Below are positions 1 through 64,000 of a DNA stretch of 64,000 bases, piece by piece. The notes under the pieces are model-generated. The model was not told where the DNA came from. It did not search any database and saw nothing but the letters and a program-made list of their open reading frames with translations. How positions within the stretch are numbered: the first letter of the stretch is position 1; every line of letters begins with the position of its first letter. The stretch covers positions 17,917-81,916 of the forward strand of contig JAJSLI010000020.1 of assembly GCA_021272315.1 (NCBI GenBank), in the 5' to 3' direction. Source of the DNA: Methylacidiphilales bacterium. GTDB taxonomy: Bacteria; Verrucomicrobiota; Verrucomicrobiia; Methylacidiphilales; UBA1321. The translations under genes and the position numbers were made by a program.

Positions 1-836
1 ACGGCATAGTCTCCCACGCAGGTGGAGGGGTTGAGCGAAGGCAGTTCGCTTTCGCCGATGCTGAAGGAGATGGTCGGAATCGTCGCCGGCGAGATGCCCG
101 CCGCGCGCAAGGCGCGGAAGAAGGCGACATTTGTGTCGCCGTTGATGGTGTTGAGTATGACGTCGGGATGGGCGGCCACAATGCGGGCGACGATGGGTCC
201 AACGGTTGTTCCTCCGAGCGGAATGTAGTCTTGGCTGAGGATTTGTCCGCCGAGGGCCCGGACCTGGTCGCCGATCACGGCGTTGGCGGCGCGAGGAAAA
301 ACATAATCGGAACCGACAAGATAGAAACGGCGGGCCCTGAGATTGTCAAAAGCCCACTTCACCGCAGGTATAATCTGCTGGTTAGGTGCAGCGCCCAGAT
401 AGACGATGTTGGGCGATTGCTCCAAGCCCTCGTACTGGACGGGGTAGAATAGGAGGCCGCCGAGTTGCTCGAAAATCGGGCGCACGGTTTTGCGGCTGGC
501 GGAGGTCCAACAGCCAAAAACGGCGCAGACTTTTTCGTCCGCCAGCAGCCGGTGCGATTCCTGCGCGAAGGTGGGCCAGTCGGAACGGCCGTCGGCGACG
601 ATGGGTTCGACGCGACGGCCACCCAGAAGGCCGCCGGAAGCATTGATTTCCTCGATGGCCAGCTCAGTCGCCTGCACAACCGGGGTCTCGCTAATGGACA
701 TGGTCCCCGTCAGGGAGTGCAGAATGCCGACACGAATTGGGGGGAGGGATTGCCGGTGCCAAAGCTGGCCGAGAATGAGGCAAATGACCGTTGACCCGGC
801 GATTGCCAGGATCCATTGCCGGGAGCGTGTTGTCAT
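1..836 (-). CDS. Urea/amide-type ABC transporter substrate-binding protein (UrtA/AmiC-like), C-terminus off the left edge
   Basis: Own translation from ATG at 836: MTTRSRQWILAIAGSTVICLILGQLWHRQSLPPIRVGILHSLTGTMSISETPVVQATELAIEEINASGGLLGGRRVEPIVADGRSDWPTF...; open to the window edge, so absent from the ORF track. Confidence 0.85.
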   Translation of the reverse strand, partial: MTTRSRQWILAIAGSTVICLILGQLWHRQSLPPIRVGILHSLTGTMSISETPVVQATELAIEEINASGGLLGGRRVEPIVADGRSDWPTFAQESHRLLADEKVCAVFGCWTSASRKTVRPIFEQLGGLLFYPVQYEGLEQSPNIVYLGAAPNQQIIPAVKWAFDNLRARRFYLVGSDYVFPRAANAVIGDQVRALGGQILSQDYIPLGGTTVGPIVARIVAAHPDVILNTINGDTNVAFFRALRAAGISPATIPTISFSIGESELPSLNPSTCVGDYA

Positions 837-1119
837 CGATCCATCACCCCAAGTTCAATCTGTGGCAGCGATTTGAATGCCAATCTGTTGGGTTGGACGG
901 AGGGAAAATTTGGAATTTTTGCACCTCGCGCAACCTGGACATGAATCGTAGGCAAACCTCCGGCAGAACCGCTCAAAATTCCAGACCGTTTTTATTCGAT
1001 TCAATCCACCACGTTTATGATCACGATGGGGGTTTATCGAGCAAATTCGCCGGGCGGTCTTTCGGTATTGCCCAAGAGCAATTTATTTTCTCCTTTCGGA
1101 GGACGTTTTACCTGGGAAT

Positions 1120-2529
1120 TCAACTCGCCTTGACCTGCGCGACAAGGGCGTTCAAGGAAGCTTTCGCGTCGCCGAAAAGCATCCGCGTATTGTCCTTGTA
1201 GAAGAGATGGTTTTCAATGCCTGCGAAACCTGTGGCCATCGAGCGTTTCATGACAATGACGGTTTTGGCGTGGTCGGCATCAATAATGGGCATGCCATAA
1301 ATCGGGCTGCCTTTATCTTCGCGCGCGGCGGGATTGACCACGTCATTCGCGCCAATGACAAGGCAGACATCCACGCGGTCCATGGTGGGATTGATGGCTT
1401 CCATTTCGCAAAGCTGGTCGTAGGGAACATTCGCTTCGGCCAGCAAGACATTCATATGGCCGGGCATGCGTCCGGCCACGGGATGAATCGCAAAGCGCAC
1501 TTCCACGCCGCGTTCGGCGAGTTCCTCGGAAAGTTCCTGCACCTGATGCTGCGCTTGCGCCACCGCCATGCCGTAACCGGGCACGATGACGACTTGTTGC
1601 GCATAGGCCAGCAACAACGCCGCTTCATCCGCCTGGATAGATTTGACCGTTTTACCCGCGAGATCACCCCCGGCCGCGCCTGTGCCGCCGGCGGAACCAA
1701 ACGCGCCGAACAGAACATTCGAGACCGGACGGTTCATTGCCTTGCACATGAGCAAGGTGAGCAGGGTGCCGGATGAACCGACAAGCGTGCCTGCGACCAC
1801 CATCGCAAGATTGTTGATTGCAAATCCGTCCGCTGCAACCGCGAGACCGGTGAAGGAATTCAACAGCGATATTACAACCGGCATGTCTGCGCCGCCGATG
1901 GGCATGACCATCGCCACGCCGAAGAACAGCGCCAGCAAAAACAAAACGATGAACGCTGTGAAGGTGCCGCCCTCGGAGGCATAAAAAGTCAGCCAGCCGC
2001 CCAGGCCGAGAATGACGAGCAGGACGAGTCCGTTTAATATATTCTGGCCGGGGAACGTGTACGGCTTTTCAAATTTCCCCTCCAGTTTCAGAAACGCGAT
2101 AATACTGCCGGAAAATGAAAGCGATCCGATGAGCGTCGCAAAAAGCATGGAAACCGCGAGAAACGTCGTGATCTGGTTGTCCGGCCTGGTGAATTCCAGG
2201 CTCGCGACCAGCGCCGCGGCTCCGCCGCCCACCCCGTTGAAGAGCGCCACCATTTGCGGCATCGAAGTCATCTTCACGGAATACGCGCCAATTGCGCCGA
2301 TGATCAAACCGATGACTATGCCGATGGCAATGAGCGTGTAGTTGATGCTCCAGGTTTGCGACCAGACATAATCGCCGGTCGGCTTATGCAGGGTCAGAAA
2401 CGCTATCAGCATACCGCCAGCCGCCACCAGGTTGCCGAGGCGCGCCGTCTTCGGCGACGCCAGCAGCTTGATGCCGACGATGAATAATGCCGAGACCCCA
2501 ATGATGATGTAGGCGTTGATAGGGCTCAC
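1120..2529 (-). CDS. pntB: NAD(P) transhydrogenase subunit beta
   Basis: 469 aa; multi-TM N-terminus and NADP-binding C-terminus (VPGYGMAVAQAQH, GANDVVNPAAR, KRSMATGFAGIENHLF). Confidence 0.95.
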   Translation of the reverse strand: MSPINAYIIIGVSALFIVGIKLLASPKTARLGNLVAAGGMLIAFLTLHKPTGDYVWSQTWSINYTLIAIGIVIGLIIGAIGAYSVKMTSMPQMVALFNGVGGGAAALVASLEFTRPDNQITTFLAVSMLFATLIGSLSFSGSIIAFLKLEGKFEKPYTFPGQNILNGLVLLVILGLGGWLTFYASEGGTFTAFIVLFLLALFFGVAMVMPIGGADMPVVISLLNSFTGLAVAADGFAINNLAMVVAGTLVGSSGTLLTLLMCKAMNRPVSNVLFGAFGSAGGTGAAGGDLAGKTVKSIQADEAALLLAYAQQVVIVPGYGMAVAQAQHQVQELSEELAERGVEVRFAIHPVAGRMPGHMNVLLAEANVPYDQLCEMEAINPTMDRVDVCLVIGANDVVNPAAREDKGSPIYGMPIIDADHAKTVIVMKRSMATGFAGIENHLFYKDNTRMLFGDAKASLNALVAQVKAS

Positions 2530-2804
2530 TTCTTTGCTTTCTTGAACATTTGCAACATCCGGTCCGTGACCATGAAGCCGCCGAAGACGTTGGCGGAACC
2601 GAAAACGACCGCGATAAATCCCAGCGCCTGCTCCGGCAGCGTGGCCGCATCCGCCAGCACCAGGATGCCGCCGAACAAAATAATGCCGTGAATGGCGTTC
2701 GTGCCGGACATCAATGGCGTGTGCAGCATCGAGGGCACCTTGGAGATGACCTCAATGCCGACAAAAATGGCCAGAATAAAAATGAAAATAATATTGGAAT
2801 CCAT
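2526..2804 (-). CDS. pntAB: NAD(P) transhydrogenase subunit alpha, membrane part (split PntA2)
   Basis: 92 aa; EVISKVPSMLHTPLMSGTNAIHGI is typical of the PntA C-terminal TM domain; overlaps pntB by 4 nt. Confidence 0.92.
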   Translation of the reverse strand: MDSNIIFIFILAIFVGIEVISKVPSMLHTPLMSGTNAIHGIILFGGILVLADAATLPEQALGFIAVVFGSANVFGGFMVTDRMLQMFKKAKK

Positions 2805-2810
2805 GGAATT

Positions 2811-3947
2811 TTAGCCGGGTTTGGCGGTGAGTTTTTCGTTCACGATCCTGCCTCCATGCGTGACGAGGCAGCTTTTGATGATTTCGTCGTCGGGTTTGAG
2901 CACGAAGGTTTTTTCCTTTTTATCCCAAAAGGCCTCGACCAGTGCCACGAGGTTGGCCGCATAAACCTGGCTGGCGTCCAACGGCACGCGTCCGGGCAGA
3001 TTCGCAAGGCCGACGATTTTTACCCCGTTGCGGTCGATGACCTGGTCGTAGGCGACATCTTCAACGTTGCCACCGGTTTCCACCGCGAGGTCAACGACCA
3101 CGCTGCCGGGCTTCATGGCGTTGAGCATTTCCTTGGTAACCAGAATCGGCGCTTTGCGTCCGAATACCTGCGCGGCGGTGATGACCACGTCGGAATCGCC
3201 GCAGGTTTTTTTCATCGCGTCGCGCTGTTTTTGGATCTGTTCCTCGGTCAACGCCTTCGCATAGCCGTCCTTCGTCTGGCCGGTCTCTCCAAGATCAATT
3301 TTGAGAAATTGGGCTCCGAGCGATTTCACCTGTTCTTCGACAACGGGCCGCGTGTCATAGGCGGTGACCTTCGCGCCCAGCCGTTTCGCGGTGGCAATCG
3401 CCTGCAAACCGGCGACGCCGACGCCTATGATGAAAACTTTTGCCGGCAGAATCGTTCCCGCCGCCGTGGTCATCATGGGAAAAATTTTGTTGGAATGGCT
3501 CGCGGCGAGGATGACAGCCGCGTAGCCGCCAAGGTTGGCCTGCGAGGAGAGGGCATCCATTCCCTGGCAGATGGTGGAACGGGGAATCATCTCCATGCAA
3601 ATGGCGCTTACCCCGGATTCCGCGAGCTTTTGCAACAAATCCGGCTGGTTAAAGGGATCGAGATAACTGATGTGAATCGTGCCCGGCTTCAGGCTTCCAA
3701 TATCATCGAGGGGCGGCTTGCCCAGCCGCAGAACGATATTTGCCGCCGCCAGCCCGGACGCACGATCCGGGGCCACGCTCGCGCCTGCCGCGGTGTACGC
3801 GGCATCCGGGAAATGAACGCTCAAGCCCAAACCGGACTCGATTTCCACCTGCGCACCCAGTTTCACGAGCCGAGTCACCGTGGACGGCACCATAGCCACC
3901 CGTTTTTCGATGGGACTGGTTTCACGCGCTACAAAGATTCGCATCAA
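2811..3947 (-). CDS. pntAA: NAD(P) transhydrogenase subunit alpha, soluble part (split PntA1)
   Basis: 378 aa; RVAMVPSTVTRLVKLGAQVEIESG and GVGVAGLQAIATAKRLGAKVTAYDTRP, AlaDH/PNT family. Confidence 0.94.
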   Translation of the reverse strand: MMRIFVARETSPIEKRVAMVPSTVTRLVKLGAQVEIESGLGLSVHFPDAAYTAAGASVAPDRASGLAAANIVLRLGKPPLDDIGSLKPGTIHISYLDPFNQPDLLQKLAESGVSAICMEMIPRSTICQGMDALSSQANLGGYAAVILAASHSNKIFPMMTTAAGTILPAKVFIIGVGVAGLQAIATAKRLGAKVTAYDTRPVVEEQVKSLGAQFLKIDLGETGQTKDGYAKALTEEQIQKQRDAMKKTCGDSDVVITAAQVFGRKAPILVTKEMLNAMKPGSVVVDLAVETGGNVEDVAYDQVIDRNGVKIVGLANLPGRVPLDASQVYAANLVALVEAFWDKKEKTFVLKPDDEIIKSCLVTHGGRIVNEKLTAKPG

Positions 3948-4293
3948 ACCTCATTAGGGGAGTTCGGTTGAAATAAAAGCAATTAAAAGCAATAATTGAC
4001 CTGAAATTTTACTGCTAATAGTAGTGCATCTAATGGGGCGGTGGCCAAGTCCAAGAGCTGTCATTTGGGAAGTGGAAATTTGGGGCGAAAATTGACGATT
4101 GTCAGTGAATTCGCCAAATGAGGGACGAAATGGCAAATAGTCCCAAGCTGGTCCAAGATTCCCGGCGTATTGCCAAGTTATTCCCGGGGCATCTTTTGGG
4201 ACGAGACTATTAACATGAGATCCCTGCCGATCTCAAATAAGTCACTTTTCCCTTGCTCCCTGTGTCTTCTCTGCTTTAATCGACCCTCACCTT

Positions 4294-4557
4294 ATGGAAG
4301 CAGCGCAGAAAACGGAATACACGAAGGAGTTCAAGTTGCACGAGAAGGACACCGGCTCGGCCGATGTCCAGATCGCGATTCTCACTCATCGTATTAACGA
4401 CCTCACCAAGCACTTGCAAAAGTTCACCAAGGACCATAGCTCGCGCCGGGGTCTTCTGATGATGGTCGCGCAGCGCAAAAAGCTGCAGGACTACCTCAAA
4501 AAATCCGATTCCGCCCGCTACGATAAGGTCATTCAGAAACTAAACCTGCGCAAGTAG
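4294..4557 (+). CDS. rpsO: 30S ribosomal protein S15
   Basis: 87 aa; TGSADVQIAILTHRINDLTKHLQKFTKDHSSRRGLLMMVAQRKKLQDYLKK. Confidence 0.98.
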   Translation: MEAAQKTEYTKEFKLHEKDTGSADVQIAILTHRINDLTKHLQKFTKDHSSRRGLLMMVAQRKKLQDYLKKSDSARYDKVIQKLNLRK

Positions 4558-4574
4558 CGTCCCCCTCCGCGAAA

Positions 4575-4600
4575 GGCCCTTCCGCCTGGCGGAACGGGTC
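4575..4600 (+). promoter_or_regulatory. rpsO-pnp intergenic stem-loop (possible processing site or weak terminator)
   Basis: TTCCGC-ctg-GCGGAA stem plus outer CC/GG pairs, followed by a second small CGGG-tctt-CCCG stem. Confidence 0.45.
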
Positions 4601-4725
4601 TTCCCGAAAACTTCAGAGTACAATCAACTTCATCGCCCGACAGGCTCCCGGCGACTGAGTTCATTGTCCTCTGCGTTTCTTTTCCGGTGGAGACGCCTCT
4701 CGCGCTCCAACCGAGAAAAGAACCC

Positions 4726-6873
4726 ATGTCCAGCATTCACACGGTGTCGGCCCAATTTGGCGCCCACCCCATCATCATCGAAACCGGCAAGCTCGCCAAA
4801 CTCGCCGACGGCGCCGTCAGCGTCCGCTATGGCGATACCCTCGTCATCGTCACCGCCGTCTCCGCAACCAAGATCAAGGAAGGCCAGGACTTCTTCCCCC
4901 TCACCGTCGAGTACCGCGAGCGCGCCGCCGCCGTCGGCAAGATTCCCGGCGGTTATTTCAGACGTGAAGGCCGCCCCACGGAAAAGGAAATCCTCACCTG
5001 TCGCATGACCGACCGTCCGCTGCGCCCCCTCTTTCCCAAGGGCTACCTTTACGACACACAGATCATCACCACCCTCCTTTCCGCCGATGGTGAAAACGAT
5101 CCCGACAGTCTCTCGATCAACGGCGCTTCCGCCGCGCTCATGGTCTCCGATATTCCCTTCGGCGGCCCCATCGGCGCAGTCCGCGTCGGCCGGATAGACG
5201 GCAAATTCGTCACCCAGCCCACCCACGCCCAGATGGACCTCAGCGACCTCGACCTCGTCTACGTCGCCACCGAAACCGACATCCTCATGATCGAAGGCTC
5301 CGCCCTCGAACTCCCTGAAGAGGACTTCAAGGCCGCACTCGACTACGCCCAAAAGGAAGCGCAGGTCATCATCGGTCTCCAGAAGGAACTCACCGCCCGC
5401 GCCGCCAAGCCCAAGCGCAACTTGCCGCTTTACACGGTCAAGCCCGAGTTGGTCGACCTCGCCTATGAGATGGTCGCCTCCCGCATTGAAGGCGCGATCT
5501 ACCGCCCGAGCAAGGTCGAGCGCTATACTGCCGTCGGCGAACTGAAAAAAGAAGTCGAGGCCGCTATCAAGGTCAAGTATCCCGAAGCCACCGCTTTTGA
5601 CATCAGCTCCGCCTTCGCCCAAGTTGAGATCAAGGCCTTTCGCGCCGCCATTCTCGACCAGAAGAAACGCAGCGATGGACGCGGCGTGAAGGAAATCCGC
5701 CCTCTTTCCGGCGAAGTCGGGCTTCTGCCCCGTTCCCACGGTTCCTCCCTCTTCGCTCGCGGCGAAACCCAGGCCCTCTGCCTGGCCACTCTCGCCCCCA
5801 GCGACGAAGCCCAGGAACTCGACGGCTACACCGGCGGCGAAATCTCCAAGCGCTTCATTCTCCACTACAACTTCCCTCCCTTCTCCGTCGGCGAAACCGG
5901 ACGCGTCGGTGGGTTGAACCGTCGCGAAATCGGCCACGGCGCGCTGGCCGAAAGGTCCCTCCTCGCCGTTATCCCCAGTGAAACCGACTTTCCCTACGCC
6001 ATCCGCGTCTCCTCCGAAGTCATGGAATCGAACGGTTCCACCTCCATGGCCTCTGTCTGCGGCGGCTGCCTCTCCCTCATGGACGCCGGCGTGCCGATCA
6101 AGTCGCCGGTGGCCGGCATTTCCGTCGGCCTCGTCACCGAGTACGACGACCAGGACAACCTCAAGCGTTACCTCACCCTGATCGACATCCTCGGCGCGGA
6201 AGACCACTACGGCGACATGGATTTCAAGCTCTCCGGCACCCGCGAAGGCGTTACCGGCTTCCAGCTCGATCTCAAACTCTCCGGCATTCCGCTCTCCATC
6301 ATGAAGGAAGCCGTTGACCAGGCCAAAGAGGCCCGCGGCCAGATCCTTGACTTCATGCAAACCGTCATCAACGCGCCGCGCGGCGAACTCTCCCAGTTCG
6401 CGCCCCGCATCGAGACCATCCAGATTAACCCCGAGAAGATCGGCCTCGTCATCGGCCCCGGCGGCAAAAACATCAAGAGCATCGTCGCCGAAACCGGCGC
6501 CGAAATTAACATCGAAGACGATGGCCGCGTCAAAATCTACTCCTCCAGCGGCGACGCCATGCAACGCGCCAAGGAAATCATCCTCGGCATGGTCGGTGAC
6601 ATCGAAGTCGGCAAGATTTATCGCGGTAGCGTGGTCACCATCAAGGACTTCGGCGCTTTCGTCGAAGTCCTCCCCGGCAAGGACGGTCTCGTCCACATCT
6701 CCGAATGGTCAGACGCGCGCATCAACCGCATGACCGACGCCGCCAAGATCGGCGACGAAGTCTGGGTCAAGTGCATCGGCCAGGACGACAAGGGCCGTTC
6801 CAAGCTCAGCCGCAAGGCCGCGCTCAAGGAACGCGCCGAAGCCGGCTTGGACGCCCCCGAGCCCAAGGCCTGA
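4726..6873 (+). CDS. pnp: Polyribonucleotide nucleotidyltransferase (PNPase)
   Basis: ORF 4687-6873; [25 protein letters not shown] start at 4726 preferred; RNase PH domains, KH ([15 protein letters not shown]) and S1 ([19 protein letters not shown]). Confidence 0.97.
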
Positions 6874-6965
6874 ACTGCCACATGGTAGGGTCCTAATTTG
6901 ATAAACCTGAAGACAACCATTTTAACCGGATGATTGACGATAGTCTAAGCTGATCGTACCTTTAT

Positions 6966-7220
6966 GTGACGGTTAAAAGCTGTTTCGCGAAAATGAATAA
7001 CATCAAATCTGACCATCTTGTTTCTGCTGGCTCGATTCTAATCGGAGCGGGCACGATCATGAACATAGCCGGAATCTACTTTCAGTACAACTACTCCAAC
7101 AGCGACGAGGAGGCGGATAGGTGCGCCATTTTCCGCGATTGGCGTATGGTTGGTCAGGATATTGAAAAAGCCATTGAAACGGAAGGCCCCAGCCTTCTTG
7201 CTCAAGGCGTTGGGGGCTAA
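6966..7220 (+). CDS. Small hypothetical protein with one hydrophobic segment; ATG alternative at 6993
   Basis: ORF 84 aa from GTG; MNNIKSDHLVSAGSILIGAGTIMNIAGIYFQYNYS...DWRMVGQDIEKAIETEG; stop overlaps the next ATG (TAATG). Confidence 0.55.
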   Translation: MTVKSCFAKMNNIKSDHLVSAGSILIGAGTIMNIAGIYFQYNYSNSDEEADRCAIFRDWRMVGQDIEKAIETEGPSLLAQGVGG

Positions 7221-7765
7221 TGGCTGACACAGAGCCGCAAGATGCAGACCAGTCCCATAAAAGGGAAATTAGTCTTCGTCGCGCTGTTAATTTTGAACGT
7301 TTGTTTTCGGAAGAACCCCTAAAATCACTTAGTCCGGAGCAAAGAAGCGCCCTTGAGCAAACGCTCACGAGGATCGAGATTTCAGCTTCGCAGTCAATCA
7401 GCTATTCGGGGCCGCTGCCTCATCCGTCTTTGCTGGCTAAATACAACGATGTGATTCCAAATGGCGCAGAGCGCATGATGGTAATGGCTGAAAAACAGAG
7501 CGACCACCGGCTTAAGATCGAAACAATGGTTGTAAACAACCAGCAAAGGCAGAGTACAGTAGGGCAATATTTTGCACTGGTGATAACAATCGCGGGATTG
7601 GCACTTTCGGGATGGTTGATTGTCAATAATCACGATACCGCAGGCAGCGCAATTGGAGTTGCCACGATTGGGAGTGTTGCAGCAGCGTTCATAGCCGGAC
7701 GAACTAAACAGAGGTCGGAGCTGGACTCAAAGCGCCGAGCCGTTGAAGCTGCTGAAGAGGAATAA
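7220..7765 (+). CDS. DUF2335-like predicted membrane protein
   Basis: SGPLPHPSLLAKYNDVIPNGAERMMVMAEKQSDHRLKIE followed by two TM segments, matching the DUF2335 layout. Confidence 0.75.
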   Translation: MADTEPQDADQSHKREISLRRAVNFERLFSEEPLKSLSPEQRSALEQTLTRIEISASQSISYSGPLPHPSLLAKYNDVIPNGAERMMVMAEKQSDHRLKIETMVVNNQQRQSTVGQYFALVITIAGLALSGWLIVNNHDTAGSAIGVATIGSVAAAFIAGRTKQRSELDSKRRAVEAAEEE

Positions 7766-7929
7766 GTCGACGGTTGAGTGCGTGTTTGGCCGCATCTAGT
7801 CAAAATGGGCGAATACGGGTAGTTCCCCATTTGGCAAATTAGGACACTACCCTCCGCACGCCCCGGTTGACCAATCAGCCTGATTTGCTCTAAACCTTAG
7901 GCAAATCAGATCAACCCAGACATACCCCT

Positions 7930-8406
7930 ATGCCCCTCAAAATCGGAACTTCCGCCCCTGACTTCACCCTCAAAACCAAAAACGCCAACGGCCTCGAAGA
8001 CGTCAAGCTCAGCGCCAACTTCGGCCAGCGCAACACCGTCCTGCTCTTTTTCCCGCTCGCCTTTACCGGCGTCTGCACCCAGGAATTTTGCGACGTTTCC
8101 GGCGGCATCTCCGCCTACGACAGCCTCAACGCCGCCGTCTACGGCATCAGCGTGGACAGTCCCTTCGCGCAGGAGGCCTGGGCCTTGAAGGAAAAGATCA
8201 ACATCAAGCTGCTGAGCGACCTGAACAAGACCGTCATCAAGTCCTACGAGGTCGTCTTCCCCGGACTCGCCGGCATCGGCGACACGGCGGCCCGCGCCGC
8301 CTTCGTCATCGACAAACAGGGCAAGATTATCTACGCCGAACAGACCGCGACGCCCAAGGACCTGCCCAATTTCGAAGCGGTTAAAGCCACCCTCGCCAAA
8401 CTCTAA
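7930..8406 (+). CDS. Peroxiredoxin (AhpC/TSA family)
   Basis: 158 aa; APDFTLKTKNANG...FFPLAFTGVCTQEFCDVS. Confidence 0.92.
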   Translation: MPLKIGTSAPDFTLKTKNANGLEDVKLSANFGQRNTVLLFFPLAFTGVCTQEFCDVSGGISAYDSLNAAVYGISVDSPFAQEAWALKEKINIKLLSDLNKTVIKSYEVVFPGLAGIGDTAARAAFVIDKQGKIIYAEQTATPKDLPNFEAVKATLAKL

Positions 8407-8420
8407 TCCTCTCAGCGCTC

Positions 8421-8651
8421 ATGAGCACCAGCAACGACCAGCCCCATCACGCCCTCGATCTGACCACCCAGGCCCGCGAGGCCGTTCGCAAAGTCAGCGG
8501 CCACCTCAACGAGCAGGCCAATGTCATCCGCGACGCCACCGCCGTCGTCCGCTACAACACCCAGGACTTCATCCAGAACAATCCCTGGCAGTCGGTCGCG
8601 ATTGCCGCGGGCATCGGGTTCCTGGTCGGCGTGGTCGTCTCGCGGCGCTGA
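8421..8651 (+). CDS. DUF883/ElaB-YqjD-like membrane-anchored protein
   Basis: 76 aa; amphipathic helix then FIQNNPWQSVAIAAGIGFLVGVVVSRR. Confidence 0.85.
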   Translation: MSTSNDQPHHALDLTTQAREAVRKVSGHLNEQANVIRDATAVVRYNTQDFIQNNPWQSVAIAAGIGFLVGVVVSRR

Positions 8652-8661
8652 TCCTCCGTTG

Positions 8662-8692
8662 TTGTGGCGGTCGGAGACCACCACAAGTTTTT
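8662..8692. terminator. Intrinsic terminator-like hairpin between convergent genes
   Basis: TTGTGG-c-GGTC gga GACC-a-CCACAA followed by gTTTTT; lies between the DUF883 gene (+) and lpxA (-). Confidence 0.7.
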
Positions 8693-9494
8693 AACTCCCC
8701 GCCAAAGGCTCGGGCCGGATCACGCCGCGTTGCGTGGTCTTCAAGAATTCCACCAGCACCTTCACGTGCAGGTTGGCCGCGTCCTCCGACGCCACGATCC
8801 TCTCGATCGCCTGCGAAAAATTGAGCGTCCGGTCGGCCAGGATGCGGTAGGCGCGGCGCAGCGCCTTGATATCCGGATCGGGAAACCCGCGCCGCTTGAG
8901 CCCCACTTCGTTTACCCCGCGCAAAATCGCCGGATTGCCGTCCGCCACGAGATAGGGCGGCGCGTCCTGCACGATCTTCGTGCAGCCGCCGATGATCGCA
9001 TGCGCCCCGATCCGGCAGAACTGGTGTACCGCGCTCAGGCCGCTGATCACCGCGTAATCACCCACCGTCACGTGTCCGGCCAGCGTCGCATTGTTGGAAA
9101 AGATCGTCTTATTGCCCACCACGCAATTGTGGGCGACGTGCGAGTAGGCCAGGAACAGGTTCCCGTCCCCGATGACTGTCTTCTCGCCCGGACCGGTGGC
9201 GCGATGCACCGTCGAAAATTCACGAAAGACGTTCCCCTTGCCGATTTCGAGATAGGTCGGTTCGCCCAGGTACTTCAGGTCCTGCGTCTTGAAACCGATG
9301 GCCGTGTAGGGGAAAAAATCGTTGTGCGGTCCGATCCGGCTCGGACCGTCGATCGTGGCGTGATGCCCCACGTTCGTGCCATCCCCCAGTTCCACTCCGG
9401 CTCCGATCACCGCGTAAGCCCCGATCCTTACCCCCGCGCCCAACCGTGCCTTCGGATCGACCACGGCGGTGAGATGAATCAGCGACTCTGTCAT
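8691..9494 (-). CDS. lpxA: Acyl-[ACP]-UDP-N-acetylglucosamine O-acyltransferase
   Basis: 267 aa; hexapeptide repeats, IHLTAVVDPKARLGAGVRIGAYAVIGAGVELGDGTNVGHHATIDGPSRIG. Confidence 0.95.
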   Translation of the reverse strand: MTESLIHLTAVVDPKARLGAGVRIGAYAVIGAGVELGDGTNVGHHATIDGPSRIGPHNDFFPYTAIGFKTQDLKYLGEPTYLEIGKGNVFREFSTVHRATGPGEKTVIGDGNLFLAYSHVAHNCVVGNKTIFSNNATLAGHVTVGDYAVISGLSAVHQFCRIGAHAIIGGCTKIVQDAPPYLVADGNPAILRGVNEVGLKRRGFPDPDIKALRRAYRILADRTLNFSQAIERIVASEDAANLHVKVLVEFLKTTQRGVIRPEPLAGS

Positions 9495-9503
9495 GGCCGG
9501 CCT

Positions 9504-10820
9504 CTAGGCGTCGATGATCCCGAACATCAGCTCGGCTTCGGAAACGATTTCGTTTTTGACCCGGCAGACGCCCACGGCGCGGGCGATCTTGCCCCGCGAT
9601 TTCGTCAGTTCCACCTCGATGATCAACGTGTCGCCCGGCAGCACCGGTTTACGCCACTTCACCTTGTCGGCGCTCATGAAGTAACCGATTTTTCCGCTCA
9701 CGCCGGTGGCCCGGCTCAGGAGAATGCTGGCCACCTGCGCCATCGCCTCGATCTGCAGCACGCCGGGCATGACGGGGTGACCGGGAAAATGACCTGGGAA
9801 AAACGGCTCGTTTGCTGTCACCGCCTTCTGCCCGACCGCCTTGACGTTGCCTTCGAATCCCAGGATTCGGTCCACCATCAGGAAGGGGAACCGGTGCGGC
9901 AGGACCTTCATGATATCCTGCGCATCCATGATGCCGTCGCCTATCGGTGCGTGCTCGAACGGCATGCGCTGCGCCAGCCGCTGCTTGTACTGTTTGTAAA
10001 GTTCGCGAGCCAGTTCGACGTTGAGCGCGTGGCTCGGCTTCACCGCGTAGATGTGAGCCTTGAGCCGGCCCGGGAAAAGGCTCAGGTCGCCGATGATGTC
10101 GAGAATCTTGTGCCGGACAAACTCATCCTCGTAGCGGAGCGGTTCGCGGGAGAGGATCGCGTCGCCGCGGATGACCACGGCGTTCTCGAGGCTGCCTCCC
10201 TTGATCAGTCCCTTGTCCATGAGCGGCTGGACCTCCTCGTAAAAAACAAAGGTGCGGGCCAGCGCGATCTCCTTCGCGTAATTGCCTGTCTCGGGGTTCC
10301 ACGTGCGGTACTGCGTATGCTTGCCGAGATGATTTGCGTTGGTGCAGCTCACCTCGAAACGGTCGGAGGGCCACGCGATGATGTAGCCGCCGTCGCGGCC
10401 GGTCACGCGCACCGGTTCGTGCACCTCGTGCTCGGCCACCGTCGCGTCGAGTTCGTGCCGGCCGGCCTTGTCCAGCATTTCGATGAACTGCCGTGCGCTG
10501 CCATCGCCGATGGGCGGTTCGTTGGCGTCGATCTCGATCAGCGCATTGTCGATGCCGCAACCGCGCAGCGCCGAAAGCAGGTGCTCCACGGTGTGGATCT
10601 TCACGCTTCCCTCGCCAAGGGTCGTGGCCCGCTCGACCTGCTTGACGTTGTCGATGTGGGCGGTAACCGTCGGCTCGTCGGCCAGGTCAATCCGCTTGAA
10701 GACGTAGCCGCTGTTGGCCGGGGCGGGCTTGACCGTCAGGGCCACCTCCGCGCCCGTATGCAGGGCGGAACCCTTCACGGTCTGCGGTTCCTGCACGGTG
10801 GTTTGCTTAAGGCTGGCCAT
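9504..10820 (-). CDS. lpxC-fabZ: Bifunctional LpxC deacetylase / FabZ-type 3-hydroxyacyl-ACP dehydratase fusion
   Basis: LpxC N-terminus (TVKGSALHTGAEVALTVKPAP...TVEHLLSALRG) fused to FabZ (IMKVLPHRFPFLMVDRILGFE...FFPGHFPGHPVMPGVLQIEAMAQ); start ATG 10820. Confidence 0.95.
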   Translation of the reverse strand: MASLKQTTVQEPQTVKGSALHTGAEVALTVKPAPANSGYVFKRIDLADEPTVTAHIDNVKQVERATTLGEGSVKIHTVEHLLSALRGCGIDNALIEIDANEPPIGDGSARQFIEMLDKAGRHELDATVAEHEVHEPVRVTGRDGGYIIAWPSDRFEVSCTNANHLGKHTQYRTWNPETGNYAKEIALARTFVFYEEVQPLMDKGLIKGGSLENAVVIRGDAILSREPLRYEDEFVRHKILDIIGDLSLFPGRLKAHIYAVKPSHALNVELARELYKQYKQRLAQRMPFEHAPIGDGIMDAQDIMKVLPHRFPFLMVDRILGFEGNVKAVGQKAVTANEPFFPGHFPGHPVMPGVLQIEAMAQVASILLSRATGVSGKIGYFMSADKVKWRKPVLPGDTLIIEVELTKSRGKIARAVGVCRVKNEIVSEAELMFGIIDA

Positions 10821-10900
10821 GGAAACGTATACGCTACCTGTTTTGCCGCGGCCTTGGCAACCCTCGGTTCGCAGATAGGACCACAAGCCTCACCGGTTGC

Positions 10901-12196
10901 CTAACGCCGCAGGGCCCGAGCCAGAAGCGTAATAGGATGGACAACCTCGACCTTCACGCCCCGCGCGGCGAGCCCGTTCTGGATTTGGAGGAGACAGCCG
11001 GGATTGCCGGTGGCGACGACATTCGCTCCGGTGGCCGCGATGTGGTCGAGCTTGCGCTGTTGGAGTTTTCCCGCCATTTCGGGCTGGATGAGGTTGTAGA
11101 TGCCGGCGCTGCCGCAGCACCACATCGATTCGTCGAGGGGCACAAGGTCGAGCCCCGGGGTTTCAACGAGGAGTTTCCGGGGCTGCGCGGTGATTTTCTG
11201 GCCGTGGCAGAGATGGCAGGCGTCGTGGTAGGTGACGCGGACCCTGGCGCCGGTCGAAGCGGATGATTTTTCGCTCGGCTGGTAACCGATTTCGACCAGC
11301 CATTCGCTGATATCGCGGACCTTTTCGCTCCACTGGCGGGCCTTGCCAGCGTAGGCGGGATCGTCATGGAGAAGGCGGTCGAAATGCTTGAGATGCGAAC
11401 CGCACCCGGCGGCGTTGGTGATGATGGCGTCGAGCCGGTCGAGATCGAAGCAGTCCAGCAGACGCCGAGCGTAGTCCCCGGCCATTTTGTACTCGCCGTT
11501 GTGGGCGTGGAGCGATCCGCAGCAGGCCTGGTGCGGCGGTGTGACCACGGCGCAGCCGGCGGCCAGGAGGACATCGGCGGTATCACGGTTGACGTCACTG
11601 TAGACAAGGTCCTGCACGCAGCCGGTAAGAAGCCCGACCCGGTAACGCGCCCGGCTCGCCGGTTTTTCCTCCGGCGCGATCAGTTCGGGCGAAAATCGGC
11701 GGTGGATGACCGGCGTTTTGCCTTCGAGATCTCGGAGCGATTTCGGCAGAAGGCGGAGCAGGCCGGAAATACGGAGGAGTTTTTGGACACCGAGATCTTG
11801 GTAGAGCCAAAGGAGGCGTCCTGCGAAACGAAGCCGCCCTTGTCGGCGAAAGAGAAAGCCGAGGAGAAAGCCGCGCAGGAGCCGCCGCGGGACCGAATCG
11901 AGCGCCCGGCTCCGTTCCGCCTCGGCGCGAGCCATTTCGAAGAGGTGGGTATAGTCGACGCCAGCGGGACAGGCGGTTTCGCAGGCGAGGCAGCCGAGGC
12001 AGAAGTACATTTCGTCGGCAAAGGCTTTTCGGGCCTCAAGCTTTCCGTCGGCGATGGCGCGCATGAGGGCGATGCGCCCCCGGGGACTATTGCGCTCGAT
12101 CTTGGTCTCGACATAGGTCGGGCATGTGGGCAGGCACATGCCGCAATGCATGCATTGCTGGACGACGGAGTAGTCGAGATCTGCCAAATAACTCAC
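10901..12196 (-). CDS. Glycolate oxidase iron-sulfur subunit-like (GlcF family; two 4Fe-4S motifs and two CCG domains)
   Basis: CMHCGMCLPTCPTYVE, CLGCLACETACPAGVDYTHLFE, CCGSLHAHNGEY, CCGSAGIYNL; GTG start at 12196 preceded by GGAGGG; ORF is open to 12388. Confidence 0.85.
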   Translation of the reverse strand: MSYLADLDYSVVQQCMHCGMCLPTCPTYVETKIERNSPRGRIALMRAIADGKLEARKAFADEMYFCLGCLACETACPAGVDYTHLFEMARAEAERSRALDSVPRRLLRGFLLGFLFRRQGRLRFAGRLLWLYQDLGVQKLLRISGLLRLLPKSLRDLEGKTPVIHRRFSPELIAPEEKPASRARYRVGLLTGCVQDLVYSDVNRDTADVLLAAGCAVVTPPHQACCGSLHAHNGEYKMAGDYARRLLDCFDLDRLDAIITNAAGCGSHLKHFDRLLHDDPAYAGKARQWSEKVRDISEWLVEIGYQPSEKSSASTGARVRVTYHDACHLCHGQKITAQPRKLLVETPGLDLVPLDESMWCCGSAGIYNLIQPEMAGKLQQRKLDHIAATGANVVATGNPGCLLQIQNGLAARGVKVEVVHPITLLARALRR

Positions 12197-12302
12197 TCCC
12201 TCCAAAATGGCAGCCCCACCAGACCAGACAAGCCGGGAGTGCGCGGCCGGCCTGCTCTGGAGCGGTTGACAGAAGCGGAAGCGGTGCTTGCTTTCTGGGA
12301 CT

Positions 12303-12761
12303 ATGAGCGAACTGAAGGTGGGCGCGAAGGCTCGGGCGTTTTCCGCCCCGGACCAGTCGGGGACGGTGGTTTCCCTGGACGATTTCAAGGGGAAAACGGT
12401 GGTGCTTTATTTTTATCCGAAGGATGACACGCCGGGCTGCACGACCGAAGCTTGCTCGTTTCGGGACGAGTTTGCGGCCATCCGGAAGAAGGGTGCTGTG
12501 GTCCTCGGAGTGAGCCCCGACGACGCCGAGTCGCACGCAAAGTTTGTCCGGAAATTTTCGCTGCCATTCACGCTGCTGGCCGACGAGGACCGCAAGATCG
12601 CGGAAGCCTACGGGGTGTGGGTCGAGAAAAGCATGTACGGGAAGAAGTACATGGGCGTGGAGCGAAGCACGTTCGTGATCGACGGCGGCGGCAGGCTCAA
12701 GGCGGTTTATCGCAAGGTGAAGCCGGCGGAGCACGTCGCGGAGTTGCTGGCCGATTTATAG
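12303..12761 (+). CDS. bcp: Thioredoxin-dependent peroxiredoxin (BCP type)
   Basis: MSELKVGAKARAFSAPDQSG...FYPKDDTPGCTTEACSFRDEFAA. Confidence 0.95.
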   Translation: MSELKVGAKARAFSAPDQSGTVVSLDDFKGKTVVLYFYPKDDTPGCTTEACSFRDEFAAIRKKGAVVLGVSPDDAESHAKFVRKFSLPFTLLADEDRKIAEAYGVWVEKSMYGKKYMGVERSTFVIDGGGRLKAVYRKVKPAEHVAELLADL

Positions 12762-12911
12762 CTTCCGTGCAGGTAACAATAGCGTCCGACCAATCTGGAG
12801 CCCTAAACTTGTTTCCCAAGCACTCTCTTTGGGCGAAGTGTTACTGCCGTCCGCAAGAACCCGCTTAAAAATCCCTTGGCAAAGGGACGGCATCGCCGCC
12901 AACATCAAATC

Positions 12912-14225
12912 ATGTCAGCCGAATTGTTCGCCAATGCGTCGCTGTACACGCCGCCGGAGCCGGAATCGCTGGAGAAACTCGACATCAACCAGCATGTGAT
13001 CACGGGACTGGTCCTGCGGCTGATGCATGTGAACAATTCGATGGTGGCGCACGAAATTGCGGCTGAAGTCTGCCTGCCATTCTTTCAGGTCATCGAGCCG
13101 ATCCTGAATACGCTGCGGGACAACCGTCTCATTGAGATTACGCGGGGAGACATGGCGGCGATTTCGTACGTTTATACGATCACCGAGGTGGGCCGCAATC
13201 GCGCCATGCAATATTTCGAGCAGACGACCTATATGGGGCCGGCGCCGGTCTCGGTCGAGACCTACGTGCAGGTCATTGCGGAGCAGACCCTCAAGAACAG
13301 CACAGTACACGCGGACCATCTGCGCGACGCTTTCCGCGGGTTGATTTTTGATGAGAAAATTTTCGACATGGTGGGGCCGGCGGTCAACTCGGGCCGGTCC
13401 ATCTTTCTCTACGGGCCTCCCGGCAACGGCAAGACCTCCATTTGCGAGCGGATTGTGAAAGCGTTCGGCGGATCGATCTTCATCCCCTACGCCGTCGAGG
13501 TGAAAGGATCGATCATCAAGGTCTTCGACGAGTACAATCACAAGGAGATTCCACCTGCCTCAGACATGCGGGTGCAGGGGAAATACGACCGGCGCTTCCG
13601 GCTGATCGAGCGCCCCGTCATCATCGTGGGCGGCGAGCTGACGATGGAATCGCTCGACTTGGTCTGGAACGAGGAATCGCGCTTTTACGAGGCGCCGTTC
13701 CAGATGAAGGCAAATGGCGGCGCGTTCATGGTGGACGACTTTGGCCGGCAGCGGATCGATCCCAAGACAATGCTGAACCGGTGGATCGTGCCGCTGGAAA
13801 AACGCACGGACTTCCTGACGCTGCATACCGGGACGAAGATCGAGGTGCCGTTTGACGAATTGATCGTCTTCTCGACCAACCTCAATCCGCGCGACCTGGT
13901 GGACGATGCGTTCCTGCGGCGGATTCGTTACAAGATTCCGATCAACGACCCGACGCATGAGAACTTCCGGGCCATCTGGCGCATCGTGAGCGAAACGAAG
14001 GGCGTTCCCTATGCGGACGAAATCGTCGATTACTTCGTCGAAAAACACATGCGGAGTTTCGGGCGTCCGCTGCGCGGCTGTCTGCCGCGCGACATCCTGG
14101 ACAACATCCTCGACGTTTGCCGTTACCGGCAGATCGAGCCGACGGTGACCGCGGAGATGCTGGACGACGCCGCGGAGTCCTACTTCGTGAAGTTCGACGA
14201 CAAGAATTATTCAGCGTTGAAGTAA
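12912..14225 (+). CDS. AAA family ATPase with N-terminal helical domain
   Basis: Walker A GPPGNGKTS; start MSAELFANASLYTPPEPESLEKLDINQHVI at 12912. Confidence 0.85.
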   Translation: MSAELFANASLYTPPEPESLEKLDINQHVITGLVLRLMHVNNSMVAHEIAAEVCLPFFQVIEPILNTLRDNRLIEITRGDMAAISYVYTITEVGRNRAMQYFEQTTYMGPAPVSVETYVQVIAEQTLKNSTVHADHLRDAFRGLIFDEKIFDMVGPAVNSGRSIFLYGPPGNGKTSICERIVKAFGGSIFIPYAVEVKGSIIKVFDEYNHKEIPPASDMRVQGKYDRRFRLIERPVIIVGGELTMESLDLVWNEESRFYEAPFQMKANGGAFMVDDFGRQRIDPKTMLNRWIVPLEKRTDFLTLHTGTKIEVPFDELIVFSTNLNPRDLVDDAFLRRIRYKIPINDPTHENFRAIWRIVSETKGVPYADEIVDYFVEKHMRSFGRPLRGCLPRDILDNILDVCRYRQIEPTVTAEMLDDAAESYFVKFDDKNYSALK

Positions 14226-14333
14226 GCAGCCTGTGGATGCCGTGACCTACCGTACCCCCGGATTTCTTTTCATGGTGAAATAGAAGAAAAAACGCTTGTC
14301 CGTTTTCAACGAACGGAAGAGCATTGACGGTTT

Positions 14334-14627
14334 ATGGCCAATCCCTCTTCCGACAGCATCGACGTGACCTATGTTGCCGACCTGGCGCGGCTGAAACTTT
14401 CAGCCGAAGAAACGGCGACGTTTCAGAAACAACTGGGCGATGTGCTTGGCTACGTGAGCCAGCTTAAAGAAGTCGATGTGTCGAAAGTGTCATTGCTGGG
14501 CGACGCTGACTTGGAAAACCGCCTGCGCACCGACGAGGTGCGGGCGAGCCTGCCCGTGGCCGAAGCGCTGGCCAACGCGCCGAAGCAGGAAAACAACCTT
14601 TTCGTCGTACCCAAGATTGTCGAGTAA
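14334..14627 (+). CDS. gatC: Asp/Glu-tRNA(Asn/Gln) amidotransferase subunit C
   Basis: 97 aa; VTYVADLARLKLSAEETATFQKQLGDVLGYVSQLKEVD. Confidence 0.95.
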   Translation: MANPSSDSIDVTYVADLARLKLSAEETATFQKQLGDVLGYVSQLKEVDVSKVSLLGDADLENRLRTDEVRASLPVAEALANAPKQENNLFVVPKIVE

Positions 14628-14650
14628 CGGAGCGGGCCTGGATTTTTTTC

Positions 14651-16090
14651 ATGGAAACAACGAGCCTGACGATTCCGGAACTGCGGCAGAAACTCTCTTC
14701 GGGCGCAATCCGTCCGCGCGAGGTGGTCGATCAACTGGCGGCGCGGATCGCGGCGGTCGATCCGAAGGTGAAGGCCTACCTGCACGTCGACGCGGAAAAG
14801 GCGCGCGCCGCGGCGGACTCCGCGAACCCGGCCCTGCCGCTGGGCGGGGTGCCGATTGCGGTCAAGGACGTGATCAACGTGAAGGGCGATCCCTGCACCT
14901 GCGCGTCAAAAATCCTCGAAGGCTACGTCGCCCCGTATGACGCGACCGTGATCGCCAAGCTGCGTGAGGCGGGCGCGATTCTTTTTGGCCGGACGAACAT
15001 GGACGAGTTTGCCATGGGTTCCTCGACGGAAAATTCGTCCTGGGGTCCGACGCATAATCCCTGGGACCTCGACCGCATTCCCGGCGGAAGCAGCGGCGGT
15101 TCGGCCGCGGCCGTGGCCGGACACGAGGCTTTCGTCGCGCTGTGGACCGACACGGGCGGCTCGATCCGCCAACCCGCGGCGCTCTGCAGTTGCGTGGGGC
15201 TGAAGCCGACCTACGGGCGCGTGTCGCGTTACGGACTGACCGCCTTCGCCTCCAGCCTCGACCAAATCGGGACGTTCAGCAAAACGGTGGAGGAAGCGGC
15301 GCTGCTGCTGGAAATCATCGCCGGCCACGACACCCGCGACAACACGAGCGTGAACCGGTCCGTACCAAAATACGCGGCGTCGCTGGGAATGGGCGTGAAG
15401 GGACTGCGGCTCGGCGTGCCGAAGGAATACTTCATCGCGGGGATCGATCCGGAGGTCGAAAAAGCCGTGCGCGCGGCCATCGACGCGTACCGCGGCCAGG
15501 GAGCGGAAATCGTGGAGGTCTCGCTGCCTCATACGCAATACGCCGTGGCGGTCTACTACATCATCGCGACCGCCGAGGCCTCGGCAAACCTGGCGCGGTT
15601 CGACGGCGTGCGCTACGGACGGCGGGCGAAGAACCCGAAGGACATTCTCGACCTCTACCGGCGGACGCGGGCGGAGGGTTTCGGCGCCGAGGTGAAGCGG
15701 CGCATCATTCTCGGCACCTACGTCCTGAGTTCCGGCTATTACGACGCCTATTACAACCGCGCGCAGAAAGTGCGGCACCTGATCGCCGACGACTTCCGCC
15801 AGGCGTTCAAGAAGTGCGACGCGCTGCTGACCCCGACCTCGCCGACGCCGGCGTTCAAGCTCGGCGAACGGACCCAGGACCCGCTGCAGATGTACCTGGC
15901 CGATATTTTCACCATCGCCGTGAACCTGGCCGGAATTTGCGGCGTCTCCATCCCATGCGGATTCACCTCGGGCAAATTGCCCATCGGCCTGCAGATCATC
16001 GGGCCGAAGTGGGGCGAGGAGACGATGCTGCGCGTGGCCCACGCCTACGAACAGGCGACGCCCTGGCACAAGGAGAAGCCGCCGTTGTGA
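14651..16090 (+). CDS. gatA: Asp/Glu-tRNA(Asn/Gln) amidotransferase subunit A
   Basis: 479 aa; amidase signature GGSSGGSAAAVAGHEAFVALWTDTGGSIRQPAALC. Confidence 0.97.
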   Translation: METTSLTIPELRQKLSSGAIRPREVVDQLAARIAAVDPKVKAYLHVDAEKARAAADSANPALPLGGVPIAVKDVINVKGDPCTCASKILEGYVAPYDATVIAKLREAGAILFGRTNMDEFAMGSSTENSSWGPTHNPWDLDRIPGGSSGGSAAAVAGHEAFVALWTDTGGSIRQPAALCSCVGLKPTYGRVSRYGLTAFASSLDQIGTFSKTVEEAALLLEIIAGHDTRDNTSVNRSVPKYAASLGMGVKGLRLGVPKEYFIAGIDPEVEKAVRAAIDAYRGQGAEIVEVSLPHTQYAVAVYYIIATAEASANLARFDGVRYGRRAKNPKDILDLYRRTRAEGFGAEVKRRIILGTYVLSSGYYDAYYNRAQKVRHLIADDFRQAFKKCDALLTPTSPTPAFKLGERTQDPLQMYLADIFTIAVNLAGICGVSIPCGFTSGKLPIGLQIIGPKWGEETMLRVAHAYEQATPWHKEKPPL

Positions 16091-16521
16091 TGAAAACAGG
16101 AATTGTTTCGTTGATGGCCCTCATGAGCTTCGGCTGTGCACATGCCGACAGTGCCATTCCCGGCGATCATTTTTTTACCAAGGCGCTGCCAGAACCGGAT
16201 CGCGCCCAAGTCATCTTAAGCAATACCAGTAAAAACATCGCAGCTGTGCTACTGGGTAAAGACGCACGTTATTTGGCTTCGCTCGTGCGAGAGCAAACCG
16301 TCGGAGACTTTGGAATGAGATGTAATAACCCTCAATACACGCTATGGTTTTTTCGTAGCGGTAAGTTGATTGCAAGCGAAACAATTTGTTTCCAATGCCA
16401 TTGGATATGGCCAATCAACTCCGATATGCACGTCGTGTCTTCTCCTGAGGGTTTTGATATTAGCACGCCCCAAGCTGCGGAATTAGCCGCATATCTTAAA
16501 AAAATCGCTCCGCCAGAATGA
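16090..16521 (+). CDS. Small secreted hypothetical protein inserted between gatA and gatB
   Basis: ATGA overlap with the gatA stop and with the gatB start; MKTGIVSLMALMSFGCAHADSAIPGDHFF signal-like N-terminus. Confidence 0.75.
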   Translation: MKTGIVSLMALMSFGCAHADSAIPGDHFFTKALPEPDRAQVILSNTSKNIAAVLLGKDARYLASLVREQTVGDFGMRCNNPQYTLWFFRSGKLIASETICFQCHWIWPINSDMHVVSSPEGFDISTPQAAELAAYLKKIAPPE

Positions 16522-18080
16522 ACTCACCCACCACCCACCTCACCGCCACCGATTACGAAGCCGTGATCGGGCTGGAAGTCCATGTCCAGCTCAAGACGAA
16601 GACGAAGATGTTTTGCGCCTGCAAGAACGAGTTCGGCGGACCGGCCAACTCGCATGTCTGTCCCGTCTGCCTCGGCCTGCCCGGCGTGCTGCCGGTACCG
16701 AACGAGGAGGCGATCATCAAAACGATCCTGACCGGCGAGATGCTCGGCTGCCAGATCGCGACGCGGTGCAAATTCGACCGGAAAAATTATTTCTATCCCG
16801 ACATGCCGAAGAATTACCAGATTTCGCAGTACGACGAACCGCTCTGCCAGGGCGGCGCTGTGCGGCTTGATCTGCTCGCTTTCCCGAAGGACGCGCAGAA
16901 GGACGCCGCGGCCTCTGCCGACAAGCCCATCCGGCTGGTGCGTATCCACCTCGAGGAGGACGTGGCCAAATCGTTCCACTTCGAGGACGGTACGAGCGGG
17001 ATCGATTTCAACCGGGCCGGCACGCCGCTGATGGAAATTGTCAGCGAGGCCGATATCTCGAGTCCGGAGGAAGCGTTCGCCTATCTTTCCGCCCTGAAGC
17101 AAATTCTCATCTACGGCGGCGTCAGCGACGCCGACATGGAGAAGGGGCAGATGCGTTGCGACGTGAACATCTCGATCCGTCCCCGCGGGCAAAAAGAGTT
17201 CGGCACGAAATGCGAATTGAAAAATCTCAACAGCATCAGCGGGGTGCGCCGCGCGCTGAAGTATGAGATCGCCCGGCAGATCGATGTGGTCACCTCGGGC
17301 GGACAAATCGAGCAGCAGACGCGCCGGTGGGACGACGACAAGGGCGAGACGACGCTGATGCGCACGAAGGAAAAGGCGCACGATTACCGCTATTTTCCCG
17401 ATCCCGACATCCAGCCGGTACGGACCGACCACGGCCTCTATGAAAAGGCGCAGTCGCTCATGCCGGAACTGCCCGCGGCGAAGAAGCTGCGCCTGGTGCG
17501 CGATTTCGGCCTGAGCGCCTACCAGGCGGCCGTTCTGGCCTCGGACGTGCCCTTGGCCAATTATTTCGAGAAAGCGGCCAAGCCCAAGCCGGTCAATGGC
17601 GCTGCCGTCGCTAATTTCCTGCTCAACGATTTCTTAGCTATGAAACTTGCTGCTCCTGCCTTTGCCGCTGCGGAAGCTGTCCTTAAAAAGGTAGATTCCC
17701 AAACGGCATCACATGTACAAAATGAAATTCCAAACCTTCCTTCAGTAGACCCCATTTTTTTTACTGAACTCGCCGAGTTCTCCACCTCCGGCAAGATCAA
17801 CAGCCGGCAGGCGAAGGAGGTCTTCGCGCAGATGCTGGCCACGGGCAAGTCGCCGGCGCAACTGGTCAAGGAACTCGGGCTCGAGCAGGTGAGCGACGTG
17901 GGCCAGCTCGAAGCCTTTTGCGACCAGGCCATCGCTGCCAATCCGAAGAGCGTGGCCGATTTCAAGGCAGGCAAGCAAAACGCCGTCAACGCGCTCAAGG
18001 GCCAGGTGATGAAGTTGAGCAAAGGCACCGCGAATCCCCAACTCGTCGGCGAGATTCTGATTCGGAAGTTGTCTGCCTGA
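16518..18080 (+). CDS. gatB: Asp/Glu-tRNA(Asn/Gln) amidotransferase subunit B
   Basis: 520 aa; YEAVIGLEVHVQLKTKTKMFCAC...NSHVCPVCLGLPGVLPV. Confidence 0.97.
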   Translation: MNSPTTHLTATDYEAVIGLEVHVQLKTKTKMFCACKNEFGGPANSHVCPVCLGLPGVLPVPNEEAIIKTILTGEMLGCQIATRCKFDRKNYFYPDMPKNYQISQYDEPLCQGGAVRLDLLAFPKDAQKDAAASADKPIRLVRIHLEEDVAKSFHFEDGTSGIDFNRAGTPLMEIVSEADISSPEEAFAYLSALKQILIYGGVSDADMEKGQMRCDVNISIRPRGQKEFGTKCELKNLNSISGVRRALKYEIARQIDVVTSGGQIEQQTRRWDDDKGETTLMRTKEKAHDYRYFPDPDIQPVRTDHGLYEKAQSLMPELPAAKKLRLVRDFGLSAYQAAVLASDVPLANYFEKAAKPKPVNGAAVANFLLNDFLAMKLAAPAFAAAEAVLKKVDSQTASHVQNEIPNLPSVDPIFFTELAEFSTSGKINSRQAKEVFAQMLATGKSPAQLVKELGLEQVSDVGQLEAFCDQAIAANPKSVADFKAGKQNAVNALKGQVMKLSKGTANPQLVGEILIRKLSA

Positions 18081-18083
18081 ATC

Positions 18084-19142
18084 ATGAAAATCCTCTTCCT
18101 GTACCACCCTTACTGCAACGAAGGGATGACCCGCGCATTCTGCGCCGTTTCGGAACCGGTTTTCTGCGCGAGGGTAACCATGCCAACGGAACCGAAGAAC
18201 CTGCGGCGGATGACTTTGTCGGAATTTTTCTCGTTGCGCCGCCGTATCCGGGCCCACGAATTCGACCTGATCATCGCCTACGGATGCTGGGAGGGACTTT
18301 GGCGCTCGACCCACTCATTTTCCCACAACCTGGTCCATGTCGTCAAAAAACTGCTCTTTTTTTTCCCCGACTTCGGCCTGCGCCTCCTGCTGCCCACCAT
18401 CAAGGCGTCCGGCACACGCCTGGTCATCTACGATTACGACGACCTGACCATCATTCCCACGATACGATGGCCTTATCTCGATGTCTGCCATCTCTATTTC
18501 AAAGTCCACCCCGCCGTCAATCTGCACAAATCATTCCTCTTTCAGACCAAGCGCGATGGCGAACTTTGGAACGTTCTCCGCAATCCCCGCTACCAGGCGT
18601 GGGCCAAAAAAATCCGCCCCATCTCCTTTGGCGCCGACTTTCAGGATTATCACATCGACTGCATCGCTTCCGAGAAAAAGTACGACGTTTTTTTTGCCGG
18701 CAATTTCCACTATTCGCAGGTGCGCCGGGAAGGACTCATGGTTCTGGAAAAGCTTCGGGAGGAAGGCATGAGGATATGTCTTCCCACGGAGAGGATACCC
18801 CACCGCGAGTTCCTGCGGCTTTGCTCCGAATCGTGGCTGGTGCTTTCACCGGAAGGCGCGGAATGGCAAAGCGCGCGCCATTATGAATCGCTGCTGATGA
18901 AATCGGTTCCGTTGATTAATTATCCCAACGTGCGCCTCCATCGTCCCCTCATCAACGGCGTCCACGCCATTTATTACCCTCCGGAGGACGGGTTGCTCGC
19001 GGACGTGATCCGCCAGGCTCTCGAAGACAAGCCCCGCTTGCAAAAAATAGCCGAAGAAGGCCGCGAGTATGTTTTGCGTCATCATCTTCACGATGAACTC
19101 GTCAAACATATCATCCGGCAGGCTATGGATGACGGAGGCTAA
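18084..19142 (+). CDS. Glycosyltransferase-like protein (GT group 1, C-terminal domain)
   Basis: 352 aa; C-terminal WLVLSPEGAEWQSARHYESLLMKSVPLINYPN... resembles glycosyl transferases group 1. Confidence 0.65.
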   Translation: MKILFLYHPYCNEGMTRAFCAVSEPVFCARVTMPTEPKNLRRMTLSEFFSLRRRIRAHEFDLIIAYGCWEGLWRSTHSFSHNLVHVVKKLLFFFPDFGLRLLLPTIKASGTRLVIYDYDDLTIIPTIRWPYLDVCHLYFKVHPAVNLHKSFLFQTKRDGELWNVLRNPRYQAWAKKIRPISFGADFQDYHIDCIASEKKYDVFFAGNFHYSQVRREGLMVLEKLREEGMRICLPTERIPHREFLRLCSESWLVLSPEGAEWQSARHYESLLMKSVPLINYPNVRLHRPLINGVHAIYYPPEDGLLADVIRQALEDKPRLQKIAEEGREYVLRHHLHDELVKHIIRQAMDDGG

Positions 19143-19145
19143 GCT

Positions 19146-21455
19146 TCACGTTTTTTTAAGCACAAGCCGATGACTGCCCTTGAGTTGCGTTGATTCCTTG
19201 GCGGCATAACCGGGGGGCGGCTGGAAAGTGGCGTGGGCGCCGGGAGGAACGGTGAGCTGTACCTGGAGAGTGTCGCCGTCGAGGTCCCAGCGAATGGCCG
19301 CCAAACCCAAGGCAGTCTGCAAGCTCGCTTCCGCCCACGTGATCGAACCGCCCGGACGCGGGCGGAAGATAATGTGGGCATAGCCGGGCTCGTTGGGATC
19401 GGGTTCGAGTCCCGCCACCGTGCGATACATCCAGGCCCCGACCGCGCCATAGGCGTAGTGGTTGAAGGAGTTCATCCCCTTGTCCTGGAATCCCTTTTCC
19501 GGCGTCCAGCCGTCCCAGCGTTCCCAGATGGTCGTGGCGCCATTCCTGACCGGGAAAAGCCATGACGGAAAAGTCTCCTGTTCGAGCAGCTTGTAGGCGA
19601 CGTCGAGGCGTCCGGCGTTTTCCAGCACGTCGAGCAGATAAGGCGTGCCGACGAAACCGGTGGCGAGATGGTAGTTTCGTTTCTCAATGTCCCGCACCAG
19701 TTCGCGCACCGCCGTGGCGCGGGTCGATTCTTCGATGAGCCCGAAATGGAGGGCGAGCACATAGGAGGTCTGCGTGCCCGACACGACCAGCCCTTCCGGC
19801 GTGACGAAACGGCGGCGGAACGCGTCGACGATCTCGCCGTGCAGGATGCGGTATTTCTTGGCGTCGCCGGGCCGGCCCAAAATATCGGCGGTCTTCGCCA
19901 TCAGGTCGGCGTCGTGGGCGTAAAAGGCGGTGCCGATCAGGTCGACCGGCGTGATGCCCTCGGTTTTGCCGCCACCGTCAAGGGCCAGCCAATCGCCGAA
20001 TCCCTGCCACTCAAACGCCTCGGGATGGGCACGGATGTGGCCGCGGCAACGATTCTTGGCCATGAATTCCATGAAGCGCTGCATCGACTCGTAGTGGTCC
20101 GCGAGAATTTTCCGGTCGCCGTAACAAAGATAGATCGTCCAGGGGCAGATGATCTCGGCGTCGGCCCAGGCGGGTCCGCCGTCTTTGCCCGGGAGGTCCT
20201 CCGCGCCCCAGACCCAGATGGTTGGCACCACGCAGGGGATGCCGCCTTCGGCGCCCTGGCAGTCGCGCATGTCCTGCATCCATTTGTGAAAGAACTCGCG
20301 CACGTCCATGTTGAAGGCGGCGGTGCGGATGAAGACCTGCGCGTCGCCGGTCCAGCCCAGCCGCTCATCGCGCTGGGGGCAATCGGTCGGCACCTCGAGA
20401 AAATTGCTCTTCTGACCCCAGACGATGTTGTGCTGGAGTTGATTGAGCCCCTCGTGCGAACAGCGGAACGTCCCCGTCGGCGCCATGTCCGAATGGAGCA
20501 CCACGCCGGTCACTTCGAGGAAATCGTCCGGTTGGAGGCCCTGAACGTCGACATAACGAAAGCCGTGGAAGGTGAAGAGCGGTTCCCACGCTTCCGTGCC
20601 TTCGCCCCGGCAGGTGTAGTAATCGGTGCAGCGGGCTTCGCGCAGGTTCTCGGTGTAAAGGCTGCCGTCGGGATTGAGGACTTCCGCGTAACGGATGCGC
20701 AGGGTGGCGCCGCGCGGGGCCCGGATGCTGATCCGGATCCGCCCGGTAAAATTCTGGCCGAGATCGAAGATGCGAAACTTGCTGTTCCAGGTTGCCTTTC
20801 TCGATTCCTTCAACGGCTTGATTTCCCCGATCCGGCGGACAGGCGGCCCGAGACGGGGCACGAGCTCGACCGGGCGGTCGGGCGGCGCAACCAGCACCGG
20901 CTGCCAGCGGCTTTCATCATTGCCCGGCTGGGACCACGCGCCCAGGTCGAGCCGCGCGTCGTAGGATTCGCCCATGAGCATATCGCTTTCCAAAATCGGG
21001 CCGAGCGCCGTTTTCCAGGACGAATCGGTCGCAATGACCGTGGTGGAACCATCTTGAAAAATCACTTCCAACCGGGCCAAAAGACGGGGCCGTTCGCCAT
21101 AGTTCTGCCTTCCATGCCAGGCCACATAGCCGCAGTACCAGCCGTCCCCCAGGATCGCGCCCAGCACGTTCTCGCCCTGGCGGAGCAGCCCGGTCACGTC
21201 GTAAGTCTGGTACTGCACCCGCTTGTTATAATCGGTCCAGCCGGGCGCGAAAATTTCATCACCGACGCGCCGGCCGTTGATTTCGCATTCGTAAAGGCCG
21301 AGCGCCGTCACGACGAGTTGCGCCGACCGCACCGGCTGGTCGAGCCGGAACAATTTACGCAGGTACGGCGCCGGGGCGCTGGTGCGCTTGCCGCCGGCGA
21401 TGGGCGAGGCGATCCAAGAGGCTTGGGCAAAGACGGGAGAGGGGTTCATCCTCAA
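19146..21455 (-). CDS. Alpha-L-rhamnosidase (GH78-like)
   Basis: 769 aa; PTDCPQRDERLGWTGDAQVF, GWTDYNKRVQYQTYDVT, GATTIWERWDGWTPEKGFQDKGMNSFNHYAYGAVGAWMY. Confidence 0.95.
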   Translation of the reverse strand: MRMNPSPVFAQASWIASPIAGGKRTSAPAPYLRKLFRLDQPVRSAQLVVTALGLYECEINGRRVGDEIFAPGWTDYNKRVQYQTYDVTGLLRQGENVLGAILGDGWYCGYVAWHGRQNYGERPRLLARLEVIFQDGSTTVIATDSSWKTALGPILESDMLMGESYDARLDLGAWSQPGNDESRWQPVLVAPPDRPVELVPRLGPPVRRIGEIKPLKESRKATWNSKFRIFDLGQNFTGRIRISIRAPRGATLRIRYAEVLNPDGSLYTENLREARCTDYYTCRGEGTEAWEPLFTFHGFRYVDVQGLQPDDFLEVTGVVLHSDMAPTGTFRCSHEGLNQLQHNIVWGQKSNFLEVPTDCPQRDERLGWTGDAQVFIRTAAFNMDVREFFHKWMQDMRDCQGAEGGIPCVVPTIWVWGAEDLPGKDGGPAWADAEIICPWTIYLCYGDRKILADHYESMQRFMEFMAKNRCRGHIRAHPEAFEWQGFGDWLALDGGGKTEGITPVDLIGTAFYAHDADLMAKTADILGRPGDAKKYRILHGEIVDAFRRRFVTPEGLVVSGTQTSYVLALHFGLIEESTRATAVRELVRDIEKRNYHLATGFVGTPYLLDVLENAGRLDVAYKLLEQETFPSWLFPVRNGATTIWERWDGWTPEKGFQDKGMNSFNHYAYGAVGAWMYRTVAGLEPDPNEPGYAHIIFRPRPGGSITWAEASLQTALGLAAIRWDLDGDTLQVQLTVPPGAHATFQPPPGYAAKESTQLKGSHRLVLKKT

Positions 21456-21518
21456 TCCTTAGCCTGCCGTCGGAATCTCCTCCTTGAATTTCCCGCCAAA
21501 TATTAGCATAATCCCGCC

Positions 21519-22391
21519 ATGCCCAGAATCGCCCACTTGCGGGAGGCCACCTTTTTTGCCGATCCGCGGGCCCAGGTGGCGGTCCATCGCGAGCCGGTGC
21601 AGCGGGACATGCGCGCGCATCGCCATGAATTCATCGAGATCGTCATTGTCCTGTCCGGGTCCGGCGTTCATGTCACCGAAGGGGTGCGCCAGCAGGTGCA
21701 GGGTGGCGACGTGCTCGTCATCAATTCGAGCCGGAGCCACGCCTACGAGAACACCCGGAGCCTGAATCTCGTGAATATCCTCATTCGCGAAGACGTCTTC
21801 CGGGAAACGGAGAAGGAACTGGGCGCGTTGCCGGGCTACCATGCCCTTTTCACCCTCGAGCCGGTGCGGTGGCGGCAGCGAAAATTCACCAGCCATCTCC
21901 GGCTTAACGCGGAAGACTTAAAGCTGGCCGTCGGCTGGGTTGACGCGCTGGAGGAGGAGGCGGGCAAAAAGTCGGAGGGCGGGCTGCTCCTCGCCCGGTC
22001 GTGGGTCATCCTCCTCATCGGGCTGCTGGCGCGCCATTACGGTAGGAATACGGCCCATGCCCCGCGCCTGGAAATGCGCTTGGGCCGGGTCCTCTCCCGG
22101 ATCGAGCAAAATGCCGGCGGAAAATTCACCCTGGCGGAGTTGGCCCGGCAGGCGGCCATGTCCGAGCGGACCTTCCTGCGCCGCTTTCGCGAAGCAACGG
22201 GCTGTTCCCCCGTCGAGTACGTCCTTCGCGCCAGGATTCGCCGCGCGACGGAACTCTTGGCCGCCCGCGCGCCCGGCCTCTCGATCACCGAGATTGCCTT
22301 TCGCTCCGGCTTCCAGGACAGCAACTATTTCTCGCGCCAATTCCGCCATTTTGTCGGAACCAGCCCCCGGAGTTTTCGGAGCAAAGGTTAG
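21519..22391 (+). CDS. AraC family transcriptional regulator
   Basis: N-terminal cupin-like domain; C-terminal HTH_18 AEL..QAAMSERTFLRRFREATGCSPVEYVLRARIRRATELL...SGFQDSNYFSRQFRHFVGTSPRSFR. Confidence 0.93.
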   Translation: MPRIAHLREATFFADPRAQVAVHREPVQRDMRAHRHEFIEIVIVLSGSGVHVTEGVRQQVQGGDVLVINSSRSHAYENTRSLNLVNILIREDVFRETEKELGALPGYHALFTLEPVRWRQRKFTSHLRLNAEDLKLAVGWVDALEEEAGKKSEGGLLLARSWVILLIGLLARHYGRNTAHAPRLEMRLGRVLSRIEQNAGGKFTLAELARQAAMSERTFLRRFREATGCSPVEYVLRARIRRATELLAARAPGLSITEIAFRSGFQDSNYFSRQFRHFVGTSPRSFRSKG

Positions 22392-22527
22392 AGCCCTCTC
22401 GGTGTGGCCTTGCCCTGTTTGGAAAATACACCTTCTGGAGGCATTATTTCTCAAATCCTCCGCCTCTGTCCGAAGACACCGGAATAATTCGGCTTTGACT
22501 TTGGCGCAGAAGCTTTTTTACTGATCC

Positions 22528-23565
22528 ATGCGCTTTTCATCCGCCAGACTCGGGGACATCCTGGGGGCGTTCCCCAAGAGCCGGATTCTTGTCGTCGGCG
22601 ACGTGATGCTCGACGAGTTTCTTTGGGGCAAGGTCACCCGGATTTCGCCCGAGGCGCCCGTGCCGGTGGTCGAGGTGCAGCGCCGGGCCGCTTTCCCCGG
22701 CGGCGCGGCCAACGTGGCGCGAAGCCTGGCCAGCCTTGGCGCGCAGGTGGCCATCGCGGGCGTCCTCGGCAACGATGAACCGGGCCGGCAGCTTATCGAT
22801 TTGCTGGAGCGGGAGGGAATCGCCTGCGGGGGCCTGCGGGCGACGCCCCAGCGCCCCACCACCCACAAAATGCGCGTCTGCGCCATCACCCGGCAGGTGC
22901 ACGATCATCTCGAGATCGAGGATCAGCAGCAGATTGTCCGGGTGGACGACGAATCCCGCGCGCCGCTCGACGACGAGAGCAAACAGTGGCTTTTCAACAG
23001 ATTGCGGGAGGATATCCGGCGGCACGACGCCGTCATCATCGAGGATTACGCCAAGGGGCTTATCGACCAGGAACTGGTCTCTCTGGTGATCGGCGAGGCC
23101 AATGCGCAGGGGAAAATCGTGGCCATCGATCCAAGCCCGAACAACCCGTGCCAGTGGTCGGGCGCGACGGTGCTCAAACCGAATCGGCGCGAGGCGTTCC
23201 TCGCCGCGGGACTACCCTACGTCCATGACGAGGAGAGCATCCTGAATGCCGCGGCGGTCCTGCAGAAGAAGCACGCGGTCCTTTACCTGCTGATCACCCT
23301 GGGCGAGGCCGGAATGCTGCTGCTGGAACAGGACGGTAAGCCCTACCGTACCCCGACTCGCGCGCGGGAGGTTTTCGACGTCTCGGGCGCGGGCGATACT
23401 GCTATCGCGGCATTTACGCTCGCGCTCGCCGCCGGCGCCAATGGCGTGGAAGCGGCGGAGATCGCCAATCACGCGGCGGGCGTGGTCGTCGGCAAGCTCG
23501 GAACGGCGACGTTGACCGTGGAAGAATTGCGGGAAATGTTTGCCAAAAGCGGAGACCGGGCATGA
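22528..23565 (+). CDS. D-glycero-beta-D-manno-heptose-7-phosphate kinase (RfaE1/HldE kinase domain)
   Basis: PfkB fold; RILVVGDVMLDEFLWGKVTRISPEAPVPVVEV...FDVSGAGDTAIAAFTLALAAGA. Confidence 0.92.
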   Translation: MRFSSARLGDILGAFPKSRILVVGDVMLDEFLWGKVTRISPEAPVPVVEVQRRAAFPGGAANVARSLASLGAQVAIAGVLGNDEPGRQLIDLLEREGIACGGLRATPQRPTTHKMRVCAITRQVHDHLEIEDQQQIVRVDDESRAPLDDESKQWLFNRLREDIRRHDAVIIEDYAKGLIDQELVSLVIGEANAQGKIVAIDPSPNNPCQWSGATVLKPNRREAFLAAGLPYVHDEESILNAAAVLQKKHAVLYLLITLGEAGMLLLEQDGKPYRTPTRAREVFDVSGAGDTAIAAFTLALAAGANGVEAAEIANHAAGVVVGKLGTATLTVEELREMFAKSGDRA

Positions 23566-24151
23566 GGAAGCATTGGGCCGTCTTTTTCGACCGGGACGAC
23601 ACGCTGATGGTGAACGTGCCCTACTTGGGTGACCCGTCCAAAGTGCAGATTTTCCCCGAAGCGTCGGAGGCGCTGCTGAAGCTGAACCAGGCGGGCTTCT
23701 GGCTCTTCGTGGTCAGCAACCAGTCGGGCGTCGGGCGCAAACTCATCACGCGCAACCAGGTCTTTGCGGTGAACGTGGAGCTGGAGCGCCAGCTCGGCGG
23801 CGATTACATCCGCGCCTTTTACCACTCGTTCGCCCCGCCGGAGGACCCCAAGGCGACCGACCGCAAGCCGTCGCCGGAACTCCTCCTCAAGGCGGCGGAA
23901 ATGCACGGGCTAGACTTGGCCGCATCGTTTGTCGTCGGCGACCGGCTCTCGGACATCGAGTGCGGCCTCAACGCGGGCTGCCGGACGATCTTGCTCATGC
24001 ACCCGCAGTCCAGCCGGCATAACAACGTGTCGGAGGAGGATTTGCAGGCCCAGCAGAGGGCCCATTACCTCGCCGGCGACCTGATGGACGCCGCCCAGTG
24101 GATTTTGCAGGTCTCTTCGACCATAAAAACCCCGAAAACCCACGAACTGGA

Positions 24152-24155
<4 letters not shown>
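23562..24155 (+). CDS. HAD-IIIA phosphatase, GmhB-like D,D-heptose 1,7-bisphosphatase
   Basis: FFDRDDTLMVNVPYLGDPSKV...VVSNQSGVGR...KPSPELLLKAAEMHGLDLAASFVVGDRLSDIE. Confidence 0.85.
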
Positions 24156-26523
<2,368 letters not shown>

Positions 26524-26631
26524 GCGATCCGCTTCCTTCTGCCCGCAGCAACGGCGGAAAAAAATGACCGATTTGAAATGTAAATGCGGTTCGCTTCCAC
26601 CGGGGAGTTGCGGTAGCCTTCTCCCTTACCC

Positions 26632-27435
26632 GTGAAACGATCGCGCCCTTCTTCTCCAGCCCACCTTTTGCTCATCGCAGGGCCGTGTGTGTTGGAGTCG
26701 GAAGAGCTCACATTTTCCATCGCCCGGCACTTGGTGGACCTAACTGCTGACTTGGGTCTGCCGTTGATTTTCAAGGCCTCGTTCGACAAGGCCAACCGGA
26801 CCAGCGGCACTTCTTTCCGCGGACCCGGGCTCGCGTCGGGACTGAAAATCCTGGCCGCCGTGAAAAAAAAATTCGGCTGCCCCGTGCTGACCGACATCCA
26901 CAATGCGACGCAGGTGAAAGCGGCGGCAAAGGTGATCGATGTCCTGCAGATTCCGGCATTTCTTTGCCGCCAAACCGACCTGTTGCTGGCGGCCGCGGCG
27001 AGTGGACGGACCGTCAACGTAAAAAAGGGGCAGTTTCTCGCCCCGGACGACGTGGACAACATCGCGGCCAAGCTGCGCAAGGGCGGCTGCTCCGATTATT
27101 TCATCACGGAGAGGGGAACGACCTTCGGCTATCACAACCTTGTGGTGGATATGAGGAGCCTCGCGATCATGCGACGGGCCGGACACCGGGTGATCTTCGA
27201 CGCCACCCACTCGGTGCAGCGGCCCGGAGGCAACGGCACAAGCACGGGCGGCGACCGGAGTCTGGCGCCGGTGCTGGCGCGGGCGGCCGTGGCCGCGGGA
27301 ATCGAGGGCTTGTTCATCGAAACGCATCCCCAACCGGACCAATCACCGTCGGACGGGCCGAACATGATTCCTCTTGCGCAGATGGAGCCCCTGCTGCGAA
27401 CTTTGAAGAACATCCATGAGGCCGTTCGTTCTTAG
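26632..27435 (+). CDS. kdsA: 3-deoxy-8-phosphooctulonate synthase
   Basis: [22 protein letters not shown]...[22 protein letters not shown]. Confidence 0.96.
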
Positions 27436-28024
27436 CCTGTCCGCCTGGTGCTTGGTGCTCAGCGCCGCCTGGGCGCAGACTGTCTCCGACAGCGGAAACA
27501 TCCCGCAAATTCCCTATGGCCAGAGCTACAAAAATTTCGAGTTTCCCATGTACGAAGGTGGCGTGCTCAAATGGAAACTTTACGCCACGCAGGCCACGGG
27601 CGTCTCGCTCAACCGCGCGGAGGTAACCGATATGAAAATTGAGGGCTATGAGAACGGTCAGGTAACGACGATCATTACGTCCCCCAAGGCCGATCTTTAC
27701 TCCACCGAGCGCCGCATGCGGACCAAAAACACAGTAAGGATCGAGCAGACCGACCGGACTGCAACCGCCCAACGATGCGATTTCGATCTCGTGACGAAAA
27801 AATATGTCCTTACCGACAACGTGCGGGTGGTCCTGAAAAATTTCAATGCCGCCTCCGGCTTGGAATCCTCCGGGAAACACGCCTCCGCCTCTCCGACGGC
27901 CCCTGCGGCGAACATCCGTCCGCTCTCCACCCACGCCAATGACTCGCTCCTTGACTCGCCGGGAGCTTATTCCAATAGCACCAACGTCGGCCCGGTTGCC
28001 CCGGCCTCACCAACCAGCCAATGA
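27416..28024 (+). CDS. LptC-like LPS export periplasmic/bitopic protein
   Basis: Signal peptide then [64 protein letters not shown]; position upstream of LptA/LptB. Confidence 0.7.
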
Positions 28025-28569
28025 AGCCCTCCAGCCGCTCCTTTACCTCCTTACTCTGCGTTTTGGCCCTGACCACGGGAATGGCACTGTCTCAGGCTCA
28101 GGATGCGACCGACGCCACCGGCGAACCCACGCCGCTGCCCGGCAGTACGGTGATCACCTCGGACGATCTCCACATGGACCAAGCCACGCACACCGCCGTT
28201 TTCACCGGCAACGTGGTGACGACGGCAACCAATTTCAAAATGACCTGCCAGGAAATGACGGTCAATTTCACCAACGACAACAAGGTGGATACTATCACGA
28301 GCAAAGGCGACGTGGTGATCACTCAGCCGGGACGGGTTACCCATTCGGGACAGGCCCAATATTTTCATGACGAGGATAAGATCGTCCTGACCGATTCGCC
28401 GGTCATCAACGATAATGGCAACGTCATTTCAGCGCCGAAAATCATCATCTTCCGCACCAAGCAATCGCTCTACACCGAAGGGCCCACCAAAACCATCCTT
28501 CCGCAAGAGAGTACAAGCCACGCCAGTGACTCCCACAGTGTGGCGCCGACCGGTTCCAACGCTCAATGA
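28021..28569 (+). CDS. LptA/OstA-like protein
   Basis: Signal peptide; ITSDDLHMDQATHTAVFTGNVVTTATNFKMTCQEMTVNF...GDVVITQPGRVTHSGQAQYFHDEDKIVLTDSPVI. Confidence 0.85.
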   Translation: MKPSSRSFTSLLCVLALTTGMALSQAQDATDATGEPTPLPGSTVITSDDLHMDQATHTAVFTGNVVTTATNFKMTCQEMTVNFTNDNKVDTITSKGDVVITQPGRVTHSGQAQYFHDEDKIVLTDSPVINDNGNVISAPKIIIFRTKQSLYTEGPTKTILPQESTSHASDSHSVAPTGSNAQ

Positions 28570-28572
28570 GGC

Positions 28573-30000
28573 ATGAAACACCGCCTACCCAAGGCCAAAT
28601 CCGCGACGTTGCGGATCGAAAGCCAATCCGAAATGGAGCAGGCTGAATTGCTAATCGACGAGAACAAGTCCGGATTGCCTTCCGATTCCGGCCCGCCTCT
28701 CCCCGTCATCTTTCCATCAACGACTCCCGTGAACGAAACTTCCGCAGCCGATCCCGGTATCTCTGGGCTGACAGTCAATCCTGCGCTCACCCCGGACCAG
28801 ACGAAAAATCCCTCTTCCACCGAGCGAGATTCGTTCGGATCGATTGTTGACACTCCTCCGGAGGAAGCGAAGCCGAACGGGGATACAGCCCCGGCGGAAA
28901 TCAAATCTCGCCGCGTCACGCCACCGCCTCTGCCTGTCAAAACTTCCCGGGCTACTCCGCCGCCGCTCCCGGCGCGGATGCCTTTCTCCCCCTCTGTACC
29001 TGCCGAGGTGAAGCCAGTTTTTACCGGGCTGGAACCTGTCGTTACCAGCGAGAAACCGGTCATGCCCGACCCTGTGCCCGCTGTCATCGAGGAAAAGCCT
29101 GCAACGACCGAGCCAACTCCGGATGGCGACCAAGCCATAAAAGCGCTGAGAGACACGAAACAGATCATTGTCTCGGACCCCTCCATCGCATTTGAAACCA
29201 AACCCGCGTACTCTGGACCGCCACCTCTCCTGACGTCGAAATCCGCTGTGGCAGACGAAAAATCGAACGGTCCAGCGCAGTGCCTGATCCGGACTCAGGG
29301 CTTGGTGAAGCAGTACGGGGGACGCCGTGTGGTCAACGGCGTCGACATCCAAGTGCATGCGGGCGAGGTGGTCGGGTTGCTCGGCAAAAACGGCGCGGGG
29401 AAGACGACAACATTTTACATGATCGTGGGGTTGGTGCCTCCAACGTTGGGCCATGTCTTCATGGGCGACGAAGACGTAACGCACATGCCGATGTACCGAC
29501 GGGCGCGGCGCGGAATCGGCTACCTGCCTCAGGAAGAATCGATTTTTCGCAAGTTGACCGTCGAGGAAAATCTGCTCGCCATTCTTGAGACGCTGCCGAT
29601 GACCGAGGATGAACGGGAAATCCGGTGTGACGAATTGTTGAAGGATTTCGGCCTTGAGCATGTGCGGGAAAACGTGGCCATCACGCTCTCGGGCGGTGAA
29701 AAGCGACGCGTCACCATTGCGCGCGCGCTGGTGACCTCCCCAACGCTGTTGCTGCTTGACGAACCGTTCAGCGGCGTTGATCCGATGGCCGTGCATGACA
29801 TCCAGGAGATCATCCTGCACCTGAAAGAGCGCGGGCTTGGCGTGCTGATCACCGACCACAATGTGCGGGAAACGCTCTCTGTCGTCGACCGCGCCTATAT
29901 CATCGACGAGGGGCGGGTCCTCTCCGAGGGAACGCGCGAGTTTCTGCTCAATGACCCGATTGCGCGCGAGATTTACCTCGGTTACCGGTTCAGCATGTAA
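28573..30000 (+). CDS. lptB: LPS export ABC transporter ATP-binding protein LptB with long Pro-rich N-terminal extension
   Basis: C-terminal IRTQGLVKQYGGRRVVNGVDIQVHAGEVVGLLGKNGAGKTTTFYMIVGLV...LSGGEKRRVTIARALVTSP; residues 1 to about 235 low complexity. Confidence 0.93.
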   Translation: MKHRLPKAKSATLRIESQSEMEQAELLIDENKSGLPSDSGPPLPVIFPSTTPVNETSAADPGISGLTVNPALTPDQTKNPSSTERDSFGSIVDTPPEEAKPNGDTAPAEIKSRRVTPPPLPVKTSRATPPPLPARMPFSPSVPAEVKPVFTGLEPVVTSEKPVMPDPVPAVIEEKPATTEPTPDGDQAIKALRDTKQIIVSDPSIAFETKPAYSGPPPLLTSKSAVADEKSNGPAQCLIRTQGLVKQYGGRRVVNGVDIQVHAGEVVGLLGKNGAGKTTTFYMIVGLVPPTLGHVFMGDEDVTHMPMYRRARRGIGYLPQEESIFRKLTVEENLLAILETLPMTEDEREIRCDELLKDFGLEHVRENVAITLSGGEKRRVTIARALVTSPTLLLLDEPFSGVDPMAVHDIQEIILHLKERGLGVLITDHNVRETLSVVDRAYIIDEGRVLSEGTREFLLNDPIAREIYLGYRFSM

Positions 30001-30009
30001 TCGGGAGTT

Positions 30010-30771
30010 TTATTTCTGCGGCGGTGGGAGGCCCCAATCCTGCCATACGCGGGCGTAATCGGCGCGGGTAAGTTCAGCAAGCATGGCGTTGGAGCTGGGA
30101 TCGAGCCATTTGATGAGCCGTTCGAGGTCTTCCAGCTTCATCGTGGTGCAGCCGGCGGTGCGGTAGTGATCGCCGCGTCGTACATGGAAAAAAATTTCGT
30201 TGCCGGCGCCGGGAACGGGGTTGTCGTAATTGTGCTCGATGAGGACGAGCCACTGGTAAGCCGCGTCGCCGAGGTGGAGTTTTTCCTTCTCCCACCAAGG
30301 GGGAAGCGGCTCGCCGGGCGGGAGAGTGTAGAGATGATTATAGCCAAGACTGGCCAATGCGGGGTCGTCGATCCAGGCGTCGCGATCCGTGACTTGGTGG
30401 TAGGGCCAGCCTTTCGCCCCGTCGGGCAATTTTGGCGCGTAACCGAGAGCGAAACCAATCTTAAAGAGGCCTGCGGGGTTGCGGTGATCACCGTCGACTT
30501 TTTGCAGGCCCTGCTGCGGCGGGTTGAGTCCGCGACCCCAAGCGAGACCACCCTTGCCGAAGAGGACAGGCCAAGGCCGGCCGTCGGGCTGCCACCGGCC
30601 GGAGGCATCGCGGTGAAAAAGCTGGAGAGTCCCCTCGAAGGAGGCAGAAGTGTCCGCAAGGCAAACGATCATCTGCTTGGCGTCGAGGCCGAGTCTGTTC
30701 TCGTCCGGCGCGGCGGAAGCCGTTAGATTACAAACCAATAACCAAAAAAAGAATGCCAACGACCGGTACAT
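30010..30771 (-). CDS. L,D-transpeptidase (YkuD) family protein with signal peptide
   Basis: MYRSLAFFFWLLVCNLTASAA start at 30771; HRNPAGLFKIG, IEHNYDNPVPGAGNEIFFHVRRGDHYRTAGCTTM. Confidence 0.88.
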   Translation of the reverse strand: MYRSLAFFFWLLVCNLTASAAPDENRLGLDAKQMIVCLADTSASFEGTLQLFHRDASGRWQPDGRPWPVLFGKGGLAWGRGLNPPQQGLQKVDGDHRNPAGLFKIGFALGYAPKLPDGAKGWPYHQVTDRDAWIDDPALASLGYNHLYTLPPGEPLPPWWEKEKLHLGDAAYQWLVLIEHNYDNPVPGAGNEIFFHVRRGDHYRTAGCTTMKLEDLERLIKWLDPSSNAMLAELTRADYARVWQDWGLPPPQK

Positions 30772-30819
30772 TCGGGTTACCGTAAAATGTAACGGCCGAA
30801 AAGGCAATCGAACGACACC

Positions 30820-31839
30820 ATGCGTACTCAACCTCTTCCCCTGATCCTTCTCACCGGCTTTCTCGGCAGTGGAAAGACCTCGACGCTTCAGCACTGGTTG
30901 GCGCACACAGCAACTCCACTGAAAAGGACGGTGGTGATCATTAATGACTTCGGCGCTATGAACGTCGATGCGGCTCTGCTGGCGCGACGGCAGATCGAAC
31001 TGCGCAGTATCACGGGCGGCTGCGTTTGTTGCCAGAGTTTTGAGGACCTGGTGGAACAGGTGCGAGCCTTGGCGGAAAATCCGGAGATCGACCTAGTCTG
31101 GATCGAGACGTCGGGCCTGGCCGATCCCGAGGAGGTGCTCGATCATCTCAGCGCGCCCGCTTTGCAGGATAGCACGGTCGTCCGGCGGCTGATCCAGGTC
31201 ATCGACGGCACCGATTTTCCCTGCTCGTGGCGGGGCCGAGCGGTGCAGGAGGAACAGGTCCGTTACGCCGACCTGATCCTGCTCAACAAGACAGATCGGA
31301 TTGACGAGCAGGTACGGAAACGGGTGGAGATCACTCTGCGGCAGTTCAACCCGTCGGCCCGGATCGTGACGACCCGGCACGGGCAGGTCGAGCCGGGGTT
31401 GCTGAGCGATGGGGACGCAAGTCATGCCCGCTTGGACGTTTCCAGGAAGACAAACCATCACGGGGACGAGCCTTGCAAGCAGGAGCATTGCGGGCATGAT
31501 CATGAAAGCGGCGAGCATGGCCATCAACACCATGAGCATTTGCCCCACGCGGCCTCGAGCCTTTTCCTGCCTCTCACCGCGCCGGTCGGTCGGGATGCTT
31601 TCCAGCGCTTCTTGGGCGCGTTGCCTACATCCGTTTTCCGGGCCAAGGGCTTCGTTCGTTTCAACGACGAGCCGGAGAAAATTCATACTTTCCAGCAGGT
31701 GCGCGACCAGTCCGAACTGCTGATCTTGCCGCTCGAAAACAGAGAAGACTTGACCACTGGCTTGGTCTTCATCGGGCCGCACCTTGACGAGGACCGAATT
31801 CGCGCCTTGGCTGGGGAGTTGTTGGCGGCCTCAAACTGA
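30820..31839 (+). CDS. CobW/COG0523 family GTPase (metallochaperone-like)
   Basis: LLTGFLGSGKTSTLQHWL, GGCVCCQSFEDL, His-rich linker (HHGDEPCKQEHCGHDHESGEHGHQHHEH), CobW_C domain. Confidence 0.95.
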   Translation: MRTQPLPLILLTGFLGSGKTSTLQHWLAHTATPLKRTVVIINDFGAMNVDAALLARRQIELRSITGGCVCCQSFEDLVEQVRALAENPEIDLVWIETSGLADPEEVLDHLSAPALQDSTVVRRLIQVIDGTDFPCSWRGRAVQEEQVRYADLILLNKTDRIDEQVRKRVEITLRQFNPSARIVTTRHGQVEPGLLSDGDASHARLDVSRKTNHHGDEPCKQEHCGHDHESGEHGHQHHEHLPHAASSLFLPLTAPVGRDAFQRFLGALPTSVFRAKGFVRFNDEPEKIHTFQQVRDQSELLILPLENREDLTTGLVFIGPHLDEDRIRALAGELLAASN

Positions 31840-31846
31840 TGTTTTC

Positions 31847-33961
31847 ATGATTTCGCATTTCGATCGATTAATGTCTTGTCGGCGTGTTTTTTGCGCGGCT
31901 GGTCTGCTGTCGCTCGTCTTGGCGTTCACCGGCCTTGGGGCAATGGCCGATGATACGCCATCGGGTCAGGCGGTGCCTGTGCTTTCGCCTGACCAGTCCC
32001 GTTATTTTTTCACCATCGATCTCGATCCGCGCTACCAGATCGTTGGAGTCGGCGAATTGACCGGGGATGCGGCGGCAAAAGCCAACTGTTACCGTTTTCT
32101 ATACTACCCGAACGGCAAGATTCGGCAGATCGAATACCTGCGGGCGGGCGATCCGCAGCCCGATCCGCTTTTCGGTGTCGAGCGGATCGATATCGAGTAT
32201 CAGGCCGGCGTCGAGCGCCGCTGGTACCGCGACGCCCAGGGCAATCCGGTCAAGAGCATCTCTGGAAACGAAGGCGAGGAATTGACGCTCAACCCGGCGG
32301 GATACCCGACCGATGTGACCAATCTCGATGAAAGCGGGGCTCGGATGCGCGACAGCAGCGGTGTGATCCATTATGTCCGCACGCTCGATTTTTCAGGCCG
32401 GATTATCGTGGGACGGCGCGTTGGACTGCTCGGCTCGTTCATCACCGACAATAACGGCGAATTCGAAACCCGTTCGCTATATGACAATCTGGACCATCGG
32501 ATCGAATACGGGAACTTCGACGCCTCGGGCAACGCGCTCAACAACACCGACGGTATCGCCATGACTCGGACCACTTACACGATTTATCCCGACTCGACCC
32601 AGAGTATCGAGAGTTATTTCGATGCCTCGGGGCTGGCCACATTGGAAAAGAGCACCGGGGTGCATCAATACCAGCGCACCTGCGACAAACGCGGCCTGCT
32701 CCTAAGCGAAGCCTACTTCGATACCTCCGGCGCTCCGACGGTTGACAACGATGAGCGGATTCACGAACGCCGCAGCCAGTACGACGAGCGGGGAAACCTG
32801 CTGTCTGAGGAGTATTTCGACGCCGACGGCAACCCGTGCAACCTGCACAAGGAGGGATATGCAAAAGTGACTTACCGTTACGACGACAAAAACCGGGTGG
32901 TCGAAAAGGCTTTCTTCGGTGACGACGGCGGCCCGCAGGTGGTGGCCGATCTTGGTGCGGCGGTGATCCGGCAGGACTACGACAATTACAATACGATCGT
33001 GCGCCAGCAGTTTTTCGACGGCCAGGGTCATCCGGCAATCAACGCCAAATATGGCGCGCCAGCCATCCGGATCGAGGTGAAGGGAGACACAACCATGGTG
33101 CGTCTGCGTGACGCCAACGATAAACCCATGAAAAACGCGGTCTACGGCTATGCGGCCTTCAGCTACAAGACGGACACCGACAAGGCACTCACTCCATTCA
33201 ATCACTATTACAATTTGCGCGGTCGCACGATCAGTTATTTCCCGCGTGTATCGGTGATCAACCCCCACCTCTACCAGCTCAAACAGAATAAGGTCATGAA
33301 ATACAGCGCCCGAGGTGGCGCGGCCGCAGTGGGTTTCGGTGCACTGCTGGCCGCGATCTTGGCCCGGCGAAAATCGTTGTATACGAAATGGCGCAAAGTC
33401 TACGTGCCGACGCCATCCGAACGCCTCCTGGCGATGTTCGCCATGTTCGCCATTGTCGAGGGAATGTTCCGGTTTTTTCTCACGGTCTACTGGGGATGGC
33501 TTGACCACCAGTACGTGCGCATGGGCCACGGCACCCATATCCTCGAAAGCGTGGTGATCCTCTATTTCCTCTACCGCTTTTTCCGCATCCACCTCACCAT
33601 GCGCGTACTCAACATCGGCCGCGACGACATCCACCGGATCATCCGTGAATTTTTCACTCAGGCCGGACTGGATCCCGAGTGGAACGAAGCGCATAAAACC
33701 TACGTCACTCCCGCGCTTCGCGTGAGGGTCCGTTATTTCGCGCAGAAATATCACGCTTACTTGGCCTTCCACCGCCAAGGCGTGTCGGGACGCCAACTGG
33801 CTCACGATTTGGCTCGACACATCCGCGCGGCAGCGGGCGCCATCCAGGGCCCGGTGCGCAGTCGGACCATCGCCCTTTATTACCCGAGCCTCGCCTTCTG
33901 TTATCTTCTGCTCTCGGGCACGGCGTTTTACACCCTTTGGCAATTGGTTAAGCAATACTAA
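31847..33961 (+). CDS. Membrane protein with 33-aa YD-like repeats
   Basis: Signal/TM N-terminus; tandem YFDxxGxP...YDxxGxxxSEx repeats; C-terminal TM segments. Confidence 0.8.
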   Translation: MISHFDRLMSCRRVFCAAGLLSLVLAFTGLGAMADDTPSGQAVPVLSPDQSRYFFTIDLDPRYQIVGVGELTGDAAAKANCYRFLYYPNGKIRQIEYLRAGDPQPDPLFGVERIDIEYQAGVERRWYRDAQGNPVKSISGNEGEELTLNPAGYPTDVTNLDESGARMRDSSGVIHYVRTLDFSGRIIVGRRVGLLGSFITDNNGEFETRSLYDNLDHRIEYGNFDASGNALNNTDGIAMTRTTYTIYPDSTQSIESYFDASGLATLEKSTGVHQYQRTCDKRGLLLSEAYFDTSGAPTVDNDERIHERRSQYDERGNLLSEEYFDADGNPCNLHKEGYAKVTYRYDDKNRVVEKAFFGDDGGPQVVADLGAAVIRQDYDNYNTIVRQQFFDGQGHPAINAKYGAPAIRIEVKGDTTMVRLRDANDKPMKNAVYGYAAFSYKTDTDKALTPFNHYYNLRGRTISYFPRVSVINPHLYQLKQNKVMKYSARGGAAAVGFGALLAAILARRKSLYTKWRKVYVPTPSERLLAMFAMFAIVEGMFRFFLTVYWGWLDHQYVRMGHGTHILESVVILYFLYRFFRIHLTMRVLNIGRDDIHRIIREFFTQAGLDPEWNEAHKTYVTPALRVRVRYFAQKYHAYLAFHRQGVSGRQLAHDLARHIRAAAGAIQGPVRSRTIALYYPSLAFCYLLLSGTAFYTLWQLVKQY

Positions 33962-34017
33962 ACGTTAAAATCGAAGCCCCCTTGTCGGCCATCCCGGATG
34001 CGGTAAGGTAAAACCGC

Positions 34018-35322
34018 ATGCCTACGACTTTGGAATTGCCGATCCTGCCCGTTCTTGATCCCGACCTTGAAAACGAGAGACTTGAGGCGCTTCGTTCCCT
34101 GGAGCTTCTCGATACTCCGCCGGAAGACCGTTTCGACCGCATCACGCGATTGGCAGCCAATTATTTCCAGGTTCCAATCTCCTACGTTGCGCTCATTGAC
34201 CGCGAGCGGCAGTGGTTCAAGTCGGCTCACGGCCTTTGCATGGCGGAGACCAGCCGTTCCTCCTCCTTTTGCCAGTATACCATTCATCGCGATGAACCCT
34301 TGGTCATTCCGGACACGCACCTTCATCCCCTCGGACGCAACCATCCCCTCGTCATCGGGGAGCCGTTTGTGCGATTTTACGCCGGCGTGCCGCTTGCCGG
34401 TCCGCGCGGGCAGAAAATCGGAAGCTTTTGCCTGGTCGATACGCAGCCGCGAACTTTCACCGAAGAGGACCTCACACGCCTAATGGCCTTTGCCGCCATC
34501 GTCGAGCGGGAAATCAACCTGGGCCGGATCATCCAGTCGCAAAACGAACTGCTCGAAACGCGACAGAAGCTGGTTGAGACACAGGCCCAACTTACCCACG
34601 AGATGGCCGACGCGGCGAAGTATGTCCGCCTGATGCTGCCGCCGCCCTTCACCGGCGAGGAGACCCTCGACTGGCACTTCCATCCCTCGACGCATCTGGG
34701 TGGAGACGGCCTCGGCTACCGCCGGATCGACGACGACTTGCTTGCCCTCTATGTCCTCGATGTGACCGGTCACGGGCTCGGCTCCGCGCTGCTGGCGGTG
34801 AGCGCGCTCGAACTGCTCCGCAACCGCGCCGCGCAGGTTGATTTTGCGCAACCCTCGACCGTCATAGATCGTCTCAACCGCACCTTTCAGATGAAGGACC
34901 ATGCGGGCAAATTCTTTTCCGTCTGGTACGGGGTCTATTCGCGCTCCAGACGGCAAATCACCTACGCCAACGCGGGTCATCCGCCCGCCCTGCTGTTGAC
35001 GCGCGAAAGCTGCAAGTCCCGGCTCGTTCGCACCGCGCCCGGCGGCTCCGTCCTCGGCATTATGCCCGAGATCAACTCACCCGAAACGACCATCGATTTT
35101 CCGGCTTCGTCGGAACTTTATCTCTTCACCGACGGGCTTTACGAATTGTCCGACCCGAAGGGCGGGCGCGGCTCCTATGACGAATTTTTCACATGGCTTG
35201 AAAAAAGAACGCGTGCGGGCAAGTCCCCCTGGGATGCGATGCTCGACTGGCACAAGGAAGCGATGGAAAAGCGGCTCATTGATGACGACGTGACGATGCT
35301 CCGCTTCGCGACCCATTCATGA
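34018..35322 (+). CDS. GAF domain plus SpoIIE/PP2C-type serine phosphatase (RsbU-like)
   Basis: GAF (FQVPISYVALIDRERQWFKSAHGL) and SpoIIE (LLALYVLDVTGHGLGSALLAVSALELL...YANAGHPPALL...LYLFTDGLYE). Confidence 0.92.
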   Translation: MPTTLELPILPVLDPDLENERLEALRSLELLDTPPEDRFDRITRLAANYFQVPISYVALIDRERQWFKSAHGLCMAETSRSSSFCQYTIHRDEPLVIPDTHLHPLGRNHPLVIGEPFVRFYAGVPLAGPRGQKIGSFCLVDTQPRTFTEEDLTRLMAFAAIVEREINLGRIIQSQNELLETRQKLVETQAQLTHEMADAAKYVRLMLPPPFTGEETLDWHFHPSTHLGGDGLGYRRIDDDLLALYVLDVTGHGLGSALLAVSALELLRNRAAQVDFAQPSTVIDRLNRTFQMKDHAGKFFSVWYGVYSRSRRQITYANAGHPPALLLTRESCKSRLVRTAPGGSVLGIMPEINSPETTIDFPASSELYLFTDGLYELSDPKGGRGSYDEFFTWLEKRTRAGKSPWDAMLDWHKEAMEKRLIDDDVTMLRFATHS

Positions 35323-35329
35323 TGTCCTC

Positions 35330-36313
35330 GTGAACATTCCCGCCGGCCTTGCCGCCTGTTCCCGCCGCCGCTTTTTGCGCCAGCTCGTTGGAACGGGCGC
35401 CCTCGCCGCGACCGGCCTGGAGTCGCTCCTTGCGCAAACGCCGCCTCCCTCTCCGCCCGCGAACGCGTCAGCCTTCCGTTTTGCCTTTGTCACAGATACG
35501 CACCTGATGAAAGATCCGTCCTTCCGTTCGGATGCGGGCATTGCCCTGTGCCTGGATGCGGTCGAGAAACTCAACCCCCGGCCCGAGTTCATTCTTGTCG
35601 GCGGCGATCTGGTCAACCGCGCGCGCGATATGACCATCCGCGAGGCTGAGCAAACCCTCGACCAGTTCCTTTCCATCTGGAACAACCACACCTCCCTGCC
35701 TGCGCGCTGGACCTTCGGTAATCACGATCTCGTCGGCACGAGCAATCCGTCCGTTTCGCCTGCCGACCGGCACTATGCCAAGGGCCTTTTTCAGGAGCGC
35801 TTTCATCTGCCGCATCTCTTTTACAGCTTCGATTGGAAAGGCTGGCACTTCGTCGTGCTCGACGACATCGCGCTGCAACCTGACCACACCTACATCGGCC
35901 GGCTCTTCGACGATGAGCTGGCTTTTATCAAGGCTGATCTCGACGCCCACCGCGCCATGCCGACCATCGTATGTACCCACATCCCGACCATGTCGGCCGT
36001 GCCTCTCGGGCTCTATCTTGCCCACGCTGCGGCGAACTTCCAGATACCCACCAACAAAAACCTCCTTTGCACGAACGCCAACCTGCTCTTTAACGATTTT
36101 CCGGGTCACAATGTCCGCGCCGTTCTTTCCGGCCATCTGCACCACCTCGAAAAGATCGACTCGAACGGCGTCCACTTCGTCACGTGCGGCGCGGTCTGCG
36201 GCAATTACTGGAAAGGGCCGATGCTCGACTGCCCGGAAGGCTTCGGCGTGGTCGATCTAGGCGTCGACGGCTCGGTTGCCTTTGATTACCGGACCTACGG
36301 GTGGAAGGCGTAA
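35330..36313 (+). CDS. Metallophosphoesterase with Tat-like signal; GTG start
   Basis: SRRRFLRQLVGTGALAATG; FAFVTDTHLM, VGGDLVNRARD, TFGNHDLVG, VLSGHLHH. Confidence 0.9.
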   Translation: MNIPAGLAACSRRRFLRQLVGTGALAATGLESLLAQTPPPSPPANASAFRFAFVTDTHLMKDPSFRSDAGIALCLDAVEKLNPRPEFILVGGDLVNRARDMTIREAEQTLDQFLSIWNNHTSLPARWTFGNHDLVGTSNPSVSPADRHYAKGLFQERFHLPHLFYSFDWKGWHFVVLDDIALQPDHTYIGRLFDDELAFIKADLDAHRAMPTIVCTHIPTMSAVPLGLYLAHAAANFQIPTNKNLLCTNANLLFNDFPGHNVRAVLSGHLHHLEKIDSNGVHFVTCGAVCGNYWKGPMLDCPEGFGVVDLGVDGSVAFDYRTYGWKA

Positions 36314-36319
36314 CAGAAT

Positions 36320-37744
36320 TTAAGAAGCCGTCGCCAGTTCCTTATCGCGGGGGTCGTTCGTGCGCATCGCCTTGACGAAATTCTGGCCCATTTCCCAGAT
36401 GGGTCCGGGAAACTTACCAAGGTCGGAAATGACTTCACCCAGCGCCTTGATAAACCGGTCTATTTCCTTCTCGCCGACGACGAGCGGCGGCAGGATTTTC
36501 ACGATGTCGGCGTTGTTGGCGGCGACCTGCGTCAAAATGCGGTGCTTGGTCAGGAGCGGCGTGACGATGAGCTGCGGAAACATGCTGGAATCGAGCGAGT
36601 GGACCAGTTTCCAGCCCATCTTGGGCATAAGGCCGCGCGGCTCGGCGAACTCGATCCCGCACATGAGCCCTTTCACGCGCACATCCTTGATGATGTCGTG
36701 CTTTTTCTGCAGAGCGAGAAGGCCCTTTTCGAGATGGGCGCCCATTTTTGCGGCGTTATCGACAAGCCCTTCGTCCTCAAGAACGGTCAGGGCGGCCAAA
36801 CCGCAGGCGCAGGCGAGATTGTTGCGGCCAAAAGTGGTCGAATGGACGATGCAACGGTCCATGCGCGAAAAGGTTTTTTGATAAATCGACCTCCGTGTGA
36901 TGATGGCGCCGGCCGGGACGTAACCGCCGCTGAGGGTCTTGGCCAAAGTAAGAATGTCGGGTTCGAGGTTCCAATGCTCGAAGGCAAACCATTTGCCGGT
37001 TCGTCCGAGGCCGGTCTGCACCTCGTCGCAGATGAGGAGCGTTCCGTACTTGCGGCAGAGCGCCTGCGCCCGGTTGAAGTAATCGTCCTTCGGAAATTTG
37101 ACGCCCTTGCCCTGCACCAGTTCGATGATGAAAGCGGCGACGTCGCCCTTCTTCAATTCGTGCTCGAGTTCATCGGCATCGCCGAGCGTGACCGTCTCGC
37201 AGCCGGGTACGAACGGCCCGAAGCCCTCGTGAAATGCGGCGTTGCCGGTAACCGAAAGCGAACCGTAGCTAAGACCGTGGTAGGAGTTCTTCAGCGAGAG
37301 GATGCGGGGCCGGCGCGTGGCGCACTTGGCGAATTTCAACGCGCCCTCGACCGCCTCGGTGCCGCTGTTGCAGAGGAAAACGGCGTCGAGATGGGGCGCC
37401 CCCTGTTGCGCGAGCCGTTTGACCAGCCGCTCGGCCAGAAGGCCGCTCAGCAGCGCGGAATCGAGTTGCACCATGTTGGGCAGGTTAAGGTCGAGCACGT
37501 CGCGAATCGCCTGTTGCGTGACCGGATGGTTTCGCCCGATATTGAAGACGCCGAAACCGGAGAGAAAATCGAGGTAGTCTTTGCCATCCATGTCGTAGAG
37601 GTAGGCGCCCTCGGCTCGGGCGTAGACGATATCGAAGCCAATGGTGCGCTGGACCTTGACCAGTGTCCGGTTCAGGTAGAGATCGTGCAGCTCGTAATTT
37701 TCGCCCAGCCGGGAAGTGACCAGGTCCTTGATATCAAGAGGCAT
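36320..37744 (-). CDS. Class III PLP-dependent aminotransferase (acetylornithine/GABA-type)
   Basis: 474 aa; DMDGKDYLDFLSGFGVFNIGRNHP, LICDEVQTGLGRTGKWFAFEHW, LAKTLSGGYVPAGAIITRR. Confidence 0.92.
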   Translation of the reverse strand: MPLDIKDLVTSRLGENYELHDLYLNRTLVKVQRTIGFDIVYARAEGAYLYDMDGKDYLDFLSGFGVFNIGRNHPVTQQAIRDVLDLNLPNMVQLDSALLSGLLAERLVKRLAQQGAPHLDAVFLCNSGTEAVEGALKFAKCATRRPRILSLKNSYHGLSYGSLSVTGNAAFHEGFGPFVPGCETVTLGDADELEHELKKGDVAAFIIELVQGKGVKFPKDDYFNRAQALCRKYGTLLICDEVQTGLGRTGKWFAFEHWNLEPDILTLAKTLSGGYVPAGAIITRRSIYQKTFSRMDRCIVHSTTFGRNNLACACGLAALTVLEDEGLVDNAAKMGAHLEKGLLALQKKHDIIKDVRVKGLMCGIEFAEPRGLMPKMGWKLVHSLDSSMFPQLIVTPLLTKHRILTQVAANNADIVKILPPLVVGEKEIDRFIKALGEVISDLGKFPGPIWEMGQNFVKAMRTNDPRDKELATAS

Positions 37745-37798
37745 TTCCCATTAAACCTTTTTTCCGGCCCGAAAACAAGCACGGCGGGCGTCCCAGGC

Positions 37799-38338
37799 TC
37801 ACCGCGTCAGGCGGAAAAGTCCGACGAGAGAAAAACCGTAGAAGATAAGGTCGATGCCGATGAACGTCCCGATTACCCAAAGTGCCGAACTGGGCCAGTG
37901 AACCGCGATGAGAATGCCCAAAAGCACTGATATTGCGCCGCTAAACAGCAGCCAGCTGCGATGATGCAGGGCTGGATGCGAGACGCCGAAGCCGAAGCGA
38001 AACAACCCGCTGACAAGAAAATAGAATGCAAGGATCAGCGTGATCACAGCCGCGCCCGACGCGGCATCCGCGATGAGCAGAAAGCCTATCATCGCGGCGA
38101 GGATGCCCGCGAGCAATTGAACCGCGAAGCCTTCCCATCCCCGTACCGAAAAGGCATGGATGAGGGTAGCGAAGCCCGCGACCATGAGCAGGACGCCAAA
38201 GAAGTAAACTGAGATGAGCGTCAAGACAAGGGGACTCGCCACGGCCAGGACTCCCGCGACGATGTAGATAATGCCAAGCACGAGGAACCACGCCGGTCGG
38301 TGGTGATGGGGAGCGGAGGGGAGAAGTTGATTGGACAT
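37799..38338 (-). CDS. HdeD family (DUF308) membrane protein
   Basis: 179 aa; six-TM HdeD-like pattern. Confidence 0.88.
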   Translation of the reverse strand: MSNQLLPSAPHHHRPAWFLVLGIIYIVAGVLAVASPLVLTLISVYFFGVLLMVAGFATLIHAFSVRGWEGFAVQLLAGILAAMIGFLLIADAASGAAVITLILAFYFLVSGLFRFGFGVSHPALHHRSWLLFSGAISVLLGILIAVHWPSSALWVIGTFIGIDLIFYGFSLVGLFRLTR

Positions 38339-38390
38339 ATCTCTACCGCTAGACCACGGCAGCCGCTTGGCAATCCGCTTTCTGTTACGA

Positions 38391-38846
38391 TCACGCCTCT
38401 TTACTGTCAGGCGGACGCTCGTAAATCGCGGGGCGATGAATTTCCATGTGCCGTTCCGGATACTCCACCAACTTGAAGCCGAACGACTCGTAAACCCCGT
38501 GCGCGTCGAGCGTGACTAGCATCCAGCGACGCAAACCCTGTAAATTAGGATGGGCGAGGATGGTTCCGACCAGCGCCTTGCTTAACCCCTTGCCGCGGTG
38601 TTCCGACAGAATGAAAACGTCGGCGACGTAGGCGAAAGTCGTGTAATCGCTGATTACGCGGGCAAAGCCGGCCTGCTTTCCTAAGTAATAAACGCCGAAG
38701 TTCAGCGAATGCCGGACCATCCGCTCGACGAGGGTCCGTGGCATGTTCCTGGCCCAGTATGATTCCGCCAGAAAACCGTGGATAACGTCGATATTGAGCA
38801 GGGACGAGTCCGTCGAGATCGTGTAGCCGTCGGGGAGCGAAATCAT
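38391..38846 (-). CDS. GNAT family N-acetyltransferase
   Basis: VADVFILSEHRGKGLSKALVGTILAHPNLQGLRRWMLVT. Confidence 0.92.
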   Translation of the reverse strand: MISLPDGYTISTDSSLLNIDVIHGFLAESYWARNMPRTLVERMVRHSLNFGVYYLGKQAGFARVISDYTTFAYVADVFILSEHRGKGLSKALVGTILAHPNLQGLRRWMLVTLDAHGVYESFGFKLVEYPERHMEIHRPAIYERPPDSKEA

Positions 38847-38850
38847 GGCC

Positions 38851-39675
38851 TTATTTCCGGATGACCCGCGTATCGGCCAGTCGGTCGTGCAGGGTCAGGC
38901 CGCGCGAACTAAACAGCGCGACGGCGAAACCCAGGAAGCAGGGCAGCGCGGAGAGAAATTTACCGAGATGGCGTCCCGTTGCGCGCATGAAGCTGACCCG
39001 CTCCCCCTCCGCATCGGTTACCTTGATTCCCACCCAGAGCTTGCCGATCGTGGCCTGCCAGGGGGACGCTTCCAAGGACGCGGCATAAATCCAGGCGAGG
39101 CCGAGGGCGACCAGCAGCAGAAGCCGGTGGAAATCCCGATCGAGGAGCAGCCATTCCTGGCGCATCGATTCGGGATCGGAGCGCTCGATCAGCCCCTGCA
39201 ACTCAACAGTCAGGGCTCCAAGGCCAAAAAGAAAAATGATCGGCACGAAAAGGACGGCGCAATCGACCGTAAAGGCGATGGCGCGCCGAAAAAACGACGC
39301 CGTGTCGAGTTGAACTTCGGTGCGGGGAACCGGCGGCGCGATCGGCGGACTGGCTTGGCGTCTGGCTTCAGCCGAAACGGGCGGTGGAAGAGACATCACA
39401 GGCACAGGCGGGGCCTGAATCAGACGCGGCTCCTGCAACTCGGGCGGGGGTGGAGACGGTGGAATAGGCGGCAGGTCGCGCGCCGCAGGCACCGGCGGCA
39501 GGAGCGGTTCGCGTTCGATAAAATGGAGTACTTCGCCCAGCGGCAGCCATTCTTTCAGGCCGGGCGCATGAGCGAGATACTGCAGGGTGAAATCACCGCG
39601 CGCGAGCCCGTCCTGAATTTGCGTCCGCGTGAACGGGCCCCAGGGAACGTTGTGCTTGAGAACGGTGATTCCCAC
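38851..39675 (-). CDS. RDD family membrane protein with N-terminal GYF_2-like domain
   Basis: VPWGPFTRTQIQDGLARGDFTLQYLAHAPGLKEWLPL; RDD-type C-terminal TM region. Confidence 0.85.
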   Translation of the reverse strand: MGITVLKHNVPWGPFTRTQIQDGLARGDFTLQYLAHAPGLKEWLPLGEVLHFIEREPLLPPVPAARDLPPIPPSPPPPELQEPRLIQAPPVPVMSLPPPVSAEARRQASPPIAPPVPRTEVQLDTASFFRRAIAFTVDCAVLFVPIIFLFGLGALTVELQGLIERSDPESMRQEWLLLDRDFHRLLLLVALGLAWIYAASLEASPWQATIGKLWVGIKVTDAEGERVSFMRATGRHLGKFLSALPCFLGFAVALFSSRGLTLHDRLADTRVIRK

Positions 39676-39684
39676 AAAACGCGG

Positions 39685-40890
39685 TTATTTTTTTCTCTTG
39701 CCGGCCAGGACATTCGAGCGCGTCCTTAACCTCAACGCGTTAAGCCGGATGAAACCGGTCGCGTCGGCCTGATTGTAAGCGCCTTGGTCGGCTTCCATGG
39801 TGGCCACGTGGGGATTGTAGAGCGAAACCGGGCTCTTGCGTCCGGCAACGATCAGGTTCCCCTTGTAGAGTTTGAGCCGCACCGTGCCGGTTACGTGCTT
39901 CTGGCTCTCCTCGACCGCAGCCTGCAAAAATTCACGCTCCGGCGCGAACCAGAAGCCGTAATAGACCAGTTCCGAATAGCGCGGGATAAGCGAGTCGCGC
40001 AAATGCATGACCTCGCGGTCAAGCGTCAACGTCTCGATCTGCCGGTGCGCGAAATGAAGGATCGCACCGCCGGGCGTTTCATAGACGCCGCGCGATTTCA
40101 TGCCGACGAAACGGTTTTCGACGAGATCGACCCGCCCGATGCCGTGCCGGCCGCCAAGCTTGTTCAGCGCCCGCAGCACGTCGGCGGGGCTGAGTTTTTT
40201 GCCGTCGACCGCGACGCAATTACCCGCGACGAAATCGAGCTCGACGACCTGCGGTTTGTCCGGCGCTTTTTCCGGCGAAACGCTGAGCTTGAACATGTCG
40301 GCGGGCGGCTCGACCCATGGGTCCTCGAGGATGCCGCTCTCAAAACTGATATGGAGCAGGTTCCGGTCGCTGCTGTAGGGCTTGGCGGCGCTGACCGGCA
40401 CGGCGATGCCATGGGCCTTCGCGTAGTTGATCAGGTCGGTCCGGCCCTGGAACTCCCAATCCCGCCATGGGGCGATGATTTTCAGATCGGGAGCGAGTGC
40501 GGCAAAAGTCAGTTCGAAGCGAACCTGGTCGTTGCCCTTGCCCGTTGCGCCGTGTGCCACCGCGTCGGCCTTTTCCAGCCGCGCAATCTCGACCTGCCGC
40601 TTGGCAATGAGCGGACGCGCGATGCTCGTGCCGAGGAAATACTGGTTCTCATAAAGCGCTCCGGCCCGGATCATCGGGTAGATGAAATCGGTGGCAAACT
40701 CTTCCGTCAGGTCGTCAATGTAACACTTCGACGCGCCGGTCTTGAGCGCCTTCTTGTCGAGGCCCTTGAGTTCCTCTTCCTGGCCGATGTCGGCGCAGAA
40801 GGCGATGATTTCGGCGTTATATTTTTCCTTCAACCACGTTAAAATGATGGAGGTGTCAAGACCTCCCGAATAAGCGACTACAATCTTCAT
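39685..40890 (-). CDS. argG: Argininosuccinate synthase
   Basis: [24 protein letters not shown]...[15 protein letters not shown]. Confidence 0.98.
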
Positions 40891-40928
40891 CGCCGCTTCT
40901 TAACCGAAATCCGGCCAAAGAACAGAAA

Positions 40929-41405
40929 TTACTTAAGCCTGCTCCACGACATCTTAGCCAAACCAATACTGGCCAGGATGGATGAGACCAAGAGACTGCT
41001 CCAAAGGCACCACAACTTGGCAACACTCCATCCTTGCAAAATAGCGTCGGGATCACCCATGGGACGGTTTGGGACAATATGCTGGACGTTTATAACGGGC
41101 CAACCGCTGCCCGGCCATAAAACACCGGGGTAGAGGTAACCCATGGGAACTGAGTCGGTGGAGTCATAAATTCTCTCATCCACAAAGACTTCCCACCCAA
41201 TAGTGCAAACGATCGTCATCACCAGAAAGATCAGACCGAATTTTACCAAGCCGCGCTTCCGGTAACCCAAGGTAAATCCAAAAATTCCACCGAACACGAT
41301 CCACACCAAGAACCCTAGACCAAATACAAGGGTGAGAATCAACATCATCGCCGAGGAAAGAATAAATTTCCCCCTATCGCTCATTACAGGACCAGCGCTC
41401 GTCAT
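40929..41405 (-). CDS. Hypothetical multi-TM membrane protein
   Basis: MTSAGPVMSDRGKFILSSAMMLILTLVFGLGFLVWIVFGGIFGFTLGYRK; start 41405 chosen inside ORF 40929-41444. Confidence 0.6.
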   Translation of the reverse strand: MTSAGPVMSDRGKFILSSAMMLILTLVFGLGFLVWIVFGGIFGFTLGYRKRGLVKFGLIFLVMTIVCTIGWEVFVDERIYDSTDSVPMGYLYPGVLWPGSGWPVINVQHIVPNRPMGDPDAILQGWSVAKLWCLWSSLLVSSILASIGLAKMSWSRLK

Positions 41406-41453
41406 AGGCACCCAATAAAATAGGCTCTGACATCTGCCACGCAACCCATACCG

Positions 41454-41960
41454 CTATAGCCCCGGCCCTTTCCATTCCGTCCCGCGCAAGCGGCTGATGA
41501 GATAATCGAGCGAATAGGCGCCGGGACCGAAAATCAAAACCACCACGGCGGTCGCCAGATAGGGGAAAGCCGTGTCGCCACAAAATTTATCGGTGTCAAA
41601 GCTCAGGAGATCCTTCAGCCCGTCCTGTTCCGTCGTGATGTAGGCGACGATGAAATTGATCGTAAGCGGTATGGAGGTCAATCGGCTTAACAAGCCCAGA
41701 ACCAGGAAGAGGCCGCCAAACGTTTCCGTGAAACCGACGATCCAGGCATTTTCCACGGGAAAAGGAATACCGAGGTCCTTGAAATATCCGATGGGCTTGT
41801 CGATATTCATCAGTTTGCCCCAGCCAGCCTGAATCAATTGCCCTCCCCACACAATGCGCATGAACAGGAGCAGCGGCGATCGGAGATGATTGCCGACGAG
41901 TACGAGGAGGCCGTAAAGAAATTCGACGCCGGCAACAAAAGGGTTGGTGAGTTTGGACAT
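41454..41960 (-). CDS. DoxX family protein (HvfX/BufD-like)
   Basis: LLLFMRIVWGGQLIQAGWGKLMNIDKPIGYFKDLGIPFPVENAWIVGFTETFGGLFLVLGLLSRLTSIPL; adjacent to DUF692/DUF2063. Confidence 0.9.
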   Translation of the reverse strand: MSKLTNPFVAGVEFLYGLLVLVGNHLRSPLLLFMRIVWGGQLIQAGWGKLMNIDKPIGYFKDLGIPFPVENAWIVGFTETFGGLFLVLGLLSRLTSIPLTINFIVAYITTEQDGLKDLLSFDTDKFCGDTAFPYLATAVVVLIFGPGAYSLDYLISRLRGTEWKGPGL

Positions 41961-41987
41961 AATATTCTGACGTTTGACGATGTGACT

Positions 41988-42872
41988 TTATTCCGCGCGA
42001 TAAAACCAACCGAACGAAGCCCATTGGGCGAACCAGGCTTGTAGTTTGGCGCTGAAAGGCTCGTCCGCTTTTTTACGGCGTAGCGCGCGTTCGCAGGCGG
42101 CCTGAAGCGTGAGTCCCTTCTTCAGTGCCGAGCAGATCAGGTAAGCTTCGGGTTCCAACCGCTTGTAGTAGACCGCGTTATCGCTGCGATGAACAGCCAG
42201 CCAGATCTTCTCCGGGGCAGGCAGTCTGGGTTTCGATGCTTTCTTGCGCTTGGACCGCTCATTCATGGCATTGCTCGCCTCGCCTGATGGCTCGACCCGG
42301 CGGCGGACGCGGAGCAGAAAATCGTCCACCGGATAGTCGCAGGCGAGAAAAGTGATGCAAGGTTGAGGAGTGAGCCGAAGGGTCGCCGGATCGCTGCCGA
42401 GAAGATCGTCAATCTCCAGCGGGGGCAGGCTCTCACCGTCGAAGGCGACGATGTGCGCCCATTCGAGCCGCACAATGTCTCGGGCCAGCCCGGGGTAACG
42501 CGCCGTCCAACGCGGTTCGTGTGCTAGAAATTTTTCCAGCCGGTCACCCAGATCGCGCAGGGTGTAGGAATGCGACGGATATTTCGTGAGATAGGCGACG
42601 GCCATGGCATGAAAGCGCTTTTCGCCGAGCAACGCGAGCAAACCGGGAAAATCATCATAAAAACAACCGAGGAGACGGAACCAATACTGACGGTTGTAAA
42701 TTTCGAGCCGCTCGAAGGAGGTCAGCCGGTTGTTCGGCTTGATGAATTCCGTCGCGACCTGACGCGTCGATTTCCCATTCACCCACTTCGCCTTCATCCG
42801 TTCGCCCGGGGTTAGCGGACGCATAATGGCCGTGGCAAAGGCGCGCTGGATGGAAAGGAGATTTTTTTTCAC
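41988..42872 (-). CDS. DUF2063 (HvfC/BufC-like) RiPP maturation partner
   Basis: IQRAFATAIMRPLTP...YNRQYWFRLLGCFYDDFPGLLALLGEKRFHAMAVAYLTKYPSHSYTLRDLGDRLEKFL. Confidence 0.93.
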   Translation of the reverse strand: MKKNLLSIQRAFATAIMRPLTPGERMKAKWVNGKSTRQVATEFIKPNNRLTSFERLEIYNRQYWFRLLGCFYDDFPGLLALLGEKRFHAMAVAYLTKYPSHSYTLRDLGDRLEKFLAHEPRWTARYPGLARDIVRLEWAHIVAFDGESLPPLEIDDLLGSDPATLRLTPQPCITFLACDYPVDDFLLRVRRRVEPSGEASNAMNERSKRKKASKPRLPAPEKIWLAVHRSDNAVYYKRLEPEAYLICSALKKGLTLQAACERALRRKKADEPFSAKLQAWFAQWASFGWFYRAE

Positions 42873-42894
42873 GGCAAAAATTCCCAGAACTCTT

Positions 42895-43749
42895 CTAGAC
42901 CGCGGCGGGTTGCCGCACCAAGTCGGTACAGAAGCGCCCAGCTTTTAGCGCTTCCGCGTGCACCTCGTCGAACGACGGAATCCGGTCGTCCCACTCGAGG
43001 AGCGTGGCCGTTGGGCCGATCAGCCCGATGGCGTGCGCGTACATCTTCCAAACCGGGTCGAGTACCGGATGATCGTGCGTGTCGAGGATGTACTTCTCGA
43101 ACTTCGAGTGGCCCGCGATGTGGATCTGCCCCACGCGCCCGTGCGGAATATGGTCCAGGTAATCATACGGGTTGAAATTGTGGTTTTGCGAGGAAACGTA
43201 GATGTTGTTCACGTCGAGCAAAATGCCCGCGTCGGCCCGCTCGACCACCTCGCTCAAAAACTCCCATTCTGTCATCTCCGAGGCATGAAACTCGGCATAA
43301 CTGCTTACGTTCTCGACCAAAATCGGGACTTCAAGGTAATCGCGTGCTTCGCGGATGCGTTGCGCCACGTGCCGCGCTGCCTCGAAGGTATAGGGCAGGG
43401 GCAGGAGGTCGTGACTGTAACTGCCGTCGACGCTGCCCCAGCAAAGATGGTCCGAGACCCACGGCGTGTTGGTCCGCTTGACCAGCCGCTTTAGCTTCGC
43501 CAGGTGCGTGCGGTTCAGGCCGTCGGACGAGCCGAAGTATATGGCCACGCCATGCTGGACGACCCGGTATTGATCGAGGATTGAGTCAAGCACCTTGAGC
43601 GGACGCCCTCCGTCGACCATGAAATTTTCGGAAATGATCTCGAACCAGTCGACCGTCGGTTTGCGAGAAAGAATATGCCCGTAATGCGGCACGCGCAGCC
43701 CGATGCCTATGCCGTAATTTGTAAAATTATTGAAACGATTTGCAGGCAT
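42895..43749 (-). CDS. DUF692 MNIO-type RiPP maturase (HvfB/BufB-like)
   Basis: GIGLRVPHYGHILSRKPTVDWFEIISENFMVDGG...GVAIYFGSSDGLN...VSDHLCW...LVENVSSY...ILLDVNNIYVSSQNHNF...QIHIAGHS; start ATG 43749. Confidence 0.96.
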   Translation of the reverse strand: MPANRFNNFTNYGIGIGLRVPHYGHILSRKPTVDWFEIISENFMVDGGRPLKVLDSILDQYRVVQHGVAIYFGSSDGLNRTHLAKLKRLVKRTNTPWVSDHLCWGSVDGSYSHDLLPLPYTFEAARHVAQRIREARDYLEVPILVENVSSYAEFHASEMTEWEFLSEVVERADAGILLDVNNIYVSSQNHNFNPYDYLDHIPHGRVGQIHIAGHSKFEKYILDTHDHPVLDPVWKMYAHAIGLIGPTATLLEWDDRIPSFDEVHAEALKAGRFCTDLVRQPAAV

Positions 43750-43767
43750 AAAAACGGATTTCCGGAC

Positions 43768-43802
43768 TGCTCCGGGGTGGCGCAGAGGCCTGCCCCGGAG
43801 CA
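43768..43802 (-). promoter_or_regulatory. Strong intergenic stem-loop between RiPP precursor and MNIO gene
   Basis: 10-bp perfect inverted repeat TGCTCCGGGG...CCCCGGAGCA, with TTTTT downstream on the minus strand. Confidence 0.6.
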
Positions 43803-43820
43803 ATCGCGGGAGAGAATATC

Positions 43821-44126
43821 TCAGGCGGGTTTCTTGGAACCGTCCGTGGCGCAGCCGCCCTTTCCTTTGCAGGAATTTTTGCCGGAGCAGCCGTTATCGC
43901 CGGTCTTACAGCCACCCTGGCCCTTGCAGCCATTCTTGCCGGCGCAGCTGTGTTGCCCCGCGGAAGAGTCATCGGCCAACTGACCCTTGAGAGCGGACAA
44001 AGACAGTGTGGGGTTGCCATTAGCCGTTGACGCATGGACCCGTGCGGCGGCGCCGGCCATCAAGCCCGTAAGGGCGACGGTGGCAAGCACGGTTTTCGTG
44101 TTGTTCAGGAGACGTGGATTTTTCAT
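43821..44126 (-). CDS. Bufferin/HvfA-type RiPP metallophore precursor (BufA2-like)
   Basis: MKNPRLLNNTKTVLATVALTGLMAGAAARVHA signal peptide; SCAGKNGCKGQGGCKTGDNGCSGKNSCKGKGGCATDG; directly upstream of DUF692. Confidence 0.88.
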   Translation of the reverse strand: MKNPRLLNNTKTVLATVALTGLMAGAAARVHASTANGNPTLSLSALKGQLADDSSAGQHSCAGKNGCKGQGGCKTGDNGCSGKNSCKGKGGCATDGSKKPA

Positions 44127-44220
44127 CTGTTTGTGGATCCTTTCTTGTTTCCGAATAGTGTGTGTACCTTTCGCCCGTCCGCCCCGGCACGTGCCGAATG
44201 GCCAACGGACATTTCCAGTT

Positions 44221-44246
44221 GGACGCGGAACCCCTGGTTTTATTCC
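44221..44246 (-). promoter_or_regulatory. Candidate ECF-sigma-type promoter upstream of RiPP precursor
   Basis: Minus strand GGAAT - 16 nt - CGTCC, about 95 nt upstream of the precursor ATG. Confidence 0.35.
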
Positions 44247-44328
44247 AAGATTTTTCCCAATCCGACCGTTTTCTTCAGATAATACGCCCAACGCTTCCGG
44301 GCGGATGCATTTCTCTTTGCAATGCGCT

Positions 44329-44529
44329 CTACTGCCCGGAATTTTGGCCCGGATTCAGATTTGTAATCGTCTTCTGGGTCGGATCGCTCGACCAGAGCGG
44401 GGCCTGTATACCCGCGCCGCTTGGGTTGCCCGTCTGGCTCGTCGGCGAGGCGGTATTGGCGTCTTGCTGGGACACTGTGCTGCAATGGGTCAGAAGTAAA
44501 AGGGCGGCAAGGAGAAGCGCTGGACGCAT
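44329..44529 (-). CDS. Small putative lipoprotein
   Basis: MRPALLLAALLLLTHCSTVSQQ lipobox-like; start 44529 inside ORF 44329-44595. Confidence 0.55.
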   Translation of the reverse strand: MRPALLLAALLLLTHCSTVSQQDANTASPTSQTGNPSGAGIQAPLWSSDPTQKTITNLNPGQNSGQ

Positions 44530-44669
44530 GTCACCATATAGATCAATCCACCGCCCGCAGGCAAGCCGGGATTGCAACGTTGCCCCGCCCGGCAAATGTC
44601 TCTAGAACTTATCAAAAGCGCACGGCAGGGTTCTTTTAGGCGAAGCGTTCCAGCCGTCCGCCAGACCTT

Positions 44670-46043
44670 ATGAATCCCGCCGATCTGGACCGCCACTACG
44701 TATGGCATCCGTTCACCCAAATGCGCGACTGGAATGCGCCCGGTCACCGGCCCCTCGTTATCGTCGAGGGCCGCGGTGCCCTCCTTCGGGCCGATGACGG
44801 GCGCGATTACCTCGACGGCAATTCTTCCATCTGGACCAATCTTCACGGCCATCGCCGGCCCGAAATTGACCAGGCCATCCGCGACCAACTCGACCGCATC
44901 GCCCACAGTTCCTTTCTCGGCCTGACCAACGACGTCGCCGCCCGGCTGGCCTGCGAGCTGGCCGAAGCGACGCAACTGCGGGGGCACAAGGTCTTTTTTT
45001 CCGACGACGGTTCGACCGCGATCGAGGCCGCGCTTAAAATGGTCCATCAGGCGAGAATCCAGCGTGGTGAAAAAAAGCGGAAGACCTTTGTCTCGCTTGC
45101 CAACGGTTACCACGGCGACACGGTGGGTGCGATGAGCGCGGGCCATAGTTCCGTCTTCCACGCCGCCTACAAGCCGCTCCTTTTTGAATCGCGCGAGGTG
45201 ATGAGTCCCGCCTGCTACCGCTGCCCGCATAATCGCGCGAAGCCGATTCGAGGCTCCGAAGCCCGCGTCACGCGCCAGTGCAACTGGGAATGCGCCGGCG
45301 AACTCACCTCCGCGCTCGACGCCCTCGGCGAGTCGGCCTCCGCTCTCGTCCTTGAACCGCGCGTCCAAGGCGCGGCAGGCATGACCATGCACCCGCGCGG
45401 TTATCTCGAAAAGGCGGCGGTGGCCTGCCGGGAGCGCGGCATCTGGCTCGTCCTCGACGAAGTCATGACCGGATTCGGACGCACCGGCCCGATGTTTGCC
45501 TTTCAGGACGAAAAAGTCGCGCCCGACCTCCTCGCCTTGGCCAAGGGTCTCACCGGCGGCTATCTCCCTGTCGCCGCGACCCTCGCCTCGCAGGAAATCT
45601 TCGACGCGTTCCTTGGCGGCTACGAGGAGACCTTCTTTCACGGCCACAGCTACACTGGCAACGCCCTCGGCTGCGCCGCCGCGTTGGCCAGCCTCAAAAT
45701 TTTTGAATCCGACCGGACGCTTCAAAAAAATGCTGTCTTGGGCGAAAAGCTTTCCCGGCTCACAGCCAAATTCTGGGAACATCCCAATGTCGGGGACGTC
45801 CGGCGGGAAGGCCTCATTTGCGGCATCGAAATCGTCGCCGATTTTGCGAGCCGCCGTCCGTTCCCTCTCGCGGATAGGATGGGCCGCCGGATTTGCGAAG
45901 CGGCCCGGAAACACGGCTTGCTCACGCGCCCCATCGGCGACGTTCTCGTGCTCATGCCGCCTTATTGCGTTACCGACGAACAACTTGCCCGGATGGTTGA
46001 TGCTCTCTGGCTCGGTCTTTGCGAGGTGATCCCTCACGCGTGA
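44670..46043 (+). CDS. bioA: Adenosylmethionine-8-amino-7-oxononanoate aminotransferase
   Basis: HYVWHPFTQMRDW...FFSDDGSTAIEAALKMVHQ...FANGYHGDTVGAMSAG. Confidence 0.94.
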   Translation: MNPADLDRHYVWHPFTQMRDWNAPGHRPLVIVEGRGALLRADDGRDYLDGNSSIWTNLHGHRRPEIDQAIRDQLDRIAHSSFLGLTNDVAARLACELAEATQLRGHKVFFSDDGSTAIEAALKMVHQARIQRGEKKRKTFVSLANGYHGDTVGAMSAGHSSVFHAAYKPLLFESREVMSPACYRCPHNRAKPIRGSEARVTRQCNWECAGELTSALDALGESASALVLEPRVQGAAGMTMHPRGYLEKAAVACRERGIWLVLDEVMTGFGRTGPMFAFQDEKVAPDLLALAKGLTGGYLPVAATLASQEIFDAFLGGYEETFFHGHSYTGNALGCAAALASLKIFESDRTLQKNAVLGEKLSRLTAKFWEHPNVGDVRREGLICGIEIVADFASRRPFPLADRMGRRICEAARKHGLLTRPIGDVLVLMPPYCVTDEQLARMVDALWLGLCEVIPHA

Positions 46044-46079
46044 ACTGATCCTCGACAAGCCCGCAATCACGGGCATTTT

Positions 46080-46490
46080 ATGAGCATGAAAGAGATCGAA
46101 GAAGGAAGCGACTTGCGGCTCGATTTCACCAAGCTGCAAAAAATCGCCAAGACCGGCCTGCCCGTTTTGCCCGTCGTCGTCCAGGACGCCGACTCGCTCG
46201 ACGTGCTGCTTGTGGCCTACTCCAACCAGGAGGCGATTGAGCACTCCCTCAAGACGGGCATTGCCACCTTCTGGAGCACTTCGCGCAACGAACTCTGGAT
46301 CAAGGGCAAGACCTCCGGCGACACCCTCCAACTAGTCGATGTCCGGGTGAATTGCGAACAGAACTCGCTCCTTTACCTCGTCCGTATGGTCGGCGGCGGC
46401 GTCTGCCATACCAAGGATGCCAGCGGCAAGACCCGCCGGACCTGCTATTACCGCTCGCTAAAAAACGGGAAGCTCAGCTTTTTGAAGTAA
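46080..46490 (+). CDS. hisI: Phosphoribosyl-AMP cyclohydrolase
   Basis: LPVVVQDADSLDVLLVAYSNQEAIEHSLKTGIATFWSTSRNELWIKGKTSGDTLQLVDVRVNCEQNSLLYLV. Confidence 0.95.
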   Translation: MSMKEIEEGSDLRLDFTKLQKIAKTGLPVLPVVVQDADSLDVLLVAYSNQEAIEHSLKTGIATFWSTSRNELWIKGKTSGDTLQLVDVRVNCEQNSLLYLVRMVGGGVCHTKDASGKTRRTCYYRSLKNGKLSFLK

Positions 46491-46512
46491 CCCTGCATTT
46501 TTGCGGGACCGT

Positions 46513-46998
46513 TTATTTTCCGCTTACCTCATCCGCGTAGGCCTGCAGCTTGCCGTCGGCTTCCCTGTCCTTCAGATCCTCGACTTCCGAAATCTTCGCC
46601 GCCGGGTTGATGGCCAGGAGTTGCGCGTAAGTCGTCAGCACCTGCTCCCATCCGGCGTAAACGTCGTCGTGGGCCTTCCCGCTCTTGAGTTGCGAACTGA
46701 CGTTCCCGGCCACGTAGGCCGCCAATAACATATTGCGCGTATCAGCGTCGGGAGAATCCCCCTTTTTCACCCAAGGCACCACGGCGTGCGAGAGCGAAAT
46801 GTGGACCGCGTCGCTTGTCCTGGCAAAAGCGAGGATTGTCTCGGAGGCCTCCGATCCCTGCTGGCTCGACGGGTCGGCTTGGAAAACCGAAATTGCCTTC
46901 AGTACCTCGTCCCGCGACACCGTCCTCTCCGCGCTCGCCCTTGTGACGCTTGCTCCAAGCAGCGCGCCTAAAACGAAAATCGCGGCCAGATTTTTCAT
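46513..46998 (-). CDS. Secreted hypothetical protein
   Basis: 161 aa; MKNLAAIFVLGALLGASVTRASA signal peptide. Confidence 0.7.
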   Translation of the reverse strand: MKNLAAIFVLGALLGASVTRASAERTVSRDEVLKAISVFQADPSSQQGSEASETILAFARTSDAVHISLSHAVVPWVKKGDSPDADTRNMLLAAYVAGNVSSQLKSGKAHDDVYAGWEQVLTTYAQLLAINPAAKISEVEDLKDREADGKLQAYADEVSGK

Positions 46999-47004
46999 CG
47001 GGAA

Positions 47005-49593
47005 TCAACCCGCCAGCTCAGGTTCAGGGCCGTCCTCTTCGCTTTCGGTCACCACCCGGGCAATCGCGGTCAGCTTGTCACCGGCATTTAGATTGATCAG
47101 CTTCACTCCCTGCGTATTGCGTCCCGCCTCGCGAATATCTTTCACCGGTGTGCGGACCATCTGGCCCTGCAAGGTTAGCAACATGATCTCATCGTTGTCC
47201 GTCACGGTCAGCGCGCCGACCACCTGGCCGGTCTTCTCGTTCGTTTTCATCGTGATGATCCCCTTGCCGCCGCGCGACTGGACGCGGTACTCGTCGAAAG
47301 CGGTCCGTTTGCCGATGCCGTGTTCGCCTGCCACCAGCAAAGTAGCGCCCAGGTCCACCACGGCCAGCGCCACCACCCGGTCGTCCTTTTCGAGCGAAAT
47401 CCCGCGCACGCCCGTGGCCGGGCGGCCCATCGCACGAACGTCCGACTCCTCGAACCGGATGCTCATCCCCTCGCGGGTGATGAGGACCGCCTCACTGCTG
47501 CCGCTGGTCAGCTTCGCCTCGATCAAATCGTCGCCCTGTTCGATGCCGATGGCGATGATCCCGCCCTTGCGGACATTGGCGAAGTCTTCCAGCGAGGTCT
47601 TCTTCACCGTGCCTTGGCGCGTAGCAAACAGGACGAAGCTACCCGACTTCCACGTCAGGTCCTCGCCTTGCGCATCCCGGCGCGACTCGACTCGGATCAG
47701 CGCCGCCACCTTCTCGCCCGGTTTGAATTCGAGAAGGTTGGCGATGGAACGCCCTTTCGCTGCACGGCCCATGTCGGGAATTTCGTGGACCCGTTCGACG
47801 TAGACGCGGCCCGTATTCGTGAAAAACATCAGGTAATCGTGGGTCGATGCGGTGAACAGGTGCTCGACAAAATCGTCGTCCTGGGATGGTTCGCCCTCCC
47901 GCATCGTCATGCCGATCACGCCGCGCCCGCCGCGGCGTTGCGCGCGGTAGCTGGTGATATTGGTCCGCTTGATCAGCGAATTGTGGGTGATGGTGATGAT
48001 CACACCCTCATTGGCGATCAGGTCCTCGATTGCCATCTCGCCCTCGTCGGGCACGATCGCGGTGCGGCGCTCGTTGCCGTGCTTGTCGCGAATCGCCTGC
48101 AATTCCTTCTTGATGATCGTCAGCACCCGCACTTCCTTCGCCAGGATGTCGATCAGGTCGTTGATCTTTTTCAGCAGCTCCTTGTACTCATCGACAATCT
48201 TGTTCCGTTCCAGCCCGGTCAGTTGGTAGAGGCGCAGTTCCAGGATCGCGTTGACCTGCTCCTCGCTGATGATGTAGCGGTTGTTCGTCAACCGCGACGG
48301 CGCGTGGATCACGATGCCGAACGATTCCGCCTCGGCACGGGTGAAATTGTACGCGGCCAGCTTGACCCGGGCCGCCTCGCGGTCGGCCGCCCGGCGGATG
48401 ATCTTGATCACCTCGTCCAGGTTCGCCAGCGCGATGAGATAACCTTCCAGAGCCTCGGCCCGGCGCTGCGCTTCCCTCAATTCAAAGCGGGTCCGGCGCA
48501 TCACCACCTCGCGGCGGTGTTCGATGTAGCAGTTGATCAGCTCCTTGAGATTGAGCGTCTTCGGCCGCCCGCCGTCGATGGCGAGCTGGTTGACCGCGAA
48601 CGAGGTCTCCAGCGCCGTCATCTTGTAAAGCTTGTTGATCACGACCTTGGTCACCGCGTCGCGTTTCAGTTCGATGACCACGCGCGTGCTTTCGTCCGAC
48701 TCGTCGCGCACGTCGGTGATGTCGGTTATTTCCTTCGTATTCACCAGCTCCGCGATCCGTGACACCAGTTCAGACCGGTTCACGTTGAACGGAATCTCGG
48801 TGACGATGATCTGCTCCTTGCCGCCCTTGGGCGTCTCGGTGTGGAGCTTGGCGCGAACGCGGACGCTGCCGCGCCCGGTCAGCAGGTAATTTCGGATGCC
48901 CTCCATCCCGAGGATCGAACAGCCGGTCGGAAAATCGGGACCCTTGATGATCTTGTTGAGTTGCGGGATGGTGATGTCGGGCTTGTCGATCTGCGCGCAG
49001 ATGCCGTCGATCACCTCGGTCAAATTATGCGGGACGAGGTTCGTCGCCATGCCCACGGCGATGCCCGTGCCGCCGTTCACCAGCAGATTTGGGAAGGCCG
49101 CCGGCAGGACCACCGGTTCCATGTTTTTCTCGTCGTAAGAGGGGATGAAATCGACCGTGTCCTTGGAGATGTCCTCCATCAGCACCGCGCCGAGATGGGT
49201 CAGCCGCGCCTCCGTATAGCGCATGGCCGCGGGCGGATCACCTTCGACCGAGCCGAAATTGCCCTTGCCCTCGATCAGCCGCTCGCGCATCGACCACGGC
49301 TCGGCCATGTGCACCAGCGTCGGGTAAATGGCCATGTCGCCGTGGGGATGATATTTCTTCATCGTATCGCCGACAATGCCGGCGCACTTCGACGTCGACC
49401 GGCCCGGGTGCAACCCCATTTCGTGCATCGCGAAAAGAATGCGGCGCTGCGAGGGCTTGAGCCCGTCACGCACGTCGGGTAGCGCGCGCGAGATGATCAC
49501 CGACATCGAATAATCGAGGAAGGAATTGCGGATCTCCTCCGCCACGTTGATGCGTTCGATGCGTTCGCTCGGGGAAAATAGATTGTCAGGCAT
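47005..49593 (-). CDS. gyrA: DNA gyrase subunit A
   Basis: EEIRNSFLDYSMSVIISRALPDVRDGLKPSQRRILFAMHEMGLHPG; GyrA-type C-terminal beta-propeller; start 49593 (MPDNLFSPSERIERINVAEEI). Confidence 0.97.
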   Translation of the reverse strand: MPDNLFSPSERIERINVAEEIRNSFLDYSMSVIISRALPDVRDGLKPSQRRILFAMHEMGLHPGRSTSKCAGIVGDTMKKYHPHGDMAIYPTLVHMAEPWSMRERLIEGKGNFGSVEGDPPAAMRYTEARLTHLGAVLMEDISKDTVDFIPSYDEKNMEPVVLPAAFPNLLVNGGTGIAVGMATNLVPHNLTEVIDGICAQIDKPDITIPQLNKIIKGPDFPTGCSILGMEGIRNYLLTGRGSVRVRAKLHTETPKGGKEQIIVTEIPFNVNRSELVSRIAELVNTKEITDITDVRDESDESTRVVIELKRDAVTKVVINKLYKMTALETSFAVNQLAIDGGRPKTLNLKELINCYIEHRREVVMRRTRFELREAQRRAEALEGYLIALANLDEVIKIIRRAADREAARVKLAAYNFTRAEAESFGIVIHAPSRLTNNRYIISEEQVNAILELRLYQLTGLERNKIVDEYKELLKKINDLIDILAKEVRVLTIIKKELQAIRDKHGNERRTAIVPDEGEMAIEDLIANEGVIITITHNSLIKRTNITSYRAQRRGGRGVIGMTMREGEPSQDDDFVEHLFTASTHDYLMFFTNTGRVYVERVHEIPDMGRAAKGRSIANLLEFKPGEKVAALIRVESRRDAQGEDLTWKSGSFVLFATRQGTVKKTSLEDFANVRKGGIIAIGIEQGDDLIEAKLTSGSSEAVLITREGMSIRFEESDVRAMGRPATGVRGISLEKDDRVVALAVVDLGATLLVAGEHGIGKRTAFDEYRVQSRGGKGIITMKTNEKTGQVVGALTVTDNDEIMLLTLQGQMVRTPVKDIREAGRNTQGVKLINLNAGDKLTAIARVVTESEEDGPEPELAG

Positions 49594-49743
49594 AAGATGA
49601 AAAAGGGTGCTCCGCCAGGCCAACGATGGGGGAACGAAGCACGCGAAGGGTGAAGTCTAAAACTAGAAAGCCGCCGACCCTGCGGCAAGAGAAAAGGTCG
49701 GAGAAACTCTTTGACACAGCCCCACGACGCAAATCGCGCCTGC

Positions 49744-50721
49744 TCAACCAAGCCGGATACACCAAATTGCCTCCTGACGGCACGCAGTGAGGGCTAGCCG
49801 TTCGACCGCAAATCCTTCCCGTTTCAAGAGGTTCTCAAAAAGCGCAGGCGTGTAGCGGAGGCTGTAAAAAACGCGCAGTGGCTCGTCCGGTCTCGGCGTG
49901 AAACGGCGGCCCCACTGCTCGAAGGGCGCGGCGCTTTTCCAGCGGGCCGACGCGATGAAAGCAGGTATTTTCCCGATTTGGCCGATTTTCATTTCAGGCG
50001 GCTCGACGAGATTTTCGAGACCCGCTTCTTCCAGCGCGGCGCTGAGCCAGATCAACGTCTCGGGATTGTCGTACTGGGGCAGGACGGCGTTCATCGCCGC
50101 CGGGATGTCGTGGCCGATTCCATCGGTGACCGGTGCGAGATGCGCGCTGGCGAGCAGGAGATCGCCGGGGCGCAAAACCGCCCGGAAAAGACGGGTGATG
50201 ACCGGGGGTAAAAAGTTGGGAAACAGACCGAAAAATGTGATGATACGCGGGAGGTCGCCGCCAACGTCATCGAGCCACCGGCCTATATCGCCGGCTTGCG
50301 CGAGATCGCAGACGAGGCTGCCATGATGTGTTGCCCCAGCGGCAATAAGGCGTTCCGCCGATTCGCGGACGAGGTCACGGCTCGCGTCGATGGCCGCAAA
50401 CAGTATTTCTCCGCCGCGGGCGGCCAGTGTCGAGTGGAGCTCAAGCTCCTTGAGTCCGGTGCCGCAGCCGAGACCAACAAGGAAGCGCCTTTTCGCGCCG
50501 GTTCGCTCCGCCACCCGCGCAAACGCCTCGCGGTAAATCCGCGTGAATTCGGAATTGCCGTGAAGGGGTGAGTGCCGGAGAAAGACCTCGCGCCACAATG
50601 CGGTTTGGCGCGGCGTGAAATAGAGAAATTTCGAATCGATGCGATTTTCACGCAAGGCGTCGGCGGCCTCGCGGTACAGGGTGTTGCTTTCGACCGAAGA
50701 ATGGAAATCGATTTCGACCAT
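49744..50721 (-). CDS. EgtD-like histidine-specific SAM-dependent methyltransferase
   Basis: SKFLYFTPRQTALWREVF...GLGCGTGLKELELHSTLAA...ITFFGLFPNFLP; start MVEIDFHSS at 50721. Confidence 0.75.
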   Translation of the reverse strand: MVEIDFHSSVESNTLYREAADALRENRIDSKFLYFTPRQTALWREVFLRHSPLHGNSEFTRIYREAFARVAERTGAKRRFLVGLGCGTGLKELELHSTLAARGGEILFAAIDASRDLVRESAERLIAAGATHHGSLVCDLAQAGDIGRWLDDVGGDLPRIITFFGLFPNFLPPVITRLFRAVLRPGDLLLASAHLAPVTDGIGHDIPAAMNAVLPQYDNPETLIWLSAALEEAGLENLVEPPEMKIGQIGKIPAFIASARWKSAAPFEQWGRRFTPRPDEPLRVFYSLRYTPALFENLLKREGFAVERLALTACRQEAIWCIRLG

Positions 50722-50820
50722 GACTGTTTCAATCAAATAGGCACGAAACCCATATCGGCACAATCAAAACGGATTTCGATCCACTTGCCAGAACGAGGTC
50801 CCGGCGACAAGCTGGTGAAC

Positions 50821-51876
50821 ATGAGCGCTTCCACTCCTCGTCTCGCTTGGGGCATCCTCGGAACGGGCGCCATCGCCCACACGTTTGCCAAGGCGCTGGC
50901 CAAGTCCCGCACTGGAAAACTTGTCGCCGCTGGGAGCCGCACGCAGGAGTCGGCGGACAAATTCGCGAAAGAGTTCGGAGGAGTGACGGCACACGGGAGC
51001 TACGAAAAACTCCTGGCTGATCCCGCCGTTCAGGTGGTCTACATCAGTGCGCCCCATCCCCAGCATGCCGAGTGGTGCATCAAGGCATCCCAGGCGAAAA
51101 AGCATATTCTTTGTGAAAAGCCGCTGACGATGAACCACGCCGAGGCGATGGTGGTGGTCGAGGCCGTTCGGGAAAACGGCGTTTTCCTGATGGAAGCGTT
51201 CATGTACCGGTGCCATCCGCAAATAGCGCGGTTGATCGAGTTGATCCGCTCGGGCGTCATCGGTCAGGTCGGGGTCATCCGGGCCACTTTCAGTTTCCGG
51301 GCCCCTTACAACGCGGAGAGCCGACTGTTCAAGAACGAACTGGGCGGCGGCGGCATCCTCGACGTCGGATGTTACGCGCTGTCCTATTCCCGGTTGATCG
51401 CCGGCGTTGCGCAGGGACTCCCGTTTGCCAATCCCACGAAGATCACCGGTTTCGCGCAGCTTCACCCCGAGGCGGGGACCGATCTTTACGCCGTCGCCTC
51501 GGCGGAGTTTTCGGGCGGCATTTTCGCCCAGCTTGCCGCGGGCGTTGGGCTGCATCAGGGTATCTGCGTGCGGATTTTCGGCACGGAAGGTTCAATCGAA
51601 TTGCCCACGCCCTTCGGTTTGGGGGAAGGCAATTCGACCTCGATTTTCCTGACTCGCGCGGGAGTGGCGCAGCCGGAGGAGATCGTGATCAAGACCAACG
51701 AGCCTCTTTACGCGCTGGAAGCCGATGCGGTGGGCGACGCGCTGGCTCAGGGCAGGCTGGAAAGCCCCCACGTGACGGTGGCCGACTCGCTCGGCAACAT
51801 GGCGGCGCTCGACGCGTGGCGCACCTCGGCGGGGCTCGTTTACGAGAGCGAAAAACCGGTGGTCAAAGAACGGTAA
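50821..51876 (+). CDS. Gfo/Idh/MocA family oxidoreductase
   Basis: LAWGILGTGAIAHTFAKALAKSRTGKLVAAGSRTQESADKFAKEFG...HILCEKPLTMNHAEA; start ATG 50821. Confidence 0.95.
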   Translation: MSASTPRLAWGILGTGAIAHTFAKALAKSRTGKLVAAGSRTQESADKFAKEFGGVTAHGSYEKLLADPAVQVVYISAPHPQHAEWCIKASQAKKHILCEKPLTMNHAEAMVVVEAVRENGVFLMEAFMYRCHPQIARLIELIRSGVIGQVGVIRATFSFRAPYNAESRLFKNELGGGGILDVGCYALSYSRLIAGVAQGLPFANPTKITGFAQLHPEAGTDLYAVASAEFSGGIFAQLAAGVGLHQGICVRIFGTEGSIELPTPFGLGEGNSTSIFLTRAGVAQPEEIVIKTNEPLYALEADAVGDALAQGRLESPHVTVADSLGNMAALDAWRTSAGLVYESEKPVVKER

Positions 51877-51911
51877 CCCGAAGGATTGAGCAGCGGGCAA
51901 AAGTCCCTACG

Positions 51912-52442
51912 ATGGAAGGGGTGGACGTATCTTCATCAACATGGTTCGGTCAGTTACCGGCCGTCTTGAGGACGCTTTTATCGTCGGACGGCACGGTGAC
52001 AAAATTCCTCGAGGCTTATTATCTGGAACGGATCCGTGTCAAAACCCTGCTTCACGCGGAAGCGCCGTTGGAGGAAGACATAACCCCGCTTGAAATCAAA
52101 AAAGGCGGCATTATTTTGCGGCGGCGCGTGCAAATGTTTGGCGAAACAACGAACCGGCTCTACGGCTTGGCGGAGAGCTTCATTCGCGCGGACATTCTCT
52201 GGCCGGAAGTGCGCGGAGACCTCGTCCAGGGGCGGCTGGGCATCGGCGAACTCATGCGCGAAAGGCGGATCGAGACTTACCGCGAATTACTGGGTTGCGA
52301 TTCCGGGCCGGCCGGTCCATGGGCGGCCGAATTGGGATGCTCCGAGGATGCGGCGACAGCAGTGAGGACCTACCGCATCTTTGTTGCGGGACAGCCGTGC
52401 CTGTTGATTACGGACCGATATGTGATCGCCCATTTTGCCTGA
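51912..52442 (+). CDS. Chorismate lyase-like (UbiC/DUF98) fold protein
   Basis: LLSSDGTVTKFLEAYYLERIRVKTLLHAE...RRVQMFGETTNRLYGLAESFIRADIL...RTYRIFVAGQPCLLITDRY; internal ATG in ORF 51210-52442. Confidence 0.75.
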   Translation: MEGVDVSSSTWFGQLPAVLRTLLSSDGTVTKFLEAYYLERIRVKTLLHAEAPLEEDITPLEIKKGGIILRRRVQMFGETTNRLYGLAESFIRADILWPEVRGDLVQGRLGIGELMRERRIETYRELLGCDSGPAGPWAAELGCSEDAATAVRTYRIFVAGQPCLLITDRYVIAHFA

Positions 52443-52525
52443 CAAAGAGTTGGATGGCGGTTTTTGCTCCTTTTTGATAACGATAAAAGAACGTATCGCG
52501 GCAACGGGATGGGCCGCTGACTCCG

Positions 52526-52598
52526 GCTCCCATAGCTTAACGGATAAAGCAACGGTCTTCTAAACCGTAGAGTGTTGGTTCGATTCCAACTGGGAGCG
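52526..52598 (+). tRNA. tRNA-Arg (anticodon TCT)
   Basis: Acceptor GCTCCCA/TGGGAGC, anticodon stem-loop ACGGT-CTTCTAA-ACCGT, T-arm GTTGG-TTCGATT-CCAAC. Confidence 0.96.
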
Positions 52599-52766
52599 CC
52601 CGCCGTTTTGCTTCGGATTGAAGGAGATTTCAGGCATTTGAGCCGTTTGTTGAAAGGGGCGTTATGCCTCTTCCCGCCATGTCTTGACCTTGGCGCGGGT
52701 TTAGCGGGCATCGTGCACTTTCAATAGCCAGAATCCACCGATTCTTGCTACAATTGCTGATACAAT

Positions 52767-53456
52767 ATGGTTTCAGGTTCAAAATTCGGGTTGGCCACTC
52801 TTCTTTTTTTCTTTCTGGCGCTCGCGCCGGCGTCTCTGGGCCACGCCCAGCAGCAGCCCAGCCCGCCTCCACCCGATCAGGTCTCCCTCCTGCTGAAACA
52901 GGGCTTGCAGTTCCTGGAGCAACAACAACTCGATGACGCGCTTGCCAAGGCGAATGCCGCCGTCCAAGCCGCGCCTCAAAATGCGAACGCTTATGAACTG
53001 CGCGGCACGATTTACGTTGAAAAGAAACTATGGGACCTGGCCGCAAAGGACTACCAGACCGCGCTCCAGTTTGACGTCAAAAATACGCAGTTAAAATTCA
53101 ACCTGGCCGAGATCGAGTTCATGCAGAAGAAGTACGCCGCTGCACGCCCCGGTTTTGTGGCCTTGGAGCAAGACCCGGACATGGGGGATATTTCCTCCTA
53201 CAAGGCATTTCTATGCGACCTTTTCGGCGGACACGAAGACGTTGCGGCCAAGGAACTCGCCGCCTTCAATCAGGTTGGCGCGAACGCCTCCTATTATTTT
53301 GCGAATGTCGCCTGGTCCTTGTACCATCATAAGACGGAAGATGCCCGGGGCTGGCTCTCGTCGGCGGTAGCTATCTATGCTCCCAACAAGGCCCGGCTTT
53401 ACGCGAGTAGTCTGATCAATCTCGGTTACCTGCCTCTGCCTCCTCCTCCGCAATAG
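52767..53456 (+). CDS. Secreted TPR-repeat protein
   Basis: Signal peptide; FLEQQQLDDALAKANAAVQAAPQNANAYELRGTIYVEKKLWDLAAKDYQTALQ. Confidence 0.85.
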   Translation: MVSGSKFGLATLLFFFLALAPASLGHAQQQPSPPPPDQVSLLLKQGLQFLEQQQLDDALAKANAAVQAAPQNANAYELRGTIYVEKKLWDLAAKDYQTALQFDVKNTQLKFNLAEIEFMQKKYAAARPGFVALEQDPDMGDISSYKAFLCDLFGGHEDVAAKELAAFNQVGANASYYFANVAWSLYHHKTEDARGWLSSAVAIYAPNKARLYASSLINLGYLPLPPPPQ

Positions 53457-53541
53457 CATTCGGGACGAGCTTCTCCACCTATCCCCGTGCCCCGGGCGGA
53501 GAATTCGAAAATGGCGAGTTTCAACGACAAATAGGTTCTAG

Positions 53542-54822
53542 TCAGGCCCGCAAAGCTTCGGAGAGGGCGCGGGCAGTTTGTTCGATGTCGTCGGCGGTGT
53601 GGGCGGCGCTGAGGAAGCCGGTTTCGAATTGCGAAGGCGCGATATAAATTCCCCGGTCGAGCAGCGCGTGAAAGAAGCGCGCGAAATGGTCCAGATCGGC
53701 GGTCCGAGCATCGCTGAGTTGCCGGACGGCCCGGCTGGTGAAAAAAAGACAGAACATCGATCCGTAACGATAAAAAGTATAGGGGAGCCCCGCGGACTTG
53801 AGCGCCGCGCGCGTCTCCGATTCGAGCTGCGCACCCAGTTTTTCGAGCTTGGCGAAGATGTCCTGCTCCTCCAACAGGCGCAACTGCGCCAGTCCGGCCG
53901 CCATGGCCAGTGGATTTCCGGACAACGTGCCGGCCTGGTAAACCGGGCCGAGCGGCGCGAGATGGTCCATGATATCGGCGCGTCCGCCGAAAGCGCCCAC
54001 AGGCAGGCCGCCGCCGATCACCTTGCCGAAGCACGAAAGATCGGGCCGGACACCCAGCAGTTCCTGGGCGCCTCCCCGGGCCAGCCGGAATCCGGTCATC
54101 ACCTCGTCGAAAATGAGGAGCGCGCCGTTTTCGGTGCAAAGTTTACGCATGGTTTCGAGAAAACCGGGCAGGGGGGGAATCAACCCCGCATTGGCCGGGA
54201 TCGGCTCGACGATGACCGCCGCGATTTCGCCTTTGTTTTGTGCAAAGGCCCGGCTTAGGGCGTCGACATCGTTGAAGGGCAATGAAAGGGTGAGACAGGC
54301 CAATGCGGCAGGAACTCCCGCGCTGTCAGGCTGGCCGAGCGTGAGCGCGCCTGAACCGGCCTTGACCAGGAGCGAATCGACGTGGCCGTGATAGCAACCC
54401 TCGAATTTGATGATCTTGTCGCGATGGGTGAAGCCGCGCGCCAACCGCACCGCGCTCATGGTCGCCTCGGTTCCGCTGTTGGTCAGGCGGACTTTTTCGA
54501 CCGATGGCACCCACCGGCAGATTTTACGCGCCAACTCGACTTCGAGCGAATTTGGAATACCGAAGCTCGTACCGCGGTCCGCCGCCGCTTTTACCGCCGC
54601 GATGACTTCGGGGTGCGCATGGCCCATGATCGACGGCCCCCAGGTGCAGACGTAATCGATGTAGACATTCCCGTCGATGTCCTCAACGCGGGCGCCGCCG
54701 GCCTTTTGCGCAAAGAAGGGGGTTCCCCCCACGGCGCGAAAAGCGCGTACGGGCGAATTGACGCCGCCGGGCAGGTAGCGCAGGGCCTGTTCGAAAAGTT
54801 CCTGGGAGCGGGATCGGTTCAT
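53542..54822 (-). CDS. hemL: Glutamate-1-semialdehyde 2,1-aminomutase
   Basis: SQELFEQALRYLPGGVNSPVRAFRAVGGTPFF...KFEGCYHGHVDSLLVKAGSG; start 54822. Confidence 0.97.
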   Translation of the reverse strand: MNRSRSQELFEQALRYLPGGVNSPVRAFRAVGGTPFFAQKAGGARVEDIDGNVYIDYVCTWGPSIMGHAHPEVIAAVKAAADRGTSFGIPNSLEVELARKICRWVPSVEKVRLTNSGTEATMSAVRLARGFTHRDKIIKFEGCYHGHVDSLLVKAGSGALTLGQPDSAGVPAALACLTLSLPFNDVDALSRAFAQNKGEIAAVIVEPIPANAGLIPPLPGFLETMRKLCTENGALLIFDEVMTGFRLARGGAQELLGVRPDLSCFGKVIGGGLPVGAFGGRADIMDHLAPLGPVYQAGTLSGNPLAMAAGLAQLRLLEEQDIFAKLEKLGAQLESETRAALKSAGLPYTFYRYGSMFCLFFTSRAVRQLSDARTADLDHFARFFHALLDRGIYIAPSQFETGFLSAAHTADDIEQTARALSEALRA

Positions 54823-54893
54823 GGGTGAGTTCAACGATACGGAAAACCGCGCCAATTGCCATCCGGTCCTGCGAACCCGTGGGGACCGGGCGC

Positions 54894-55343
54894 TTACATA
54901 TCCAGAACGTTGCCCCGTGCGCTGATAAGCGGAAGCTGTCGCGACCAGAAATAGCGCACCGAGGGAGTTGCGTTGCGCGGGAGCCGCCCGACGAACGCCG
55001 CGGATATAATTTCGGATTTGGCCAGCTTCAACCGGCCCTTGCGCAGCTTGGTTTGGAAGAGCACCGCCACGCTTGATCTAAGCGGCCGGTCGAAAAGATC
55101 GACGACTTTGGCCGAAACAACCGTGAGCCCGATTTCCTCCTTCAATTCGCGCCGCAGCGCCTGCTTCAGCGGTTCCGACGCGCGCACCTTGCCGCCGGGC
55201 AAGGACCAGAGCTGGCGGCCGACGGCCTGCTGAACAAGAAGAACATTGCCATAGGCGTCTTGAATCCACGCCAAGACGGAAATCTCCTTGGCCGTTTCGG
55301 GCCTGATCTTTTGGGAGTGTTTCTTTCGCCTTGTTTTAGCCAT
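54894..55343 (-). CDS. NUDIX hydrolase
   Basis: Nudix box GGKVRASEPLKQALRRELKEEIG. Confidence 0.94.
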   Translation of the reverse strand: MAKTRRKKHSQKIRPETAKEISVLAWIQDAYGNVLLVQQAVGRQLWSLPGGKVRASEPLKQALRRELKEEIGLTVVSAKVVDLFDRPLRSSVAVLFQTKLRKGRLKLAKSEIISAAFVGRLPRNATPSVRYFWSRQLPLISARGNVLDM

Positions 55344-55432
55344 AACATCCTTTAGGCGAAAAGGTTTTATTTGTCACCTAATTGTAACAATTGATTTTTG
55401 CCCTAGAGACTGCCTGGATTTTCTTAACTGCG

Positions 55433-55613
55433 GCCTGGTTTCCTCGGCCAAAATTTCCAGGTATAAAAGAGCCCGAGAATGAGCATGATTCCGACGAGCT
55501 ACACGTCGGCATGCAGGTTGGCCAGAACCAACTGCGAAGATGAAGTAGATGACGATGATCAGCAGATCAATGGGGCCGAGGGAGACGACAGAACCAAAGG
55601 AACAGGGAGTCAT
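55433..55613 (-). pseudogene. Possible internally deleted membrane transporter remnant
   Basis: Frame 1 LGPIDLLIIVIYFIFAVGS; a shifted frame then reads LANLHADV*LVGIMLILGLFYTWKFWPRKPGRS*. Confidence 0.4.
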
Positions 55614-55646
55614 GGGCCGGATCGGTTGGAAGGGGTTTTTAAACGA

Positions 55647-56771
55647 TTACTTCACATCAAAGGCGTAAATCGTTGTGCTTTTGAAGACGTCGCCCGGCCT
55701 GAGCAAGGTGGAAGGGAAGTTGGCGTGATTGGGGGAGTCGGGAAAGTGCTGTGTTTCAAGACAGAAGCCGTCGTATTGCCGGTAGGCCTTGCCGTCCTTT
55801 CCGATAAGTGTCCCATCGAGGAAATTGCCGGTGTAAAACTGAACCCCGGGCTGGTCGGTGTAGACTTTCAGAATACGGCCGCTTTTCGGGTCCTCAACTT
55901 CCGCCGCAAGACCGAAGTTGGAAAAGAAGCCCTTGGTCAGCACATAATTGTGGTCGTAACCGATCGGGTTGCCGCCGGTTTCCCTGAGGTGAAGTCCGAT
56001 TGGCGTTGCGGTGCGAAAATCCCAAGGCGTTCCCGCGACATCCTTGATTTCGCCGGTGGGGATCAGCGTCGCATCGACGGGCGTGAAAGCATTGGCATGG
56101 AGAGTGACGACGTGATCGAGAATGGAGCCGTTGCCTGCCCCGGCAAGATTGAAGTAGGTGTGGTTGGTCAGGTTGATGACGGTTGGTTTGTCGGTGGTCG
56201 CCCGGTAGGAGATGTGCAGTTGGTTGTCATCGGTCAGGGTGAAGGTGACGTTGACAAAGAGATTGCCCGGGTAACCCTCCTCGCCATCAGGGCTGAAGCG
56301 CGTGAATTGGATGGCCGGACTGTCCGACTCGACCGGCTCGACTTTCCAGATGCGTTTGTCGAAGCCGCGCCAGCCGCCATGGAGCGAGTTGGGACCGTTG
56401 TTGACTGGGACTTGGTAGGCTGTGTGGTTGATTTCGAACTTGCCGCGAGCAATGCGGTTGGCGTAGCGGCCGATGGTCGCGCCGAAGTAGGCGGTCTGGG
56501 TGAGGTAAGGAGCGAAGTGATCAAAGCCGAGGGCGACGTCGTCGAGCTTGCCGTTGCGGTCGGGCACGACAATTTTTACGATGGTCGCGCCGTAGTCCAT
56601 GATGCTGACGCTCATGCCGTTCTTATTGGTGAGCGTATAGAGGGTGACCTTTTCGCCGTGGGGCGTTTTGCCGAAGGGTTGGGAGGGAACGGCAGTTGAG
56701 TTTTGCGCAAAGCCGGCAAATCCCAACAAGGTGATAAGGGCAATCGGGACGGCGTGGGCGCGGTAAGGCAT
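55647..56771 (-). CDS. galM: Aldose 1-epimerase (galactose mutarotase)
   Basis: DYGATIVKIVVPDRNGKLDDVALGFD...IGRYANRIARGKFEI...NLTNHTYFNLAG. Confidence 0.95.
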   Translation of the reverse strand: MPYRAHAVPIALITLLGFAGFAQNSTAVPSQPFGKTPHGEKVTLYTLTNKNGMSVSIMDYGATIVKIVVPDRNGKLDDVALGFDHFAPYLTQTAYFGATIGRYANRIARGKFEINHTAYQVPVNNGPNSLHGGWRGFDKRIWKVEPVESDSPAIQFTRFSPDGEEGYPGNLFVNVTFTLTDDNQLHISYRATTDKPTVINLTNHTYFNLAGAGNGSILDHVVTLHANAFTPVDATLIPTGEIKDVAGTPWDFRTATPIGLHLRETGGNPIGYDHNYVLTKGFFSNFGLAAEVEDPKSGRILKVYTDQPGVQFYTGNFLDGTLIGKDGKAYRQYDGFCLETQHFPDSPNHANFPSTLLRPGDVFKSTTIYAFDVK

Positions 56772-56811
56772 GGTAAAAAGAAAATCGCGTCAATTCCGAT
56801 TTTATTTCGAA

Positions 56812-57186
56812 TCAGGCACTGAAACTTTCGCCGCAGGAGCAATGGGCGGTTGCGGTGGGATTGGTGACCTTGAAGCCTCCTTTTTGGAGGTCGTCGCTGT
56901 AATCGAGGAGGGAGCCGAGGACGAAGAGCGCGCTTTTTGGGTCCATGACGATGTTGACGTTATGGGAACGGATGAAAAGATCGCGCTTCACGGGGCCATC
57001 GACGAGATCCATCTTGTACTGAAGGCCGGAACAGCCACCGCCGATGACGGCCAGGCGCAGCGCTCCGTTGGGACGGCCCTGCCGGGTTAGGAGGGTATGG
57101 AGCTTGTCCGCCGCCTTATCGGTCAGCTTGCAAAGCTTGTCGTTGCCAAGTTTGACTCCTTCAGGGAGTTGAAGACTTTCTTCCAT
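56812..57186 (-). CDS. Iron-sulfur cluster assembly protein (HesB/IscA/ErpA family)
   Basis: LRLAVIGGGCSGLQYKMDLVD...CSCGESF. Confidence 0.94.
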   Translation of the reverse strand: MEESLQLPEGVKLGNDKLCKLTDKAADKLHTLLTRQGRPNGALRLAVIGGGCSGLQYKMDLVDGPVKRDLFIRSHNVNIVMDPKSALFVLGSLLDYSDDLQKGGFKVTNPTATAHCSCGESFSA

Positions 57187-57223
57187 CGTGGCTTAAATAT
57201 GCCGCTACGGGCGGCGGACGCAA

Positions 57224-58741
57224 CTACTGCTTGAAGGCGAGTGAACCGGCAGCATGGGTCGCGGCGTGGGCGAGATAAGAGTTGTTGACGAAGCTGGAGA
57301 ACGATTGGGCCCAGAATCCCGTGCCGATAAGAAGCACGATGAGGACGTAAAGGACGATGGTGGTGGAGAGGTTGACGCGGATGGGGGTTTCATCGAGCGG
57401 TTCGGACCAGTACATGGCCTTGATCGGGCCGAGGTAGTAATAGAGGGCGGCGACTGCGGCGAAGATGACAAAGAAGAGCAACGTGTAGAGACCGTGGTTC
57501 CAGGCGACAAGGATGACCATGAGCTTGGCGACAAAACCGCTCAGCGGTGGAACACCGGCGAGGGAGATGAGGGAGAGGGCGAAGGCCGCGGCGAGAAGGG
57601 GGGAACGCTGCGAGAGGCCGGCCAGATGATGAATTTCGAGGCCGGGCAGGCGGCGGTTCAGGACGGCGAGGACAATGAAGGCGGTGAAAGTGGCCAGAAG
57701 GTAGGTGACGAGGTAAACGCTGACAGCAATCTGTCCTGTAATGCGGTCAGTGATGTAGAGAGGGGAGGATTGGCCGGGCAGGAGCGTGACGGCGCCGATG
57801 ACGGCGACAAGGATGAAACCGGTGTGGCCGATGCTGGAATAGCCCAGAAGCCGCTTTAAATTGCGCTGCGGAATGGCGGCAAGATTGCCGAGAATCAGGG
57901 AGAGAATGGCGACGACGCTCAGGACGGGAACCCAAATGCCGACGCCGGCGGGCCCGCCAAAGACGCCGAGAACGACGCGCATGAGGATGATAAATCCGCC
58001 GGCCTTGGAACCAACCGAGAGAAAGGCGGTGATGGAGTTGGGAGCGCCTTCGTAGACGTCGGGAGCCCAGATGTGGAAGGGGACCATCGCAATCTTGAAG
58101 CCGATGCCGATGAGGACGAGGAGCATGCCGAAGGCGACGCCGGTCCGCAGGTAAAATTGAAGTTCTAAGGCGATGGCATCGAAGCGGGTGGTGCCTGTGA
58201 GTCCAAAAATGTAGGCAATACCCATGATAAGAAAGGCGGAGGAGAGGCCGCCGAGGATAAGATACTTGATCCCGGCCTCGAGCGCGGCCGGGTTGCGGCG
58301 CTGGTAGGCGACCAGGATGTAAAAGGAGATGGTGACGAGTTCGAGCGCTACGAAGAGGAGCATGAAGTCGTTGGCCATGGCGAGAAGCATGAGGCCGATA
58401 GTGGTGAAAAGGGGCAGCACGACAAACTCGCCGCCGTCATGGGACACCGGTTCCTGGACTTCGTCTCCCATCCAGATGACGAGCATGGCCGTGGCGACAA
58501 AGAAGAGGTTAAAAAACTTGGCCGCGCCGTCCCATTTGCAGAGTCCGCTCCAAAAAATCCAGGGTCCGGTGTCGAAAGCAAGCGTGAGGAGACCGGTGAG
58601 CAACAAGCCGGCGAGCGCGGTCCAGGCGGTCTGGCGCGGCGTAAGGGGAATGAACGCTTCGGCCAGCAGCAGACCCAGGGCCCAGACCGTGAGTAGGATC
58701 ACGGGGGCGAAATAGGCGATATGATAACTGGCGTTGATCAT
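57224..58741 (-). CDS. nuoN: NADH-quinone oxidoreductase subunit N
   Basis: 505 aa multi-TM; FKIAMVPFHIWAPDVYEGAPNSITAFLSVGSKAGGF. Confidence 0.95.
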   Translation of the reverse strand: MINASYHIAYFAPVILLTVWALGLLLAEAFIPLTPRQTAWTALAGLLLTGLLTLAFDTGPWIFWSGLCKWDGAAKFFNLFFVATAMLVIWMGDEVQEPVSHDGGEFVVLPLFTTIGLMLLAMANDFMLLFVALELVTISFYILVAYQRRNPAALEAGIKYLILGGLSSAFLIMGIAYIFGLTGTTRFDAIALELQFYLRTGVAFGMLLVLIGIGFKIAMVPFHIWAPDVYEGAPNSITAFLSVGSKAGGFIILMRVVLGVFGGPAGVGIWVPVLSVVAILSLILGNLAAIPQRNLKRLLGYSSIGHTGFILVAVIGAVTLLPGQSSPLYITDRITGQIAVSVYLVTYLLATFTAFIVLAVLNRRLPGLEIHHLAGLSQRSPLLAAAFALSLISLAGVPPLSGFVAKLMVILVAWNHGLYTLLFFVIFAAVAALYYYLGPIKAMYWSEPLDETPIRVNLSTTIVLYVLIVLLIGTGFWAQSFSSFVNNSYLAHAATHAAGSLAFKQ

Positions 58742-58751
58742 GACAGGTGGG

Positions 58752-60305
58752 CTAGCGCAGCGGCGGAATGAAAGGCAGAAGGGAGACGCTGGGTTGGATG
58801 ATGTGAAGGAGGAGAAAGGGCATGAAACCGATGGCGAGAGAGGCGAGGATAAGGAGAACGTAGGGCGTGTATTCGGGCAGGGTGGCGGTGTCGGTCATGC
58901 CTGCCGAGGCGGGGACCGTTTCCCGGGTGTTGGCCAGCACGGCAGCCGGGCGCGGTTCGTACCGGGCGGGCATGGGACCGTAAAAAATGGTCTTGATGGC
59001 GCGAAGTTGGAAGATTGCGGTGATAACGGTGCCGTAAACAGCGAAGGCGGTGAAGAGGGGGCCAAGGAAGGGTAGAACGGCGGCGAAGGAAGCGAAAAAG
59101 ATCATGAGTTCGCCCGCGAAGTTGGCGAGTCCCGGAACGCCCATGGAGGCCATGGAGGCGAAGCTGAAGAAGACGGCGAGCAGGGGCGCGCGCTGGGCGA
59201 GGCCGCCGAGCTCGGTGAAGCGATTTTCGCCGGCGCGGTGGGTGATTTCGCCGCTGAGACCGAAGAGAAGCGCGGCCGAGAGACCGTGGGCGACCATGAG
59301 GAGAACGGCGCCGCTGATGCCGATGGTGTTCCAGCAGGCGATGCCGAGGAAGAGATAGCCCATGTGCATGATGCTGGAAAAGCCGATCATGGTCGGGAGC
59401 TCCTTCTGGGCAATGGTAATGAATCCGGCGTAAAGGAAATTCCCAGCGAGGAGGGTAAGAATGACGGGAAGCCAGTCGGTGAAGCCGTCATGAAGCATGG
59501 GAATGCCGATGCGGATCAGGCCGTAGAGCGCGAATTTCTTCAAGACACCGGCATGGAGCATGGCGGCGGCAGGCGGCGCGGATGCATACCCCGGAGGTGC
59601 CCACGAGTGGAAGGGGAAGAGACCGACAAGGATGCCAAAACCGACAAGCACAATGGGAAAAATAACGTCCTGGGCTTGATGGGAGATTACGTTGGGATGC
59701 CTCCCGATGTAGGACTGGAGAGCGGTGATGTCGAAGGTGCGATTCGGGGCCGGCAGCGCCATAATGAGAGCGATAAGGCCGGCCAGGAGAATGAGGCTGC
59801 CGGCCATGAGGTAGATGGTAACTTGGAAGGAGGCGAATTGACGGTTTTGCGTACCCCAAATGCCGATGAGGAGGAAGGTGGGAATGAGGGCGAATTCGTG
59901 GAAGATAAAGAAGAAAAAGATGTCGAGGGAAACGAAGGCACCCATGGCGCCGAGGGACATGAGGAGCAGGTAACAATAATATTCCGCGGAACGGCGGATG
60001 TTGTTCGGGGAGATGGCGATGGCTGCGAACGTGACGATGGCAGTGAGGAAGACGAGAGGAAGACTGATGCCGTCAACGCCAAGGTGAAAACGGATGGGGG
60101 GCACGCCGGAAAGGGTGACCCACGGGCAATCCATGATGTAACAGTATCCGCCCTGGGCGGCGGGATAGTTATAGAGGAGGCCAAGGGAAAGGACGAGGTT
60201 GAGAAGGGCGGCGATTCCTGCTGTGCGTTTGGCGGGAGCTCCGGCAATGATGGCGATGATGGCGGCGAGCGGCACCAAAAGGAGAACAAGGAGCGGAGAG
60301 GGCAT
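58752..60305 (-). CDS. nuoM: NADH-quinone oxidoreductase subunit M
   Basis: FFIFHEFALIPTFLLIGIWG...PFHSWAPPGYASAPPAAAMLHAGVLKKFALYGLIRIG; start 60305. Confidence 0.96.
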   Translation of the reverse strand: MPSPLLVLLLVPLAAIIAIIAGAPAKRTAGIAALLNLVLSLGLLYNYPAAQGGYCYIMDCPWVTLSGVPPIRFHLGVDGISLPLVFLTAIVTFAAIAISPNNIRRSAEYYCYLLLMSLGAMGAFVSLDIFFFFIFHEFALIPTFLLIGIWGTQNRQFASFQVTIYLMAGSLILLAGLIALIMALPAPNRTFDITALQSYIGRHPNVISHQAQDVIFPIVLVGFGILVGLFPFHSWAPPGYASAPPAAAMLHAGVLKKFALYGLIRIGIPMLHDGFTDWLPVILTLLAGNFLYAGFITIAQKELPTMIGFSSIMHMGYLFLGIACWNTIGISGAVLLMVAHGLSAALLFGLSGEITHRAGENRFTELGGLAQRAPLLAVFFSFASMASMGVPGLANFAGELMIFFASFAAVLPFLGPLFTAFAVYGTVITAIFQLRAIKTIFYGPMPARYEPRPAAVLANTRETVPASAGMTDTATLPEYTPYVLLILASLAIGFMPFLLLHIIQPSVSLLPFIPPLR

Positions 60306-60318
60306 TGAGTGGAAGGAA

Positions 60319-62232
60319 TTAGTGGGCGAAGAGGGCAAAGTAAATCACCACGGCGCCGCCGAGGCTGAAGAGGAAGGCGTAGGTCTGGAGATTGCCAGTC
60401 TGGAAGAGGCGGAGGATTTCGCCGATGCCGACGGTGACGTAGGCGGCGCCACGGATGATAAAGCCGTCGAGGACCCAGTTGTCGAGCCAGGAAAGGAGAT
60501 TGACCGCATGCTGCTGGCCGCCGACGAGGCTGCGGTCATAGAAGTCGTCGATATAGAATTTTTGAGCGAGGATGCGGATGTCGAGCGGGTCGGTGGAGCG
60601 GTCGCAATAGAGGTAGTAGGCGGCAAGGACGCCGGAGACGACCAGCACGAGGGGGACAAAACCGTAAAATCCGGGCAGTTCAGGCAGGGGGATGTCTTGG
60701 CCATTCACGGCCCAGGTGTGGTAGTAGTCCTTGATGCCGTACCCCCAGATTGACCAGCCGGCGATAACGGAGAAGGTGGCGAGAATGACGAGGGGGACGG
60801 TCATCACCGAAGGCGATTCGTGCGGGTGCTCGGCAGCGGGTGTCCGGGCGGGGCCAAAGAAGGCGATGACGTAGAGCCGGGTCATGTAAAAGGCGGTGAG
60901 AAAGGCGGTGAAGGAGCCGACCCAGTAGAAAAGAGGATGGGTGTGGAAGGCGAAGGCGAGGATTAAATCCTTGCTGTAGAAGCCGGACAATAAAGGGCAG
61001 CCGATGAGGGCGAGCAGACCGATGCCGAAAGTCCAGGCGGTGAGCGGGATTTTTTTGAAGAGACCGCCCATTTTCCAGATGTCCTGTTCCTCGTGCAGGG
61101 CGTGGATGACGGAACCGGCGGCTAGGAAGAGGAGGGCCTTGTAGAAGGCATGGGTGGTGAGGTGAAACATGGCGGCGGCGGGTCCGCCGCAGCCGACGGC
61201 CATGACCATGTAGCCAAGCTGAGAGAGGGTGGAGTAGGCAAGAATGCGCTTGATGTCGTTTTGCTGGACGGCGATGAGAGCGGCGCCGACTGCGGTCAGG
61301 CAACCAATGAAAGCTATGAATTCCAAGCCAAGGTTGGAAAGGGCGAGAAGTGGATAGACACGGCAGAGCATGTACACGCCGGCGGCGACCATGGTGGCGG
61401 CATGGATGAGGGCGGAGACGGGGGTGGGGCCCTCCATGGCGTCGGGCAGCCAGACGTGGAACGGGAACATGGCCGATTTGCCCATGCACCCGGCGAAAAG
61501 GCCGAGAACCATTAAGGTAAGGAAGACAGGCGAGTGTCCTCCCTCGTGGGCAAAGAGGGTGTGCAGGCCGGCTTGGTTACCCAGGATGCTGTGCATCGCG
61601 GGCAGGGCGTTCTGGTGGTAGCACTGGGCGAGCTTTTCGGGCAGGACGGAAACGGTGCCCATCATTTTCCAGAAGAGAAGGATGCCGAGCATGAAACCGA
61701 AATCGGCGAGGCGGTTGCAGACAAAGGCCTTGTTGGCGGCGATGGCCGCGCTGTCGCGGGTATACCAGAAGCCGATAAGGAGATAGGAACTGAGACCGAC
61801 GCCTTCCCAGAAGAAAAACATTTCGATGAGGTTGGTGGAGATGACGATGCCGGTCATCGAAAACATGAAGATGGAGAGCCCGCCGAAGAAACGTCCGCAG
61901 GAGGGATCAGCCTTCATATAGCCGATGGAATAAATGTGAATGAGAAGGCCGACGCCGGTGACAATGAGAAGCATGCCCTTGGCCAGCGGATCGAAGATCA
62001 TGCCGACTTCGATGGTGAGACCGGGAATGCTGCCGGAGGCGGGAAAGGAGATCCAGTTCCAGGTGGCGGGCTGCGGCACCCAATCAAAGACGACCAGAAG
62101 AGTGATGATAAAGCAGAGCGAAGCGGAGCCGACAGAGGCGATTATGGCGTTCAGGGGGTCGCGATGAAAGCGGAGAAGGATCGCGACGGTGGCGACCAGC
62201 GGCAATAGGAGAAGGAGCCAAGCGATGTCCAT
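60319..62232 (-). CDS. nuoL: NADH-quinone oxidoreductase subunit L
   Basis: 637 aa; FFFWEGVGLSSYLLIGFW...SAMFPFHVWLPDAMEGPTPVSALIHAATMVAAGVYM. Confidence 0.97.
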   Translation of the reverse strand: MDIAWLLLLLPLVATVAILLRFHRDPLNAIIASVGSASLCFIITLLVVFDWVPQPATWNWISFPASGSIPGLTIEVGMIFDPLAKGMLLIVTGVGLLIHIYSIGYMKADPSCGRFFGGLSIFMFSMTGIVISTNLIEMFFFWEGVGLSSYLLIGFWYTRDSAAIAANKAFVCNRLADFGFMLGILLFWKMMGTVSVLPEKLAQCYHQNALPAMHSILGNQAGLHTLFAHEGGHSPVFLTLMVLGLFAGCMGKSAMFPFHVWLPDAMEGPTPVSALIHAATMVAAGVYMLCRVYPLLALSNLGLEFIAFIGCLTAVGAALIAVQQNDIKRILAYSTLSQLGYMVMAVGCGGPAAAMFHLTTHAFYKALLFLAAGSVIHALHEEQDIWKMGGLFKKIPLTAWTFGIGLLALIGCPLLSGFYSKDLILAFAFHTHPLFYWVGSFTAFLTAFYMTRLYVIAFFGPARTPAAEHPHESPSVMTVPLVILATFSVIAGWSIWGYGIKDYYHTWAVNGQDIPLPELPGFYGFVPLVLVVSGVLAAYYLYCDRSTDPLDIRILAQKFYIDDFYDRSLVGGQQHAVNLLSWLDNWVLDGFIIRGAAYVTVGIGEILRLFQTGNLQTYAFLFSLGGAVVIYFALFAH

Positions 62233-62239
62233 GGGAGAC

Positions 62240-62578
62240 CTAGAACTTGAGCGTGGTGAGGTTCTGGACCTGGGTGGTCTCTTTGAGGCGGTAGAGAGCG
62301 ACGATCAGGGCCAGTCCGACGGCGACTTCGGCGGCGGCGACGGTGATGACGAAAAAGACGAAAACCTGGCCGTCGATGTGGTTAAAGTAGGGACGGGAGG
62401 GGGACTCGGGATAACTGTAGAAGCGGCTAAAGGCGACGAAAGTGAGATTGGCCGCCTGGAGCATCATCTCGAGCGACATGTAAATGATGAGGAGGTTGCG
62501 CCGCATTATGACGCCCATGAGGCCGATGACGAAGAACACGGCCGCGACGGCGAGGTAATGGTTGAGGGTAATTTCCAT
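62240..62578 (-). CDS. nuoK: NADH-quinone oxidoreductase subunit K
   Basis: 112 aa; LNHYLAVAAVFFVIGLMGVIMRRNLLIIYMSLEMMLQAANLTFVAFSR. Confidence 0.96.
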   Translation of the reverse strand: MEITLNHYLAVAAVFFVIGLMGVIMRRNLLIIYMSLEMMLQAANLTFVAFSRFYSYPESPSRPYFNHIDGQVFVFFVITVAAAEVAVGLALIVALYRLKETTQVQNLTTLKF

Positions 62579-62583
62579 GACGC

Positions 62584-63204
62584 TTACCGGGTGAGGGTGG
62601 TTTCCTTTTCGGGCCGGGCGGAGGGCGCTTCGCGGGAGATTTCTTCGTGCGGCGAGCGGCGCGGTTCATCCTGCTTGCAGATGACGACGACGCCGATGGT
62701 AGCGACGAGGAGAAGAAGACTGGTGATTTCAAAGGGTGCGACGAAATGGGTAAAAAGGCGGTTGCCGATGCGCTGGGTGTCGTCGAGGAGGTCGGCAGGG
62801 GGTGTGGGCGCGCCGGGTTCGAGGCTCCGAGATTCCCCGGCGAGGGCGTTCTGCGGGACGAAACCGCGAGGGGTGGCGTTGAGAGTGAGACTCACGAGGT
62901 AGATGAAGATGAGGGCGAGGCCGAGGGTGAGCCCCATCCAGATTTTTTGCCGGGGTATGCTCTCTGCGGCCTCGACGTTGAGAAGCATGATGATGAAGAG
63001 AAAGAGAACCATGACGCCGCCGGCAGTGACGAGAATCTGGACGGCGGCAAGGAAATAGGCGTCAAGCATGATAAAGAGCGCTGCCATGCTGACGAGGCTG
63101 AAGGCAAAACAGAGGGCGCTGGCCACGGGGTTGCGGTTGAGGATGACACTCAGGCCGCAGACGATCATGACGAGGGAGAAAAACCAGAAGAAGAGGGTGT
63201 CCAT
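62584..63204 (-). CDS. nuoJ: NADH-quinone oxidoreductase subunit J
   Basis: MDTLFFWFFSLVMIVCGLSVILNRNPVASALCFAFSLVSMAALFIMLDAYFLAAVQILVTAGGVMVLFLFIIMLLN. Confidence 0.95.
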   Translation of the reverse strand: MDTLFFWFFSLVMIVCGLSVILNRNPVASALCFAFSLVSMAALFIMLDAYFLAAVQILVTAGGVMVLFLFIIMLLNVEAAESIPRQKIWMGLTLGLALIFIYLVSLTLNATPRGFVPQNALAGESRSLEPGAPTPPADLLDDTQRIGNRLFTHFVAPFEITSLLLLVATIGVVVICKQDEPRRSPHEEISREAPSARPEKETTLTR

Positions 63205-63335
63205 GGTTTGGTTCAGATGGTCAGGGCCTCCCACGGCATGAATGCAGTAGGGGGGCTTGCCGTTGGCATTATTTCATTCTCCAGTCGCCGAGTTGTCTCA
63301 AATCTTCGCGGGATGGCCCTATGGCCCGGTTCCAG

Positions 63336-63854
63336 TTACTTGTCTTTGTCCCACTTATGGATGGGTTTGGGCAGGGTGCCGCCCAGTTCGTAAAGCTTTT
63401 CCTTGTCGTGGACCATTTCAGCGCGGGAAAGGCCGGTGATGGCGTAGTCCTTGAGGAGGAAGATGGCCTCCTCGGGGCAGACTTCTTCGCAAAGGCCGCA
63501 GTAGATGCAGCGGATCATGTCGATATCGAAGGCTTTGGGCGCCTTCTCGACCTTTGCGTAGGGGGAGTCAAGAGGGATTTCGCCGGGGTGGATGCGAATG
63601 GCGCGCGGTGGACAAATAAATTCGCAGAGTTGACAACTGACGCACTTTTCGCGGCCTTCCTCGTCGTGTACGAGAGTAGGCGCTCCGCGGTAGCCGTCGG
63701 GCATGGGCCACTTTTCCTCGGGGTACTGGAGTGTGACCTTGCGGCGGCCGAGAACTTGGTCGATAAAATGACGGGCGGTGATGGCCAGACCCTGAAAAAT
63801 CCCGGGCAAATAAAGGTTCTCATACCACGAGAGCTTCGGGCTAGAAACGATCAT
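63336..63854 (-). CDS. nuoI: NADH-quinone oxidoreductase subunit I
   Basis: CVSCQLCEFICPPRAIRI and CIYCGLCEEVCPEEAI; start 63854 (MIVSSPKLSWYEN), ORF extends to 63875. Confidence 0.95.
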   Translation of the reverse strand: MIVSSPKLSWYENLYLPGIFQGLAITARHFIDQVLGRRKVTLQYPEEKWPMPDGYRGAPTLVHDEEGREKCVSCQLCEFICPPRAIRIHPGEIPLDSPYAKVEKAPKAFDIDMIRCIYCGLCEEVCPEEAIFLLKDYAITGLSRAEMVHDKEKLYELGGTLPKPIHKWDKDK

Positions 63855-64000
63855 AGAGAGCGTATCGTAACGCAAGCGGCTCAGGAGTCTACTGGAAAGT
63901 CCGCAGAACCGGCGGTTTTTTTAAATCACTCCGGGTGCGAGAAATTGCAGAATGAAAAGGTCATCGGTACGGGCAGATTGTTTACTGAAGGAGGATAAAG

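Follow-up and report, generated by a model that had tools for sequence, protein, structure and literature searches.

A Likely Copper-Responsive RiPP Operon of the Captophorin/Bufferin Class in Methylacidiphilales and Its Relatives in Verrucomicrobiota and Acidobacteriota

Described MNIO-PME1 Systems and the buf Operon

Thiooxazole installation and copper binding have been described for characterised MNIO-PME1 pairs (PMC13097082; PMC12452194). In their MNIOs, the residue after the catalytic-base Asp is Phe in EGKCG enzymes but Asp in Cys-Lys enzymes (PMC13097082), and the N, D, and H of a third iron site are essential in HvfB (PMC13419390). As for regulation, sigma-F of Caulobacter reads GTAACC-N16-CGAA for its bufferin operons (PMC3511200), and a survey reports sigma genes in Buf1 clusters and none in Buf2 clusters (PMC12452194).

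The window analysed here, a 64,000-nt stretch of a Methylacidiphilales genome, carries a buf operon on its minus strand (41454-44126). The four closely spaced genes of the preliminary description were all found as ORFs, 22–71 nt apart, and its assignment of a bufferin/HvfABCX-type operon, with a role for each gene, is backed by profile matches and by recurrent gene order. The genes, in the order of transcription, are as follows:

43821..44126, minus strand: bufA-like precursor, 101 aa, six Cys (NF050166 match, 40-member alignment, purifying selection)
42895..43749, minus strand: MNIO (DUF692) maturase of BufB type, 284 aa (PF05114, NF050167, 3BWW match, conserved residues)
41988..42872, minus strand: PME1 partner, DUF2063 plus RRE-like C-terminal domain, 294 aa, GTG start (PF09836, AlphaFold2, Foldseek)
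41454..41960, minus strand: DoxX-family membrane protein, HvfX-like, 168 aa (PF07681, NF050144)

A comparison contig, L030 (“uncultured Verrucomicrobia”), which encodes an MNIO identical in sequence to the one in a same-genus genome, keeps the entire block consisting of a bioA-like aminotransferase gene, bufA-MNIO-PME1-doxX, and argG. Relative to L030, all four frames show an excess of third-position change, with amino-acid identities of 72, 88, 70, and 64% from bufA to doxX, and therefore the four ORFs are regarded as real genes under purifying selection. The source genome has one MNIO and one BufA2-like precursor; a search of it for a second MNIO or an orphan BufA2-like precursor found none. 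A DUF2282 bufferin (PF10048) was likewise not found in this genome, and the precursor itself has no PF10048 match. An Rfam search gave no match, and a sigma-70 promoter/terminator scan gave a count no higher than in shuffles. Two small minus-strand ORFs flank the operon: a 66-aa lipoprotein-like ORF with the lipobox LTHC at 44329-44529, between the aminotransferase gene and the buf promoter, which is conserved at L030:5595-5780 (54% identity) and has no family match, and a 171-aa ORF with hydrophobic stretches at 40929-41444, immediately 3′ of doxX, which has no Pfam or NCBIfam match.

The HMM search that the preliminary description had proposed recovers all three families, PF05114 (351 bits) for the MNIO, PF09836 (DUF2063, 61 bits) for the partner, and PF07681 (70 bits) for DoxX, the last of which scores 59.5 bits with NF050144, below its cut-off of 80. 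The MNIO also passes the BufB model NF050167 (343 bits, cut-off 310), stays below the HvfB model PRK05409 (242 bits, cut-off 360) and the MbnB model TIGR04159 (36.8 bits, cut-off 325), and matches structure 3BWW. Residues H22, E37, E41, H66, H101, D179, N182, N189, H210, D223, and H225 are, among others, invariant in all 99 aligned MNIOs, while D254 is present in 97 and D255 in 87 of them. Through alignment to 3BWW, the N, D, and H essential at the third iron site in HvfB appear to have their counterparts among these conserved residues; by alignment, D254 is the putative catalytic base and D255 the putative Cys-Lys specificity residue. In Foldseek, an AlphaFold2 model of the partner (pLDDT 92) matches TglI (8hci/8hi7) and NGO1945 (3dee), with a weaker match to the RRE protein TbiB1, so that the partner has the DUF2063 plus RRE architecture of PME1; a PDB sequence search with the partner gave nothing meaningful.

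The Six-Cys Precursor Group and Its Distribution

The six Cys of the precursor (positions 61, 67, 73, 80, 86, and 92) lie in two modules, CAGKNGCKGQGGC (61–73) and CSGKNSCKGKGGC (80–92), with Cys-Lys pairs at 67, 73, and 86. A Sec-type signal was read by eye from a basic start, a hydrophobic core, and an AxA-type site, a pattern conserved in relatives, and cleavage is predicted, also by eye, after residue 32 (between VHA and S). Forty aligned non-redundant members of the group share the core CxGxNxCKGxGGC-x6-CxGKNxCKGxGGC, with six invariant Cys and Lys after most of them, and six Cys are present in 89 of 100 precursor rows. Against the BufA2 model NF050166, the precursor scores 33 bits (E-value 4e-8), below the cut-off of 60 bits; all 40 members match this model, but always short of the E-value that corresponds to its cut-off. 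Because the cut-off is not reached and the layout of the sixth Cys differs, the group is best described as a Buf2-like variant, not as strict BufA2.

The layout was compared with those of four Proteobacterial six-Cys precursors, from plasmids of Thiothrix, Pseudomonas putida, Sphingobium, and Asticcacaulis (L110-L112 and L114). A tblastn search of plasmids with the precursor gave no match, possibly owing to low-complexity masking, and the MNIO was used as query instead. The Buf2 systems share with the present group the precursor-MNIO-PME1 order, a precursor with a predicted Sec-type signal whose six Cys lie in CxGxNxCKG motifs, and an MNIO of 47–51% identity; three of the four have Asp at the specificity site. 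The first five Cys are also shared, whereas the sixth closes the second CxGKNxCKGxGGC module (CKGKGGC) in the present group and is located in the C-terminal tail after CKGxGF/W in the Proteobacterial precursors. The group consensus also differs in having more Cys-Lys sites, besides scoring below the BufA2 cut-off. Thus, the bufA-bufB-bufC order and the six conserved Cys of Buf2 are found here, but a BufA2 score of at least 60 bits and a sixth Cys in the tail are not.

Buf1 (DUF2282, the Caulobacter sigma-F regulon) shares MNIO, PME1, DoxX, and ECF control with the present group, but the precursor here is not DUF2282 and the MNIO is less similar (37–45%). HvfABCX/EGKCG oxazolin, fontiphorin, and gonophorin likewise share MNIO, PME1, DoxX, and a Cys-rich precursor with predicted Sec export; the precursor here, however, has no EGKCG repeats, Asp replaces Phe at the MNIO specificity site, and the enzyme stays below the HvfB cut-off. 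The earlier view that the precursor is distinct from EGKCG-type HvfA holds, the Cys-Lys (Buf2) branch being the nearest. Since a bufferin-type MNIO, a DUF2063 plus RRE partner, and a Cys-Lys precursor beside the MNIO are all present, the operon is, as judged from its genes, a member of the published MNIO-PME1 captophorin/bufferin class in its Cys-Lys (Buf2-like) branch, not of the EGKCG/HvfA branch; that the class is a known one had been noted before.

When the precursor alignment was run against 84,980 species genomes, at least 487 stretches encoding relatives were found. The best 80 of these belong by submitter name to Acidobacteriota or Verrucomicrobiota, except for L031 (“Betaproteobacteria”) and L086 (“Euryarchaeota”). 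Both labels look wrong: over 1,727 bp, L031 matches a genome of the source genus with 100% identity, and L086 has an acidobacterial-type operon. Among the same best 80, an MNIO frame directly follows the precursor in 76, and in two of the other four the stretch ends there; a DoxX gene is found in 57, and the gene order of the operon recurs in most, across the two phyla. For the clustering of neighbours, a codon-position filter was applied against antisense ORFs. In the MNIO tree, named Verrucomicrobiota stay together and the three groups need just two changes, so that vertical descent is the simpler reading. The survey text, in its accessible part, does not mention Acidobacteriota or Verrucomicrobiota, which may figure in its data (PMC12452194). 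With these loci, a recently recognised class of copper-buffering peptides would reach into two abundant soil phyla. The variant there is coherent and highly conserved, goes unnamed by the current curated BufA2 model, and has cultured members, Edaphobacter modestus and Silvibacterium bohemicum, that are open to experiment.

The Probable bufA Promoter and a Sigma/Anti-Sigma Pair

The regulatory elements considered are as follows:

44222..44246, minus strand: probable ECF-type promoter GGAATA-N16-GTC (block kept with L030; motif enrichment before Verrucomicrobiota bufA)
G000:C31:15547-16053; L124:3048-3557: ECF sigma orthologue in the source genome (orthologue of the operon-adjoining sigma)
L124:3554-4294 (G000:C31): anti-sigma-like gene, directly after the sigma gene

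The motif GGAATA-N16-GTC lies at 44246-44222, 120 nt before the bufA ATG, inside the block shared with L030. GGAATA-N15-17-[CG]TC occurs upstream of bufA in 19 of 28 Verrucomicrobiota and in none of 53 Acidobacteriota, while GTAACC-N15-17-[CG]TC, with the same −35 box as that of Caulobacter sigma-F, occurs in 19 of the 53 Acidobacteriota and in none of the 28 Verrucomicrobiota. Both ECF-like motifs are enriched over random windows from the same loci. In the 64-kb window there are two matches where 0.52 are expected; the second, GGAATA-N16-[CG]TC at 59961-59985 (minus strand), is to be seen against this chance expectation of about 0.5 per window. In a genome-wide search with the stringent form of the pattern, the bufA promoter is the sole exact match, and one-mismatch matches across the genome are no more frequent than those of a reversed-pattern control. 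Probably, then, bufA is driven by an ECF-sigma promoter, whose −35 box starts at 44246, the very end coordinate of the locus as first described; the earlier suggestion that regulation differs from that of EGKCG-type HvfA agrees with this.

An ECF sigma gene is present within the fetched stretch in 33 of the best 80 of the at least 487 loci. In those Acidobacteriota loci that were examined, the gene after it codes for a small zf-HC2 anti-sigma, and a search of the source genome for this acidobacterial anti-sigma gave no match. A membrane protein of about 150 aa, four-helix-like and with no Pfam family above cut-off, is encoded beside the sigma/anti-sigma genes in many Acidobacteriota buf loci (for example, L039:5214-5711, L040:8052-8510, and L066:4451-4948). 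In the source genome, the sigma adjoining Verrucomicrobiaceae operons is matched by a single clear orthologue (54% identity; next 28%), located on another contig, C31. Its gene has GGAATA-N16-CTC upstream, and this promoter looks autoregulatory. Among 289 sampled Verrucomicrobiota genomes, the family is found in 54, namely, in 24 of 26 with an MNIO versus 30 of 263 without (Fisher p 5e-18, a value inflated by shared ancestry), and the sigma gene is located within 2 kb of the MNIO in six of the 24. The motif precedes 23 of 30 sigma loci (control mean 1.6, maximum 6); three of the seven loci without it (L134, L136, and L154) adjoin a buf operon, and sigma genes beside the operon may do without their own promoter. 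Because 30 of the 263 genomes without MNIO carry it, the family has other targets, and with so many such carriers a wider regulon is to be expected; some genomes also encode paralogues.

In about 30 of 34 sequences, the anti-sigma-like proteins share two Cys and one His located past the predicted membrane helix; an AlphaFold model from four sequences reached a pLDDT of only 55 and was set aside. The group has a zf-HC2 or DUF3379-like one-TM protein as anti-sigma versus NrsF/DUF1109 in Buf1, and an ECF promoter with sigma/anti-sigma genes of the kind reported absent from Buf2 clusters, which makes a new and testable circuit. A copper sigma of the CorE type was also considered and set aside: it carries a Cys-rich domain of its own at the C-terminus, and no anti-sigma was found for it, unlike the pair here (PMC3107203). 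As suggested by the shared motif, the C31 sigma would act on the bufA promoter. What these analyses add to the known class is a well-bounded two-phylum variant and a specific ECF circuit.

Proposed Function and Alternative Explanations

Given the genes and their families and order, the Cys layout, the active-site residues, the promoter motif, and the sigma/anti-sigma pair, all read from the DNA itself, the locus is most likely an operon of the captophorin/bufferin class that makes a RiPP and probably responds to copper. The modification chemistry and the roles of copper as ligand and as inducer are proposed from relatives, that is, Buf1, fontiphorin, oxazolin, gonophorin, and preliminary published work on a six-Cys bufferin of C. 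vibrioides. The precursor would be made with a Sec signal peptide and handed by the RRE domain of PME1 to the MNIO, whose diiron centre would convert core Cys by four-electron oxidation to 5-thiooxazoles, at least the Cys-Lys residues 67, 73, and 86 and perhaps all six. The modified peptide would then be exported to the periplasm and buffer excess Cu(I)/Cu(II), with DoxX in an accessory membrane or redox role. Transcription would start from the ECF promoter read by the sigma encoded elsewhere (G000:C31:15547-16053), which may be autoregulated and held by the one-TM anti-sigma, whose two conserved Cys and one His lie outside the membrane. Several observations count against this reading: the precursor scores below the BufA2 cut-off, the operon has no adjoining copper gene, the sigma gene and the operon are on separate contigs, the sigma family is also found in genomes without an MNIO and has paralogues in some, a related cluster in Microbulbifer was not copper-induced (PMC12538549), and the Cys number of the precursor is very different in several order- and class-level relatives.

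A further proposal, which we hold only tentatively, is that the precursors of Acidobacteriota and Verrucomicrobiota form a captophorin family of their own, with two CxGKNxCKGxGGC modules in tandem and every one of the six Cys modified. The product would be a six-ring copper ligand that lacks the disulphide of Buf1, and control would lie with an ECF sigma/anti-sigma pair dedicated to it, which in Verrucomicrobiota would have a Cys-Cys-His sensor domain outside the membrane.

The same enzymology might serve another metal or stress, such as gold, zinc, chromate, an oxidant, or envelope stress, copper being secondary. Bufferin operons were discovered as gold-induced (cited in PMC12452194), chromate/sigma-F control of such operons has been described (PMC3511200), and the Cys and His of the anti-sigma could sense many signals. 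No clear metal-related gene adjoins the operon and no copper gene is adjacent to it; a Cu-type P-ATPase is encoded elsewhere in the source genome. Since every characterised thiooxazole peptide binds copper (PMC13097082), however, we consider this alternative unlikely. Somewhat less probable still is a different MNIO product, for example oxazolone-thioamides as in methanobactin, or a peptide with some Cys left as disulphides or free thiols: the Cys layout is unlike that of tested precursors, and thiooxazole and oxazolone-thioamide are isobaric and have been mistaken for each other before, but the MNIO passes the BufB cut-off and falls far short of that for MbnB, and a partner of PME1 type is present. 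That the operon is decaying or silent, with the precursor exported unmodified as a plain Cys-rich metal binder, is very improbable, for although order-level relatives have reduced, few-Cys precursors and in two of the best 80 of the at least 487 loci the precursor lacks a neighbouring MNIO, the frames are intact and under purifying selection, the catalytic residues are intact, and gene order is kept across two phyla.

Apart from the copper-buffering operon proposed here, some loci show unusual precursors. L087 and L099 are the two with no MNIO found beside the precursor, and L049 and L090 have two precursor genes each. In L016, L018, L022, and L024, order-level relatives with genomes of about 2.3 Mb, reduced precursors with few Cys (SCKGKQSCKGKKK..., with ends SCWC, SSWC, or SCC) precede a bufferin-like MNIO. 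In the class-level relatives L026, L027, and L028, the precursors are rich in repeats of the DKDDCPGKDK type, each with a single Cys, and the MNIO behind them has the catalytic motif EWDG, not EWDD. In L012, the gene upstream of a divergent MNIO at 1468 encodes a 237-aa protein that contains Cys and begins with a twin-arginine-like sequence (ESRRKFIGSLGAAALAG); it is possibly a Tat-exported substrate.
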